Positions 1-64,000 of a DNA stretch of 64,000 nucleotides are shown here, piece after piece. The notes under the pieces are model-generated. The model was not told where the DNA came from and made no database searches. It saw nothing but the letters and a program-made list of their open reading frames with translations. Source of the stretch: Exiguobacterium sp. s124 (GTDB lineage: Bacteria > Bacillota > Bacilli > Exiguobacteriales > Exiguobacteriaceae); contig NZ_JACSKH010000002.1 of assembly GCF_018617485.1 (NCBI RefSeq), positions 1 to 64,000 of the forward strand, read 5' to 3'. The stretch's first letter is position 1. Every line of letters starts with the position of its first letter. Made by a program: the position numbers and the translations under genes.

Positions 1-36
1 CGTCCTGAGCCAGGATCAAACTCTCCAAAGAATTTG
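1..36 (-). rRNA. 16S ribosomal RNA, 5' end only (gene runs off the left edge)
   Basis: Read on the minus strand, this stretch contains the universal 16S start AGAGTTTGATCCTGGCTCAG followed by GACG. The gene continues leftwards out of the window. The exact mature 5' end is uncertain by a few bases. An rRNA operon just beyond gyrA matches the position of rrnO in Bacillus subtilis. Only the first three dozen bases are visible, so nothing can be said about the rest of the operon. Confidence 0.95.
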
Positions 37-146
37 ATATAGCTCTTAAATTGACGAAGCTTGCGCTTCATTCAAAAATTGTAAAACTTATTTTTACCTC
101 ATCGTTCAGTTTTCAAAGTTCGTCTGCCGCTCTTAGCGACTCATTT

Positions 147-175
147 ATAATAGCACCTGACTTTATATCCGTCAA
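147..175 (-). promoter_or_regulatory. rRNA operon promoter
   Basis: On the minus strand a -35 TTGACG (170-175) is separated by exactly 17 bases from a -10 TATTAT (147-152). About 110 bases of leader follow before the 16S start. The leader contains TTTGAAAACTGAAC, a type of sequence common in Bacillales rRNA leaders. The stretch 176-256 upstream is AT-rich, as expected for an UP-like region, and shows no gene. Confidence 0.8.
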
Positions 176-256
176 CTATAAAAATAAAGTTTTTTAAAAA
201 AGAATAAATAAAGACGATTCCTATTATTTTCGATGCAAGGAATCGCCAGTTATCTC

Positions 257-1246
257 TTATTGAAACGATATAATTTTTACTTCGGCCAACCGTGATAAAT
301 CGTATTCTGTCCTGTCTGTATCTTCTATAATGACAGGTCGCTCAATACGATTCGTGTAGGCGTGAATTTTCCCCCGCACTCCACTACTTAATAAAACAGG
401 TCGACCGATTTCATAAAACCCGAGCAATGTAGCGAGAAGCGTCAAAGCTTCCTCATCGTAGGCTTTGTTTTGCCACATATAGAAGTACGCCTCTTCTGGT
501 GAAAGTGGTTTCCGAAACGTTCGGGGTGCCGTTAACTGACAAAAACGGTCCGCAACAATAAATAAAGGCGACGCGGGATTCAACTCACGCTCGGTTAGAC
601 GGTTTGGGAACCCAGACCCATCTAAACGTTCGTGATGCTCGGTGATCAATTGATAGACACGTCCCCGTAACGTTTGATTACTCGGAAGCATAGCAGCTGA
701 GACGAGTGGATGTTGGTATAGTAGTTCACGTTCCATTTTCGTGAAATAACGCATATGAGACCATTTTCTAATTTTAGCGTAACTCGCATCTGCAAAATAA
801 GAAGCAATTCCATAATCAAATTGAAGTTGATGTTCATCGCCTCGGTACTTTGATAATGTGCGAGCAACGAGTGCTCGATAGATCGCATGGTAGATGACGT
901 GGTTTTTTCGCAACGGTTGATGTGTAAAAAAATGAACGACTGCCGAAAGCGGCAGTTCTTGACGAAATAGTTGATGAACGAACTCTAGACCTTCATATGG
1001 GTTCGGGGCGATTCGCTCTTCCCACTGATTATAATGTTTCTCATATTGAAGAACCTGTTCACAAAGACACCTTTCCTCTATAGAAGTAAAGATTGTTTGT
1101 TCAACTGGTGCAACATCAATAGCTTCGATCTTTAAGAAACGGAGTAAACGCAAATGTTCATTCGTTAAATGGGTTCCTGCTTCTAAGGAAGAAACGGGTG
1201 ACAATAACGTCATGCCAACATGTACAGCGGATAAGTTCAAACGCAC
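257..1246 (-). CDS. Degenerate HD-GYP domain protein
   Basis: This 329-residue protein has an HD-GYP-type C-terminal half. The signature HHERLDGSGFP is at about residues 204-214, and a conserved-type histidine-proline (HP) follows a helix near residue 179. HD-GYP proteins normally hydrolyse cyclic di-GMP using metals held by an HD dyad. By eye, that dyad is A152-D153 here, so the histidine ligand is lost and activity may be reduced or absent. The N-terminal part resembles the leader region of other HD-GYP proteins. The start is GTG, with GGAGGG seven bases upstream. It lies between gyrA and the rRNA operon, behind a terminator, so it probably has its own promoter. A sensory or binding role is inference. 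Confidence 0.75.
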   Translation of the reverse strand: MRLNLSAVHVGMTLLSPVSSLEAGTHLTNEHLRLLRFLKIEAIDVAPVEQTIFTSIEERCLCEQVLQYEKHYNQWEERIAPNPYEGLEFVHQLFRQELPLSAVVHFFTHQPLRKNHVIYHAIYRALVARTLSKYRGDEHQLQFDYGIASYFADASYAKIRKWSHMRYFTKMERELLYQHPLVSAAMLPSNQTLRGRVYQLITEHHERLDGSGFPNRLTERELNPASPLFIVADRFCQLTAPRTFRKPLSPEEAYFYMWQNKAYDEEALTLLATLLGFYEIGRPVLLSSGVRGKIHAYTNRIERPVIIEDTDRTEYDLSRLAEVKIISFQ

Positions 1247-1268
1247 GCGAATCCCTCCTATATATGAA

Positions 1269-1299
1269 AAAGGTCGAACGGAAACACCGTTCGACCTTT
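1269..1299 (-). terminator. Rho-independent terminator of gyrA
   Basis: A perfect 13-base inverted repeat (AAAGGTCGAACGG and its complement) with a five-base loop lies just after the gyrA stop on the minus strand and is followed by a short T run. It separates gyrA from the HD-GYP gene. Confidence 0.85.
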
Positions 1300-1303
1300 C
1301 GTC

Positions 1304-3874
1304 TTACTCATTCACATCAGACGATTCGTCGGTTTCAGGTGCTTCATCCTCAAACCCATTCTCCAAATCGACTGCTGATTCCTCTTCTAACTCATCTTTT
1401 TTCAATTTTGCGATTGTCGCTAAACGATCGCCATCTTCAATGTTCATCACTTTCACACCACGTGTGCTACGGCCCATCTGAGAGATGGTTTGTGAATCGA
1501 TACGAATGGCAACGCCATGTTCAGTCATCAACATGATGTCATCATCTTCATCAACGACACGCATTCCAACGACCGTTCCGCGATCTGTTTTAATTCCGAT
1601 GATTCCGGAACCACCACGACCTTGTGTACGGAACTGCTCCATGGCTGTACGTTTTCCAAATCCTTTTTCCGTGATGATCAAGACGTCTTGCGTCGTACGA
1701 ACGATTTCCATTGAGACGACCAAATCATCGTCTTTCTTCAAACGAATCGCGCGCACACCACGTGCCGTACGTCCCATCGAGCGAACTTCTCCTTCGAGAG
1801 GGAAACGGATCGACATTCCTTGGCGTGTGACAATCAACATTTCATCATCGCTCTTCGCCAAGCGGACGGTAACGAGCTCATCTGTTTCATTCAAGCTGAT
1901 GGCACGAAGACCATTTTTGTTGATTCGGGCGTATGCCGAAAGTGGCGAACGCTTAATCAAACCTTCTTTCGTAATGAAGACGAGAGACAATTGTTCGTCT
2001 GCCACTTCTTCTTCCGATTCGTTTTGCGCATCTTCTGCTACCGTTTGGTTTGCCAGGTAACTGTTGAAATCGACAGGAATCATCGTTTCGACTTTTTCAC
2101 CTTTATCAATTTGAAGCAAGTTGATGATCGGCATTCCTTTTGCGGTACGACTCATCTCAGGAATTTCGTATCCTTTGAGGCGGAAGACACGTCCAAAGTT
2201 CGTAAAGAAGAGAATCGTGTCATGTGTTGACGCGGACAGCAAACGAAGTACGAAGTCTTCATCATTCGTCCCCATCCCTTGTTTCCCACGTCCACCACGA
2301 CGCTGTGCGCGATATGAATCGGATGGAATTGATTTAATGTATCCTTCACTCGTGAGCGTGATCATCATGTCGCGAACTGGGATCAAATCCTCATCCTCAA
2401 GTTCAACGATATCCGTACGAATCACGGTACGACGTGCATCACCATATCGCTCTTTGATTTCAAGCAACTCGTTCCGAATGATATCAAGGAGTAATTCCTC
2501 ATCACCAAGAATCGCACGAAGCTCCTCAATCAGTGCTTTCACTTCGCGATACTCGCCTTCGATTTTTTCGCGTTCCAAACCAGTCAATCGTTGAAGACGC
2601 ATATCTAAAATCGCTTGCGTTTGCTCAGTAGAAAGTCCGAAGCGGGCAATCAACTTCTCACGCGCCTCGTCACCAGTACGTGTACTACGGATGATAGCGA
2701 TAACTTCATCCAAGTGATCGAGGGCAACACGAAGTCCTTCTAAGATGTGGGCACGTGCCTCTGCTTTATCCAAATCGAATTGCGTACGACGACGGACGAC
2801 TTCTTTTTGGTGTTCGATGTAGTAATAGATTGCTTGTTTGATGTTCAACGTTTTCGGGCGACCGCCTACGAGGGCAAGCATGTTCACCCCGAACGTCGTC
2901 TGCATCGGCGTTTGCTTATACAAGTTGTTTAAGATCACACTTGCATTCGCGTCTCGACGAACTTCGATAACGACACGCATTCCGTTACGATCGGATTCAT
3001 CACGTAAGTCTGTGATTCCTTCGATTTTTTTATCACGTACCAAATCCGCAATTTTCTCAACGAGACGTGCCTTGTTGACTTGATATGGGATTTCATGAAC
3101 GAGGATTCGTTCACGGCCGTTTTTCAACGTTTCGATTTCGGCTTTCGCACGCATCGTAATCGATCCACGTCCAGTCTCATACGCACGACGAATTCCACTA
3201 CGTCCCAAAATCTCTCCCGCTGTCGGGAAGTCAGGACCTGGGATGTGCTGCATCAATTCGGCGATGGTGATGTCCGGGTTATGAGAAAGAGCCAACACCC
3301 CATCGATGACTTCATTCAAGTTATGTGGAGGCACGTTCGTTGCCATACCGACTGCAATCCCGCTCGTCCCGTTGACAAGGAAGTTCGGGAAGCGAGCCGG
3401 AAGAACGACCGGCTCTTTTTCTTCACCATCGAAGTTCGGTTGGTAATCGATTGTGTTTTTGCCAATGTCTCGTACGAGTTCCATTGCAATTTTGGACATA
3501 CGTGCCTCGGTATAACGCATCGCAGCGGCCGAGTCGCCATCGACTGAACCGAAGTTCCCGTGACCGTCGACTAATTCATAACGATAACTGAAGTCTTGAG
3601 CCATACGAACCATCGTTTCGTAAACGGCTGAGTCACCGTGTGGATGGTACTTACCGATAACGTCCCCGACGACACGCGCCGACTTCTTATGTGGCTTGTC
3701 CGCGCGAATCCCGAGCTCGTTCATCGCATACAAAATACGACGGTGAACCGGCTTCAAACCATCACGCACGTCCGGAAGGGCACGTGATACGATGACGCTC
3801 ATCGCATAGTCCATGAACGACGTTCGCATCTCTTGGCTAATATTTATATCCTTGATATTTTCTTGTTCTGCCAT
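1304..3874 (-). CDS. gyrA: DNA gyrase subunit A
   Basis: GyrA is the DNA-cleaving subunit of gyrase, which introduces negative supercoils with GyrB. The 856-residue length is typical. The catalytic tyrosine is Y121 in AAMRYTE. The quinolone-resistance region reads GDSAVYE, with S82 and E86, the residues expected in a drug-sensitive enzyme. The C-terminal beta-pinwheel contains the GyrA box [10 protein letters not shown], followed by repeated blades and an acidic tail. The gene follows gyrB by 22 bases on the same strand and is very probably co-transcribed with it. A strong terminator follows it. Confidence 0.98.
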
Positions 3875-3896
3875 TCGTTATTGCCTACCCTTCTTA

Positions 3897-5828
<1,932 letters not shown>

Positions 5829-5874
5829 TTATTTTCACCTACTATACATGATTTGGTGTTCCTTCTTACCACGA

Positions 5875-6993
5875 TTACACGGATTCTGTTTCGACTTCAC
5901 CTTGTTTCACGTGAAACACTTTGGCTTGTTGAATGGTTTCGTGTGCGATTCCATCAATATTTGTTGTCGTCAAAATCGTTTGTACTTTTCGTCCCATCGT
6001 ATCGAGTAGATGGGTTTGGCGATGATCGTCAAGTTCAGATAACACATCGTCTAATAACAAAAGAGGATATTCGCCCACTTCTTCATGAATCAATTCAATT
6101 TCAGCTAGCTTCAATGACAAGGCAGCCGTTCGTTGCTGACCTTGTGAACCGAACGTTTGAACGTTTCGATCGTTTACGTACAATTCAAAATCGTCACGGT
6201 GCGGACCAAATAAGGTCACACCTCTTCGTCGTTCGTTCTCTCTTATTTTATCAAACTTTTGACGATACGTTTCAAACATCTGTTCTTTTGAGAAACGTTC
6301 TTTTTGGAACGTGTCAGAAACGTATTGAATCGTCAGTGTTTCTAACTCTCGTGTAATCCCTGAATGAATCGGATTGGCCCATTTTTCGAGTTGATCAATG
6401 AAATGATAGCGCCTCATCACAATTTTCACGGCGAGTTCAATCAATTGGTCCGTCAACACTTCAAGTAACGTCTCATCCCCACCCTTTGTGGATAACTGCT
6501 TTAATAAGGCGTTTCGTTGTTTTAACGTTTTCAAATATTGATTGAGCTCGTGTAAGTACACGGGACTGACCTGACCGATTTCCATATCTAAAAATCGCCG
6601 TCTCCCTTGTGGACTGCCTTTGACGATGGCTAAGTCTTCAGGGGCGAACAAGACGACGTTAAATGCGCCGACATAGTCACTGAGACGACGTTGTTCTAAA
6701 TGATTGAGCTTTGCTTTTTTTCCTTTAGGAGAAAATGAGAGACTCTGCACCGATTCGCCGGTACGCTTATGAATCCGTCCTTCGATACTTGCGGCATCAG
6801 CTTCCCAACCGATCAATTCTCGGTCTTGTGTCGTCCGATGCGACTTTGCGAGCGCAAGTACGTAAATCGATTCGAGAAGATTCGTTTTTCCTTGGGCATT
6901 CTCACCAATTAGAACATTCGTCTGTTCTGAGAAATCTAGCTCGAGGGTTTCGTAGTTGCGATAATTTTGCAATCGGATCGACTTTAAATGCAC
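5875..6993 (-). CDS. recF: Recombination mediator RecF
   Basis: RecF is an SMC-like ATPase that loads RecA at gaps with RecO and RecR. The Walker A motif is GENAQGKTN near residue 35, and the C-terminal signature and Walker B ([26 protein letters not shown]) are present. An open frame extends 19 codons further upstream, but GTG at 6993 is the likely start. It gives the canonical beginning (M)[14 protein letters not shown], has GAGGG a few bases upstream, and lies directly after the yaaA stop, so the two are translationally linked. The last codons carry a perfect parS site (5903-5918). Confidence 0.95.
5903..5918. promoter_or_regulatory. parS centromere site (perfect)
   Basis: The 16-base palindrome TGTTTCACGTGAAACA matches the Bacillus parS consensus at every position. 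It lies inside the 3' end of recF, about 4.2 kb from the DnaA-box array. It would load the ParB encoded at 19.0 kb. Confidence 0.93.
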
Positions 6994-6994
6994 G

Positions 6995-7210
6995 TCAGTT
7001 TCCCTCGATTTGATATTCACCGAAGCCTTCGACTTCGATCGTATCTCCATCTCTCAATTTACGGCCACGGCGTTGGTCCTGTTCACCGTTCACTTTGATC
7101 ATGACATCTTCTAAAAAGAACTTTGCTTGTCCCCCACTTGAGATGATATCTGCTAATTTTAAAAATTGTCCGAGTGTCACATACTCGGTTGTAATCGACA
7201 CTTTTTCCAT
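6995..7210 (-). CDS. yaaA: S4-domain RNA-binding protein YaaA
   Basis: This 71-residue protein is a stand-alone S4 RNA-binding domain. The core contains [21 protein letters not shown] followed by a VNGE and R-R-GRKL segment. The family is conserved between dnaN and recF in Firmicutes and is thought to act on ribosomal RNA or large-subunit assembly. ATG at 7210 (peptide start [10 protein letters not shown]) is chosen over an upstream ATG because GGAAG lies just before it. Its stop is only one base from the recF GTG start, indicating an operon. Confidence 0.88.
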
Positions 7211-7291
7211 GTCGTCACTTCCTTTCTCACATGCTGATCTGAAAAAATCGCCATACATATTAGTTTATCGAAAATCGTCGAATAAGGCAAA

Positions 7292-7326
7292 AAAGGGATG
7301 ACAAGGTCAGACACCTCATCATCCCT
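7292..7326 (-). terminator. Terminator after dnaN
   Basis: On the minus strand AGGGATGA pairs with TCATCCCT and is followed at once by TTTTTT. It lies between the dnaN stop and yaaA, so dnaA-dnaN may form a unit separable from yaaA-recF-gyrBA. Confidence 0.7.
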
Positions 7327-7335
7327 ATCCGCTGC

Positions 7336-8475
7336 TTACGATGTGCGGACTGGCAAAATCAGTTGAAGAACGCTATCTTGTTCAACCGGTCGTAAAATGA
7401 ACGGTCGCATCGAACCCGTGAATTGGATTTCGATTTCAGATGCATCGAGCGCACGAAGCGCATCCATTACAAATTTAGAGTTGAAGGAGATTTTCAATTC
7501 TTCCCCTTCAAGCGATAAAATGCTGACACGCTCAGACACTTTACCGACTTCAGGTGAATGTGAAGATACTTCTACTGCTGTTGTATCTTCCGCGACAAAT
7601 TTAATGACGTTGTTTCGGTCGGCACGTGCCAAGAGTGACGCACGGTCGATGGCTTGCAAGAATTCTTTTGCATTCATGCGGACCGCTGTACGATATTCTT
7701 CCGGGATGAGACGTGACGTGTCTGGGTACGCACCATCTAACAAACGAGAGAAGAACGAGATATTTTTCATTCGGAACAAAATCTGCTGATCCGTCAGTAC
7801 GATTTCAATCGGCAACTCTTCACGGTCGAGTAATTTAGCCAATTCGTTGAGTGAACGACCTGGGACGACGACGTTTTGGAACGTTAAGTCGTTATCTGTC
7901 TCAAAGCGGGCACGACGAAGTGCCAAGCGGTGGCTGTCTGTTGCCACACATGTGAGGAAGCCTTTCTCAGCAGAGAAGTTGACTCCCGTTAGAACAGGGC
8001 GCGTTTCTTGCGATGAAACAGCGAAACTTGTCTGACGGATGATCGTCTTCAAGAGATCAGCTGGTAGATAGAAACGACGGTCACTTGCAAGTTCTGGGAG
8101 ACGAGGATATTCGTCCGGGTCGAGACCGTTTAAGTGGAATTCTGCTTGGCCAGACTCAATTCGTGTCATAAAGTTCGGTGACACTTCGAGTGTAACTTCG
8201 TTCGTCGGCAACTTTTTCACGATTTCTCCTAAGAAGCGTGCGTTTAACACGACACTCCCAGCGCGTTGAATCTGAATGAGTTCGATTCCACCTTCTTCGA
8301 TTGGGATCAAACGTTCAATCGAAATTTCAGTATCACTTCCTGTCAGTGTTAAACCATCTGCATGTGCTTCAAGCTTCAACCCTGTCAAAATTGGAATAGT
8401 CGTTCGTGAAGCCACAGCTTTTGATACGTCTTGTACGGCTTGCATGAATACATCTCGTTGAATCGTTAAATGCAT
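7336..8475 (-). CDS. dnaN: DNA polymerase III beta sliding clamp
   Basis: DnaN forms the ring-shaped clamp that tethers the replicative polymerase. The protein is 379 residues and begins MHLTIQRDVFMQAVQDVSKA. The open frame continues 43 codons upstream into the AT-rich unwinding region, but ATG at 8475 has AGGAGG ten bases before it and gives the usual family start. The three-domain clamp pattern and the C-terminal LILPVRT end are typical. It lies downstream of dnaA and is separated from it by about 200 bases of origin DNA. Confidence 0.97.
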   Translation of the reverse strand: MHLTIQRDVFMQAVQDVSKAVASRTTIPILTGLKLEAHADGLTLTGSDTEISIERLIPIEEGGIELIQIQRAGSVVLNARFLGEIVKKLPTNEVTLEVSPNFMTRIESGQAEFHLNGLDPDEYPRLPELASDRRFYLPADLLKTIIRQTSFAVSSQETRPVLTGVNFSAEKGFLTCVATDSHRLALRRARFETDNDLTFQNVVVPGRSLNELAKLLDREELPIEIVLTDQQILFRMKNISFFSRLLDGAYPDTSRLIPEEYRTAVRMNAKEFLQAIDRASLLARADRNNVIKFVAEDTTAVEVSSHSPEVGKVSERVSILSLEGEELKISFNSKFVMDALRALDASEIEIQFTGSMRPFILRPVEQDSVLQLILPVRTS

Positions 8476-8529
8476 GTGGATAATTCCTCCTAAGGTGAAA
8501 TGAGTCATTTTACTAATGATAATAATAGT

Positions 8530-8660
8530 ATTAATTAAGTCATAATAGTAATAAGGGCTGTGGATACTGGGGATAAGTCCCCTTAAGCATACGTACAAAG
8601 CCATTTAGCCTGTGAATAACTTGTGGATAACTAAGGTGGTTTATCCACAGGATATCCACA
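8530..8660. other. oriC: Origin unwinding region between dnaA and dnaN (DnaA boxes, AT-rich element, DnaA-trios)
   Basis: DnaA boxes in the spacer are TGTGGATAC (8559-8567), TGTGAATAA (8611-8619), TGTGGATAA (8622-8630), TTATCCACA (8641-8649) and ATATCCACA (8652-8660). Next to the first is a short GC run. Reading 3' to 5' on the plus strand beyond it come four consecutive triplets AAT, AAT, GAT, AAT (8543-8554). These fit the published DnaA-trio pattern, and an AT-rich tract follows. This matches the bipartite origin of Bacillus subtilis, in which unwinding happens downstream of dnaA. Confidence 0.8.
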
Positions 8661-8672
8661 GAGAATCCGTTA

Positions 8673-10052
8673 TTAGTTTGAAAGCGCCTTTTTCAACGTT
8701 TGAATCGTCTCTTGCATTTCCACATCATTTTTCAGAAGCGTACTAATTTTCTCATGCGCATGAATAACAGTCGTATGATCACGCCCTCCGAACTCTTCCC
8801 CAATTTTCGGCAATGAACTCTCTGTCATTTCTCGAGACAGGTACATTGCGATTTGACGTGGGAATGCTAACGTTTTTGTACGTTTCTTCGAGTTCAATTC
8901 TTCTACTTGAATGTTGAAGTGTTGACCGACAACTTCTTGAATGTCACGAATGACAATCTTTTTCGCTTCTTGGACTGGCATGATATTATGAAGCGCTTCT
9001 GCTGCTACGTCTGGGTCGATTGGTCGCCCAACTAGTTTTGCGTAAGCGACAACGCGTGTCAATGCCCCTTCTAGCTCACGGATGTTCGTATCGATTTGAT
9101 TTGCGATATAAAGCATGACCTCGTTTGAAATATCGAGACCTTCAGCAGTCGCCTTTTTACGAAGAATCGCAATCCGAGTTTCAAGGTCAGGTGGTGTGAT
9201 GTCCGTAATGAGTCCCCACTCGAAACGTGAACGCAGACGATCTTCTAACGTCGGGATTTCTTTAGGTGGTCGATCACTTGAAATGACGATTTGTTTCTGA
9301 TCATTGTGTAGCGCATTGAACGTGTGGAAAAACTCTTCCTGCGTTTGTTCTTTCCCGGCTAAGAACTGAATGTCATCAATGAGCAATACATCGATATTCC
9401 GATAGCGATTGCGGAATTCCCCAGTTTTGTTGTCTCGAATTGAGTTAATGAATTCATTCGTAAATTTTTCAGACGAGACATATGCAATGCGCGCTCCTGG
9501 TTTTTGAGCTTTTACATAATGACCGATTGCATGCATCAAATGCGTTTTGCCGAGTCCGACTCCCCCATAAATGAATAGTGGGTTATATGCACGTGCCGGC
9601 GCTTCAGCGACAGCTAGTGATGCGGCGTGGGCAAATCGGTTCCCCGATCCGATGACAAACGTCTCAAAGATATATTTGTCATTCAGCTGTCCGAGATCCC
9701 CTTCCTCTTTTGAAGGTAATGGTAAGGGCTGTTCTCTTGTTTCCGTCACGGCAATGGATTCGTGTGACGATCCATCAGCTGGAGCATACTTGTGTGCTTG
9801 AGATTCTTCAATAAAATGAATTTCGAGCTTGTTGTTCGTAATTTCTTCGACCGTATCTTGTAAAAGTGACAAGTACTGTCGCTCTAACCATGTAACGATA
9901 AAACTGGCAGGTGCCGACACAACGAGTGTCGTTCCCATCAATGATATCCCTTCGGTTGATTTCAACCACATGTCAAAACTAGCTTTTGGAGTTCGTTCCT
10001 CTTCTTCAATTACAGATAAGACGTTTCTCCAAATCTCGCGAGCATTCTTCAA
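8673..10052 (-). CDS. dnaA: Chromosomal replication initiator DnaA
   Basis: DnaA binds the origin boxes and melts DNA to start replication. The AAA+ Walker A is GGVGLGKTH, Walker B is [10 protein letters not shown], and the domain IV DNA-binding signature is [15 protein letters not shown] near the C-terminus. The start is most likely TTG at 10052, giving 459 residues beginning (M)[11 protein letters not shown], because AAAGGAGG sits seven bases upstream. A longer GTG frame from 10073 would place the ribosome-binding site inside the coding region. DnaA boxes lie on both sides of the gene, so autoregulation is likely. Confidence 0.97.
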
Positions 10053-10129
10053 TGAAAGACCTCCTTTACTCACATGTTTGGTAAAACTTATTCACACGAT
10101 ATACACATACACTATTTTATAGTAGAAAC

Positions 10130-10560
10130 TAGGGTTATCCCCAGAGAACAAAAACTGTGGATAAAGTTATCCACATGGTGTTCATTATGGGGATAACACT
10201 TATCCACAGCCTGTGTATATCTTGGAATCACGAATTGTTCATCCACAAGTTTGTGCACATTCAGTTTAGCAAAATAAAATAGACGTGGCAATGCTTTTTG
10301 GTATTTATCCACAGATAAAGAAAAGTATCCACACTCACTTATCCACATGCTGTGTGTTTTGTGGATAACCTGTGGATATGTTGTGGATAAAGAGATTATG
10401 AGAGATAAGAGAGTGAAAAAGTTATACACAAAAGAGGAGGAAGTGAAGGGAAGAAAAGTTTTTGTAAAAGAAGAAAATGAAAAAATGAAGAATTCGGATG
10501 TGAAAAAAGAAGAGTTATTCACATATAAATGTGGATAACTTCGTGAATATGTGGATAAAA
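10130..10560. other. oriC: Replication origin oriC, DnaA-box array upstream of dnaA
   Basis: This stretch of more than 300 bases holds no credible gene. It contains at least ten perfect DnaA boxes (TTATCCACA or TGTGGATAA) at 10156, 10167, 10200, 10305, 10339, 10360, 10382, 10530 and 10550, plus close variants at 10188, 10325, 10371 and 10515. Between about 10390 and 10514 the plus strand is almost all A and G. Gene orientation switches here from minus (dnaA) to plus (rpmH), as expected at oriC. From 10561 to 10718 nothing is seen apart from the approach to the rpmH promoter. Confidence 0.95.
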
Positions 10561-10718
10561 TGGCTCAACATCGCTATTTATAAAGACCGTTTAAGAAATA
10601 CGTAAAGGTTTCGTGTCAATCTGGATTCATATAAGCCGTTCTAGACAAAGTTGAACCATCCCAAATGATGCCTCTCGATCACGTAATTTATCTGATTCGA
10701 AAACCGTTCGAAAATACA

Positions 10719-10747
10719 TTGACAATTGTTGATTCGATTTATATAAT
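10719..10747 (+). promoter_or_regulatory. rpmH promoter
   Basis: A consensus -35 TTGACA (10719-10724) and -10 TATAAT (10742-10747) are separated by 17 bases. They lie about 70 bases before rpmH. This is a near-perfect sigma-A promoter, fitting a highly expressed ribosomal protein. Confidence 0.9.
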
Positions 10748-10816
10748 ATTAAAGACTGCCTTAAATGAAACTATAACTTGCTAATAGAGCGTTAATCTTG
10801 AGGAGGTGCTGTAACC

Positions 10817-10951
10817 ATGAAACCAACTTTCAACCCTAACAACCGTAAGCGTAAGAAAGTCCACGGATTCCGTGCACGCATGGCGACTAAAAACGGTCGC
10901 AACATTCTTGCTGCTCGTCGTCGTAAAGGCCGTAAAGCCTTGACTGTATAA
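10817..10951 (+). CDS. rpmH: 50S ribosomal protein L34
   Basis: This 44-residue, arginine- and lysine-rich protein is the small large-subunit protein L34. It begins [18 protein letters not shown] and ends [11 protein letters not shown], typical of the Firmicutes form. GAGGAGG lies about ten bases before the ATG. It is the first gene right of oriC, followed by a strong terminator and then rnpA, the standard order. Confidence 0.97.
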
Positions 10952-10963
10952 TTTCGAATGAAG

Positions 10964-10997
10964 ATTGCCCGGGGATCCTTTCCTCGGGCAATTTTTT
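10964..10997 (+). terminator. Terminator after rpmH
   Basis: ATTGCCCGGGG (10964-10974) pairs with CCTCGGGCAAT (10982-10992) and is followed by a run of T. Partial termination here would set a high L34 to RNase P protein ratio. Confidence 0.85.
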
Positions 10998-11105
10998 AGT
11001 TTGTCACAGAAACGTAGCATTTCATGGATTCTCCCTCGTTCAAATGATGTGGATATGATATGATGTTAGTTGACGATTTTTGAAGCGAAGGATGGAGTGA
11101 GAATT

Positions 11106-11450
11106 TTGAAAAAAGAATACCGCCTGCAAAAGAATGAAGAGTTCCAAGCGGTGTTTCGCGAAGGACGCTCCGTGGCCAATCGTCAGTTTGTCGTCTACAC
11201 GCTCAAAGCGGATCAAGCGCATTTCAGAGTGGGTCTTTCTGTCAGCAAAAAGCTTGGAAATGCTGTGGAACGAAACCGCATGAAACGATTGATGCGTGAG
11301 TCGCTTCGCTTGCTCGAACCGAACGTTGCGCCGAATGATTATGTCATCATCGCTCGGAAGCCTGCGACTGCACTGACGCAGTCGGAAGTGACCGAGAGTT
11401 TGAAACACGTATTCAAACGGTCAAAAGTTTGGCAAAAGCAAGGCCGGTGA
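11106..11450 (+). CDS. rnpA: Ribonuclease P protein component
   Basis: RnpA is the protein partner of the RNase P ribozyme, which matures tRNA 5' ends. The start TTG at 11106 gives a 114-residue protein beginning (M)[16 protein letters not shown], with GGAG about eight bases upstream. An earlier in-frame ATG at 11070 would add 12 atypical residues. The RNA-binding RNR-type motif is seen as [14 protein letters not shown] near residue 60. It lies between rpmH and yidC as usual. Confidence 0.94.
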
Positions 11451-11555
11451 CCATGACAATCTGAATTTGTTCTCTCATATAATTAGAGTCTTATAAGATT
11501 GCCCGATCGACGTGTGCGTTAAAAAAGAATTGATAAAGAAAGCGTAGGAGGAACT

Positions 11556-12416
11556 ATGAGCAAAAAGCTAAAATTAGGATTACTCGCTGCCATGACTGCG
11601 GTCATTATGCTGATGGCAGGCTGTGTGGATCCGTCTACCATCCAAGCCGAACCAATTACGGCTGACACAGAAGGTTTCTGGGCGAAGTACTTTGTATGGC
11701 CGCTCGCATGGCTTTTGAAGGAAGTTGCTTATTTAGTCGGTGGCCCGTGGCAATATGGGATTTCAATCATTATCGCAACGATTATCGTTCGTTTATTGAT
11801 TCTCCCGCTCATGATCAAACAGACGAAGAGTATGGGTGCCATGCAAGTCTTGCAACCGGAAATGTTGAAGCTTCGTGAGAAGTACAGCTCAAAAGACCAA
11901 GAAACACAGCGTAAACTCCAAGAAGAGATGATGAAACTTTATCAAGAATACCAAATCAACCCGCTCGCAGGGTGTTTGCCAATCTTGATTCAAATGCCGA
12001 TTCTCTTCGCATTCTATGATGCGATTCGTCGTACACCTGAGATTTTCGAAGCGGACTTCTTATGGTTCGACCTTGGAGCTCCGGACCCGACGTTCATCTT
12101 GCCGATTTTAGCGGCGATTTTGACGTTCGTTCAACAGAAAATCTCAATGGCGGGTCAAGAACAGAACCCACAATTGAAGATGATGCTCTATATCTTCCCG
12201 GTCATGATCTTCATCATGTCGATCAACCTTCCAGCCGCCCTTTCATTGTACTGGGTAGTCGGTTATATCATCTCGATCATCGTCACGATGGCAATCATGC
12301 TCCCGATGCGTGAGAAGATGAAGGTAGCAGCAGAAGCAAAAATTGCCGCGAAAGAAGCAGAGCGTGCAGCACTTGCTGAAGAAGAGAAGAAAAACAAAAA
12401 GAAAAAACGTAAATAA
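11556..12416 (+). CDS. yidC: Membrane protein insertase YidC (SpoIIIJ type)
   Basis: YidC inserts proteins into the cytoplasmic membrane alone or with SecYEG. The 286-residue protein has a lipoprotein signal with lipobox LMAGC near residue 23, then five membrane segments. Conserved segments include the [17 protein letters not shown] stretch. The tail is lysine-rich (KKNKKKKRK), as expected for ribosome contact. In spore formers this is SpoIIIJ. The partner gene jag, which normally follows, is missing here, and a terminator comes directly after the stop. Confidence 0.95.
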
Positions 12417-12421
12417 TCGTT

Positions 12422-12455
12422 AAGCTGGGTGTCATCTGACACTCAGCTTTTTTTG
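12422..12455 (+). terminator. Terminator after yidC
   Basis: AAGCTGGGTGTCA pairs with TGACACTCAGCTT around a two-base centre and is followed by six more T. Confidence 0.88.
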
Positions 12456-12517
12456 TAGGGTTGTAGTTTGATGAGACGGGAATAATGAAAGAAACGGGTA
12501 AACGGAGGTGTAGAAAC

Positions 12518-13063
12518 ATGGAGGCATTTATTCATCGTGTAGAACGTTCGACGTTATGGCAAGCAATCATTTACTTTGTGCTCGGTGTTCTTATTCTACT
12601 GTACCCTCGATTTTTCTTTGACGTCATGGTGTACGTGATTGCGGGATACTTGGCGATCATGGGCGTATGGATGATGTTTCAAGGGGTTCGTAGACGACAG
12701 GGTGGGTTACCACCGGCTTTCTTTATGGGTCTCATCTATTTGATTTTGGCAGCGGTCGTCTTTTTCTTCGCTGAGACGCTAGCTAGTCTTCTCCCGATTT
12801 TAATCGGAGCACTGTTCTTATTTGGAGGGATCATTCGCCTCATTCAGGCACTCGGTTACCGCCAATCGATGGCAGGACGATGGCTCTGGTTTTTAATTGG
12901 AAGTATATTATGGATTGGCGTCGGGATTCTTATGCTCACGAATCCGTTCAGTAGCCTACTTGTCTTATTCCAACTGTTCGGTGGAATCCTCATCGCCATT
13001 GCAATTCTAGAACTATTCCTCTATTTCACGATTCGTTCGACGAAGCGACATGCAAGATATTAA
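12518..13063 (+). CDS. DUF308 / HdeD-like integral membrane protein
   Basis: This 181-residue protein is almost entirely hydrophobic, with about six predicted membrane helices in three pairs. That repeat is characteristic of the DUF308 (HdeD-like) family. No catalytic motif is visible, and the molecular function of the family in Gram-positives is not established. ATG at 12518 is preferred over one 33 bases upstream because GGAGGTG lies just before it. It occupies the place where jag is found in Bacillus subtilis. Confidence 0.75.
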   Translation: MEAFIHRVERSTLWQAIIYFVLGVLILLYPRFFFDVMVYVIAGYLAIMGVWMMFQGVRRRQGGLPPAFFMGLIYLILAAVVFFFAETLASLLPILIGALFLFGGIIRLIQALGYRQSMAGRWLWFLIGSILWIGVGILMLTNPFSSLLVLFQLFGGILIAIAILELFLYFTIRSTKRHARY

Positions 13064-13065
13064 AA

Positions 13066-13101
13066 AAACAAACCGTCCTTTTTCAAGGGCGGTTTGTTTC
13101 T
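13066..13101. terminator. Bidirectional terminator between convergent genes
   Basis: AAACAAACCG pairs with CGGTTTGTTT across a loop. T runs are present on either strand. The stop codon of the nucleotidyltransferase gene lies inside the stem, so it serves both convergent genes. Confidence 0.75.
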
Positions 13102-13835
13102 CGTTGATGCAACTGTTCCATAAACGGTCCGAACACGTTATATCCCGATAATGATTGGAAGAAAGGTTGTTCTTCTTTGAGTCGCTCGATATAGACTCGA
13201 GCGGCGTTTTCATGATTCATTGGGGTCAATTGTTCATAAAAGAAGCGTAAGTCGATTTCGTTTCGTTGTGATACGTCTTTCAAACCAAGTGAGGCTCGAT
13301 CGGGCGTATGGTGCGCGGCCAAAACGTACGCGAAATGAACCATCCCTTGCCGCAGCATCTCGGTTGCCCAGATGTCATTGCCACGACTTCGTGATTTCGT
13401 ATATTGGAAAAAGAACCAAACGGTGTCGAAGGCATGATCACTTGTCGACTCTTCTTCAATCTGTAACGAACTTTCATGTGCAGTGAGGAGCTGGTGCGGA
13501 TCATAGAGGATATGGATCGAGTCTTGATGATTCAACGTCTCTTTTGTGACAGTGAATAAGTCGAGGTGAAGAAAATCATCGAATACCACAATGAGTTGAG
13601 GGGCGACTATGAAGATGTCGTCTTTCAACAGAACAGGTCGATACGAACGAAGGTGATCGAGTCGTCTCGATAAAAACAATTCTTCCTGATCTGCGTTTAC
13701 CATCACGTAAAGATCGATATCTGAATGCTCATCGGCTTCTCCACGACCGAATGAGCCTTTCATAAAAATCGCTTGAACCGCTTCATCCTGTTCTAATCGT
13801 TCCGTGATGATTTGAATCGCTTCTAGTTGCTTCAT
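13083..13835 (-). CDS. Nucleotidyltransferase-domain protein
   Basis: The 250-residue protein has a polymerase-beta-type nucleotidyltransferase motif: KGSFGRGEADEHSDIDLYV at about residues 25-43 includes the GS and DxD elements. A third acidic element may be DFLHLDLFTV near residue 93. The C-terminal half is helical and resembles aminoglycoside adenylyltransferase-like proteins. The substrate is unknown, and drug resistance should not be assumed. It is transcribed against replication and lies between yidC and mnmE, where Bacillus has jag. Confidence 0.72.
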   Translation of the reverse strand: MKQLEAIQIITERLEQDEAVQAIFMKGSFGRGEADEHSDIDLYVMVNADQEELFLSRRLDHLRSYRPVLLKDDIFIVAPQLIVVFDDFLHLDLFTVTKETLNHQDSIHILYDPHQLLTAHESSLQIEEESTSDHAFDTVWFFFQYTKSRSRGNDIWATEMLRQGMVHFAYVLAAHHTPDRASLGLKDVSQRNEIDLRFFYEQLTPMNHENAARVYIERLKEEQPFFQSLSGYNVFGPFMEQLHQRETNRP

Positions 13836-14006
13836 GTGTATACCCTCTCTTCTCTGTCAATATATTCCTTTATTGTACGAAAATAATGATAGGAACTGCA
13901 ATGACTTCATCGACGGGTGAACTCTTTCGTTCAAGTCGAATATCGTGTATAGTAGGTTCGTTATGCATATGATAGAAGAAGATGGTTTAGGTTTGGAGGG
14001 AGAAAG

Positions 14007-15386
14007 ATGCTAGAGTTTGACACGATTACAGCGATTTCGACGCCGATGGGTGAAGGTGCCATTGGCATCGTCCGATTATCAGGCGATTTGGCGGTCGAAA
14101 CGGTGAACAATGTGTTTTCTGGAAAAGACTTAACAACGGTCGATTCACATACAATTCATTACGGTACGTTAAAGCGTCCTGACACGGGCGAAGTCGTCGA
14201 TGAAGTCATGGTCAGTATCATGCGGGCGCCGAAGACGTTTACACGAGAAGATGTCGTCGAAATCAATTGTCACGGAGGCGTCGTTGCGGTCAATCGTGTC
14301 CTTGAACTCATTCTCGACCAACCCGACATCCGCTTGGCAGAACCGGGCGAGTTCACAAAACGCGCCTTTTTAAACGGTCGAATCGATTTGTCACAAGCAG
14401 AGGCGGTCATGGACTTGATTCGGGCGAAAACCGATCGGGCGATGAACGTCGCGATGTCTCAAATGGAAGGTCGGCTGTCACGACTCGTCCGCGAACTCCG
14501 TCAACAATTGCTCGAGACGATTGCGGCAGTCGAGGTCAATATTGATTATCCAGAGTATGACGCGGAAGAGATGACGCAAGCGATCGTCGAAGAGAAAGCG
14601 GGCGAAGTCAAACGTATCCTCGAGGAGTTGCTCGAAACGGCGCGACAAGGAAAAATCTTGCGTGAAGGCTTGGCTACGGCGATTATCGGACGACCGAACG
14701 TCGGGAAGTCCTCGCTCATGAATACGCTCGTGCAGGAGACGAAAGCGATTGTCACTGAAATTGCCGGAACGACACGTGACACGATTGAAGAATATGTCAA
14801 CGTGAAAGGAGTCCCACTCAAATTGGTGGACACTGCCGGTATTCGTGAGACGGAAGATATCGTTGAACGCATCGGTGTAGAAAAATCAAGGAAGGCGTTG
14901 GAAGCGGCGGACTTGGTTCTTCTCGTCTTGAACGGGCATGAAGGATTGACGGTCGAAGATGAGGCGTTGTTTGAGGCGGTCAAAGGGATGAATGCGATCA
15001 TCATCATCAACAAGACAGACTTGCCACAAAACATGGATTCTTCTAAGCTAGAGAAACTAGCGGCAGGACGTCCAATCGTGGCGACGTCGCTCTTACTAGA
15101 TGAGGGAATCGATGCGCTTGAAGCGGCAATCGCGAACCTCTTCTTTGCAAAAGGCGTCGAGTCACAAGATATGACATATATCTCAAACGCTCGACACATT
15201 CAGTTGATCAAACGAACGATTGGTCAAATTGATGAGGCGCTCGGTAGTGCTGTCATGAATATGCCGATTGATATGGTCCAAATCGATTTACGTCGAGCGT
15301 GGGATACGCTCGGTGAAATCAACGGAGATACGGTACAAGAGAGCTTGATTGACCAGCTCTTTTCACAGTTTTGTCTTGGGAAATAA
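14007..15386 (+). CDS. mnmE: tRNA uridine-5-carboxymethylaminomethyl GTPase MnmE
   Basis: MnmE works with MnmG to modify the wobble uridine at position 34 of several tRNAs. The 459-residue protein has an N-terminal tetrahydrofolate-binding domain, a helical domain and an inserted G domain. G-domain motifs are GRPNVGKSS near residue 230, DTAG and NKTD. The C-terminal catalytic cysteine is in CLGK at the very end. The gene starts the mnmE-mnmG-rsmG cluster, with mnmG 15 bases downstream. The 171 bases upstream probably carry its promoter, though no strong match was identified. Confidence 0.97.
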
Positions 15387-15401
15387 TAAGGAGGAACAAA
15401 T

Positions 15402-17288
15402 ATGGCTTATACGGCAGGCGAATATGACGTAATCGTCATCGGGGCCGGACACGCAGGGATTGAAGCGGCACTCGCATCAGCTCGAATGGGTGCCAAAACA
15501 GCGATGCTGACAATGAACCCTGATATGGTCGGGTTCATGTATTGTAACCCGTCAATCGGCGGACCGGCGAAAGGAATCGTCGTACGTGAAATCGATGCGC
15601 TCGGCGGAGAGATGGGGCGTGCGATTGATGCGACGTACATCCAAATGAAGATGCTTAATACATCGAAAGGTCCAGCGGTACGTGCGTTACGTGCACAGGC
15701 GGACAAATTCCAATACCAAAATCATATGAAGAAAGTGCTAGAAGACGAGCCGAATCTATTGCTTCGTCAGGCACTTGTCGAACGATTGCTCGTTGAAGAT
15801 GGAGAAGTGCGTGGCGTGGTAACGAACACGGGTTCAGAATATCGCGCGAAAGCGGTCATCGTCACGACAGGAACGTTCATGCGAGGTCAAATCATCATCG
15901 GTGAATTGGCATACGAGAGTGGTCCAAATAACCAAATGCCATCGGTCGAGCTGTCGAAACATTTAGAAGAACTCGGTCTCGATTTGGTTCGATTCAAAAC
16001 AGGGACTCCGCCGCGGATTGATGGGAAGACCATCGATTACTCGAAGACTGAGGTTCAGCCGGGGGATGAGAACCCATCGTTCTTCTCGTACACGTCGACT
16101 GATTTGAATCCGATCGAACAAATCCCATGCTGGCTCACGTATACGAGTGAGCGCACGCACCAGTTGATTGATGAGAACTTACACCGTTCACCGATGTATT
16201 CAGGTGCGATCAAAGGTACAGGGCCGCGTTACTGTCCATCGATTGAAGATAAAGTCGTACGTTTCAATGACAAACCGCGTCACCAAATCTTCTTAGAACC
16301 AGAAGGACGCGACACAGAAGAAGTATACGTTCAAGGTTTCTCGACGAGTATGCCAGAAGACGTTCAACACCAAATGCTTCGGACGATCCCGGGTCTTGAA
16401 AAGTCAGAGATGATGCGTCCTGGTTATGCGATTGAGTACGATGCGGTCGTACCGACGCAACTTTGGCCGACCCTTGAAACGAAAGCAGTCCCTGGACTCT
16501 TTACAGCGGGACAAATCAACGGAACGAGTGGCTACGAAGAAGCGGCAGGACAAGGAATCATGGCAGGGATCAACGCTGCATGCAAAGTGCTTGGTAAAGA
16601 CCCTGTCATCCTTGATCGTTCCCAAGCATATATCGGTGTCTTGATCGATGATCTGGTGACGAAAGGAACGAACGAACCATATCGTCTCCTCACATCACGT
16701 GCCGAGTATCGCCTCTTGTTACGTCACGACAACGCGGACTTACGCCTCAGTGACATCGGACACGAGATCGGCTTACTTTCAGAGGAACGCCATGCACATC
16801 TCAATGAGAAGCGTGAAGCGATTGAAAAAGAAGTAAAGCGACTCGCCTCACTTGTCGTCAAACCGACACCTGAAGTGAACGCGATGCTTGAATCAGTCGG
16901 TGCACATCCGTTGAAAGAAGCGACGCATGCCAACATCTTGTTGAAACGTCCAGAAGTGACGTATGAGGCGCTCATGACGGTCGTCCCATCCATGGACGAG
17001 CTGTCGTTCGAAGTAAAAGAGCAAGTCGAAATTCAAGTGAAGTACGAAGGCTATATTTCAAAACAACTCGAACAAGTCGAGAAGATGCGGCGCATGGAAG
17101 AAAAACGAATTCCAGAGAACTTAGATTACGATGCGATCGGCGGTCTTGCGACAGAAGCGAAACAAAAATTAAAACAAGTTCGTCCACTTTCGATCGGACA
17201 AGCGTCACGAATCTCGGGCGTAAACCCTGCAGACGTGTCAATCTTGCTCGTCTATATCGAACAAGGACAATATGCGACGGTGGAGTGA
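15402..17288 (+). CDS. mnmG: tRNA uridine-5-carboxymethylaminomethyl enzyme MnmG
   Basis: MnmG is the FAD-binding partner of MnmE. The dinucleotide fold [14 protein letters not shown] is at about residues 11-24. The family signature [11 protein letters not shown] and the FAD segment [18 protein letters not shown] are present. The 628-residue length is normal. GGAGG lies eight bases before the ATG. The stop precedes the rsmG start by four bases, so the three genes are one transcription unit. Confidence 0.97.
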
Positions 17289-17292
17289 AACG

Positions 17293-18009
17293 ATGAACGA
17301 ATCTCAATTTATTGAAGCGTTACGGGCTAAAGGATTTGAACTGAACGAGACACAACTCGCTCAGTTCAAGCGCTACTTCGAGATGCTCGTTGAATGGAAT
17401 GAAAAAATGAATTTGACGGCCATCACGGACCAGGAAGAAGTGTATTTGAAACACTTTTACGATTCGCTCAGCGCAGCGTTTCACTTCGACTTCACGCAAG
17501 TCGAAACGGTATGTGATGTAGGGGCGGGAGCGGGATTCCCGAGTCTTCCTCTTAAGATTTTATTCCCTCACTTACATGTCACGATCATTGATTCATTGAA
17601 TAAGCGCATCACGTTCTTGAATGAGTTGGCTCTTGCCCTCGGACTCGAAGGTGTCGCTTTCCATCATGGTCGTGCCGAAGAGTTTGGGAAAAATAAAAAA
17701 TTCCGCGAACAGTTTGATGTCGTCACAGCGCGAGCCGTTGCCCGCATGACAGTGTTGGCTGAGTATTGCCTGCCGCTCACGAAAGTGGGCGGAAGCTTTG
17801 TCGCGCTTAAGGCGGCTAAAGTTTCTGATGAGATGAAAGACGCTGAAAATGCGTTGGCTGTTCTAGGTGGGAAAGAAAAAGCGACACACCAGTTCCTATT
17901 GCCAGGAGAGATGAGTGAGCGTAATATCGTAGTTGTAGATAAACTACGAAAAACGCCCGGGAAATATCCGCGTAAAGCGGGAACCCCGGCGAAAGAGCCA
18001 CTTATCTGA
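17293..18009 (+). CDS. rsmG: 16S rRNA (guanine-527-N7) methyltransferase RsmG
   Basis: RsmG methylates G527 of 16S rRNA, and its loss gives low-level streptomycin resistance in other bacteria. The 238-residue protein contains the S-adenosylmethionine motif [17 protein letters not shown] at about residues 72-88 and the TARAVARM segment. The ATG at 17293 is chosen over an earlier one within mnmG because GGAGTG precedes it. A parS site and a terminator follow immediately. Confidence 0.96.
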
Positions 18010-18015
18010 TGATGT

Positions 18016-18031
18016 CGTTTCACGTGAAACA
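18016..18031. promoter_or_regulatory. parS centromere site (15 of 16 matches)
   Basis: CGTTTCACGTGAAACA matches the parS consensus except for the first base. It lies between the rsmG stop and the terminator, just upstream of noc and parB. A parS next to the parB locus is common in this order. Confidence 0.9.
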
Positions 18032-18032
18032 A

Positions 18033-18068
18033 AAGCAGATTCCAGTGGTGGAGTCTGCTTATTTTTTT
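18033..18068 (+). terminator. Terminator between rsmG and noc
   Basis: AAGCAGATTCCA pairs with TGGAGTCTGCTT around GTGG, with one G-T pair, and is followed by ATTTTTTT. It directly abuts parS on its left and lies about 20 bases before the noc start. Transcription of noc must therefore come from read-through or from a promoter overlapping this element. Confidence 0.82.
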
Positions 18069-18089
18069 ACATAAAAGGGGTGCCCGACG

Positions 18090-18974
18090 TTGAAGAATAG
18101 ATTTGCGAAATTGTTCGGTGTGAATCGAAAAGATGAAGTTGCCGTGACGCAGATTGCGGAAGTTCGAGCGGACGACACGGTGCAGGAGCTCTCGTTGTCA
18201 CGATTGCGTCCGAACCGATATCAACCGCGTAAAGTATTCGAACCGGCAAAAATTGAAGAGTTGGCAACGACGATTTCGGAACATGGACTGCTTCAACCGA
18301 TCGTGGTTCGAAAGGCAGACGGGGACTGCTATGAAATCATCGCAGGGGAGCGCCGTTTCCGAGCCGTGAAATCGCTTGGCTGGTCGGCGATTCCGGCAAT
18401 TGTTCGCGATATGGATGATGATACGACGGCTGCGCTCGCATTGATTGAAAACTTACAACGCGAGCAGTTGAGTCCGATTGAAGAGGCGGAGGCGTATGAC
18501 CGGTTGCTCGCCTTGAACGGATTGACGCAAGATGCGTTAGCGAAGAGTTTAGGGAAGAGCCAGTCTACGATTGCGAACAAGTTGCGACTGTTGAAGTTGC
18601 CTGAGGACGTGAAGCAGTCGCTTCGTGATCGTCGCATCAACGAGCGACACGCCCGTGCACTCTTGCCATTAAAAGAAGAGGGGTTACAGCTCCAAGTGCT
18701 CGTGGAAGTGTTGGAACAGGATTACAACGTCAAAGAGACTGAGGAACGAGTCGCCTTTTTGACAACACCAATCGAAGAAGAAAAACGTAAGCCGAAAAAG
18801 CAACGTCGTCGAACGAAGAGTTTTGCGCGTGATACACGAATCGCCATCAATACGATTCGTGACTCGATCGATTTGATTGGGAAAACAGGGATTGATGTCC
18901 AAACTGAAGAAGTAGACGAAGAGGAATTTGTTGAAATTCGAATTCGCATCCCGAAAGCGCGGCCTCAAAAATGA
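18090..18974 (+). CDS. noc: Nucleoid occlusion protein Noc
   Basis: Noc is a ParB-family CTPase that binds its own palindromes and the membrane to keep FtsZ off the nucleoid. The 294-residue protein begins (M)KNRFAKLFG, matching the amphipathic membrane-targeting helix of Bacillus Noc. The CTP-binding motif is GERRFRAVKSL near residue 87. The helix-turn-helix region GKSQSTIANKLRLLKLP follows at about residues 154-170. The start is TTG at 18090 with AAGGGGTG upstream. Two strong Noc-binding palindromes occur in this window, at 21815 and 43306. Confidence 0.93.
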   Translation: MKNRFAKLFGVNRKDEVAVTQIAEVRADDTVQELSLSRLRPNRYQPRKVFEPAKIEELATTISEHGLLQPIVVRKADGDCYEIIAGERRFRAVKSLGWSAIPAIVRDMDDDTTAALALIENLQREQLSPIEEAEAYDRLLALNGLTQDALAKSLGKSQSTIANKLRLLKLPEDVKQSLRDRRINERHARALLPLKEEGLQLQVLVEVLEQDYNVKETEERVAFLTTPIEEEKRKPKKQRRRTKSFARDTRIAINTIRDSIDLIGKTGIDVQTEEVDEEEFVEIRIRIPKARPQK

Positions 18975-19010
18975 GTCCGTGCTTTTTCATACGATGAAGG
19001 AGGTTTGTAG

Positions 19011-19793
19011 ATGGAACGATTAGCTTTAAAATTCATTCGCCCAAACCCGAACCAACCACGTAAACAATTTGAGGTGGAAAAGCTAGAAGAATTGCGTCAG
19101 TCGATTGAACGGTATGGTGTGTTGCAGCCGATCGTTGTTCGAAAAGCGACCGGGTACTATGAGATCATCGCCGGTGAAAGACGATTCCAAGCGGCAAAAC
19201 TCGCCGGTAAAGAAGATATTCCCGCTTTAGTCGTCACGGCGGACTCGGATCGCGTCATGGAGTTGGCATTGATTGAAAACATTCAGCGGGCCGACTTGAA
19301 CGCCATCGAAGAAGCAGTCGCCTACGAGCAATTGATGCAGACGCTCGGACTGACGCAACAGCAACTGGCAGATCGGGTCGGAAAAAGCAGAAGTCATGTG
19401 ACGAACAGTTTGCGCTTGCTTCGTTTACCGAGCGCGGTCCAGCACGCGGTCATGGTCGGGGATTTGACGATGGGTCATGCACGGGCGATTACAGGCATGA
19501 AATCGGAACAGGCGATGGAACAGATTGCAAAACGGGTGATTGCTGAGCACTGGACGGTACGTCGACTCGAGCGTTACTTACAAAAAGAGCGCACAGCAAA
19601 AAAGACGCTGAAGCAATCGAACGCAGATATCGAAGCGGTCGAAGCGGTGCTTGCAGAGCGTCTTCAAATGGATGTGTCGATTCGTCCTCGCCGAAAGGGC
19701 GGGGTCTTAGAATTAAAGTACTTTTCACAAGACGATTTAGAACAACTACTTACGCTGTTGTCTCCTCAAGACTTTGACTCGTCCCGTGACTGA
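19011..19793 (+). CDS. parB: Chromosome partitioning protein ParB (Spo0J), lacking the ParA-stimulating N-terminus
   Basis: ParB binds parS, slides as a CTP clamp and recruits SMC to the origin. The 260-residue protein has the CTP motif GERRFQAAKLAG at about residues 53-64 and the helix-turn-helix GKSRSHVTNSLRLLRLP at about residues 123-139. It begins MERLALKFIRPNPNQPRK, directly at the core. The usual 20-residue N-terminal peptide (LGKGxxALF type), which activates ParA, is absent. A TAG stop lies in frame immediately before the ATG, so no longer start is possible. AAGGAGG precedes the ATG. No parA (soj) lies between noc and parB. Confidence 0.95.
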   Translation: MERLALKFIRPNPNQPRKQFEVEKLEELRQSIERYGVLQPIVVRKATGYYEIIAGERRFQAAKLAGKEDIPALVVTADSDRVMELALIENIQRADLNAIEEAVAYEQLMQTLGLTQQQLADRVGKSRSHVTNSLRLLRLPSAVQHAVMVGDLTMGHARAITGMKSEQAMEQIAKRVIAEHWTVRRLERYLQKERTAKKTLKQSNADIEAVEAVLAERLQMDVSIRPRRKGGVLELKYFSQDDLEQLLTLLSPQDFDSSRD

Positions 19794-20401
19794 CGAAGCC
19801 TTGTGATCGCGGCTTCTTCTTGATGAAGGCGTCCGATGCGTGAATCAAAATCGACAAAGCCTTCCGTGATGAAGCGGGCGAGTTCGTATACGAGATGGAG
19901 ACGTGTGTTTTGTAGAATCATCATTTCCATGAACCCACTGACATTCACGACGGCTTTGATATTATAAGCGCCGACTGCAGGGAGTTCTTTTTGGACACCT
20001 GCACCTGGGGCAAGAGGTCCTTCGGAGAAGAAAACGTAGCCGACACTCGACAGTCGTCCGAGGCAGGCATCGATGGCGATGATGAGTGGTTGGTGGAATC
20101 GCGTTTGAATCTCATGTAATGTTTCTACTAAATTTAGCGCGTGTACGGGTTTCGTCAACGTACCGTATACGTGTAAATTACGAATGCGACGTTCTTCTAA
20201 AAACGTTCCGACGAGTGGACCAAGTGAATCACCGGTCGAACGATCTGAACCGATGCAAACAAGGACGATGGGGCGATGGGTTTCATTGACCAACTGTTCA
20301 TGAAGCTGGTCCGCAAGTAATCTGGATCCACTCCGCTCAGTGTGTTCAATGAAGAAAGAGTATGGTTTATGAGGTTTTAGGCGAAACGGCATGAATCTCA
20401 T
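19766..20401 (-). CDS. yyaC: YyaC family protein (spore-protease-like fold)
   Basis: YyaC resembles the germination protease GPR and related hydrogenase-maturation-type proteins. Its biochemical role is unsettled, and in Bacillus it is a sporulation-associated gene. The 211-residue protein shows VLVCIGSDRSTGDSLGPLVG near residue 45 and an acidic AIDACLGR segment near residue 110. It is convergent with parB, and the two coding regions overlap tail-to-tail by 28 bases. The neighbourhood (parB then yyaC) is the same as in Bacillus. Confidence 0.88.
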   Translation of the reverse strand: MRFMPFRLKPHKPYSFFIEHTERSGSRLLADQLHEQLVNETHRPIVLVCIGSDRSTGDSLGPLVGTFLEERRIRNLHVYGTLTKPVHALNLVETLHEIQTRFHQPLIIAIDACLGRLSSVGYVFFSEGPLAPGAGVQKELPAVGAYNIKAVVNVSGFMEMMILQNTRLHLVYELARFITEGFVDFDSRIGRLHQEEAAITRLRQSRDESKS

Positions 20402-20562
20402 CCTCTCTTCTGAGCTGCCTATTCCTAGTTGCAGTTAGGGGATTGATCTCGTATTAACCCATTCCCAAAAGTGGAAAACTTCTAAACTTCCGAATGCGGC
20501 GTTTGAGAAAAGTCGTGAAATATGTTTTGATGATTTAGAATCTACGACTTTGAGGTGAAAAG

Positions 20563-21504
20563 ATGGCTTCGCAAAATACAGAAAAAGATTTAAGCACGGT
20601 GGCAGACGAAACGATGGATAGCGTGAACCAATTCGTGGAGTACTTTAAAGATACAGACATGTGGATTGGCTTGGGGATTAAGCTCGCTGGGGTAGCGCTC
20701 ATCATTCTTGGTTTATACATTGCGACAAGAATCTTGACGACGATGGTCGAACGCGTGTTTACGCTTCGGAAAATAAAAGAGCATGACATTGTCGCTCAAC
20801 GTCAAAATGAAACATTATTAAAACTCGCACAAAACACGATTCGTTACGTGATTGGGTTGATCATGGTCCTGACGGTGCTCGGACAGTTCGGCGTCAATAT
20901 CGCCGGTTTGATCGCATCGGCCGGGGTCGCAGGTCTTGCGATTTCATTCGGTGCACAAAGTTTGGTGAAGGACGTCATTACGGGCGCATTCATCATTTTT
21001 GAAAACCAATATAAAAATGGGGATTATGTCAGTTTGAATCAACAGGTCGAAGGAGTCGTCATCGAGGTCGGCATTCGAACGACGAAACTAAAAGGGTTGA
21101 ACGGACAAGTTTCTATCATTCCGAACGGACAAATTATGCAAGTGACGAACTATTCGCTTGAAAATAGTGTGGCGGTTGTCGATGTCGGTGTCGCCTATGA
21201 AGAGGATATGGAGCGTGTCGAGTCGGCGATTAAAGAGATCGCAAAAGAAGTTGAGGCGAAATATCACGACCTCTTCATCGAACCGATCACACTCGCCGGT
21301 GTACAATCACTTGGAGCTTCGGAAGTCGTCTATCGCTTGATGGCAGAAGTACCACCGACTCAACACTTCGCAGCTGGACGGATTTTGCATAAAGAGTTGA
21401 AGGCAGGATTCGACCAACGAGGCATTGAAATTCCGTACCCACGGACGGTCATGTTACCGCCGAACCCAGCTCCTAAAGGAGGAGAAGCAGAAAATGCACA
21501 GTAA
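20563..21504 (+). CDS. Small-conductance mechanosensitive channel, MscS family
   Basis: MscS channels release solutes during osmotic downshock. The 313-residue protein has an N-terminal membrane helix at about residues 42-65, then two more, the last being the glycine- and alanine-rich pore helix with GLIASAGVAGLAISFGAQSLV. The cytoplasmic beta domain follows (FIIFENQYKNGDYV, NGQVSIIPNGQI). It is divergent from yyaC, with 161 bases between. The next gene overlaps its last 11 bases. Confidence 0.9.
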   Translation: MASQNTEKDLSTVADETMDSVNQFVEYFKDTDMWIGLGIKLAGVALIILGLYIATRILTTMVERVFTLRKIKEHDIVAQRQNETLLKLAQNTIRYVIGLIMVLTVLGQFGVNIAGLIASAGVAGLAISFGAQSLVKDVITGAFIIFENQYKNGDYVSLNQQVEGVVIEVGIRTTKLKGLNGQVSIIPNGQIMQVTNYSLENSVAVVDVGVAYEEDMERVESAIKEIAKEVEAKYHDLFIEPITLAGVQSLGASEVVYRLMAEVPPTQHFAAGRILHKELKAGFDQRGIEIPYPRTVMLPPNPAPKGGEAENAQ

Positions 21505-21697
21505 AACTTATGCGTTGAACGATGTTGTGGAAATGAAAAAGCCACATGCCTGCAAGACGAACCGCTGGCAAATCACACGTGTAGGGATGGACATTCGCAT
21601 CAAGTGTCAAGGCTGCGGAGCAAGTGTACTCATGCAACGCCGAGACTTTGATAAGCGATTCAAGAAAGTGCTTGAGCAAGGGAACGCCGCAGAATAA
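21494..21697 (+). CDS. DUF951 family protein (YyzM-like)
   Basis: This 67-residue protein has the DUF951 pattern: VVEMKKPHACKTNRW, then DIRIKCQGCG and a basic helix ending in MQRRDFDKRFKKVL. The cysteine pair CQGC and an earlier cysteine suggest a small metal- or nucleic-acid-binding fold, but no function is established. ATG at 21494 has GGAGGAGAAG upstream and lies inside the end of the mscS gene, so the two are coupled. The family usually lies just before ychF. Confidence 0.87.
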   Translation: MHSKTYALNDVVEMKKPHACKTNRWQITRVGMDIRIKCQGCGASVLMQRRDFDKRFKKVLEQGNAAE

Positions 21698-21711
21698 GCG
21701 GCGTTTTTCTT
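21683..21711 (+). terminator. Terminator overlapping the end of the DUF951 gene
   Basis: AACGCCGC (21683-21690) pairs with GCGGCGTT (21698-21705), followed by TTTCTTT. The stop codon lies in the loop. Confidence 0.8.
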
Positions 21712-21728
21712 TAGGTTATGAACGTGAG

Positions 21729-21757
21729 TTGCGGTTTAATCGTGGACTAACTATAAT
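21729..21757 (+). promoter_or_regulatory. Probable ychF promoter
   Basis: TTGCGG (21729-21734) and TATAAT (21752-21757) are separated by 17 bases. The -35 is a weak match and the -10 is perfect. A Noc-binding palindrome lies about 60 bases downstream in the untranslated leader. Confidence 0.55.
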
Positions 21758-21814
21758 TGTGAAGGATGTGACGGTGTGGTGTACTGAAGGTACCCACTCC
21801 ACAGACGGCTTAAC

Positions 21815-21828
21815 ATTTCCCGGGAAAC
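21815..21828. promoter_or_regulatory. Noc-binding site (13 of 14 matches)
   Basis: ATTTCCCGGGAAAC differs from the Bacillus Noc consensus ATTTCCCGGGAAAT only in the last base. It lies in the leader of ychF, 22 bases before the start codon and about 3.7 kb from noc. Confidence 0.82.
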
Positions 21829-21850
21829 ACCGGATGAGGAGGAACTACTA

Positions 21851-22951
21851 GTGGGATTAACAGCAGGAATTGTCGGATTACCAAACGTCGGGAAATCGAC
21901 TTTGTTTAATGCGATTACACAAGCAGGAGTCGAAGCGGCTAACTATCCGTTCGCGACAATCGACCCGAACGTCGGAGTCGTAGAAGTACCAGATGCGCGC
22001 CTTGATCGTTTGACGGAACTCGTCAAACCGAAAAAGACGGTGCCGACAGCGTTCGAATTTACAGATATCGCTGGAATCGTTAAAGGAGCATCAAAAGGTG
22101 AAGGGCTCGGAAATAAATTCTTGGCGAACATTCGCGAAGTTGATGCGATTTGCCAAGTCGTTCGTTGTTTTGAAGATGAGAACATCACGCACGTTTCGGG
22201 ACGCGTCTCACCGATTGACGACATCACGACGATCAACCTTGAATTGATTTTAGCTGACCTAGAGTTAGTTGAAAAACGTATCACACGTGTTCAAAAAATG
22301 GTCAAATCAAAAGATAAAGGTGCCGCGCAAGAACTTGAGGCACTCGAAATCGTGCAAGCTGTCTTAGAAGCAGAACGTCCAGCCCGTGTCGCAGAGCTCA
22401 CGGATGACCAGTTAGCAATCGTGAAACACTTCCAATTGTTGACGATGAAGCCAATGCTCTATGTGGCGAACGTGAGTGAAGACGAAGTGGCAGACGCGGA
22501 CTCAAATGAATACGTTCAAGCAGTTCGTGACCATGCGGCAACAGAAGGTGCGAAAGTCATCGTCATCTGTGCGCGTATCGAAGAAGAAATTTCAGAGCTC
22601 GAACCGGAAGAACGTCTCGAATTCTTACAAGATCTCGGTATTGAAGAGTCAGGGCTCGATCAATTGATTCGTGCGGCGTATTCGACACTTGGTCTTGCGA
22701 CGTACTTCACGGCAGGTGAGAAAGAAGTTCGCGCTTGGACGTTCAAACAAGGAATGAAAGCACCACAATGTGCCGGTGTCATTCACTCTGACTTCGAACG
22801 TGGCTTCATTCGTGCCGAAGTCGTGGCGTATGAAGATCTTTCTGCAGCTGGCAACATGGCGACGGTGAAAGAACAAGGGAAACTTCGTTCGGAAGGTAAA
22901 GAATATGTCTTCCAAGATGGCGACGTTGTCACATTCCGATTCAACGTATAA
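21851..22951 (+). CDS. ychF: Redox-regulated ATPase YchF (Obg-family)
   Basis: YchF is a ribosome-associated P-loop NTPase of the Obg family that prefers ATP. The 366-residue protein has GLPNVGKSTLFNAI at about residues 9-22, DIAGIVKGASKGEGLGNKFL at about residues 68-87, and a C-terminal TGS domain (GKEYVFQDGDVVTFRFNV). The start is GTG, with GAGGAGG upstream. It stands alone between a terminator and the rpsF leader. Confidence 0.96.
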   Translation: MGLTAGIVGLPNVGKSTLFNAITQAGVEAANYPFATIDPNVGVVEVPDARLDRLTELVKPKKTVPTAFEFTDIAGIVKGASKGEGLGNKFLANIREVDAICQVVRCFEDENITHVSGRVSPIDDITTINLELILADLELVEKRITRVQKMVKSKDKGAAQELEALEIVQAVLEAERPARVAELTDDQLAIVKHFQLLTMKPMLYVANVSEDEVADADSNEYVQAVRDHAATEGAKVIVICARIEEEISELEPEERLEFLQDLGIEESGLDQLIRAAYSTLGLATYFTAGEKEVRAWTFKQGMKAPQCAGVIHSDFERGFIRAEVVAYEDLSAAGNMATVKEQGKLRSEGKEYVFQDGDVVTFRFNV

Positions 22952-22970
22952 GTTGATTTACGGAAACGTG

Positions 22971-23060
22971 TTGTAAAAACCAAGGAAGTTTGATAGTATA
23001 TTATGACGTGAGTAAAACAATTGTTTGCTCCTTGCTCCTACAAACCGGTAGGAGCCGTTA
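22971..23060 (+). promoter_or_regulatory. rpsF operon promoter and leader with hairpin (possible S6:S18 autoregulatory site)
   Basis: A candidate promoter is TTGTAA (22971-22976) and TAGTAT (22994-22999) with 17 bases between. In the leader, GCTCCTAC (23034-23041) pairs perfectly with GTAGGAGC (23048-23055) across the loop AAACCG, and CCG follows the 3' arm. Many bacteria carry an rpsF leader structure with a conserved CCG that binds the S6:S18 complex and represses the operon. The assignment here is by position and appearance only. Confidence 0.5.
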
Positions 23061-23082
23061 GTCCAAGAGGAGGTGAAAGATA

Positions 23083-23370
23083 ATGCGTAAATACGAACTT
23101 CTTTACATTATCCGTCCATCAGTTGATGAGGAAGCGAAGAAAGCTTTAATCGAGCGCTTCAACAACGTCATCACTGAAAACGGTGGTACTGTTGAAAAAA
23201 CAACAGACATGGGTAAACGTCGTTTCGCTTATGAAATCAACAAGATGCGCGAAGGACACTACGTTCTTCTTAACATCGTTGCTGAACCTAAAGCGATCCA
23301 AGAAACAGAGCGTCTCATGAAGATCTCTGACGACGTTGTCCGTCAAATGACAACAAAAGACGAGCGTTAA
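23083..23370 (+). CDS. rpsF: 30S ribosomal protein S6
   Basis: S6 binds the central domain of 16S rRNA with S18. The 95-residue protein begins MRKYELLYIIRPSVDEEAKK and contains GKRRFAYEINKMREGHYVLLN, the typical core. AGAGGAGG precedes the ATG. It is the first gene of the conserved rpsF-ssb-rpsR operon. Confidence 0.97.
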   Translation: MRKYELLYIIRPSVDEEAKKALIERFNNVITENGGTVEKTTDMGKRRFAYEINKMREGHYVLLNIVAEPKAIQETERLMKISDDVVRQMTTKDER

Positions 23371-23407
23371 TCCTTAACGTCTCGTATCGTGAAAGGGGAG
23401 CTTGGAG

Positions 23408-23917
23408 ATGATTAACCGAGTTGTGTTAGTTGGTCGATTGACTCGCGATCCGGAAATGCGTTATACGCAGAGCGGAATCGCCGTAACACGCCTTACTCTC
23501 GCTTGCGATCGTCCATTCGCTGGACAAGATGGGAAGCGCGAGACGGACTTTATTGATTGCGTCGTTTGGCGCAAACAAGCAGAGAACGTAGCACAATACT
23601 TGAAAAAGGGCAGCATGGCCGGCGTTGACGGTCGCCTTCAAATCAGTAGTTACGAAGGACAAGATGGCCAACGTCGTTACCGGGCAGAAGTAGTCGCCGA
23701 CAGCGTACGCTTCCTTGAACCACGCGGAGCCTCAGGGCAACGTGAGCAAGCACCATCTGGAGATGTCTTCGGTGGTGGTGAATCAAGTGGATCAGGATGG
23801 GGCGCAGGAGCTGCTTCGACTTCATCTCAGTCCTCGAATTCGAATAAAGGTTTTGACGCAGATCCGTTCTCGGGTGGCGGCAAAATCGACTTGTCAGATG
23901 ATGATCTGCCATTCTAA
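23408..23917 (+). CDS. ssb: Single-stranded DNA-binding protein
   Basis: SSB coats single-stranded DNA and recruits repair proteins through its acidic tip. The 169-residue protein has the OB fold at about residues 1-110 ([20 protein letters not shown]), a low-complexity linker rich in Ser, Gly and Gln, and the C-terminal tip DDDLPF. ATG at 23408 is used. The frame opens two codons earlier with TTG, but the ribosome-binding site AAAGGGGAG fits the ATG. It lies between rpsF and rpsR. Confidence 0.97.
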
Positions 23918-23960
23918 TCATCATTGACAACAAAAACTAACTTATAAAGGAGGTCTTCAC

Positions 23961-24191
23961 ATGGCACGTCGTCCAGGAGGTCGTCGTCGTCGTAAAGTAT
24001 GTTTCTTTACGTCGAACAACATCACTCATATCGATTATAAAGACGTAGAATTGCTCAAACGCTTCGTTTCGGAGCGTGGTAAAATTCTTCCACGTCGTGT
24101 GACTGGTACTTCAGCGAAATACCAACGTCCACTTACTGTCGCTATCAAGCGCTCACGTCAAATGGCTTTGCTTCCATACGTTGCAGAGTAA
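23961..24191 (+). CDS. rpsR: 30S ribosomal protein S18
   Basis: S18 pairs with S6 on the platform of the small subunit. The 76-residue protein begins [19 protein letters not shown] and contains [15 protein letters not shown], the family signature. AAAGGAGG lies a few bases before the ATG. A terminator follows and closes the rpsF-ssb-rpsR operon. Confidence 0.97.
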
Positions 24192-24200
24192 TGTTTGACG

Positions 24201-24233
24201 AACGGCTTATCCTTTTGGATAAGTCGTTTTTTT
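24201..24233 (+). terminator. Terminator of the rpsF-ssb-rpsR operon
   Basis: AACGGCTTATCC pairs with GGATAAGTCGTT across TTTT, with one G-T pair, and is followed by TTTTT. Confidence 0.88.
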
Positions 24234-24342
24234 GTATTTTACCTCGTTTGTAAGTGTGTAAGTGAAACCGACGAATATGGTATGATAGAGCAGAAACCTT
24301 TACGATTCCATGGGTGAACATTACTCATTTTAGGAGGCATAC

Positions 24343-26334
24343 ATGCACAGTGGTGAAGCAATAACATCCGTGAAGAACCAATACGCGCGGCACATGATTC
24401 CATATGTGATTGGATTTTTTGTCTCGTTTGGATTGGCGTTCTACAGCATTGTGGCAGCAATCACCCTGTTTATGGGCACGCTGATCTTTTATATCTATCA
24501 GCAAGTGACGATGCGACGGGAACGTAAAAATTGGGAACAGTATGTCCTCTCACTCTCTCATCAAATCGAGGAGGTCGGGAAAGAAGCGTTGACGACGATG
24601 CCGATCGGGATTTTAGTCTTTGATCAAGACCGACGCATCAGTTGGTTTAACGAACAATCGCGATTGATCTTCGAACTCGATATGGCGATTGGTGTACCGC
24701 TCGATGCGCTCCATTCCGCATTCGATGAATTGATTGAAGAAGAAGAGGATGAAGCCACGATTGAAGTGGGTGACCGCGTCTACCGTGTCTATTACAATCA
24801 AACACATCAAACACTCTATTTGTTTGACATGACCGAAGAAGCGGAGATTGAGCAAAAGTATGTTCAAACACAAACGGTCATTGGTATTTTGTATTTAGAT
24901 AACTATGACGAGATGTCGACTGCGGTGGATGAGCAAGTGCGCAGTGACGTGAATCGTCGTGTGACGGTGCTTCTCAACCAATGGGCGCAGCGTCATCATG
25001 TCTACATGCGCCGTACGGCAGCAGACCGCTTTTTCCTCGTCATGAACGAGCGGACGTTATCTGAACTTGAAAACAATCGTTTTTCGATTTTGGATGAAGT
25101 GCGCGATGCGACAAAGGAACAAAAAATTCCGTTGACGTTATCGATTGGAATTGGATGTGGAGAGACGACATTGACGGAGCTCGGTAATTTATCGCAATCG
25201 AGCCTCGATCTCGGACTAGGTCGCGGTGGTGACCAGGCCGTCGTCAAACGTCATAACGGAAAAGTCCGCTTCTTTGGAGGAAAGACAAATCCGACGGAGA
25301 AACGGACGCGCGTCCGGGCACGTGTCATCTCGAACTCGATGCGTGATTTGATTCGGGAGTCGAGCCGCGTCCTCATCATGGGACATAAAAATCCAGATAT
25401 GGACTCGCTCGGAGCTTCCATCGGGATCATGAAATTGGCTGAGTTTGTTGGACGTGAGGCGTACGTAGTGATGCCGTCAGGTGAGACGAGCATCGGTATT
25501 CAACGGCTCGTTCAAGAAGTGGAGAACGATGACTCCTTATATAGTCAGTTCTTGACCGAATATGAAGCACAGCCGCTCATCGACGAACAGACACTCCTTG
25601 TCGTCGTCGACACGCATCGTCCTTCACTCGTCATTTCAAAGGATATCTTGTATCGGGCGGAGCGTGTCGTCGTAATCGACCACCATCGTCGCGGGGAAGA
25701 ATTCATCGAGGACCCGGTCCTGGTGTACATGGAGCCTTACGCCTCATCGACATGTGAGCTCGTCACGGAGTTGATCGAGTATCAGGCGGGAAGTCGCAAG
25801 CTCTCGATTCTCGAGGCGACGTCACTTCTTGCAGGAATCATGGTCGATACGAAAGGCTTTACGCTCCGCACAGGTTCACGTACGTTCGATGCGGCGTCCT
25901 ACTTACGCATTCAGGGAGCTGACACAGTGCTCGTGCAGCACTTCATGCGTCAAGACCTCGATGCCTATATCGAGCAGTCACAGATTTTGAAAAACACCGA
26001 GATTTACGCAGATGGTATGGCGATTGCGGTCGCTTCTGACGACGAGGCTCATCATCAAGTATTGATTGCCCAGTCGGCAGACCAATTGCTCAATATGGAA
26101 GGTGTCAAAGCCTCGTTCGTCATCGCGATTTTACCAGATGGGCGAACGGGCATCAGCGCTAGGTCGCTTGGTGACGTCAACGTCCAAGTCATCATGGAAA
26201 TGCTTGATGGGGGCGGACATTTGACGAATGCGGCGACACAACTCGAGATGAGTCGCGAACAAGCAAACGTCTTGTTAAAAGAGGCGATTGATCATTATTT
26301 GACAGATGATACTGAAGGAGAGGAATTAGAATGA
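24343..26334 (+). CDS. gdpP: Cyclic-di-AMP phosphodiesterase GdpP
   Basis: GdpP degrades the second messenger c-di-AMP, which controls potassium, osmolytes and wall stress. The 663-residue protein has two membrane helices at about residues 18-60, then a PAS domain, a degenerate GGDEF domain and a DHH-DHHA1 phosphodiesterase. Catalytic motifs seen are [16 protein letters not shown] and DHHRRGEEF. The DHHA1 end contains GGGHLTNAA. The rplI start overlaps its stop (ATGA), so the genes are coupled. An extended -10 (TGGTATGAT near 24280) is a possible promoter. Confidence 0.96.
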
Positions 26335-26774
26335 AAGTTATTTTGAAAGTAGATGTAAAAGGGCAAGGGAAAGCTGGAGAAGTGAAGAACGTAGCCGATG
26401 CTTACGCGAAAAACGTCTTGTTCAAGAAAAACTTGGCGGTTGAAGCGACACCTGGAAACTTAAAAGCGTTCGCAGCGAAAGAGCGTCGTGCCGAAGAAGC
26501 GGCAGAAGAAGAGTTGAAAGAAGCGCAACAACTCAAAGCGAAACTTGAAAAAGAGACGATTGCCGTTACGACGAAAGCCGGTGAGGGTGGACGCGTGTTC
26601 GGATCGGTCACGAGCAAACAAATCGCAGATGCCCTCAAATCGATGGGCTACAAAATCGATAAGCGTAAAATCGAGCTCGAGCACCCGATCAAGGCGCTCG
26701 GTTTCACAAAAGTGCCAGTGAAGTTGCACCATGACGTCGTCGCGACGTTGAACGTACATGTACAAGAAGCCTGA
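26331..26774 (+). CDS. rplI: 50S ribosomal protein L9
   Basis: L9 binds domain V of 23S rRNA at the base of the L1 stalk. The 147-residue protein begins [28 protein letters not shown], contains the long central alpha helix rich in Glu and Lys, and has a C-terminal domain with [16 protein letters not shown]. Its start overlaps the gdpP stop by four bases. dnaB follows after 17 bases. Confidence 0.96.
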
Positions 26775-26791
26775 AGGTGAGGTAGAGACGG

Positions 26792-28144
26792 ATGAGTGAT
26801 GCGATTCAAGTCAATACACCACCACATAGCGTGGAAGCGGAGCAAGCCGTCTTAGGGGCGATCATCCTCGATTCGGACCGGCTGATCACGGCCTCAGAGC
26901 GGGTCGACCCGGACGACTTTTATCGCGTCAGCCACCAACGCATCTTTGAAGCGATGTTAAAGATCAATGACCGGGGTGAACTTGTCGACTTGGTCACGCT
27001 CAGTTCAGAGCTTCAGGCACAAGGCATCTTAGACGAAATCGGCGGCCTCAACTATTTGGCCGAGGTCGCGGAATCGGTCCCGGCCATCGGGAACATCGGC
27101 TATTACTTGAATGTCGTCGACCAAAAAGCGGCACTTCGTCGCCTGATTCGAACGGCGACGAATATCGTTTCAGATGGTTATGAGCGCCAAGATGAGGTCG
27201 ATTCTGTCCTCTCAGATGCAGAACGGAACATTTTAAAAGTATCGCAACGTAAGGGGCAATCGAGTTTCCATCCGATTGGTTCCGTCCTATCGGATGCCTA
27301 TTCGACGATTGAAAAGCTGCATCAGTCGAGCGGTGAAATCACTGGTATTGCGACAGGGTTTACCGATTTGGATAAGATGACGGCCGGTTTCCAACGAAAC
27401 GATTTGATTATCGTGGCCGCTCGTCCATCTGTCGGGAAGACCGCATTCGCCTTGAACATCTCGCAAAACGTTGCCGTCCGTACGGGCGAGAACGTCGCCA
27501 TCTTCAGTTTAGAGATGGGTGCGGAACAGCTCGTCATGCGTATGTTGTGTGCGGAAGGGAATATCGATGCCCAACGCCTCCGGACCGGTCGTCTTGAAGC
27601 GGAAGACTGGGGGCGCTTGTCACTTGCGATGTCATCGCTCTCCCAAGCGGGCATCTATATCGATGATACGCCAGGTCTTCGTGTCAACGAGATTCGGGCG
27701 AAATGTCGTCGCTTGAAGCAAGAACATGGTCTCGGGATGATCATGATTGACTACTTGCAGCTCATCGTCGGGAACGGGAAACCGGGCGAGAACCGCCAAC
27801 AGGAAGTTTCCGAAATCTCGCGTACGCTCAAAGCGATTGCACGGGAACTTCAAGTACCTGTCATCGCCTTGTCGCAGCTCTCACGTGGGGTAGAGAGCCG
27901 TCAAGACAAGCGCCCGATGATGTCGGATATCCGTGAATCGGGAGCGATTGAGCAAGATGCCGATATCGTTGCCTTCCTCTATCGTGATGACTATTACGAT
28001 AAAGAGAGTGAAGACGCCAATACGATTGAAATCATCATTGCGAAACAACGTAACGGTCCGACCGGTACGGTCAAGCTCTCCTTCCGGAAAGAGTACAACA
28101 AGTTCGTCAATATGGAGACACAAGCCTTCGCGCCACCGATGTAA
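26792..28144 (+). CDS. dnaB: Replicative DNA helicase (DnaB family)
   Basis: This hexameric helicase opens the replication fork. In Bacillus subtilis it is called DnaC. The 450-residue protein has the N-terminal DnaB domain (HSVEAEQAVLGAIILD) and a RecA-like C-terminal domain with Walker A AARPSVGKTAFALN near residue 210 and Walker B GMIMIDYLQLI. It lies in the gdpP-rplI-dnaB cluster and is followed by a terminator that starts inside its last codons. Confidence 0.96.
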   Translation: MSDAIQVNTPPHSVEAEQAVLGAIILDSDRLITASERVDPDDFYRVSHQRIFEAMLKINDRGELVDLVTLSSELQAQGILDEIGGLNYLAEVAESVPAIGNIGYYLNVVDQKAALRRLIRTATNIVSDGYERQDEVDSVLSDAERNILKVSQRKGQSSFHPIGSVLSDAYSTIEKLHQSSGEITGIATGFTDLDKMTAGFQRNDLIIVAARPSVGKTAFALNISQNVAVRTGENVAIFSLEMGAEQLVMRMLCAEGNIDAQRLRTGRLEAEDWGRLSLAMSSLSQAGIYIDDTPGLRVNEIRAKCRRLKQEHGLGMIMIDYLQLIVGNGKPGENRQQEVSEISRTLKAIARELQVPVIALSQLSRGVESRQDKRPMMSDIRESGAIEQDADIVAFLYRDDYYDKESEDANTIEIIIAKQRNGPTGTVKLSFRKEYNKFVNMETQAFAPPM

Positions 28145-28164
28145 CGTCGGTGGTGTCTTTTTTT
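28132..28164 (+). terminator. Terminator after dnaB
   Basis: GCCACCGA pairs with TCGGTGGTG around the stop codon, followed by a run of seven T. Confidence 0.82.
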
Positions 28165-28181
28165 ATATAGGTCAGTCGTAA

Positions 28182-28257
28182 AATGACGAACGAATAGTTA
28201 CATGTTGTATAAAACGTTCGGTATTGGATTGACTTTCTTGCTTTTCAAGTGTACACT
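28182..28257 (+). promoter_or_regulatory. purA promoter with inverted PurR boxes
   Basis: The promoter is TTGACT (28229-28234) and TACACT (28252-28257) with 17 bases between. Upstream is a strong PurBox in reverse orientation, AACGTTCGGTATT (28213-28225), matching the consensus at 12 of 13 positions. A weaker box in direct orientation is centred on CGAAC (28187-28191). The spacing of the two cores (24 bases) is close to that of known PurR operators, where one strong and one weak box are common. Confidence 0.65.
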
Positions 28258-28302
28258 TACGGATGGTTTGAACAGAACGTTGATTAATAAGGAGGATTCA
28301 TT

Positions 28303-29592
28303 ATGTCATCAGTAGTCGTAGTGGGAACGCAGTGGGGCGATGAAGGGAAAGGGAAAATCACCGATTTCTTATCGAAACAAGCCGAAGTCGTCGCGCGTTA
28401 TCAAGGGGGAGACAACGCTGGTCACACGATCGTCTTCAATGATACGAAATATAAACTTCACCTCATTCCGTCGGGTATCTTCTATTCGGATAAGACGTGT
28501 GTCATCGGGAACGGAATGGTCGTCAACCCGAAATCACTCGTGACGGAACTTGCTTACTTACATGAACGCGGTGTGAGCACGGATAACCTCCGTATCTCGA
28601 ACCGGGCGCATATCATCTTGCCGTATCACCAACTTCAAGATCGTTTAGAGGAAGATGCAAAAGGTGATGCGAAAGTCGGGACGACACTTAAAGGGATCGG
28701 TCCAGCATACATGGACAAAGCGGCACGCATCGGGATTCGTATCGCGGACCTTCTCGACAAAGAAGTGTTTGCGGAGAAATTAAAGACCGTTCTCGAATTG
28801 AAAAACCGCATGTTCGTGAAAATGTATGAGGTCGACCCAGTCGAATTTGATGATATCTTTGAAGAGTACTACGCGTATGGCCAACAGTTCGCGAAATACG
28901 TGTGTGATACATCTGTCGTCTTGAACGATGCGCTCGACGAAGAGAAGAAGGTTCTCTTTGAGGGAGCACAAGGTGTCCTTCTCGATATCGACCACGGAAC
29001 GTACCCGTTCGTCACATCGTCGAACGCAGCGTCTGGTGGTGTATCAAGTGGTGCCGGAATCGGCCCATCGAAAATTCATCATGTTGTCGGCGTCTGTAAG
29101 GCATACACGTCACGCGTCGGTGACGGTCCGTTCCCGACACAACTCGATGATGAGATTGGTCATACAATCCGTGAAGTCGGGAAAGAATACGGAACGACAA
29201 CAGGCCGTCCACGTCGTGTCGGCTGGTTCGACTCGGTCGTCGTCCGTCACTCACGTCGTGTCAGCGGGATCACAGATCTTTGCCTCAACTCAATCGATGT
29301 ATTGACAGGTCTTGAGACGCTCAAGATTTGTACATCGTATGAGTACGAAGGAAAGCATCTTGACGAATACCCACCGAACTTCCGTGTCCTTGAGAAGTGT
29401 GTACCAGTGTACGAAGAACTTCCTGGCTGGACAGAAGATATTACGGGCGTCCGTAACTTCGACGATCTTCCAGAGAATGCGAAGCGTTACGTGCGTCGCA
29501 TCGAAGAATTGACGGGTATTGAGTTATTGACCTTCTCGGTCGGACCGGCTCGTGAGCAGACGGTCATCTTGCGTGACATTTACGAAGCATAA
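28303..29592 (+). CDS. purA: Adenylosuccinate synthetase
   Basis: PurA makes adenylosuccinate from IMP, aspartate and GTP, the first step from IMP to AMP. The 429-residue protein has the GTP-binding loop [11 protein letters not shown] at about residues 8-18, GNAGHT-type substrate residues (here GDNAGHT), and [20 protein letters not shown] lies before the ATG. It is monocistronic, between a PurR-type control region and a terminator. Confidence 0.97.
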
Positions 29593-29593
29593 G

Positions 29594-29622
29594 AAAGGGA
29601 GCCATTGTGGCTCTCTTTTTCA
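29594..29622 (+). terminator. Terminator after purA
   Basis: AGGGAGCCA pairs with TGGCTCTCT across a short loop, followed by TTTT. Confidence 0.8.
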
Positions 29623-29713
29623 TTTCCACGGAAATGGACCACGCTTTCTAAGCTGTATAAAAAGAGTTACAATGTAGGCATGTACGTTTAATGATAAGAG
29701 GAGGACTCACTGA

Positions 29714-30424
29714 ATGGATCGTACGATTTTAGTGGTAGATGACGAACAACCAATCGCAGATATATTGAAGTTTAAACTTGAAAAAGAAGGTTATCAGGTG
29801 CATGTCGCCTATGACGGCGAAGAAGCGCTCGTGAAAGTGGAAGAGATTCAACCGGATCTCATCTTACTCGATATCATGCTTCCGCTCAAAGACGGTATGG
29901 AAGTATGCCGTGAGGTACGCAAGAAGTATGACATGCCAATCATCATGTTGACGGCAAAAGACTCAGAAATCGATAAAGTGCTCGGGCTAGAGCTTGGTGC
30001 GGATGATTACGTCACGAAACCGTTCAGCTCACGTGAGTTGTTGGCTCGCGTCAAAGCGAACATGCGACGTCATGCGACAGCGCCGGCGCCTGAAGCAAAA
30101 GGTGCGAACGCGAACGATATCGTGATCGGCGACTTGACGATTCACCCGGACTCGTACATGGTGACGAAACGGGAAGAGAAGATCGAGCTGACGCATCGCG
30201 AGTTCGAATTGATTCATTACCTCGCGCAAAATATCGGCCAAGTGATGACGCGTGAGCATTTGCTCCAAACCGTATGGGGCTATGATTACTTCGGGGACGT
30301 TCGTACCGTGGATGTCACCGTACGCCGTCTTCGCGAAAAAGTAGAAGACAACCCATCGACACCGACGTATATTATCACACGTCGCGGAGTCGGGTATTAT
30401 TTGAAGGCAGGAGAAGAAGATTAA
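29714..30424 (+). CDS. walR: Response regulator WalR
   Basis: WalR is the essential OmpR-family regulator of cell-wall hydrolases in Firmicutes. The 236-residue protein has a receiver domain with acceptor D53 (LLLDIMLP) and a winged-helix domain with the [17 protein letters not shown]-like segment near residues 195-212. It is followed after three bases by walK and heads the conserved walRKHIJ-htrA unit. A TACAAT -10 lies at 29668-29673, but its -35 is poor. Confidence 0.97.
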
Positions 30425-30427
30425 ACG

Positions 30428-32265
<1,838 letters not shown>

Positions 32266-32269
<4 letters not shown>

Positions 32270-33651
32270 TGAAACGGTTTACGATTGCAAAGCCAGAACT
32301 GTGGAAGTCGTTGCTTTTGCTCACGTTAATCGTCACGTCGATTGTTCAAACCATCATTTTGTGGGATTATCATCCCACCTATCAGTCAGTCCAATCGGAG
32401 ACACAGCTGACGACGGTGGACGAATCATTACAACGCCGGGCGAATCAAGTCGTCATTCCGGTGCAGGCGGTCGTTCATGACAACAACGCCGTCTTCGCTT
32501 CGAAGAACACCCCGAAGCAGTTGATGCGGGTCATTCGGGATACGTTTGAAGCGAGTGAGTTCAAACCGCTCGCTACGAAGAACGTGCCGAGCTTTTACAC
32601 AGATATCAACGAAGGGCTCGAGTTGATTTTACCGGAAGCTTACTATGCGGATACGCTCAGCTATATGCTACCGGGTACGTACAGTCTGTCTGGGAAGATT
32701 CCGCAACGTGTGCTCATCTACATGGATGACAATGCGTTTACTATCCGGACGATCATGAGTGACCAATCGATTTGGGAAGGAAAGTTGACGAATGTCGGAA
32801 ACGGCGACGTGAACAGTTTATTCCTGAAAAACTCGGGTCGTACGATGAAACGGGTGACGTATACGGATGAACGCGTGAACTACATCCCGGTCGTCGGACC
32901 GGAGATGAATGAGTTGTTCGCGTATGACGTATCGTCGATTCAAATCGATGCGCGTCTCGACTGGATGCGGGACACGTTCTTCCCAGGCGACCCGAACGTC
33001 CAAGAAGTCGATTCGGCAAGTTCGATCGGTGCATTGACGAACGGTGTCAGCGTAGCAGAATATGATGCGAAGCTGAACGCGAGTCGCTATCGGAACTTGT
33101 CTCGGAACAGCACCGAGCGTGAAACGGCACTCGGTTTGGATTCGATTGTCGAATTCGTGAATTTCCATGGTGGATGGGTTGACGAGTCTTCTGAGAATCA
33201 AGGACTCTCGCTTCGATTCGATGCCATCACACCGGCGAACAAAGGTTTTGAAACGACTGTCTTCCGTTTCCACGTGAAAGGATATCCGGTCTTTAGTCAA
33301 CGTGAGGCGTTTATCAACAATGACGCCATCGACTTATCCACATTGCGTGTGGAAAACGATGGGGCGCAAGTCCGGTCCATCACACGACATCACTTAGAGA
33401 TTGACCGTTTGATTACGGTCGGTACGACGCAGCTGGCTGACGCGGAAGAAGTACTCGGGACACTTATCAATTCTGGACGGTTTGAGAACGTGACCGAGAT
33501 TCGAATCGGTTACGAGATTGAATATAACGAAGATACGAGTCGATATGTGACGTTCTCACCGAATTGGTTCGTACGTGAAGCGGGACGTTGGGTCCCGTAC
33601 GACAAATCAGAAGATTGGACAGAAAGGATGATGTATCGTGGATTGGAGTAA
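32266..33651 (+). CDS. walH: WalRK regulatory protein WalH (YycH)
   Basis: WalH is a membrane-anchored accessory protein that modulates WalK together with WalI. The 461-residue protein has a single N-terminal membrane helix at about residues 14-34 and a large extracytoplasmic region. Its start overlaps the walK stop by four bases, and its own end overlaps walI by 14 bases. Assignment rests on length, topology and position as much as on motifs, since the family is poorly conserved. Confidence 0.9.
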
Positions 33652-34462
33652 AGCGAAAACGATTTTAATCTTCGCCTTCCTCGCCTTGAACATCTATCTG
33701 TTGTTCCAATTGGTGACCGAAACATGGGCGACTGAAGTCGTGACGAATGACAATACGTCGATTGCACAGATTTTAGATCAACGAAACGTCGACCCGGCAA
33801 AATTGCCACGAATGGGTCGGGACATCGGATATTTGACGGGGTCGTCTGAAGAGATGTCGGCCGCGATGATCACGAAAAATCGTGATGCCCAACTGGCGAC
33901 GACGCTTGACAACATGCAACTCGAAGTCGAACTGAAGCAGCCGGTGCCGCTCGATGCAAAAGATTTGAGAACGACCGCTTCGACGTTCGTGGCAGAATAT
34001 GTCCCGTTCGGAGAAGAGTATGCATACTGGCGATATGATGAAAAGACGAGACAAATCGCCTTCGTCCAAACGTTTGAAGACAATAAGATTTTCTCGGCAC
34101 CCGAAGTCGAGGGAGATTCGGAGATGTATATCGGACCATCCCTCATCTTGATTCAATTGAATGAGGAATATGAAGTGACGGATTATAAACAACGTCACTT
34201 GAAAGACATCTCATCAAAACCGCAGGACGATCTCGTGTTAACGGCTAGTGAAGCCATCTCTCAACTCGCGTCACGGAAGTATTTCCAACCGAACCAAGAG
34301 ATGCGGGCCATCAACACAGGGTTTTATAGCTTACCACTCGACAGCTCTGGCGGTTTGATTATCATGCCACCGCTCTGGTCGGTCGCGATCGACGATTATG
34401 TGTATTTCGTCAATGCCATCGATGGAACGGTAGAGCGCGTCGAGTTCGAAACGAAAGAATGA
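33638..34462 (+). CDS. walI: WalRK regulatory protein WalI (YycI)
   Basis: WalI is the partner of WalH. The 274-residue protein begins [22 protein letters not shown], the typical YycI start: one membrane helix with the conserved W-x-x-A-K lead. An extracytoplasmic YycI domain follows. The coding region overlaps walH by 14 bases and precedes walJ by 13 bases. Confidence 0.92.
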
Positions 34463-34475
34463 AAGGAGTGATGGT

Positions 34476-35267
34476 GTGAGTTTACAGTATAGTGTGTTAG
34501 CGAGCGGATCGACCGGGAACGCCCTCTATATCGAGACGGAACGGACGAAGCTGCTCGTCGATGCCGGATTGACCGGGAAAGCGATGCAACAACGCATCGA
34601 AGCCATCGGTCGGTCGTTTGATGGGATCGATGCACTGCTCGTCACCCATGAGCACTCCGACCATATTAAAGGTGTAGGGATATTAGCACGAAAGTATAAC
34701 TTACCGATTTATGCGAATGCGAAGACGTGGGCAGCGATGGAATCACTCATCGGAAAGATTGACCCGGCTTTGAAGTTTCATATCGAGGTAGGTGACGTGA
34801 AGCAGTTCGGTGATATTGAAATCGAGACGTTCAACGTGAGTCACGATGCAGCAGACCCGATGTTTTATCAGTTTGCCCACGATGGGAAACGTTTGGCCCA
34901 CATCACGGACACTGGTTACGTCTCAGACCGCATGAAAGGGGTCATCCGTGGGGCCGACGACTTCATCTTCGAGTCGAACCATGATGTCTCGATGCTCCAG
35001 ATGGGGCGTTATCCGTGGAGCGTCAAACGACGGATTCTTGGAGATTATGGGCATGTCTCGAATGAGGATGCGGCGATTGCGATGAGCGAGGTCATCGGTG
35101 ACCGGACGAAACGGATTTACTTGGCGCACTTAAGCAAGGACAACAACATGAAAGAGCTCGCGCAAATGAGCGTCTCGCAAACACTCGGCATGCGGGACGT
35201 CGACTTAGGTCGTATCAAATTGTGCGATACGGACCCAACAATCCCAACTTCGCTCGTTTCTTTATAA
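34476..35267 (+). CDS. walJ: Metallo-beta-lactamase-fold hydrolase WalJ (YycJ)
   Basis: WalJ is a metallo-beta-lactamase-fold nuclease-like protein linked to DNA repair and to coordination of division with replication. The 263-residue protein has the metal motif [13 protein letters not shown] near residue 58 and further histidine and aspartate ligands in [10 protein letters not shown] and [11 protein letters not shown]. The start is GTG at 34476 with AAAGGAG upstream. It is part of the wal operon. Confidence 0.93.
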
Positions 35268-35318
35268 GGAAACTTGGGAAAAGACAGTTATCACACTGTC
35301 TTGAAGGGGGGACGCGTC

Positions 35319-36578
35319 GTGAACGAAGAGAGACACCATGAGTATGAACCTCAAGACGTCGAACCTGAAGCACACGAAGCAAAAGAAGAAAAACCGACGT
35401 ATCCGTCTCGGAGTGAATGGCGTCCGAAGCAAGAAGAGCACGTACGCCACAAGCCGAGACCGAATATAAAACCGTTGTTACTCGGAGGGGTTGGCGGATT
35501 CTTAGGAGCGGCTTTGTTTTTTGTCACAGTGATGCTCTGGGATTCGCCGACCTCTCGTTTTGTGACGAACGAACTGACCCGGACCGAGCAAGCCGTGACC
35601 GTCACCGAATCTGACGTCACGACCGCTGTCCTCGGGGCGAAGACGTCCGTCGTCAGCATTACGAACATCCAGCGTGCCTTCACCTCGGACTCGCAGTGGG
35701 AGGCGGGCGCAGGCTCTGGCGTCATTTATAAAGTCGAAGGGAACACGGCGTATATCGTCACGAACTTCCACGTCATCGAAGAGGCGGACGAAATCAACAT
35801 CGCTTTCTCCGACGGTCAGATTGCGTCAGCGACCATTTTAGGCGAGGACCCGCTCAACGATTTGGCGGTTGCGGAAGTCGAGTTGCCGGACAATATCGAT
35901 GCGAAACCGATCGTGCTTGGCGATTCCACCGTGCTACAGGCCGGTGAGACCGTCATGGCCATCGGAAATCCGCTCGGTGTCTTCTCAAACTCGGTCACCC
36001 GTGGTATCGTCAGTGGTGTCGAACGGACGGTGCCGGTCGATACGAATAGCGACGGCTTGATGGATTACAACGCAGAAGTCATCCAGACCGACGCAGCGAT
36101 CAACCCAGGAAATTCGGGCGGTGCCCTTATCAATGTTCGTGGGGAGCTCGTCGGGATCAATTCGATGAAAATCGCCGAAGCGAGCGTGGAAGGGGTCGGC
36201 TTCTCGATTCCGGTGAACGTGGCGCTACCGGTCATTGACATGTTAGAGCGTGACGGCAAAGTGACACGGGCCCAGCTCGGGGTCACGATTCAAGAAGTCA
36301 TTGCCGTACCCGGTAACGTCCGGGAAGAATACGGCATCTCATTCGATCAAGAAGATGGTGTCTTCGTCGAAGAGGTGACACCAGGTAGTCCGGCTGAAGA
36401 TGCGGGACTCCGCGTCGGTGATATCATCACGCAAATCGGAGATCGGGAGATTAAACGATACGTTGATTTACGCGATGCGCTCTATCGAGATGCGACGGTC
36501 GGTGATACGATTACGATTGAGTATTTACGTCGCGGGGAAACGAGAGAAACCGAGGCGACTTTAACTGAAGCAACTTAA
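35319..36578 (+). CDS. htrA: HtrA-like serine protease
   Basis: HtrA proteases degrade or refold damaged proteins outside the cytoplasmic membrane. The product has a cytoplasmic acidic N-terminus, one membrane helix (LLLGGVGGFLGAALFFVTVM) and a trypsin-like domain. The triad is H in TNFHVIE, D in DPLNDLAVAE and S in NPGNSGGALIN. One PDZ domain ends the protein. GTG at 35319 (419 residues) follows AAGGGGGG and is preferred. An upstream in-frame TTG at 35274 would add 15 residues but has no good ribosome-binding site. It ends the wal cluster, as in Bacillus. Confidence 0.93.
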   Translation: MNEERHHEYEPQDVEPEAHEAKEEKPTYPSRSEWRPKQEEHVRHKPRPNIKPLLLGGVGGFLGAALFFVTVMLWDSPTSRFVTNELTRTEQAVTVTESDVTTAVLGAKTSVVSITNIQRAFTSDSQWEAGAGSGVIYKVEGNTAYIVTNFHVIEEADEINIAFSDGQIASATILGEDPLNDLAVAEVELPDNIDAKPIVLGDSTVLQAGETVMAIGNPLGVFSNSVTRGIVSGVERTVPVDTNSDGLMDYNAEVIQTDAAINPGNSGGALINVRGELVGINSMKIAEASVEGVGFSIPVNVALPVIDMLERDGKVTRAQLGVTIQEVIAVPGNVREEYGISFDQEDGVFVEEVTPGSPAEDAGLRVGDIITQIGDREIKRYVDLRDALYRDATVGDTITIEYLRRGETRETEATLTEAT

Positions 36579-36602
36579 AGAAGCGGCGACGCTTCTTTTT
36601 TA
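36577..36602 (+). terminator. Terminator after htrA
   Basis: AAAGAAGCG pairs with CGCTTCTTT across GCGA, followed by more T. The stop codon of htrA overlaps the first bases. Confidence 0.85.
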
Positions 36603-36615
36603 AGGAGGAAAAACT

Positions 36616-36777
36616 GTGGAAAAAAAAGTATGCAAGGAACATGTTGAAATCGCTTTAGATATCATTGTGGATGAAACAGGGGAGTACCCGTTGTTAGAGG
36701 AATTATCCACAAGTGAACACGTGACATGTGAGTTCTGTGAAGCCGATGCAACATATGTTGTGTCAAGCAAAAACTAA
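36616..36777 (+). CDS. Small CxxH/CxxC motif protein
   Basis: A 53-residue protein starts with GTG at 36616, with AAGGAGG just upstream. It carries CKEH near the N-terminus and CEFC near the C-terminus, the paired motifs of the CxxH/CxxC family found next to rlmH in Bacillales. These four residues probably bind one zinc ion, and the function is unknown. The position between htrA and rlmH is the family's usual one. One DnaA box lies within the coding region. Confidence 0.87.
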   Translation: MEKKVCKEHVEIALDIIVDETGEYPLLEELSTSEHVTCEFCEADATYVVSSKN

Positions 36778-36827
36778 TTATCAACATGTGGATTTGTGGA
36801 TAACTCTGTGGATAACCCTATGGATAA
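36703..36827. promoter_or_regulatory. DnaA-box cluster upstream of rlmH
   Basis: Perfect DnaA boxes lie at 36703-36711 (TTATCCACA), 36795-36803 and 36807-36815 (TGTGGATAA). Close variants are at 36787 (TGTGGATTT) and 36819 (TATGGATAA). Such a density 26 kb from oriC is not expected by chance. In Bacillus subtilis a DnaA-box cluster upstream of yydA, the rlmH orthologue, is one of several that titrate DnaA. That comparison is from memory. Confidence 0.82.
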
Positions 36828-36860
36828 CTCCAAAAAAACTGTGGAAAAAGGAAGAATTGG

Positions 36861-37340
36861 ATGAATATTTCAATTATCACGGTCGGCAAACTAAAAGAAA
36901 AATATTTAAAGCAAGGAATTGCCGAGTATACAAAACGGCTCTCTGCCTACGCAAAAGTGCAGGAAATCGAGGTCTCAGACGAAAAAGCACCCGAGCATTT
37001 GAGTGAGGCAGATATGTTACTAGTAAAACAAAAGGAAGGCGAGCGGATTTTGGCGAAGATATCCCCAGACACGCACGTCATCGCCTTGGCGATTCAAGGG
37101 AAGCAACGAACGAGTGAAGAGTTCGCCCGTGAACTCGATCAACTCGCAACGTATGGAAAGAGTAAAATTGCTTTCGTCATCGGGGGTTCGCTCGGTCTGT
37201 CGGACGATGTGATGAAACGAGCGGACGATACGATTTCGTTCTCGAAGATGACGTTCCCGCATCAACTTATGAAGCTCGTATTATGTGAACAGATTTATCG
37301 AGCATATCGGATCAATCGGAATGAACCATATCATAAATGA
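36861..37340 (+). CDS. rlmH: 23S rRNA (pseudouridine-1915-N3) methyltransferase RlmH
   Basis: RlmH methylates pseudouridine 1915 in helix 69 of 23S rRNA. The 159-residue length is standard. The SPOUT-fold motifs are [13 protein letters not shown] near residue 105 and the conserved end [22 protein letters not shown] precedes the ATG. It marks the right end of the conserved origin-proximal core, and genes beyond it are accessory. Confidence 0.96.
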
Positions 37341-37444
37341 GTGAAATCTCTGAAGCTCGAACACTGACGAATTCTGTTCTTTTTATCCTTTGCATGAAGT
37401 CAGTAAATCTGACAAAATCGTAAAAAGTCGCGATTGAAATTCAA

Positions 37445-37517
37445 ATCATCTAAGCGGGACCTCAAATTTATGTTGTTAATCTGGTTATTAATAAAAAAAT
37501 TTGAGGTCATAGATGAT
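37445..37517. repeat. Long interrupted inverted repeat
   Basis: Two nested arm pairs face each other. ATCATCTA (37445-37452) pairs with TAGATGAT (37510-37517). GACCTCAAATTT (37458-37469) pairs perfectly with AAATTTGAGGTC (37497-37508). The 27-base centre is very AT-rich, and the nesting is offset by a five-to-one bulge. No T run follows, so a simple terminator is unlikely. It lies at the junction of core and accessory DNA. Confidence 0.7.
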
Positions 37518-37552
37518 ATATAACCTACATAAAGTTGATGGTGTACTACAGA

Positions 37553-38131
37553 TTACACTAAGATACTCTTCGCTACTTTATCTAAAAATTTCTTTCTTCG
37601 ACGATCTTTCCCGCTACTCGTAAATGAGCTGTTCACCCATTTCACATTTTTAAGTCCAATTCCTTTAAATGTTCCGCGAATAAGAGTCCCCTTAATGGGG
37701 TTCCCGGCTAAAAATCTTAAATACCACGTAGGCACTTCCGAAGTGGTAATGACAGTAGTCTTTTTTATATGAGTGAGTAATCCTTTCAATCCGGTAGATT
37801 CCTCTACATAGGCAAAATTTTTCAACATAACCTTGTCAAAAAAGCCTTTTAAAATAGCTGGTACATCAAACCACCAAACAGGAAAAATAAAAACTAATTC
37901 ATCGCTATCGCTCAGCATCTTCTGATATTGGTTCACTAGTTGATCTCGAGATTGACCTTTCGAATAAAGAGATAAATCCGATTCATTTAAAACAGGATTA
38001 AATTGATCTTTATTTAAGTCAATGATTTGGTAGTCTTTTTTCTTGAGTACTAATTGTTCGATTGTTGTATCCATGATGGATTTATTGAAACTGCCATGCC
38101 ATGGATGAGCCAAAATAATCGTTGTTTTCAT
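37553..38131 (-). CDS. Flavodoxin-fold NAD(P)H oxidoreductase (quinone-reductase type)
   Basis: The 192-residue protein has the Flavodoxin_2 fold of FMN-dependent NAD(P)H quinone or azo reductases. Markers are ILAHPWHGSFNKSI near residue 6, the flavin-site segment FIFPVWWFDVPAILKGFFDKV near residue 76, and LKGLLTHIKKTTVITT near residue 112. It probably reduces quinones or electrophiles. It is divergent from a TetR regulator across a palindromic operator. Both genes are clearly more AT-rich than their neighbours, suggesting recent acquisition. Confidence 0.85.
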   Translation of the reverse strand: MKTTIILAHPWHGSFNKSIMDTTIEQLVLKKKDYQIIDLNKDQFNPVLNESDLSLYSKGQSRDQLVNQYQKMLSDSDELVFIFPVWWFDVPAILKGFFDKVMLKNFAYVEESTGLKGLLTHIKKTTVITTSEVPTWYLRFLAGNPIKGTLIRGTFKGIGLKNVKWVNSSFTSSGKDRRRKKFLDKVAKSILV

Positions 38132-38188
38132 AAGTGATCCTCCTAGTATGATTAGAATTTGAATAAATTAAATAAATTTGAGCATTTG

Positions 38189-38218
38189 ATATTATTTGAA
38201 CAATTGCTCAAATAATAT
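38189..38218. promoter_or_regulatory. Palindromic operator between divergent genes
   Basis: ATATTATTTGA (38189-38199) and TCAAATAATAT (38208-38218) form a perfect 11-base inverted repeat with an eight-base centre. A second, overlapping pair is TTTGAGCA (from 38178) and TGCTCAAA (38205-38212). It sits just downstream of the oxidoreductase promoter -10, where a TetR-type repressor would block transcription. Confidence 0.75.
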
Positions 38219-38224
38219 ACCTGC

Positions 38225-38254
38225 AATATAATGTTAGTGTAGACATTGCGTCAA
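38225..38254 (-). promoter_or_regulatory. Promoter of the oxidoreductase gene
   Basis: On the minus strand TTGACG (38249-38254) and TATATT (38225-38230) are separated by 18 bases. The expected transcription start falls at the edge of the palindromic operator. Confidence 0.6.
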
Positions 38255-38309
38255 TAAGTATTGAGGTATTCATACAAATCTCTCATTCTGTACAAATTAA
38301 GGAGTACTT

Positions 38310-38852
38310 ATGCTAAAGCAAAAACCTGTAAATACGAATTCTAAGAGGTCAATCAATCTTTTAGTGGATACTATGTTGGAATTAATGCGTCGAACGAACT
38401 TTACGAGTATTACGATATCAGAACTTACTAAAACTGCGGGATTGGCGCGAAATACATTTTATGCTCATTTTGATACGAAAGAGGATGTACTCACCTATCA
38501 CATGTATCAAATATTTAGGCATAGAATTCAACTTGCATTAACAGAAGCGGGACAGGAGCAACTTGATTTCGATACGTTGTATTTTGAGATATGGAGTGAC
38601 AACCTCGAATTCTTGAATCTCTTAAAAGAAAATGATTTGCTTCCGCTTTTGAATCGCTTTGAGGAACATTTCGATTTACTTTGTATAGATTTTCAAATTT
38701 ATGAGAATTGCAATGTATCTGAAAAAGCGGAAGTGTATGCGAATGCGGTATACGCAGATTCATTAGCAAGTATTGTGAAAAGGTGGATGAAGACCGGTAT
38801 GAAAGAAACACCACAAGAGTTAAGTGACATTTTTAAAGAATTCATTCGGTGA
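38310..38852 (+). CDS. TetR family transcriptional regulator
   Basis: The 180-residue protein has a TetR-type helix-turn-helix at about residues 25-60 (FTSITISELTKTAGLARNTFYAHFDTKEDV). The C-terminal ligand-binding part matches the TetR_C shape seen in Firmicutes regulators of this length. It is divergent from the oxidoreductase gene with 178 bases between them and probably controls that gene and itself. GGAG lies before the ATG. The AT-rich composition matches the neighbouring gene. Confidence 0.87.
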   Translation: MLKQKPVNTNSKRSINLLVDTMLELMRRTNFTSITISELTKTAGLARNTFYAHFDTKEDVLTYHMYQIFRHRIQLALTEAGQEQLDFDTLYFEIWSDNLEFLNLLKENDLLPLLNRFEEHFDLLCIDFQIYENCNVSEKAEVYANAVYADSLASIVKRWMKTGMKETPQELSDIFKEFIR

Positions 38853-38942
38853 ACGTTTTTTAAGTTTGCTTGGAATCGAAGTAGGAAATGAAGTCGCATA
38901 TTCGGTTTCTTAAATAACTAATCATAAAAATAGGAGAGTTTT

Positions 38943-39497
38943 ATGAACCACACCATCAGTCTTCTAACAAATCAAATCGCTCCCGATTTTCTAACAACCT
39001 TTGAACGCTTTCAGGAAACGCATCGCATCTATGCCGTAGATTCGAATGGTAAGCTTTATCCAAAAGATGAGCATTATATCGATGAATGGGATGATGCGAA
39101 AAAACAACAGGTCATTGATATTCTCAACTACTACATCGACCGTGGCGGAGTTGTTGTGGCAATCCAGAAAGGCGAGACGCTACTTGGATTTGCTGGACTG
39201 AACGGACAACCGCTCGGAACGGAAGCCCAGTATTTGAATTTGGGATTTATTCATGTGAGTCGTTCTAATCGTGGACAGGGGATTGGTAAAGTTTTATTTG
39301 AACAGGTCTGTCAGGCAGCGGTCGATCGAGGTGCGAAGAAACTCTACATCGGGGCGAACCCGGCCGTCGATACGTATCATTTCTATGAAGCGATGGGATG
39401 CAAAGTAGCCGAAGAAATCGTGCCAGAAATCTACGAAGAAGAACCACTCGACTTACAACTCGAATATGTTTTATCGTCTTCTGAGACCGCATCGTAA
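38943..39497 (+). CDS. GNAT family N-acetyltransferase
   Basis: The 184-residue protein has a GNAT acetyl-CoA-binding motif, RSNRGQGIGKVLFEQV, at about residues 101-116, preceded by the beta strands LNLGFIHV and followed by GAKKLYIGANPA and FYEAMGC. The acceptor substrate is not predictable. It is a single gene with a terminator overlapping its stop, unrelated in transcription to the operon that follows. Confidence 0.85.
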   Translation: MNHTISLLTNQIAPDFLTTFERFQETHRIYAVDSNGKLYPKDEHYIDEWDDAKKQQVIDILNYYIDRGGVVVAIQKGETLLGFAGLNGQPLGTEAQYLNLGFIHVSRSNRGQGIGKVLFEQVCQAAVDRGAKKLYIGANPAVDTYHFYEAMGCKVAEEIVPEIYEEEPLDLQLEYVLSSSETAS

Positions 39498-39512
39498 CGA
39501 TGTGGTCTTTTT
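39484..39512 (+). terminator. Terminator after the GNAT gene
   Basis: AGACCGCATCG pairs with CGATGTGGTCT across TAA, with one G-T pair, and a T run follows. Confidence 0.85.
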
Positions 39513-39557
39513 CATGTACAAAATCGCTCAACTCCAAGCTTTTTCTCCTATGAAGAA

Positions 39558-39613
39558 TTGACCGATTTCGAAAAATTGTGATAGAATCACAAGGCAAATG
39601 ATTATCATTATCA
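39558..39613 (+). promoter_or_regulatory. Promoter with Fur box for the carrier/ligase/MBOAT/SGNH operon
   Basis: The promoter is TTGACC (39558-39563) and TAGAAT (39582-39587) with 18 bases between. Directly downstream, TGATTATCATTATCA (39599-39613) matches the Bacillus Fur 7-1-7 consensus TGATAATNATTATCA at all but one position. The longer 19-base Fur consensus aligned at 39594-39612 matches at 17. A repressor bound there would cover the transcription start. The operon is therefore predicted to be induced when iron is scarce. Confidence 0.78.
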
Positions 39614-39669
39614 GTCAATAATAATAGATGTAATCGAACAGTTGGAGTGAACGTGAAAGGATGAATACA

Positions 39670-39915
39670 ATGAGCACGCTTGAAGCATATAACAAGGCAT
39701 TTAAAAATGGATTGGAATTAGAGGACGATGTAGTTCTCGAGGACATGAAGCTCGGAGAGTCGACGGAATGGGATTCGATTGGACACATGACGCTGATCGC
39801 AGAAATCGAGGATGCGTTTGACGTCTATATCGATTCGGATGAAATGACGGAGTTCCATTCGTATCAGTCTGGCATCGCGTTGCTGCAGCGCCTCGGTGTG
39901 GACATTCAGTCATGA
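39670..39915 (+). CDS. Acyl/peptidyl carrier protein of a Dlt-like operon
   Basis: This 81-residue protein is a phosphopantetheine carrier. The attachment serine is S36 in EWDSIGHM, followed by the acidic helix IAEIEDAFDVYI. It should carry the unit activated by the next gene, as DltC carries D-alanine for DltA. ATG at 39670 has AAAGGATG upstream at good spacing. An ATG nine bases earlier abuts the same site and is less likely. Its stop overlaps the ligase start by four bases (ATGA). It is the first gene of a four-gene operon. Confidence 0.88.
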   Translation: MSTLEAYNKAFKNGLELEDDVVLEDMKLGESTEWDSIGHMTLIAEIEDAFDVYIDSDEMTEFHSYQSGIALLQRLGVDIQS

Positions 39916-41318
39916 CGCTTTTTCAAACACTCGAGCAGTACACGGATCGTGAGGCGGTCTATGCGGACCGCTCTTACACATACAGTGAGATGTTAGAGGT
40001 CGGAGACTCGATTTGTCAGGAAGTCGGCGAACGATCGCTCGTCTTCTGTTTGTGTGCCAACCGGGTGGAGTCGCTCTTCGGGTATGTCGGTTTCCTTCGG
40101 GGACGCGTCGTACCCGTCTTGTTGGACGCGGACATCCCAGCCGAGCAATTACAGAAGTTGATGGAACGGTATCGACCGACCCACGTATGGGCACCGGAAT
40201 CGAGAGACGATTTGGCGAACTCGTTGAATGCTTACTACGGTTACGGCGGCTACGCCTTGTTTGAAACAGGAGCACCAGTTCACCATGAACTTCATGATGA
40301 ATTGGCCCTTCTGTTGACGACTTCAGGGAGTACCGGAAGTCCGAAATTTGTCCGCCTCACTTATAAGAATCTATCAGCGAACGCCACATCGATCATCGAC
40401 TATCTCGACATTGATCAAACGGATAAACCGATCACGACCCTTCCGATGAACTATTCATATGGGCTCTCCATCATTAACAGTCATCTGTTGAAAGGGGCGA
40501 CCATCATTCTGACAGATTGCTCAATCGTTCAAAAAGAGTTTTGGGAGTTATGTCGTTCCGAGCAGGCGACGACGTTTGGCGGAGTCCCGTTTCATTACGA
40601 GATGTTGAAACGATTGAAATTTGAGACGTATGACATTCCTAGTTTGAAGAAGTTGACGCAAGCTGGTGGGAAGTTAGATTCGAAGCTCGCACAGCACTTC
40701 GCGACGGTGTGTGAAGAAAAAGGGATACAATTTTTCATCATGTACGGTCAGACGGAAGCAACGGCCCGGATGTCGTATTTGCCGGATCGGATGCATGCGG
40801 AAAAAGCGGGGAGTATCGGAATCGCCATCCCAGGTGGAACACTCTCACTACGAGACGAGGTCGGAAACGACATCAAAGATGCGGACGTGACGGGCGAATT
40901 GGTATATCAAGGCGACAACGTGTCGTTCGGATACGCGACCTCGTTGGCCGATCTTGCGAAAGGTGACGACCATCAAGGTGTCTTGCGTACGGGTGACATG
41001 GCATATCGCGATGAGGATGGGTATTTCTTCATCGTCGGCCGGATCAAGCGCATGATTAAACTATATGGGAGTCGTATCAGCTTAGACGAAGTCGAGGCTC
41101 TCCTTCGAGAGCACGGACATGACTGCGTCTGTGCCGGAGAAGACGACCAACTATACGTGTATACGCTACAAGATGACGTCGCACGCATTAAAAAAATCAT
41201 CAAAGAACAAATCAAGGTGAAAGGTGTTCGGGTGATGCAAATTGACGAGATTCCACGCAATTCGTTCGGAAAGATTCGTTATGCCGCATTGCCGAAGCGA
41301 GAACTTGTGACCACCTGA
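39912..41318 (+). CDS. AMP-forming acyl/aminoacyl-carrier-protein ligase (ANL family)
   Basis: The 468-residue enzyme activates a carboxylic acid as an adenylate and probably loads it on the carrier protein encoded just before. Motifs are the P-loop LLTTSGSTGSPKFVRLT near residue 135, MYGQTEATARMSYL near residue 278, the hinge and aspartate in RTGDMAYRDEDGYFFIVGR near residue 358, and the C-terminal catalytic lysine in RNSFGKIRYAAL. It is not a typical DltA by eye, so D-alanine cannot be assumed as substrate. The stop codon lies in a stem that includes the next ribosome-binding site. Confidence 0.88.
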   Translation: MTLFQTLEQYTDREAVYADRSYTYSEMLEVGDSICQEVGERSLVFCLCANRVESLFGYVGFLRGRVVPVLLDADIPAEQLQKLMERYRPTHVWAPESRDDLANSLNAYYGYGGYALFETGAPVHHELHDELALLLTTSGSTGSPKFVRLTYKNLSANATSIIDYLDIDQTDKPITTLPMNYSYGLSIINSHLLKGATIILTDCSIVQKEFWELCRSEQATTFGGVPFHYEMLKRLKFETYDIPSLKKLTQAGGKLDSKLAQHFATVCEEKGIQFFIMYGQTEATARMSYLPDRMHAEKAGSIGIAIPGGTLSLRDEVGNDIKDADVTGELVYQGDNVSFGYATSLADLAKGDDHQGVLRTGDMAYRDEDGYFFIVGRIKRMIKLYGSRISLDEVEALLREHGHDCVCAGEDDQLYVYTLQDDVARIKKIIKEQIKVKGVRVMQIDEIPRNSFGKIRYAALPKRELVTT

Positions 41319-41363
41319 TTGTCAGGAATCGGTACATCGTCAAGTTTCATAACATCAGGTGGT
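41310..41363 (+). promoter_or_regulatory. Inverted repeat linking the ligase stop codon to the MBOAT ribosome-binding site
   Basis: ACCACCTGAT (41310-41319) contains the ligase TGA stop. It pairs perfectly with ATCAGGTGGT (41354-41363), which contains the AGGTGG ribosome-binding site of the MBOAT gene, across a 34-base loop. In RNA this stem would hide that site until a ribosome reaches the upstream stop. Translational coupling is inferred. Confidence 0.6.
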
Positions 41364-41367
41364 AAAT

Positions 41368-42819
41368 ATGACTTTTATTTCGGTTGAATTTCTCTTATTT
41401 TTAACAATCATTGTCGGAACGTACTACGTGGTCCCACATCGTTTCCGATGGATGCTCCTCCTCTTGGCGAGCTATGTCTTTTACGCCACGTTGAGCGTCC
41501 AATTCATTCCGCTTCTGTTGATCAGTACCGCCTTCACTTATGTGATTGGGATTCTGATTGAGAAGCAAGAAAAGAAAGAACAGAAGAAGCGGCTCATGTG
41601 GGTCGGTGTCTCGGTTCTCGTCTTCTTCCTCGGATGGTTCAAATATTTTAATTTCGTCAATGATTCGCTCCGTTCGTTCGCCGCATGGAGCGGATTTGAT
41701 TATGATGTGCCGTACAAAGAAATCGTCTTGCCGTTGGCCATCTCGTTCTATACGTTCCAAGCCATCAGTTATGTCGTGGACGTCTCGCGAGGGAAGCAAA
41801 AAGCAGAGCGTCATTACGGCTATTTCTCGGTCTATTTCGCCTTCTTCCCGCAACTCGTGGCGGGGCCGATTGAGCGGGCGAAAAAGCTGCTTCCGCAACT
41901 GAAGACGGAACAACATCTCGATTACGACAATATCAGCTATGGGATTCAGCGTATTATTTGGGGATTCTTCAAGAAAACGTTGATTGCTGACCGATTGGCC
42001 CCGATTGTCGCAAGTGTGTTCAATAGCCCGGACCCGACCGGTTCGGAGATCGTCCTCGCGACGATGCTGTTCTCGATTCAACTATTCGCCGACTTCTCGG
42101 CATGCAGTGATATTGCGATCGGTTGTGCAAGATTGCTCGGGATTCGGTTATCGGAAAACTTCAAGCAGCCACACTTCGCCGTATCGATTGCCGACTTCTG
42201 GAATCGTTGGCACATCACACTCTCGATGTGGTTGCGGGATTATATTTTCATGCCGCTCGCGAAAGGGAAGAAGAAGCGCGAACAGATTTACGGTGCCATC
42301 CTCGCAACGTTTTTAGTGAGTGGCATTTGGCACGGTGCCGCATGGAACTTTGTCTTATGGGGACTCATTCATGGAATCTATCGTGTGTTCGGAGACCATA
42401 CGAAACAGCAGCGTGAAAAAATGGCATCGTTGGTCGGGTTTGACCGCGTGCCGACACTGCATCGGTGGTGGAAAATCGCCATCACGTTCCAGCTCGTCTG
42501 CTTCTCGCGCGTCTTCTTTCAATCGCATTCGATGGCAGAGGCGTTCTCGCATGCCAAATTGTACGTGACACCTGCTTCATGGGCACCGTCAGGCATGGTG
42601 CAGGCGATTCAGATGTTCTCGTTACTCGATTTGATTATCTTCCTCGTCGTCTTTGTCGTCGTTCACTTATTCCAACATATTGAACGGACGAAAGGTTCGG
42701 CTTGGGATTGGATGGCACGTCAGTCTGCCGTGACGAGCGTGGCCATCAACTTGTTCTTAATTGTCTCGGCCTTCTTGTTTGGCGTGTCGGGCCAAGGATT
42801 TGTATACGGTGGGTTTTAA
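41368..42819 (+). CDS. MBOAT O-acyltransferase (AlgI/PatA-like)
   Basis: The 483-residue polytopic protein belongs to the membrane-bound O-acyltransferase family and looks closer to AlgI/PatA than to DltB. Conserved histidines are H282 in FWNRWHITLSMWLRDYIFMPL and H322 in SGIWHGAAWNFVLWG. About ten membrane helices are visible. It would pass an acyl group across the membrane to a surface polymer. ATG at 41368 has AGGTGG five bases upstream. A GTG nine bases earlier is less likely. It lies between the ligase and an SGNH-type protein. Confidence 0.9.
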   Translation: MTFISVEFLLFLTIIVGTYYVVPHRFRWMLLLLASYVFYATLSVQFIPLLLISTAFTYVIGILIEKQEKKEQKKRLMWVGVSVLVFFLGWFKYFNFVNDSLRSFAAWSGFDYDVPYKEIVLPLAISFYTFQAISYVVDVSRGKQKAERHYGYFSVYFAFFPQLVAGPIERAKKLLPQLKTEQHLDYDNISYGIQRIIWGFFKKTLIADRLAPIVASVFNSPDPTGSEIVLATMLFSIQLFADFSACSDIAIGCARLLGIRLSENFKQPHFAVSIADFWNRWHITLSMWLRDYIFMPLAKGKKKREQIYGAILATFLVSGIWHGAAWNFVLWGLIHGIYRVFGDHTKQQREKMASLVGFDRVPTLHRWWKIAITFQLVCFSRVFFQSHSMAEAFSHAKLYVTPASWAPSGMVQAIQMFSLLDLIIFLVVFVVVHLFQHIERTKGSAWDWMARQSAVTSVAINLFLIVSAFLFGVSGQGFVYGGF

Positions 42820-42840
42820 GATGCAAGGAAAGGAATTAGC

Positions 42841-43755
42841 ATGAAGCGTTTAGGAATTAAAATCGTCGTTGTGTTACTCGTGATTATCGCCATCTTTATT
42901 CCCGTCAACGAGTTCGTGAAAGACTCGTGGGAGTACAATAACAATCGGGCCGTCCTAGCGTTTAAAGAAGACCCTCATCCTGTCGATATCATCAATTTGG
43001 GCACGTCTCATGCGATGTATGGGTATTATTTTAAACCGACCGGATTGTCGCATCTCGACTTGGCGTTACCAAGTCAACCGATTGAATATGACTTAAAGAT
43101 GTTGAAAGAATACGATAAACACTTGAAACCAGGTGGGGTCGTGATCGTCTCTTTATCTCAGATCACATTCAGCAACTCAGATGTCGGTCGGAAGGCAAAC
43201 TATTATCGTGTCTTGGACCGTGAAGACATCGAGCCGGTCAGCCTGTTTCAATATTATACGCATGAACAGTTCCCTGCACTGAATAGTGGCAGTGCTTACG
43301 CTGCCATTTCCCGGGAAATTCGCGATTTTCGATTTGATGCGCACAAGCCATGGGAGAATGGCGGACTGAACTATTCCGAGCGTAAGTATGAGGAAGTGGC
43401 CGCTCAATACGAGAATGCCATGAACCATCACGAGATTGAAGAGAATATGGCACATTTACAAAACATCATCGACTATTGTGAACAAAAAGGATATCGCGTT
43501 GTCTTGGCGATGGAGCCGGTACATGCGTCATATCATACGTATTTTGATGAAGAAGTCATGGAACGTCTCGTGTTTCAGCACCTAAAGAAGCTGGATTTAG
43601 ATGTTCCGTTCCTCAATTATATGGGGGATGAACGATTCATTCATGAGCAGTCGTTCTTCCATAACCCGGACCATTTGAACGGTGATGGGCGGACGCTGTT
43701 GTCTTCGCTCGTTTATGAAGATTTGAAGCGATTGGGATATGTTCAAGAAAAATGA
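42841..43755 (+). CDS. Membrane-anchored SGNH/DltD-like protein
   Basis: The 304-residue protein has one N-terminal membrane helix (residues 5-22) and an extracytoplasmic domain. A serine motif LGTSHAMYGY (S56) and an HNPDHLNGDG motif near the end (D277, H278) look like the nucleophile block and the Asp-x-x-His pair of SGNH-type acyltransferases such as DltD, AlgJ/AlgX or PatB. It probably completes acyl transfer to the surface polymer with the MBOAT protein. AAGGAA precedes the ATG. A perfect Noc-binding palindrome lies inside the gene. Confidence 0.82.
   Translation: MKRLGIKIVVVLLVIIAIFIPVNEFVKDSWEYNNNRAVLAFKEDPHPVDIINLGTSHAMYGYYFKPTGLSHLDLALPSQPIEYDLKMLKEYDKHLKPGGVVIVSLSQITFSNSDVGRKANYYRVLDREDIEPVSLFQYYTHEQFPALNSGSAYAAISREIRDFRFDAHKPWENGGLNYSERKYEEVAAQYENAMNHHEIEENMAHLQNIIDYCEQKGYRVVLAMEPVHASYHTYFDEEVMERLVFQHLKKLDLDVPFLNYMGDERFIHEQSFFHNPDHLNGDGRTLLSSLVYEDLKRLGYVQEK
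43306..43319. promoter_or_regulatory. Noc-binding site (perfect)
   Basis: ATTTCCCGGGAAAT matches the Bacillus Noc consensus exactly. It lies within the coding region of the SGNH-like gene, about 33 kb from oriC. Intragenic Noc sites are usual in Bacillus subtilis. Confidence 0.85.
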
Positions 43756-43763
43756 TTTCGTAT

Positions 43764-44021
43764 TCAATCAAAAAGGATACCCGCGAACGTCCATAATATC
43801 ACTAGCATCGACAGAAACGAGACGAATACCGTCTTATTCGATACCCGTTGCTCCGCAAAGCGTCGAAATAGTCGTTCGAGGATGGTTTGACCGAAGACGA
43901 CTGCTAAAAAGATGATCGCCATTTCAGCGAATAGAGAAAAGTCGTTGCGAAAAATAAAGGTCATAGCAACGAAGAGGATGATGGAGCTGGTCAATGTGGT
44001 GAGAAAACGTTGTTTATTCAA
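43764..44021 (-). CDS. Small two-helix membrane protein of unknown function
   Basis: The 85-residue protein has two or three hydrophobic segments (ILFVAMTFIF, MAIIFLAVVFGQTI and SFLSMLVILWTFAGILF) and no recognisable motif. The start is TTG at 44021 with AAGGGAG upstream, which supports a real gene. It is convergent with the SGNH-like gene, with only eight bases between the stops, and divergent from msrA. Confidence 0.6.
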   Translation of the reverse strand: MNKQRFLTTLTSSIILFVAMTFIFRNDFSLFAEMAIIFLAVVFGQTILERLFRRFAEQRVSNKTVFVSFLSMLVILWTFAGILFD

Positions 44022-44085
44022 TCGAATCTCTCCCTTCTCTCATCATTACGTGTATGCTTTTAGAAAAGATTCAAATAGACGGGGA

Positions 44086-44589
44086 GTGATTCACATCGAA
44101 ACAATCTATTTAGCCGGCGGATGCCTATGGGGTGTCCAGGAATTCGTGAAGACGTTACTTGGCGTTCTATCAACCGAAGCGGGACGCGCGAACGGAACGA
44201 CCGATACGTTAGACGGAGAGTATGACGGATACGCCGAATGTGTCAAAACAACGTTTGATCCAGAGTGCGTGACGGTAGATGAATTGATGCACTATTTATT
44301 TGAAATCATCGACCCATATAGCGTCAATCAACAAGGAATCGATGTCGGGGAGAAGTATCGTACGGGCGTATACAGTGAGGAGTCACGGCACTTAATGGAG
44401 GCGCAAGCGTTTATCGATCGACGCTCGGATGCGGAACGGATCGCTGTTGAAGTCAAACCGCTCACCAACTATGTGCGGAGTGCGGACGAGCATCAGGACC
44501 GATTGACGCGTTGTCCGGATGATTATTGTCACATCCCGAAAGACTTGTTAATGAAATATCGGAAAGACGAAACATCGCCAACCCCTTGA
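44086..44589 (+). CDS. msrA: Peptide methionine sulfoxide reductase MsrA
   Basis: MsrA repairs the S-epimer of methionine sulfoxide in proteins. The catalytic cysteine is in AGGCLWGVQE, where the usual GCFW has become GCLW. Other markers are EYDGYAECVKTTFDP and DPYSVNQQGIDVGEKYRTGVY. A C-terminal cysteine in DDYCHIP may resolve the disulfide. The start is uncertain. GTG at 44086 abuts its own GGGGA, while the best spacing from GGGGAG points to ATC at 44095. The enzyme would be about 165-168 residues. Confidence 0.85.
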   Translation: MIHIETIYLAGGCLWGVQEFVKTLLGVLSTEAGRANGTTDTLDGEYDGYAECVKTTFDPECVTVDELMHYLFEIIDPYSVNQQGIDVGEKYRTGVYSEESRHLMEAQAFIDRRSDAERIAVEVKPLTNYVRSADEHQDRLTRCPDDYCHIPKDLLMKYRKDETSPTP

Positions 44590-44611
44590 TTCGGAGTTGG
44601 CGATGTTTTTA
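44571..44611. terminator. Bidirectional terminator between msrA and the next gene
   Basis: AACATCGCCAAC (44571-44582) pairs perfectly with GTTGGCGATGTT (44596-44607). A T run follows on the plus strand and a shorter one on the minus strand. Confidence 0.85.
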
Positions 44612-44851
44612 CGTCCGCTCGAGAATGTTCACGAGCATCTGATGGATGACGTCATGATCGTTCGGGTCATGCAGTTGATATGGACTCCCCGGGAGCGTAT
44701 ACACATCTTTTGCTCCGACGTACGTGATGTGGAGTGTCAAGGAACCATCTTCCTGACACGCCGTCGTCAATTCCAACTCGCCACTGATGACTCCGACTTC
44801 TTCCGTCATGACACCGTGGGTTGCCTTAAAGATTGAAGTAAGTTTGTTCAT
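44609..44851 (-). CDS. Hypothetical protein next to a secreted nuclease
   Basis: The 80-residue protein has no signal peptide, membrane segment or motif that I recognise. It is predicted to be mostly beta strand (EEVGVISGELELTTACQED, SLTLHITYVGAKDVYTL). The ATG has AGGAGT five bases upstream, and the gene follows the HNH nuclease gene by 19 bases on the same strand, so the two are probably co-transcribed. An immunity or regulatory role is possible but there is no direct evidence. Confidence 0.65.
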   Translation of the reverse strand: MNKLTSIFKATHGVMTEEVGVISGELELTTACQEDGSLTLHITYVGAKDVYTLPGSPYQLHDPNDHDVIHQMLVNILERT

Positions 44852-44870
44852 AGATGACTCCTTTTCTAAC

Positions 44871-45503
44871 TCAATAAATACAAGCGTTGATGGCTGTCGT
44901 GAGTGCTGACTTCTCTGAAGATTGAAGGCTCAAGCCCCAACGACTCTTCGTCTCGACCCACATCTTCGCATATGCACAGCGAGCACCGGTGCGAGGTGGT
45001 TGCCATGTCGACGGATCTTGGTCTCCTTTTGAGCGGTTCGATGAAGCGGAGACCGCAATCAACTGAGGACCGTTCAAGTCGTTCGCAAAGCTTTGACGTT
45101 TTGTCGTCGTCCAGCTACTTGCGCCAGAACGCCACGCTTCAGCGAGTGGGACGACGTGATCGATATCGAGGTCAGATGCTGATGTGAACGTGATCCCGTC
45201 ATAGTAACTGTACCATGAGCCAGTCGTTACCGGACATTCGTCGACGACCGAGTCAGCATCTCGCTTCAAAACGATGTGACGCGTGTTACAACCGCTTCCT
45301 TGACTCGACCAGTGCGGGAAGAGGTCTCGACTGTATCCTGTCATCGACCCTTCATTTTTGACAGTAAGTGCATTCAGTTTCGTGAGCGCATCCGCTTTCG
45401 ATGGAATGTTCGGCGGGAAAGCAGATACCGGTGTGGCGTCAAATGACGCGGCCACCCAAACAAGCAATGTGACGAGTGCGACAGACATGAATTTCTTCAA
45501 CAT
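44871..45503 (-). CDS. Secreted HNH-family nuclease (DUF1524-like)
   Basis: The 210-residue protein has a signal peptide (MLKKFMSVALVTLLVWVAAS, likely cut after VSA near residue 28). Its nuclease domain contains GCNTRHIVLKRD, DLDIDHVVPLAEAW (H116), and NDLNGPQLIAVSASSNRSKGD-type residues. This is the pattern of extracellular HNH/DUF1524 DNases of Bacilli and Actinobacteria. ATG at 45503 has AGGAGG seven bases upstream. A longer open frame adds 27 atypical residues. Probable roles are nutrient scavenging from DNA or competition. Confidence 0.87.
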   Translation of the reverse strand: MLKKFMSVALVTLLVWVAASFDATPVSAFPPNIPSKADALTKLNALTVKNEGSMTGYSRDLFPHWSSQGSGCNTRHIVLKRDADSVVDECPVTTGSWYSYYDGITFTSASDLDIDHVVPLAEAWRSGASSWTTTKRQSFANDLNGPQLIAVSASSNRSKGDQDPSTWQPPRTGARCAYAKMWVETKSRWGLSLQSSEKSALTTAINACIY

Positions 45504-45784
45504 AAAAAGCCTCCTACTATGTATTTGGAATGAACACTTGTCGAAGCAAGTGGGCAACCTTTCGTCGAACAAGAAGTGATACAAACATCACGCAATAAAT
45601 TCAACTTGATCATACACAGGACGATTTTGAAAAAGTGTGAAAATCTGCAAAATGATTAGAAAGACTATCGCAAATCCTTCTCTAGCATTAATGGATAATT
45701 CGGTGTTATTTCTTTGGAACTAGTGAGCGATCAGGACTGGTATAATGAATGACATGGATTGAGAGAAAAGAAGAGGTGGATGGA

Positions 45785-46978
45785 ATGAACAAGAAAGAGA
45801 TTGCGGCGATTCGCCGACAGTTTAAAGTGAATGCGACCAAATTAAAGATTGCTGACTTATATACGATTTACATCCGACAGGAAACGAATGAGATTTATTA
45901 TGAAGAGTTGCGTCCGTTCCCGTTCTTAGAAGAAGAGCAGCAGGAGCTGTTTTTGACGAACTTCAAAAAAGTGCTCGGTGGAAAACTCGATGAAAAATTG
46001 TTCGAAGTGAAGTTCCAATATCCTGAGGAAGGTCAGGTCGACCATACGCAAGGATTGCTATATGAGGGACTTCGTACGGAAGAGACCGACGTATGGACGG
46101 ACTATATGCAGCGCATCGCGTTGAAGATGGTGAAAGACACGCCATTTGAAAAAGACATGGTCGTGACGTTCATCCGAGGGAATTACAATAAGCCGACGAA
46201 CCGATATTCGGAAGAGTCTGAGATTCACGCGAACGATGAAGTGTATACGACGAAATTCATCCTCGGCAGCATCAGCCCGACTGAACTTCCGAAAAAATCA
46301 CTCGTCTTCGACTTCGTCGAGCGGGAATTTAAAGCCAGTCTGATTGTGAATCCAATCATCAAACTCGAGGCCCCTATCGGTGGCTTCTTGTTCCCATGCT
46401 TCACGGATAATGCGGCCGATGTGAACCATGTCCTCTATTCGGCACATAAAGCGCATCAACCGGATATGACGTTCATTGAGAGCGTGCTGAACGGTTCGGA
46501 AATCGTTACAGCAGTGGAAGAGAAGGCGGTCTTCGAAGAAGTGGTGAAAGCGGTCATCGGAGAAGAAGTCAATTCCCGGACGCTCGCGACCGTTTATGAT
46601 GAGATCAATCAAATCATTGTCGCTGAAGAAGAGAACGAACAGGAAGAAGAGCGGGTAGCGATGCTCGACTCCCGTGCGGTCGAGGTCGTCCTTCGGGCGA
46701 GCGGCGTGGAAGACGTGACGACAGAAAAAGTCGAGCAGGCGTTCAAACAAGTCGTGGATGACACGAAATATGAGATGAAAGCGACGAGTGTCGTTCCGAA
46801 ATATACGTCGAAATCGATTAAAATCAATACGAAAGTGGCCAATATTTCTGTCAGTCCACAAGATTTAAAATATGTGAAGCAAGTGAACTATAAAGGGAAA
46901 CCATGTTTGTTGATCGAAGTGGAAGAAGAGACGGAGATTGAAGGCTTCAAACTAATCTCTGAAGAGTCGCTAGACTGA
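45785..46978 (+). CDS. DUF4317 family protein
   Basis: The 397-residue soluble protein begins MNKKEIAAIRRQFKVNATKL, the typical DUF4317 opening, and shows the long family pattern without a known catalytic motif. The function is not known. ATG at 45785 follows GAGGTGG. An in-frame ATG 36 bases upstream has no ribosome-binding site. The next gene follows after 14 bases, so the two may be co-transcribed. Confidence 0.8.
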   Translation: MNKKEIAAIRRQFKVNATKLKIADLYTIYIRQETNEIYYEELRPFPFLEEEQQELFLTNFKKVLGGKLDEKLFEVKFQYPEEGQVDHTQGLLYEGLRTEETDVWTDYMQRIALKMVKDTPFEKDMVVTFIRGNYNKPTNRYSEESEIHANDEVYTTKFILGSISPTELPKKSLVFDFVEREFKASLIVNPIIKLEAPIGGFLFPCFTDNAADVNHVLYSAHKAHQPDMTFIESVLNGSEIVTAVEEKAVFEEVVKAVIGEEVNSRTLATVYDEINQIIVAEEENEQEEERVAMLDSRAVEVVLRASGVEDVTTEKVEQAFKQVVDDTKYEMKATSVVPKYTSKSIKINTKVANISVSPQDLKYVKQVNYKGKPCLLIEVEEETEIEGFKLISEESLD

Positions 46979-46992
46979 TCGGAGGAAACGCA

Positions 46993-47421
46993 ATGCATCC
47001 GCTTGAGTTGATTGATCTGTTAGTTGTGTTCGCCATCGTGATTGTATTGGCTTTGCTGTCGTTTCAATTTCACGGGAAATGGCGCAGGCGTATACGGATT
47101 GTGACGGTATGTTGTGTATTGGCGTACGGAATATTCTATGCAGTTCGTCCTTATTGGGTGAATCAACAGGTGCAGGAAGAAAAAATAGTGCTCGAAGCGT
47201 ATCTCAAGAATCGATATCCAACCGAAACGGTCACCGTCCGCTCGATTCCTTATGGGGAGGACGGTTTTGAGAGTATGAATCCTCATACATTGTTCGTGAA
47301 ATTTTCGACAGAACCGGATGCTGAGTACACATACCTCGTGAGTGGTGACGAATCGATTCATCAAACGAGCCACAGTTCAACCATCGACTCAAAATTTGAT
47401 TTTCTCCACTTGGAAGACTGA
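46993..47421 (+). CDS. Hypothetical membrane protein
   Basis: The 142-residue protein has two N-terminal membrane helices (about residues 7-24 and 36-53), then a soluble extracytoplasmic domain of about 85 residues (YLKNRYPTETVTVRSIPYGEDG). I do not recognise the family. TCGGAGGAAA precedes the ATG. It is followed by a terminator. A near-match to the Noc site lies at 47067. Confidence 0.7.
   Translation: MHPLELIDLLVVFAIVIVLALLSFQFHGKWRRRIRIVTVCCVLAYGIFYAVRPYWVNQQVQEEKIVLEAYLKNRYPTETVTVRSIPYGEDGFESMNPHTLFVKFSTEPDAEYTYLVSGDESIHQTSHSSTIDSKFDFLHLED
47067..47080. promoter_or_regulatory. Possible Noc-binding site (13 of 14 matches)
   Basis: ATTTCACGGGAAAT differs from the Noc palindrome at one central base, where it carries the parS-type base. 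It could be a weak Noc site or chance. It lies within a membrane-protein gene. Confidence 0.4.
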
Positions 47422-47449
47422 GCCCAAACGACAGATTGGGCTCTTTTTT
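47420..47449 (+). terminator. Terminator after the membrane-protein gene
   Basis: GAGCCCAA (47420-47427) pairs with TTGGGCTC (47436-47443) and is followed by TTTTTT. It overlaps the stop codon. Confidence 0.85.
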
Positions 47450-47500
47450 GACAATCGAGTGAGGAAGGTTGAAATTTATAAGTGTAATGGGTATGATGCA

Positions 47501-47577
47501 TGTGAAAGCGTTTTCTATAAGTTAAAATATATCTTTGAAAACGTGTATTTTTTTACGATTCAACGAAAGCGCTTTCG
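47501..47577 (+). promoter_or_regulatory. Two cre-like operators before a secreted protein gene
   Basis: CGAAAGCGCTTTCG (47564-47577) is a perfect 14-base palindrome of the CcpA/LacI-family type. TGTGAAAGCGTTTTCT (47501-47516) is a second, imperfect one. They bracket the likely promoter of the following gene. The identical 14-mer occurs before the laminarinase gene at 57677. Confidence 0.7.
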
Positions 47578-47601
47578 ATAATGATATAAGGAGGCTTATC
47601 T

Positions 47602-48684
47602 ATGTTGAAAATGAAGAATGCATTACTTGTTTTATTGAGTTTCATCGTGATTTTTTCAGCCCCGTCGTCATCGTTAGCGGTAACAGATACATCAACTGCT
47701 TCAAATAAGGCGTATAACTGGTTAAAGGGTCAACAATGTACAACTGGTTTAGTCGACAGTTTCTCAGATGCTCAACAAATCTCTTATACATATGATCAAG
47801 CGGTAGCAGCTATCGCTTTCTTAGTGAAAGGAGATACCGCGAGCGCTAAGTCGGTCTTAGATACATTGAAGAATTTACAGACTGCTCAAGGTTCATGGTA
47901 TACGGCCTACTACTGCAATAACTTGTCTGTCCAAGAATTCAATCAACATGTCGGTCCTGTTTTATGGGTCGTGATGGCGATTGCCAAGTATGAAGTAGAT
48001 ACAGGGGATACGGTGACCTATCGTGATATGGCCATTCGTGCCATTGATTGGTCACTTCAGTTCCAACAAGCAGATGGTGGAATCAATGGTGGGCTCGACA
48101 CAACAGGTAGTGTATTGACATGGGCTTCAACTGAGCATAACCAAGATGCTTACGCTATGCTCAAGCACTATGGCTACACGCAAGAAGCTACAAACGTTAA
48201 ATCGTTTTTAGACACGAAAGTATGGCAAGAGGCAGAAGGATTCTTCTGGGCAGGTCGAAATGATCCGAACAATCCAATGGACACGAATGCTTGGGGTGTT
48301 CAAGCGCTTGGAACAACCGGTACACATCAATACGATCGTGGGTTGGACTATGTAATGAATCAACATCGCAACACACAAACGAAGCGTGTAAAAGGTAGCT
48401 CAATCACCATCAATGGTTTTGATTTTAACGGCGATAAAAACGATGTTTGGTTTGAAGGTCAAGGACAGATGGTCGTTTCATTTAAAATGGCAGGAAGAAC
48501 TGCTGACGCTGACTATTTCCTAAATGAGATCATCAAGATTCAGGATTTCTACGGAACAGGTGGCGTTCCGTATTCGCTTCTTGGTACGAATAATGGATAT
48601 TGGACAATGAAAAGTGTGGAGTCTGTATCAGGAACAGGTTGGTTAATTTATGCGATTGAAGGATTCAATCCTTTCCAACCATAA
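47602..48684 (+). CDS. Secreted alpha/alpha-barrel-like protein, possible glycoside hydrolase
   Basis: The 360-residue protein has a signal peptide ending near SLA (residue 26). The mature part has repeated helical segments rich in Trp, Tyr, Asp and Gly (AYNWLKGQQ, AIDWSLQFQQADGGINGG, NAWGVQALG, WFEGQGQMVVSFKMAG, GTGWLIYAIEG). This is the look of six-hairpin or alpha/alpha-toroid glycosidases. No family was identified with certainty. Upstream cre-like sites shared with a laminarinase suggest it acts on a carbohydrate. AAGGAGG precedes the start, and the ATG at 47611 is an alternative. Confidence 0.65.
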   Translation: MLKMKNALLVLLSFIVIFSAPSSSLAVTDTSTASNKAYNWLKGQQCTTGLVDSFSDAQQISYTYDQAVAAIAFLVKGDTASAKSVLDTLKNLQTAQGSWYTAYYCNNLSVQEFNQHVGPVLWVVMAIAKYEVDTGDTVTYRDMAIRAIDWSLQFQQADGGINGGLDTTGSVLTWASTEHNQDAYAMLKHYGYTQEATNVKSFLDTKVWQEAEGFFWAGRNDPNNPMDTNAWGVQALGTTGTHQYDRGLDYVMNQHRNTQTKRVKGSSITINGFDFNGDKNDVWFEGQGQMVVSFKMAGRTADADYFLNEIIKIQDFYGTGGVPYSLLGTNNGYWTMKSVESVSGTGWLIYAIEGFNPFQP

Positions 48685-48695
48685 GGACATAAGAA

Positions 48696-48730
48696 AAGGA
48701 CCTTGGAGTCATATCGACTTTAAGGTCCTT
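48696..48730. terminator. Terminator between convergent genes
   Basis: AAGGACCTT (48696-48704) pairs with AAGGTCCTT (48722-48730), extended by an inner AGTC/GACT pair. The T run is on the minus strand, so it mainly serves the helicase gene. Confidence 0.75.
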
Positions 48731-48738
48731 ACACATGA

Positions 48739-50184
48739 TTATTTACGAGCTTTGCTCACTTTAAGTTTTTTCCCTTTGACAGGCGTTGTCTCCATCGCTT
48801 GAAGGACGATTGAGCCTTTTCCGTTGAGGATATCGACATACGTCATCTGGTCATTGATTGTGATGATGCCGATGTCATCAGCGGATACGCCAGGAATTTT
48901 GGCAATCGTTCCAACGAAGTCGACAGCGCGAAGTTTTTTCTTCTTCCCGCCACTGAAGTGGAGCTTCATGATGTCCTGGTTGATGCGAGCCGTCTTGTTG
49001 TTTCGAACGACGCGTCGTCCGCTCAACTTTTGCTCAAAGGCATCTTGATTAGCTGCTACTTCTGCTTCAGTCGGAGCATCAATCATCGGAATCTCGAATT
49101 GAACGTATGATTCGATGGCTCCGATGAGGCGTTCTTCCTGACGAGTCATGAGCGTGATCGCCGTTCCTTGTTTGCCGGCCCGTCCCGTACGACCCGTACG
49201 GTGTACGTAACTTTCCTTTTCGACAGGAACGTCATAGTTGATGACGAGTTCGACGTTGTCTACATCGATTCCACGCGCTGCGACGTCTGTCGCGACGAGG
49301 TAACGGAAATTGCCCATCTTGAAGCCGTTCATGACGGCGAAACGGTCTTCTTGTTCAAGTCCACCATGGAGGCGTTCAGCTGAATAGCCGGCTTTGTCGA
49401 GCTCGGCGTACACCGTGTCGACGTTCTCTTTCGTCCGACAGAAAATCATACAGCTGTCCGGGTTCTCGACGACCGTGATGTCTTGAAGCACAGCTAACTT
49501 CTCGTTCCGGTGAACCGGAAGTAGGCGGTGTTCGATTGTTGAAGCGGTCATGCCAGTCGACTCGATGGCGACACGTGCCGGAGCATTCATATGCTTTTGG
49601 CAGAGACGTTCGATATCTTGTGGGAATGTCGCTGAGAAGACCATCGTCACGCGCTCGTTTGGCAACTGTTGAAGAATCTTCTCGACGTCAGCGAGGAATC
49701 CGCGGTTGAGCATCTCATCCGCTTCATCGATGATCAAGTATTCGATGCGGTCGAGTGAGAGGGTCTCGCGCTCGATGTGATCCATGATGCGACCAGGTGT
49801 ACCGACAACGATATGTGTCTTTTGTTTCAATTCTTCACGCTGTTTCGAGAACGGTTCTTTCCCGTAGACGGCAGTCGCTTTGATTCGTTTGAAACGTCCG
49901 ATGTTCGTCATGTCTTCTCGAACTTGAACGGCGAGTTCTCGTGTCGGTGTCAAGACGAGCACTTGCGGTTTGTTTTCGGCCCAGTCGATGAGCTCGATGA
50001 CCGGAATCCCGAAAGCAGCTGTCTTTCCGCTTCCCGTCTGTGCTTTGACGATTAAGTCTTCGCGCTCGAGCGCACGTGGGATGACCTGTTGTTGTACTTC
50101 GGTCGGTGATTCGTATTTCATAATGCCTAACGCACGAGTAATCTCGTCGCTCAGGCGATAGTCCGTAAATTGCTGTTTGTTCAT
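48739..50184 (-). CDS. dbpA: DEAD-box RNA helicase DbpA (YxiN type)
   Basis: DbpA-type helicases recognise hairpin 92 of 23S rRNA and assist large-subunit assembly. The 481-residue protein has motif [13 protein letters not shown], motif II DEAD (IIDEADEML), motif III SAT and motif [12 protein letters not shown]. The C-terminal RNA-recognition domain contains [23 protein letters not shown]. The ATG at 50184 has GAGG upstream. An open frame adds four residues. It is transcribed against the replication direction. Confidence 0.92.
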
Positions 50185-50334
50185 GGGTAACCTCATTCTT
50201 TCGTGAAAACTTCTGCTTCAGAAAATTTCAATGTCTATTTGCAATACAGTCCATTATAGACCGAAAGACGGTATGAAAGCGAATGTCACATAAAAATAGA
50301 CTATATCAAAGGTTGATTGAAAGGAGTTTACATA

Positions 50335-51408
50335 GTGGGACACAGTTATGAACATCTCATTGATCGTCTGAATCAACATCAACAACTTACGAGAGCGAAT
50401 CATCTCGAAACCATCATCAAACCGATTCCAGATTCAGATCGTACCGGCGACCTCGATCCACGCGTGTTTGCGACACTGACCACGAATCATTCAGGTGACG
50501 AACCGGATGGCGAATTCAATCTCGCTGTGGCACGTGCCAGCATGGGCTGGCCGAACCGGGATCAGACGACGACTGCTATCAAAACCGAATATGTAAAGAT
50601 TCCAAGTGTAGACGGAAACATCCCGGCCCGTCTGTATCGCCCGCATCATACCGAATCAGTCCCAGCGATTCTCTTTTTCCACGGGGGCGGCTTCTTCGGA
50701 GGGACGCTCGAGACAGTCGAGAATCCATGTAAGTTGCTGGCGGAACGGGCGAACGCGGTCGTCATCTCTGTCGATTATCGTCTCGCCCCGGAGCATCCGT
50801 TCCCGGCCGGATTGAACGATTGTTACCGCGCCTTTGAATGGGTGTATGACAATGCGAGTGAGTTGAACATCCTGAAAAATCGAATCGGCGTCGCCGGTGA
50901 CAGTGCCGGTGGCAACTTGGCGACCGCTTGCTGTCTGATGGAGCAAGAGCGCGGGAAAGCGCGCATTCGTTATCAAGCGCTCGTCTATCCCGTCGTCAAT
51001 CTGGGATCGATTCCGACAGATGATTTTGAATGGACGCTCGATGCGTATGATATTTCGAATCATCACGACCTGATTCGAGGTGTCGTGCTCGCGCTCGCCG
51101 ACCCGGATTCGCTATTAAATGACCTCTATCTTCAAGGAAAGGCGGATGTCACGCATCCGCTCGTCTCACCGCTTTTGGCAGAAGACGTCACGACTTTACC
51201 GCCAGCCTTGATTGTGACGGCTGAGTACGATTACTTACGACTTGAAGGGGAGGCATATGCCCGAAAACTTTCAGAAGCGGGTATTCCGACTCGACTCATT
51301 CAATATCGGGGTATGGATCATGCCTTCATGGACAAATTAGGAGACTACCCACAGGCAGAAGATTGTATGAATGAAATCGCAAAAGGATTAAAGGAGCTGA
51401 CGAAATGA
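50335..51408 (+). CDS. Alpha/beta hydrolase, hormone-sensitive-lipase family esterase
   Basis: The 357-residue esterase has the oxyanion motif HGGGFFGGT near residue 120, the nucleophile motif GDSAGGNLA near residue 190, an acidic TAEYDYLRLEGE segment and the catalytic histidine in GMDHAFMD. The start is GTG at 50335 with AAAGGAG nine bases upstream. The longer TTG frame would include that site. Its stop overlaps the GH3 glycosidase start (ATGA), so the two are translationally coupled. A joint role in removing acyl groups and sugars from glycosides is inference. Confidence 0.9.
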   Translation: MGHSYEHLIDRLNQHQQLTRANHLETIIKPIPDSDRTGDLDPRVFATLTTNHSGDEPDGEFNLAVARASMGWPNRDQTTTAIKTEYVKIPSVDGNIPARLYRPHHTESVPAILFFHGGGFFGGTLETVENPCKLLAERANAVVISVDYRLAPEHPFPAGLNDCYRAFEWVYDNASELNILKNRIGVAGDSAGGNLATACCLMEQERGKARIRYQALVYPVVNLGSIPTDDFEWTLDAYDISNHHDLIRGVVLALADPDSLLNDLYLQGKADVTHPLVSPLLAEDVTTLPPALIVTAEYDYLRLEGEAYARKLSEAGIPTRLIQYRGMDHAFMDKLGDYPQAEDCMNEIAKGLKELTK

Positions 51409-54179
51409 AACAGTATACATTGGATTGGAAACGTTATGAGGAATTGGCACGTCAAGCGGTCGCGGAAGGCGTCGTGTTAGTCAAAAACGAACATAAGACG
51501 CTCCCATTACAGTCTGGAACGAAGCTCGCCGTATTTGGACGTAGCCAGTTCCATTACTATAAGAGCGGTACGGGCTCAGGTGGGATGGTAAACGTCGGTC
51601 ACGTCACGACACCGCTCGAGGCGTTACGTGAACGCACGGACATTCATATCAATGAGTCACTTTATACAACGTATGAAGAATGGGTGAAAGAGAATCCGTT
51701 CGACCAAGGTGTCGGTTGGGCAGGTGAACCGTGGTCGCAACAGGAGATGGACGTAACGGACGAACTCGTCGAACAGGCGGCACAGGAATCGGATGTTGCG
51801 CTTATCATGATTGGACGCACGGCAGGAGAAGATCGTGACAACACGGCTGACCCAGGCAGTTACTTATTGACGGATATCGAACATGCGATGATTGAGCGCG
51901 TCACGAAACGCTTCAACAAAACGGTCGTCGTCTTAAATGTCGGGAACATCATCGACATGAAATGGGCAAATGAGCCGAGTGCGATCCTTTATGCATGGCA
52001 AGGCGGGATGGAAGGTGGGAAAGGACTCGTCGACGTTCTCGTCGGAGATGTAAGTCCTTCCGGGAAACTGACGGATACGATTGCTCGCTCGATTGAGGAT
52101 TATCCGTCGACGAAGAACTTCGGTCATGCAGACAAAGGCATTTATCAAGAAGACATCTATGTCGGTTATCGCTACTTCGAGACGTTCGCGAAGGATGATG
52201 TTTTATACCCATTCGGTTTCGGTCTGTCTTACACGACGTTCAAAACGGAGGTCAAACAGACTAAGGAAGTCGATGGCATCCTAACGGTTGATGTGGAGGT
52301 GACGAACACGGGTGACTGTGACGGGAAAGAAGTCGTTCAGCTCTATGTCGAGAAACCGCAAGGGAAGCTTGGGAACCCGCTCCGGTCATTGGTGGCGTTT
52401 GAGAAAACATTGCTCCTTGAACCAAGCGAGCGCCAAACCCTTTCTTTCAACGTTCACATGACTGACTTTGCGAGCTATGACGACTCAGGCGTGACGGGTC
52501 ATGAATCGAGCTTCGTCCTAGAGGCAGGAACGTATCGGTTATACGTCGGAACGGATGTGCGTTCGGCTTCACTCGCTCTCGAAGTCGAGCAACAGGAGCA
52601 ACGTGTCCTCGAGACGTTAAGTGAAAACATGGCGCCCGTCCTCCCGTTTGAACGGATGAAACCAATCCAAGGAGAACAAGGGATTGAAGTGGTCTACGAA
52701 TCGACACCGCTTCGTGCCGTTGATGTTGAGACACGTTATTTGGAAGAACGTCCTGAGACGCGACCGTTCACAGATGACCAAGGCATCAAATTGAGTGATG
52801 TGTACCATGGAAAGGCGTCGCTCGACGCATTCTTGGATCAATTGACGGATGAGGATTTGGCTACGATTGTCCGCGGACAAGGGATGAACTCACCACGTGT
52901 CACACCGGGGACGGCAGCTGCGTTTGGTGGCGTATCCGATCGATTGAACGAACTTGAGATTCCAGCGGCATGTTGTGCCGACGGTCCGTCAGGCATTCGT
53001 ATGGATATCGGGACGAAGGCGTTCGCGCTTCCGAACGGGACGCTTTTGGCTTCCACGTTTAACGTCGACCTCGTCGAAGACTTGTTTGAGATGACTGGGC
53101 TTGAGATGCGTAAAAACCGGGTCGATACGTTGCTCGGACCAGGGATGAACATTCATCGAAATCCGTTGAATGGTCGAAACTTTGAGTATTTCTCAGAAGA
53201 TCCGCATTTGACTGGAAAGATGGCGGTCGCTCAACTGAACGGCATGCATCGTGTCGGGGTGACGGGAACACTCAAGCACTTCAGTGCCAATAACCAAGAG
53301 GCGCATCGTCACGATATCGATTCGGTCGTCTCGGAGCGGGCGTTACGCGAGATTTATTTGAAAGGGTTCGAGATGGCGGTGAAAGAAGGACGCGCATCGT
53401 CAATCATGACGACATATGGTGCGGTCAACGGGATCTGGACGGCAGGATTATACGATCAAAATACGCGTATCTTACGTGACGAGTGGGGCTTTGAAGGCAT
53501 CGTCATGACGGACTGGTGGGCAAAAGTGAACTTCCGTGAGGATGAATCGGCCAACCGTCAAAATACGGCGGCGATGGTTCGCTCACAAAACGACTTATAC
53601 ATGGTCGTTGACCGACCGGACCTCAACTCATTCGAGGACAATACCATGGCATCGCTCGAAGAGGGTGTTGTCACGCGGGGTGAGTTGTTGCGGAGCGCGC
53701 GGAACATTTGTTCATTCATCTTGAAATCACCGGCGATGGAGCGTCTTCTCGGAATTCATGATGGTTCGGTCGAGGTGCTCGGTTTTGAAGATGAGACGAA
53801 CCAACAGGATGCCTTCGAGTTGGACTATCAACATCTCGAGAACGGGGAACACGTCGATTTGTCAGGAATTGATACCTCGACCGGGAATACACATGTCTTC
53901 GCTATCTCTGTCGACCAAACGGGGACGTATGACATCACGTTGACGGCCCGTTCGAACGCTGGAGAGTTGGCGCAGATGCCGGTGACGTTGTTTGCGAACA
54001 ATATCCCGGGTGCGACGTTCACGTTTAACGGGACGGACGGGGAATGGGTGACGCAGACGAAGCAGGTCTTCTTCTTGAACCAGCATAATTATCTCCAACT
54101 CTATTTCGCATTGAGCGGACTAGAAGTGAAGGACGTGTCCTTCACCCTTGCGGATGAATTTAGTATGAAGAACGGTTAA
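51405..54179 (+). CDS. Glycoside hydrolase family 3, domain-permuted
   Basis: The 924-residue protein hydrolyses beta-glycosides. Unusually, the GH3 C-terminal domain comes first (VLVKNEHKTLPLQ near residue 25), then a fibronectin-III-like domain near residues 290-390. The catalytic (alpha/beta) barrel comes last among the GH3 parts, with KHFSANNQEAHRHD and the nucleophile D703 in IVMTDWWA. A carbohydrate-binding-like segment ends the protein. No signal peptide is seen, so it acts in the cytoplasm. The start overlaps the esterase stop. Confidence 0.9.
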   Translation: MKQYTLDWKRYEELARQAVAEGVVLVKNEHKTLPLQSGTKLAVFGRSQFHYYKSGTGSGGMVNVGHVTTPLEALRERTDIHINESLYTTYEEWVKENPFDQGVGWAGEPWSQQEMDVTDELVEQAAQESDVALIMIGRTAGEDRDNTADPGSYLLTDIEHAMIERVTKRFNKTVVVLNVGNIIDMKWANEPSAILYAWQGGMEGGKGLVDVLVGDVSPSGKLTDTIARSIEDYPSTKNFGHADKGIYQEDIYVGYRYFETFAKDDVLYPFGFGLSYTTFKTEVKQTKEVDGILTVDVEVTNTGDCDGKEVVQLYVEKPQGKLGNPLRSLVAFEKTLLLEPSERQTLSFNVHMTDFASYDDSGVTGHESSFVLEAGTYRLYVGTDVRSASLALEVEQQEQRVLETLSENMAPVLPFERMKPIQGEQGIEVVYESTPLRAVDVETRYLEERPETRPFTDDQGIKLSDVYHGKASLDAFLDQLTDEDLATIVRGQGMNSPRVTPGTAAAFGGVSDRLNELEIPAACCADGPSGIRMDIGTKAFALPNGTLLASTFNVDLVEDLFEMTGLEMRKNRVDTLLGPGMNIHRNPLNGRNFEYFSEDPHLTGKMAVAQLNGMHRVGVTGTLKHFSANNQEAHRHDIDSVVSERALREIYLKGFEMAVKEGRASSIMTTYGAVNGIWTAGLYDQNTRILRDEWGFEGIVMTDWWAKVNFREDESANRQNTAAMVRSQNDLYMVVDRPDLNSFEDNTMASLEEGVVTRGELLRSARNICSFILKSPAMERLLGIHDGSVEVLGFEDETNQQDAFELDYQHLENGEHVDLSGIDTSTGNTHVFAISVDQTGTYDITLTARSNAGELAQMPVTLFANNIPGATFTFNGTDGEWVTQTKQVFFLNQHNYLQLYFALSGLEVKDVSFTLADEFSMKNG

Positions 54180-54186
54180 TGGATGC

Positions 54187-54213
54187 AAGGACGTCTCAAT
54201 GAGGCGTCCTTTC
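54187..54213 (+). terminator. Terminator after the GH3 gene
   Basis: GGACGTCTCA pairs with TGAGGCGTCC around a single central base, with one G-T pair, and TTTCTC follows. Confidence 0.75.
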
Positions 54214-54315
54214 TCTATTTACAAAAACCATACACACCTGTATTCGTTCTGAAAATATATCTTTACAATCGTCCGTTACGCTACAGAAGTAGCAAACATT
54301 CGGGAGGGTTTACAG

Positions 54316-55686
54316 ATGAAAAAGACAATGAAGAAGTTCGTTCCACTCGCGGTCGTTTCGACGCTTGCACTTGGGGGAATCGTTGGCGTTCAGCAACAAA
54401 ATGAAGCAGAAGCCGCGAAAGATTCAAAGAATCATAAGGCGAAAAACGTCATCTTTATGATCGGGGACGGGATGGGCGTGCCTTATACGACAGCGCTTCG
54501 TTACATGAACGACAATGAAGAGACGGTGGAGATGGAGCCGACGGCCTTCGATTCACATTTGGTGGGTATGCAATCGACATATCCTGAAGACGACGCGGAG
54601 AACGTGACAGATTCGGCAGCCGCAGCGACGGCGATGAGTTCTGGTGTCAAGACGTATAACAACGCAATTGCCGTCGATAACGACAAAACAGACGTGAAAA
54701 CGGTACTCGAACAAGCGAAAGAGAACGGCATGTCGACAGGACTTGTCGCCACGTCAGAAATCACGCATGCGACGCCGGCATCTTACGGGGCACATGAAGA
54801 GCAGCGTAAGAGTGAAAATGCCATCGCTAACGATTATTATGATGACTTGATTAATGGAGAACATAAAGTAGACGTCATGCTCGGAGGCGGAACGAAATTC
54901 TTCGAACGCTCGGACCGAAATATCGCCAAGCAGTTCCAAGAAGACGGCTACAGCTACGTCACGTCTGCTGAGGAAATGAAGCAAGACAATAACGAGCAAG
55001 TGCTTGGTCTCTTCGCAGAAGTTGGCATGGATAAGATGATTGATCGTGACGAGGAGCAACCGAGTCTTGCGGACATGACGACATCAGCGCTTAACCGTTT
55101 GAAAGGGAACGACGATGGTTTCTTCCTCATGGTAGAAGGAAGCCAAATCGACTGGGCTGGACATGACAACGACGTCGTCGGTGCGATGAGTGAAATGAAG
55201 GATTTTGAGCAGGCGTTCGAGGTCGTTCGTGACTTCGCCAAAGAGAACGGTGAGACGTTGGTCGTCGTGACAGCGGACCACTCGACGGGCGGTATTTCTA
55301 TCGGAGCGGATGGGAACTACAACTGGGATCCGACACCGATTCAAGCAGCGAAACGTACACCAGACTTCATGGCGAAAGAAATTGAAGGTGGAGCGGATGT
55401 GGAAGCTGTCTTACGTGAGAACATTGACTTGGAATTAACATCTGAAGAGATTGCTTCTGTGAAGAAAGCGGCTGAGACGAATGATGTGACCGAAATCGAC
55501 AACGCCATCGAGAAAATCTTCGATCAGCGTTCAGGCACGGGCTGGACGACGGACGGTCACACAGGTGACGACGTACCGGTATATGCGTTCGGGCCACAAC
55601 AAGAGAAGTTCGTCGGTATGAGCGATAATACGGATCAGGCAAAACGAATTTTCAACTTGTTGGAGAATAAAGGGAAAATCAAATAA
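54316..55686 (+). CDS. phoA: Secreted alkaline phosphatase
   Basis: This phosphomonoesterase releases phosphate outside the cell. The 456-residue protein has a signal peptide (residues 1-33, ending near AEAA). Metal and catalytic motifs are VIFMIGDGMG near residue 45, the phosphorylated serine in VTDSAAAATAMSSG near residue 98, SQIDWAGHDND near residue 276 and TADHSTGG near residue 318. A late histidine is in DGHTGDDVPVYAFG. CGGGAGGG precedes the ATG. Its 136-base upstream region shows no convincing PhoP box. Confidence 0.94.
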   Translation: MKKTMKKFVPLAVVSTLALGGIVGVQQQNEAEAAKDSKNHKAKNVIFMIGDGMGVPYTTALRYMNDNEETVEMEPTAFDSHLVGMQSTYPEDDAENVTDSAAAATAMSSGVKTYNNAIAVDNDKTDVKTVLEQAKENGMSTGLVATSEITHATPASYGAHEEQRKSENAIANDYYDDLINGEHKVDVMLGGGTKFFERSDRNIAKQFQEDGYSYVTSAEEMKQDNNEQVLGLFAEVGMDKMIDRDEEQPSLADMTTSALNRLKGNDDGFFLMVEGSQIDWAGHDNDVVGAMSEMKDFEQAFEVVRDFAKENGETLVVVTADHSTGGISIGADGNYNWDPTPIQAAKRTPDFMAKEIEGGADVEAVLRENIDLELTSEEIASVKKAAETNDVTEIDNAIEKIFDQRSGTGWTTDGHTGDDVPVYAFGPQQEKFVGMSDNTDQAKRIFNLLENKGKIK

Positions 55687-55701
55687 GTAAGGGTATACGC
55701 T

Positions 55702-55736
55702 AAGACTACGTGGGAATTCCTGCGTAGTCTTTTTTT
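55702..55736 (+). terminator. Terminator after phoA
   Basis: AAGACTACG (55702-55710) pairs with CGTAGTCTT (55723-55731), followed by TTTTT. Confidence 0.88.
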
Positions 55737-55794
55737 ACGAAACAGTCGTATGATAGACAGACAAGCGATGATTCAATCAACGAGGGGGAAGCAG

Positions 55795-56460
55795 ATGAAA
55801 CACGCAGTGATTTTTGACATGGACGGAACATTGTTTCGGACAGATTTGATTTTAGAGTTGGCGTTGGATGAAACGTTTGAGTACCTACGAAAAAATGGCG
55901 AATGGGATGGGCCGACACCGATTGATCAATATCGGAACATCATGGGCGTACCGTTACCCGTCGTATGGGAGACACTGCTTCCGCAACACGGGGTACAGGT
56001 TAGAGAGGCGACGGACGTCTATTTCTTACGACGACTCATCAAAAACATTGAAAACGGGAATGGAGCATTATATCCGGGGGTACTCGAGCTGTTTGAACAA
56101 TTGAAGCAGATGGGACATCCGATTTTCATTGCCAGCAATGGTTTGGTGGACTATTTGCAAGCCATCGTCACGCACTATGAATTGGATCGTTGGATCACAG
56201 AAACTTATAGCATTCAACAAATCGACACGTTGGATAAGGGCGATTTGGTGGCTGAAATTGTGAATAAGTATGAGCTACAGGATGGCTTCGTGGTAGGTGA
56301 CCGATTATCGGATATCATGGCTGCGCGAGCGAACGGACTGACTTCGATTGGCTGCCGTTTTGATTTTGCGCAAGAAGCGGAATTGAAAGAAGCGGATTAT
56401 ATTGCGAATCACTTGTCGGATGTTCTTAAACTTGTATCAAAGGAGACAGTTTCGCGATAA
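55795..56460 (+). CDS. HAD-superfamily phosphatase
   Basis: The 221-residue protein has the HAD motifs: nucleophile aspartates in IFDMDGTLF at about residues 5-13, motif II serine in IFIASNG near residue 117, and the acidic motif in VVGDRLSDIMAARANG near residue 182. The cap is helical, as in phosphoglycolate phosphatase-like enzymes. The substrate is not predictable. ATG at 55795 follows GAGGGGGAAG. An earlier in-frame ATG lacks such a site. Confidence 0.88.
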   Translation: MKHAVIFDMDGTLFRTDLILELALDETFEYLRKNGEWDGPTPIDQYRNIMGVPLPVVWETLLPQHGVQVREATDVYFLRRLIKNIENGNGALYPGVLELFEQLKQMGHPIFIASNGLVDYLQAIVTHYELDRWITETYSIQQIDTLDKGDLVAEIVNKYELQDGFVVGDRLSDIMAARANGLTSIGCRFDFAQEAELKEADYIANHLSDVLKLVSKETVSR

Positions 56461-56521
56461 GTGAATCGATTTCTAAGTTGGACTCGTACGTAAAGGACTA
56501 CAACAAATCGGAGGGATCATC

Positions 56522-57016
56522 ATGCACACGCTCTATATGAAACAAAAAGTGTTAAGCTTACGCGGGCGCTTCACCATCAAGGACGCGGACGGACATGACA
56601 AATATTTCATCGAAGGTAGCTTTATGAAGTTTCCAAAGTCATTTGAAATCAAAGATACGAACGATCAGACGGTCACAACAATCACGAAAAAGACGTTCAG
56701 TTTCTTGCCAAAGTTTTTTGTGGAAGTGGATGGCACAGATATGATGACCATCTCGAAAGAATTTTCATTCTTTAAACCGAAATATTCGATCGATGCGGCC
56801 GGGATTGATGTCCAAGGGGATTGGTGGGACATGGATTTTGACGTGACGAAGAACGGACAATCCATCGGAAGTGTGCAGAAGAAATGGTTCTCATGGGGAG
56901 ACAGTTACGAGATTCGTGTCGAAGAACCGGAGATGGAACATTTGCTCATCTCCATCGTCGTAGCCATCGATTGCGCGAAAGCCGATCAAGCAGCGGCATC
57001 AAGTGCAGCAACATAA
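56522..57016 (+). CDS. LURP-one-related (YxjI-like) protein
   Basis: The 164-residue protein begins MHTLYMKQKVLSLRGRFTIKDADG and has the beta-barrel pattern of the LURP-one-related/YxjI family. Family members resemble phospholipid scramblase and Tubby folds, but no function is established in bacteria. GGAGG precedes the ATG. The Nudix gene starts 13 bases after the stop, so the two probably form an operon. Confidence 0.85.
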   Translation: MHTLYMKQKVLSLRGRFTIKDADGHDKYFIEGSFMKFPKSFEIKDTNDQTVTTITKKTFSFLPKFFVEVDGTDMMTISKEFSFFKPKYSIDAAGIDVQGDWWDMDFDVTKNGQSIGSVQKKWFSWGDSYEIRVEEPEMEHLLISIVVAIDCAKADQAAASSAAT

Positions 57017-57029
57017 GGGAGAGTATCTA

Positions 57030-57572
57030 ATGGAATTTTGGGATGTTTATACGGTCGACCGTGAAAAGACGGGCCGCACATGGCAACGAGGAAGTCGATT
57101 GCCAGAAAACGAGTATCATCTTGTCATCCACGTATGTATCTTTAACCAGAAGGGCGAAATGCTGATTCAACAGCGCCAACCGTTCAAGGATGGTTGGGCC
57201 AACATGTGGGATATCACGGTCGGAGGAAGTGCAACTGTAGGGGATACAAGCCAGCAAGCCGCGATGCGTGAGCTCGAAGAAGAGATTGGGCTCAAGCTTG
57301 ATCTATCTCAGACACGACCGCATCTGACGGTCAATTTTGACGAAGGGTTTGACGATATTTACCTAGTTGAAACGGAAGTGGATTTGAACGAGTTGACGCT
57401 ACAAGAATCTGAAGTGCAGGCCGTGAAATGGGCGGATGAAGCGACAATTCTGCAGATGATTCGACAGCACGAGTTCATTCCATACCATGAACCGATGATT
57501 CCGTTGCTGTTTGCGATGCGAGGGCAATGGGGAGGAATCAATCACAAGGCCGCAGTGAAAGTGGATTCTTAA
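57030..57572 (+). CDS. Nudix hydrolase
   Basis: The 180-residue protein has a Nudix box near residues 64-86: GSATVGDTSQQAAMRELEEE followed by IGL. The first glutamate of the consensus is replaced by aspartate, while the REx-EE core is intact. It resembles the YfcD/isopentenyl-diphosphate-isomerase-like branch, with HLVIHVCIFNQKGEMLIQQRQ before the box. The substrate is not predictable. ATG at 57030 follows AGGGAG. Confidence 0.87.
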   Translation: MEFWDVYTVDREKTGRTWQRGSRLPENEYHLVIHVCIFNQKGEMLIQQRQPFKDGWANMWDITVGGSATVGDTSQQAAMRELEEEIGLKLDLSQTRPHLTVNFDEGFDDIYLVETEVDLNELTLQESEVQAVKWADEATILQMIRQHEFIPYHEPMIPLLFAMRGQWGGINHKAAVKVDS

Positions 57573-57638
57573 ATGTGGGAAGCATCGACGTGAGTCGGTG
57601 CTTTTTTATGTCATTTTGATTTCACTTCCGAAAAGTGG

Positions 57639-57702
57639 TTGAAGTTGGAATGGATAAAATTTTATAATGGTGTTAACGAAAGCGCTTTCGGAAATCGCTT
57701 TC
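57639..57702 (+). promoter_or_regulatory. Laminarinase promoter with cre-like operators
   Basis: TTGAAG (57639-57644) and TATAAT (57663-57668) are separated by 18 bases. Immediately downstream lies CGAAAGCGCTTTCG (57677-57690), identical to the operator at 47564, then GAAATCGCTTTC (57691-57702). A CcpA- or LacI-type repressor bound there would block transcription near the start site. Confidence 0.72.
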
Positions 57703-57749
57703 AAAAGAACGGCTGATATATAACCATCACTTATCCTGAAGGAGGACAC

Positions 57750-60143
57750 ATGATGAAGAAATGGGTTGCACTCGCACTCGGGACAGGTCTTGTCCTGTCA
57801 TTGCCACAAGAGGTGCCGGCTGAAAAGAGCTCAAAAGCCGACGACGCCAAGTGGAAACTTGTCTGGTCAGATGAGTTTAGTAAGTCTGAAATCGATCACT
57901 CGAAATGGAACTTTGAAACGGGGAACTGGATTGTCGACAAAGACGGAAATCCAGTCGCTGCCGGTTGGGGAAACAATGAGAAGCAATTTTATACGGACAA
58001 AAACGAAAACGCTTTCGTAAAAGACGGGAAGCTCGTCATCCGTGCAAAGAAAGAACAAGCATCGGATCAATTCGGCACATATGATTACACATCGGCGAAG
58101 TTAACGACAAAAGGTACGTTCAGTAAGACATATGGTCGTTATGAAATGAGAGCCAAACTTCCAACAGGTAAAGGGCTTTGGCCTGCATTTTGGATGCTTC
58201 CAGAAGAAGACCGCTACGGTGGTTGGGCCGCATCTGGTGAAATCGACATCATGGAGTCATGGGGCAGTCAGCCAGATAAAGTCGCTGGCACGATTCACTA
58301 CGGGGAAACATGGCCAAACAACAAATACACGGGGAAAGACTATCACTTCGCAGAGGGTGACGGCATCGACAAATGGCATACATATGCGGTCGAGTGGGAG
58401 CCTGGTGAGATTCGTTGGTATGTAGACGGACAATTGTATCAGACGCAAAACGATTGGTATGCGAAAGAAGCAAACAAGGCTTCAAAATATAGTTATCCTG
58501 CGCCATTCGACCAAGATTTCTATTTGATTATGAACTTGGCAGTCGGTGGATGGTTCGATGGGGACGTTGACGAGACGACACCATTCCCGGCAGAGATGGA
58601 AGTCGATTACGTCCGCGTCTTTGACTTGAAGAACGGAAAGTATCGCGATGCTGTCGAACCGACATACTCGGATGAGGAAGTCGTGTTACCAGAAGGTGCG
58701 AAACAACCTTTAGAAGACGGGAACCTTGTCTATGATGAAGACTATACAGAACCGATTACGACGGTGACAAACGGTGCACAGACGCTCAACCCGACGTATT
58801 GGAACTATGTGGCGCTTCCTGACTTTGGTGGTGTCGGCTCAGTCGATGTGATTGATTTGGCAGGGTCACGATTCGCCGACATTTCGATTGATCAGGCGGG
58901 AAGCCAGCCGTACTCGCATCAATTGATTCAAAACGTATCGCTCGGACAAGGCGGACACTATAAAGTGACGTTTGACGCCAAGGCGGACGCGGCGCGTTCG
59001 ATCGCCGTTAAAGTTGGCGGTGGACCGGACCGAGGCTATGCAAAATATTCAGATGAAGGGTCATTCGATTTGACGACAGACGTTCAAACGTACTCGATGA
59101 CATTTGATATGACCGAAGAGACTGACCTTGCGGCACGTCTTGAGTTCAACGTTGGACTCAGCACGTCTGGTGTCCAAATCGGGAACGTCCGTGTCGAGCA
59201 GACACCTCGTGAGGCGTTCGACCCGAATGCGACAAAACCGAAGCTTGGAGACGGAAACCATGTATATAACGGTACGTTCGACCAAGGTGCGATGGATCGC
59301 ATGACGTATTGGACGTTCGACCCAGGTGTCACGAAAGGGACAGGAACAGTGGATCCAGTAGAGCGTCTCTTCCGTTTCGAAACGAACAAGAAAAAAGGAG
59401 CACCGGCAACATTGGTGCAACAAGGAATTCAATTGCAAGAAGGACATGAATACGTTCTTCGCTTCAAAGCACGTGCAGAGCGGATAGACGGTCTTCAAGT
59501 CGGGTTGAACGGTGCGAATGGGGATGCCTACCTTCCGCTTCAGCGTGTCGCTCTATCAGAAGCGTTCGATACGTATGAAATTCCGTTCACGATGGAAGCC
59601 GGAACGGACCTCATGAGCCAGCTTCAGTTCATTCTCGGTTCTGAAAAAGGTGTGATTGAGATCGATGATGTCGAATTGCGCGATGTCACGCCGATTTATA
59701 TCGACCCATCTCCACTTAAAAATGGATCATTCACAGAAGGTCTCACAAACTGGGGCTCCTATGTACACTTTGACGCACAGGCTGCTGTCGAAGCGGTGAA
59801 TGAGGCGGCACGTATCTCGATTACGCAAGAAGGGAACGAAGCATGGAGTGTCCTTATGGAACAAGGTGGTCTTGAGTTACAACAAGACCAAACGTACGTC
59901 GTTCAATTCGATGCATCTTCTACAGTCGCTCGTTCGTTCGAAGTGACGTTAGAGAATGCCGGGTACTATCGCTACTTGAGCGAAGTCGTTTCGGTCACAC
60001 CGGAAACGAACACGTACACGTTTGAAGTGACGATGCCCGTGACGGATATGACAGGATTGAAGTTCTTGATGGGACGCACAGAAGGGTCACCACTTGGTGC
60101 GCATGATATCACGATTGATAACGTGAGTGTGACGTTGAAATAA
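57750..60143 (+). CDS. Secreted GH16 endo-beta-1,3-glucanase (laminarinase) with carbohydrate-binding modules
   Basis: The 797-residue enzyme probably cuts beta-1,3-glucans such as laminarin. It has a signal peptide ending near residue 24 and a GH16 domain at about residues 35-295, with the catalytic motif GEIDIMES (two glutamates flanking an aspartate). Three CBM4/9-like modules follow, each opening with a DGNHVYNGTF-type strand (about residues 325, 500 and 650). Two adjacent ATGs are possible, and the second (57753) is better spaced from GGAGG. A further cre-like site lies within the coding region. Confidence 0.92.
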   Translation: MMKKWVALALGTGLVLSLPQEVPAEKSSKADDAKWKLVWSDEFSKSEIDHSKWNFETGNWIVDKDGNPVAAGWGNNEKQFYTDKNENAFVKDGKLVIRAKKEQASDQFGTYDYTSAKLTTKGTFSKTYGRYEMRAKLPTGKGLWPAFWMLPEEDRYGGWAASGEIDIMESWGSQPDKVAGTIHYGETWPNNKYTGKDYHFAEGDGIDKWHTYAVEWEPGEIRWYVDGQLYQTQNDWYAKEANKASKYSYPAPFDQDFYLIMNLAVGGWFDGDVDETTPFPAEMEVDYVRVFDLKNGKYRDAVEPTYSDEEVVLPEGAKQPLEDGNLVYDEDYTEPITTVTNGAQTLNPTYWNYVALPDFGGVGSVDVIDLAGSRFADISIDQAGSQPYSHQLIQNVSLGQGGHYKVTFDAKADAARSIAVKVGGGPDRGYAKYSDEGSFDLTTDVQTYSMTFDMTEETDLAARLEFNVGLSTSGVQIGNVRVEQTPREAFDPNATKPKLGDGNHVYNGTFDQGAMDRMTYWTFDPGVTKGTGTVDPVERLFRFETNKKKGAPATLVQQGIQLQEGHEYVLRFKARAERIDGLQVGLNGANGDAYLPLQRVALSEAFDTYEIPFTMEAGTDLMSQLQFILGSEKGVIEIDDVELRDVTPIYIDPSPLKNGSFTEGLTNWGSYVHFDAQAAVEAVNEAARISITQEGNEAWSVLMEQGGLELQQDQTYVVQFDASSTVARSFEVTLENAGYYRYLSEVVSVTPETNTYTFEVTMPVTDMTGLKFLMGRTEGSPLGAHDITIDNVSVTLK
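58004..58017. promoter_or_regulatory. Intragenic cre-like site in the laminarinase gene
   Basis: CGAAAACGCTTTCG differs from the upstream operator at one base. It lies about 255 bases into the gene, a distance at which bound CcpA can act as a roadblock. Confidence 0.5.
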
Positions 60144-60154
60144 GATGATACGCA

Positions 60155-60192
60155 AAACAGGAATTTCTCATCGTGAGAAATTCCTGTTTTTT
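60155..60192. terminator. Bidirectional terminator between laminarinase and mprF
   Basis: ACAGGAATTTCTCA pairs perfectly with TGAGAAATTCCTGT across TCG. A T run follows on the plus strand, with a shorter one on the minus strand. Confidence 0.9.
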
Positions 60193-62683
60193 AGCGTTTC
60201 CGACTAATCAATCGCGCCGTTCGTAAAATCGACGGCAACAATTTACGACGTTGACGGAATGCGAGATACCGTCCTTCCCAGGACGGTTTGAACTTTTGTT
60301 TAAACTGTCTCAGGCCGCTGAACGGATAAATGTAACTGATATTTTCGAAAATATCGGCGGCGACGCGCTCTGGCCAATGGGAGAATGTCTGCTCGCCGAC
60401 GGCGGCAAGTGGTGCCACGCCGAGTCCGACATGTTCATAGCCTTCCGCACGTGCCCATTCGATGATATGGAGAATCAGCACTTCGATTGCTCCGGACGGC
60501 GCATCATTTTTCGAACGCATCAAATCGATTGAAATGGCTCCATTCCCTCTGAGCAACGAAATGAAGGCGACGACGACACCATCCGCATCTCGTAACAGAG
60601 CGATTGGATAACGTGTCAACGTTTCGTAGTCGAAGAAACCGAGAGAGAATCCTTTCTCGTTCCGATTTCCAATCCACTCGTCTGAGATCTCTTTTAACTC
60701 CTCTAATAACAGGAGGCTCGGCTCACAGACGATCTCGAACGTGATTCCCTTCTTTTCGAATTGATTGTAAAGGGAGCGCATATTCGCACGCTTCTTACCC
60801 GACAACGAGAAGGTCGACACGTCAATCGTCGCCTCTTCCCCTAGCTTGAAGAACGTGAAGCCGGCATCATGAAGGCGTGGCATCCAATTCGGTGTGATTT
60901 GATAAAATAAAGGAATATATCCAATTCGGTCCGCATCCTCGATGAAACGTGTCAATAACGCAGTCGCGGCCTGTCGTTCCCCTTGAATATCACCAAGGAC
61001 AATCGCATGGTTCCGTGCTGTCGCAAACAAGAGACACGCATTTCCAGCCTCATTCATATAGAAACGCTTATCTGCCATGTGGGCCAAGTCAAAGCTACTC
61101 GATATGTGCTGTGTTGCTTGGAACTGTCTGATTCGATCTTCATCATATGCTTCTCCGAGCGCCGGGCGTTTCCAACGGTCGAACAGAAGCAGCAGTGCAC
61201 TTGCGACGAGTGACGTGAAGAGGAGAAGTAACACCGTCAACCAGCCAGCCTGATGGGATGTGAAAAATAAGTCATAGGTGCCGGCGAACGACTGTAGCAA
61301 CAGGGCGTGTGAGCCGACATATAGCAGGACATAGAACAGATTTCGAATGAGACGACCAGTCGTTAAAATGGAGCGATATCGGACGTGTCGTTTACGCGTC
61401 AACCAGACGAACGTCGCGAAACCGATGACGACGAATGTCTCAAATAAGTTCAAACCACGAGCGATGACGCCGATTGAAGCCCAGATGAATGCCGTGTTGA
61501 GCAACCAGAGCGTTCGCTTCGTCCGCACATACATGCCATAGACGGAAAGGAACATGAGTAATCCAGCACTCAATAAAAGAAGCGTCCCGATCCATTCGAA
61601 CCAACGATTCACTTCATAGAGTGGTGTCACACTCGGGAGAAGTGTCTGGAACCAAATCAACAAACTGCTCATCAAGGCAATGAGACTACCTGTTAAGCGC
61701 CCAATCTTTGCAAGCGTCCGTGAAACGATACGCCAGACGACGGTCCCGATTTCATAAGAAGACCCAATGATTGGCCGATATTCGATTTGTTTGACGACCT
61801 GGTCTCCGAACGCGATGGCAGCCAAAAAGAGACCAATCAAAAAAGGAACGACGAAATAGACGAACCGATAGATGATTAAAGATGAGAGAACGATGTCTTG
61901 ATGAATCCCAAGCTGTGTCATCCCAACCAGATACAGTAAATCGAACGTACCGGCACCCCCCGGGACGAGGGAGACGACACCGACGACCGTGGCGACGATA
62001 AAGACTCCAAAGAGTTGCGTGAACGAAGCTGACCCGTCGAGTAACGATAGCGCATAGACGGCGACGAGCCCTGCCGTGACCCATTCCGCAAGTGAAGTCA
62101 TCGTGTAACCGATCAAGGTGGACCAACCCACGTTTGATCGTCGTGACGTGACAAATAGATAGAACGGGAGCATCGCACTCACCGCGAGTAACACCGGCCA
62201 AATCCACGGTTTCGTCCCGACGAGCCCGCCTGCTGGGAAGATACCGAAGAGCACACCGATGGAAAGGATGGAAAGACCACTGATGAGTGTCGGGGTCATC
62301 CAACCGATCGCACGGAGCAAGCGTTTTGTGTCCGTATATGGGCGATAGAGAGATGTCCGAAGGGCAATCCCAATCACTCCACCGAATCCGAGCATCCCAT
62401 TCATTGAGTTCGTGATCCATGCCGTTTGGACGACTTTTCGCTTCGGTAATTGGATGTGTAACGAGCGGAGCAAAAAGTAATCGTATCCGGTCATCGTCAA
62501 GACGGCGAATCCACCGAGTAGGATGAGTGTGAACTGTTCCCAACCGGTCAATTGTTTCAGTGTCGTGAAGGCGGTCGCGAGCGAGAGGTTTTTCAACTCT
62601 TGTCCGCTCTGGAATAAAATCAATCCGATTAACGCTATAGGGATGAGCCATTTTAATTGTTTCCATGAAAAACGAGTGCGCAT
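60191..62683 (-). CDS. mprF: Phosphatidylglycerol lysyltransferase/flippase MprF
   Basis: MprF adds an amino acid, usually lysine, to phosphatidylglycerol and flips the product, lowering surface charge and protecting against cationic peptides. The 830-residue protein has about 13 membrane helices over residues 1-510. The cytoplasmic DUF2156 synthase domain follows from about residue 525, with ACLLFATARNHAIVLGDIQGE, SIDLMRSKNDAPSGAIEVL and YEHVGLGVAPLAAVG. GGAG precedes the ATG. It is monocistronic and transcribed against replication. Both MprF and the Dlt-like operon at 39.7 kb would alter surface charge or acylation. Confidence 0.93.
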   Translation of the reverse strand: MRTRFSWKQLKWLIPIALIGLILFQSGQELKNLSLATAFTTLKQLTGWEQFTLILLGGFAVLTMTGYDYFLLRSLHIQLPKRKVVQTAWITNSMNGMLGFGGVIGIALRTSLYRPYTDTKRLLRAIGWMTPTLISGLSILSIGVLFGIFPAGGLVGTKPWIWPVLLAVSAMLPFYLFVTSRRSNVGWSTLIGYTMTSLAEWVTAGLVAVYALSLLDGSASFTQLFGVFIVATVVGVVSLVPGGAGTFDLLYLVGMTQLGIHQDIVLSSLIIYRFVYFVVPFLIGLFLAAIAFGDQVVKQIEYRPIIGSSYEIGTVVWRIVSRTLAKIGRLTGSLIALMSSLLIWFQTLLPSVTPLYEVNRWFEWIGTLLLLSAGLLMFLSVYGMYVRTKRTLWLLNTAFIWASIGVIARGLNLFETFVVIGFATFVWLTRKRHVRYRSILTTGRLIRNLFYVLLYVGSHALLLQSFAGTYDLFFTSHQAGWLTVLLLLFTSLVASALLLLFDRWKRPALGEAYDEDRIRQFQATQHISSSFDLAHMADKRFYMNEAGNACLLFATARNHAIVLGDIQGERQAATALLTRFIEDADRIGYIPLFYQITPNWMPRLHDAGFTFFKLGEEATIDVSTFSLSGKKRANMRSLYNQFEKKGITFEIVCEPSLLLLEELKEISDEWIGNRNEKGFSLGFFDYETLTRYPIALLRDADGVVVAFISLLRGNGAISIDLMRSKNDAPSGAIEVLILHIIEWARAEGYEHVGLGVAPLAAVGEQTFSHWPERVAADIFENISYIYPFSGLRQFKQKFKPSWEGRYLAFRQRRKLLPSILRTARLISRKR

Positions 62684-62854
62684 GAGGTTTTCTCCTTATC
62701 TGTCATATGACTGACAGCGTCTTCTAACTAAATCGTACTATAGGATACGATTGAAATCTGTAAAACGTTTCAAATGAGGGGATTGTAAGCGCAAGAAAAA
62801 GGACGAAATATTGTTTTTATCTTTGCTACAGTGAAAGAAGAAAGGGGTGTGGAG

Positions 62855-63403
62855 ATGCTGACATTTGAAGAAAAATGGACGAAAGTGCTCGCTTGTGACG
62901 CGACGTATGATGGACTATTTTATACAGCCGTGAAGACGACGGGAATTTATTGTCGACCATCGTGTCGTTCCCGCAAACCGAAAAAAGAGAATGTCGATTT
63001 TTATATGACAAGACAAGAGGTGGAAGCGAAAGGGTTTCGACCGTGCAAGCGATGCCAGCCAGAAGTCGAGCATGCCCCACACCGCGCGCTCGTCAAACAG
63101 GTGACGGTATATCTGATGGAACATTACAAGCAACCGATTCGTCTTGAACAGATTGCTGAGCATGTCCAGCTGAGTCCGTTCCATTTGGAGCGAACGTTCA
63201 CCCAAGCGACAGGAGAAACACCAAGGCAACTGTTGGAACGACTACGCATCGACAAGGCGGCTTATTTATTGCGAACGACTTCCATGAGCAATTTGACGGT
63301 CTGCTATGAGGTCGGGTTTCAAACGCCGTCGAACTTTTACCGAGTCTTTCGCCGAGTGAAAGGTTGTACACCGAATATGTATCGAAAAGGAGGGGACGTA
63401 TGA
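62855..63403 (+). CDS. adaA: Methylphosphotriester-DNA methyltransferase and activator AdaA
   Basis: AdaA takes methyl groups from DNA phosphotriesters onto a zinc-bound cysteine and then activates the adaptive response. The 182-residue protein has the four zinc cysteines C33, C37, C64 and C67 (IYCRPSC and PCKRCQP), C33 being the acceptor. An AraC-type double helix-turn-helix follows at about residues 85-178. ATG at 62855 is preferred over a GTG 24 bases upstream, since AAGGGG precedes it. Its stop overlaps the alkA start. The AGT partner AdaB is not seen here. Confidence 0.92.
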   Translation: MLTFEEKWTKVLACDATYDGLFYTAVKTTGIYCRPSCRSRKPKKENVDFYMTRQEVEAKGFRPCKRCQPEVEHAPHRALVKQVTVYLMEHYKQPIRLEQIAEHVQLSPFHLERTFTQATGETPRQLLERLRIDKAAYLLRTTSMSNLTVCYEVGFQTPSNFYRVFRRVKGCTPNMYRKGGDV

Positions 63404-64000
63404 ACGATTTGTTACTAGACGTTCCGCAACCGTTTGATTTTAATGAATGTCTCGTCTTTTTAAGTCGGTCCGAGCAAGAGGTGCTACATGTCACGACGGA
63501 CGAGGCGATTCAAAAGTTGATGTTGATTGGGGAGCGTCCCATCCTCGTCGAACTTTTAGAAGAGCAAGACCACATTCGCGTGGTGTTCCCGGTCGATGAC
63601 GTTTCAGATACAGAAAAAGAATGCGTGGAACGTGAGGTACGTGACTGGTTAGACCTTGATCGTGATTTAACACCCTTTGAGGCGATGGGTGCAAAGGATG
63701 AATTGTTGGCACCATTGATCGAAGCGCATCGCGGGTTGCGGATGATTGGATTTCCAGATTTGTTCGAGGCACTCACATGGGCCATCATCGGGCAACAAAT
63801 CACGTTATCCTTCGCCTATACAGTCAAACGTCGATTCGTCGAACGATATGGAGATCAGCGAGTCATCGGAGATCAGGTGTACTGGACGTTCCCACGTGCA
63901 GAACGAATCGCTTTGCTTGAGCCGGAAGCGTTGCGCGAGCTTCAGTTTAATCGAAGAAAATCCGAGTATGTCATTGATATTGCACGGGAAATAACCAGCG
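63400..64000 (+). CDS. alkA: DNA-3-methyladenine glycosylase II (AlkA), partial at the right edge
   Basis: AlkA removes alkylated bases from DNA. Two hundred codons are visible, with no stop before the window ends. The segment LTWAIIGQQITLSFAYTVKRRF and the following FPRAERIALLEPEALRELQF match the helix-hairpin-helix glycosylase domain, and the first 110 residues match the AlkA N-terminal fold. The start codon overlaps the adaA stop (ATGA), with AAGGAGGGG upstream, so the two are translationally coupled in an adaptive-response operon. Confidence 0.9.
   Translation, partial: MNDLLLDVPQPFDFNECLVFLSRSEQEVLHVTTDEAIQKLMLIGERPILVELLEEQDHIRVVFPVDDVSDTEKECVEREVRDWLDLDRDLTPFEAMGAKDELLAPLIEAHRGLRMIGFPDLFEALTWAIIGQQITLSFAYTVKRRFVERYGDQRVIGDQVYWTFPRAERIALLEPEALRELQFNRRKSEYVIDIAREITS

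Follow-up and report, generated by a model that had tools for sequence, protein, structure and literature searches.

The parB gene near the replication origin of Exiguobacterium sp. s124, a member of a rod-shaped, non-sporulating genus, directly follows noc with no soj (parA) gene between them, and the ParB that it encodes lacks the N-terminal peptide that activates ParA. The CTP-binding motifs, helix–turn–helix and dimerization domains of ParB are retained, as are parS sites, SMC and Noc, and soj and the peptide have been lost together repeatedly in the Bacilli. In our view it is very probable that soj and the peptide were lost and that a core ParB was kept as a clamp and SMC loader.

Organization of the noc–parB locus

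The window, which is the whole stretch of 64 000 nucleotides analysed (G000:C2:1–64000), contains the replication origin of this 2.82 Mb genome. The genes from rnpA to rsmG are on the plus strand and are followed by noc and then parB. Downstream of parB there is a 211-residue open reading frame on the minus strand, followed by mscS-like and ychF-like genes. The relevant features are as follows.

5903–5918, no strand assigned: perfect parS site TGTTTCACGTGAAACA in the 3' end of recF, near dnaA–dnaN–recF–gyrB
8673–10073, minus strand: dnaA, with dnaN, recF, gyrB and gyrA also on the minus strand
18016–18031, no strand assigned: parS-like site CGTTTCACGTGAAACA with one mismatch, between rsmG and noc
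18090–18974, plus strand: noc, nucleoid occlusion protein, TTG start (TIGR04285, 364 bits against a cut-off of 315)
18975–19010, plus strand: 36 bp spacer at the position of soj in Bacillus, with AAGGAGG and an in-frame TAG at 19008–19010
19011–19793, plus strand: parB/spo0J without the N-terminal ParA-activating peptide (ParB_N, HTH_ParB and ParB_C from Pfam; Spo0J alignment)
C2:97216: third parS site

The initial annotation placed parB directly after noc with soj missing, and this was borne out: the last base of the noc stop codon is 18974, parB starts with the ATG at 19011 just downstream of the Shine–Dalgarno sequence AAGGAGG, and the 36 bp between the genes contain no soj. The span of 18975–19793 that it gave requires correction, as only 19011–19793 is coding and the remainder is the intergenic spacer. 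The two genes adjoin in all 38 genomes of the order, which represent two genera. The N-terminus of Noc, MKNRFAKLFGVNRK, is similar to the membrane-targeting helix of the B. subtilis protein.

All three parS sites are on the origin contig C2, two of them inside the window around dnaA, and a reversed control pattern gave zero matches. The site at 18016–18031 lies some 60 bp ahead of the noc start and is present between rsmG and noc in every genome of genus g1 among the matches listed. We note that its first base is C, A or T in these genomes and that the core of the palindrome is kept.

The ParB protein and its N-terminus

ParB is a protein of 260 residues with the domains ParB_N, HTH_ParB and ParB_C in that order. 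Alignment with Spo0J locates the CTPase C-motif GERR (GERRFQAA) and the P-motif ENIQR, and the helix–turn–helix and C-terminal dimerization domains are retained. The core is 44% identical to that of B. subtilis Spo0J. Against the Noc equivalog model TIGR04285 the protein scores 234 bits, under the cut-off of 315, and it and Noc are the only two ParB_N proteins in the whole genome. The closest solved structure is PDB entry 6sdk, a Spo0J chain that itself starts near residue 20, so that a ParB truncated at almost this point folds as a core. SMC is also encoded in the genome (1079 bits).

The N-terminus of Spo0J is MAKGLGKGINALF and that of the window ParB is MERLALKFIRPNPNQPR; the alignment starts at about residue 23 of Spo0J. 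The ParB start is 12 residues ahead of the NPxQPR core, and the LG[KR]G ParA-binding motif is absent from this N-terminus, in agreement with the earlier claim that the ParA-stimulating peptide is missing. In 30 Exiguobacteriaceae loci the distance from the noc stop to the NP of NPxQPR is 72–85 bp, which leaves no room for soj or for the peptide, and a purine-rich ribosome-binding site precedes the ParB start. The in-frame TAG before the ATG, which had been taken to exclude a longer protein, was confirmed at 19008–19010. An in-frame stop in this position occurs in six of the 30 loci; in the others the upstream frame is open over a variable length, yet encodes no LGKG-type motif. A long upstream start is ruled out by the 72–85 bp spacing. 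Two genomes in which the ParB match begins closer to the Spo0J N-terminus (the Soj-less G224 from residue 3 and G002 from residue 7) were rejected as candidates for a retained peptide, as neither has an LGKG motif and the extension is attributed to chance.

Search for a chromosomal ParA

It had been proposed that a Soj-type partner encoded elsewhere on the chromosome would overturn the reading of ParB as an orphan. When B. subtilis Soj was used as the query, neither this genome nor the 37 others of the order yielded a chromosomal Soj. The best chromosomal match per genome has an E value of ∼1e-14 to 1e-17 with 24–35% identity and corresponds to MinD and the like; genuine Soj proteins elsewhere in the class score 1e-100 or better. 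Stronger matches in genomes of the order sit on small contigs. The nearest relatives comprise MinD, FlhG and BY-kinases as well as plasmid ParAs that have no ParB-type partner. A PF13614 search of the s124 genome, with the matches named by reading their sequences, returned MinD, FlhG, two BY-kinases, an ArsA-like protein and a plasmid ParA on the 38.5 kb contig C12. No other protein of the genome matches Soj as well as this last one (E = 2.4e-21). It shares 99% identity with ParAs from Exiguobacterium plasmids, and the neighbouring gene encodes a 124-residue protein without a ParB_N domain.

A chromosomal ParA-like gene was observed in genome G009 (contig C2; L144:1512–2390). It encodes 292 residues and is followed by a small partner gene; there is no ParB beside it, and it looks like a gene of a mobile or defence island.

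Comparison across the Bacilli

Among 151 genomes drawn evenly from the class, Soj (threshold 1e-100 or better) is present in 122 and absent from 29. The latter comprise 12 Exiguobacteriaceae, nine genomes of one Staphylococcaceae genus, six of one Streptococcaceae genus and two other assemblies. These two assemblies, G152 and G153, were rejected as Soj losses, since they gave no ParB match at 1e-50 either and are regarded as assembly gaps. Two families were sampled further, one assigned as Staphylococcaceae (f10) from gene content, known biology and named Macrococcus loci and the other as Streptococcaceae (f25) from gene content and known biology. Soj was found in 16 of 71 genomes and three of five genera of the former, and a Soj of chromosomal grade in three of 67 genomes of the latter. 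The earlier remark that Staphylococcus lacks ParA is correct, and the same is true of most Streptococcaceae.

The ParB match begins at Spo0J residue 1–4 in Soj-positive genomes and generally at residue 15 or later in Soj-negative ones. We read the ParB N-termini of 110 loci, 80 of them fetched from the class, Staphylococcaceae and Streptococcaceae sets and 30 from the Exiguobacteriaceae. The peptide is present at all 49 loci with soj (three as LGQG or MGRG variants) and at none of the 61 without it. In an independent named collection of 80 loci, 79 have soj and a recognisable motif (degenerate in seven), Macrococcus and Macrococcoides among them. The remaining one, Salinicoccus carnicancri, has neither, as judged from the locus only. 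The N-termini track the presence or absence of soj without exception in both sets, as expected if, as had been suggested, loss of the partner and loss of the contact peptide go together. The gene order in Salinicoccus carnicancri (L148:829–5582) is rsmG–noc–parB–mscS–ychF, the same as in Exiguobacterium, and apparently arose by an independent loss in place, in a different lineage.

A tree of the ParB core requires at least three changes of soj state. Genus g83, which lacks Soj, clusters with Soj-positive Staphylococcaceae in this tree; g83 and the Soj-less genus g11 of the same family have in common a derived, divergent metI/metC-like neighbour of parB, and for this reason we count them as one loss. 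At least three lineages, and probably four, have then lost both soj and the peptide: Exiguobacteriaceae, g11 with g83, most Streptococcaceae and, probably, Salinicoccus. A phylogenetic sign test gave agreement in three of three pairs (p = 0.25); with three or four independent events such a test is unable to reach significance despite a perfect association. A Fisher value on loci ignores relatedness and was not counted as evidence.

We also considered whether ParB evolves faster after the loss of ParA. The distance between the two Exiguobacteriaceae genera is 0.46 for ParB and 0.33 for Noc, and Soj-positive pairs of similar Noc distance have a mean ParB distance of 0.41 (SD 0.05), which leaves no clear excess. 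As ParB is not clearly faster than Noc, there is no clear sign of relaxation beyond the N-terminus.

Proposed mechanism and alternative explanations

ParB binds parS, forms a clamp in a CTP-dependent manner, and then slides and recruits SMC; its N-terminal peptide contacts ParA (PMC7333895; PMC12462528). We suggest that an ancestor of the Exiguobacteriaceae lost soj together with the first ∼22 codons of parB, which would have encoded the ParA-activating peptide. The remaining core ParB would bind the origin-proximal parS sites, close as a CTP-dependent sliding clamp and recruit the SMC condensin; conservation of the CTP motifs, the DNA-binding domain, origin-proximal parS and SMC makes this the most likely activity of the protein, as judged from its sequence. 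Noc and Min would take care of division-site control, and the origin would be segregated by SMC and bulk forces, with no transport driven by ParA. We infer that the partner was lost and that the peptide then went unselected. The route in Exiguobacterium may have been a single deletion, from the 3' end of noc into parB, that removed soj and the peptide at once. In Staphylococcus and Salinicoccus, by contrast, ParB has a longer N-terminus without the motif, which is more suggestive of erosion following loss of the partner.

Another P-loop ATPase, namely a CpsD-like BY-kinase, MinD or FlhG, could have replaced Soj by way of a different surface of ParB. Genes for two CpsD-like BY-kinases, MinCD and FlhG are present on the chromosome, and in S. 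pneumoniae CpsD is a binding partner of ParB (PMC4574921). However, the genes for BY-kinases, MinD and FlhG also occur where Soj is kept, and unencapsulated pneumococci are viable without CpsD; we consider such a replacement, which has no direct support in the Exiguobacterium genome, to be unlikely. The combined form, in which ParB is kept for SMC loading and an unrelated ATPase (a BY-kinase or MinD) contacts a new surface in place of ParA, appears a little less likely still.

It is highly improbable that a plasmid-borne ParA acts on the chromosome in trans. The ParA on C12 does match Soj better than any other protein of the genome and is nearly identical to known plasmid ParAs, but its neighbour lacks ParB_N, several genomes of the order have no ParA match above the MinD level and the contact peptide is absent from the chromosomal ParB. 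We give almost no credence to an artefact, whether a longer ParB start that was missed or a soj lost in one assembly only, as the same arrangement is found in 38 genomes of two genera, with the Shine–Dalgarno sequence upstream. A sequencing error hiding an upstream start, which had been raised as a caveat, is excluded by the spacing in the 30 family loci together with the lack of a chromosomal Soj in all 38 genomes. Loss of soj and the peptide, with retention of the ParB core as a clamp and SMC loader, is the reading that we prefer.

Comparison with known systems

The B. subtilis Soj–Spo0J–parS system has a similar locus (rsmG, noc and parB) and the same parS consensus, and differs from that of Exiguobacterium in having soj and the Spo0J peptide. 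S. pneumoniae and S. aureus have ParB–parS and SMC without ParA (PMC7333895). The pneumococcal system resembles that of Exiguobacterium in the short N-terminus just before the core and in having parS near the origin. In contrast, the soj-less Streptococcaceae sampled have no noc beside parB, whereas in Exiguobacterium noc is directly upstream and MinCD is kept. S. aureus Spo0J/ParB likewise lacks the LGKG peptide, with Noc and SMC kept. In Soj-less staphylococcal genomes, however, parB is away from noc with the metI/metC-like gene upstream, and the motif-free N-terminus is variable and mostly longer; Exiguobacterium instead has an in-place deletion.

A 2025 survey in PNAS found the ParA-binding motif to be strongly enriched in ParBs near parA and orphan ParBs to be widespread (PMC12704722). 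The Exiguobacterium protein is like these orphans in its ParB–CTPase fold and canonical domains and in having neither a parA partner nor the motif, but its gene is still at the ancestral locus beside noc. As the general rule is already published, Exiguobacterium is an added lineage more than a new rule. The genus is not mentioned in the main text of that survey, and no report of it as a case of ParB without ParA was found in the literature searched. The Bacilli provide a natural experiment in which, in three or four lineages, the loss of ParA is paired with the loss of exactly its contact peptide on ParB, whereas the CTP clamp, parS sites and SMC are retained. This argues against any major role for the peptide apart from ParA, and for SMC loading as what keeps ParB under selection. 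Exiguobacterium, which has intact Noc and Min and a parB at its ancestral locus, would be a useful model for ParA-free segregation outside cocci.

parS sequences on plasmid-like contigs

We note that in the sister genus several plasmid-like contigs contain 16-mers that match the parS consensus, in some cases close to a parA gene of the contig itself: G019:C2 (131672–131687 and 1999–2014; locus L137), G019:C3 (37854), G020:C3 (84490 and 89909) and G021:C2 (94480). No plasmid ParB_N protein scores above the family cut-off in these three genomes, and the chromosomal ParB of the sister genus may bind the parS-bearing plasmids.
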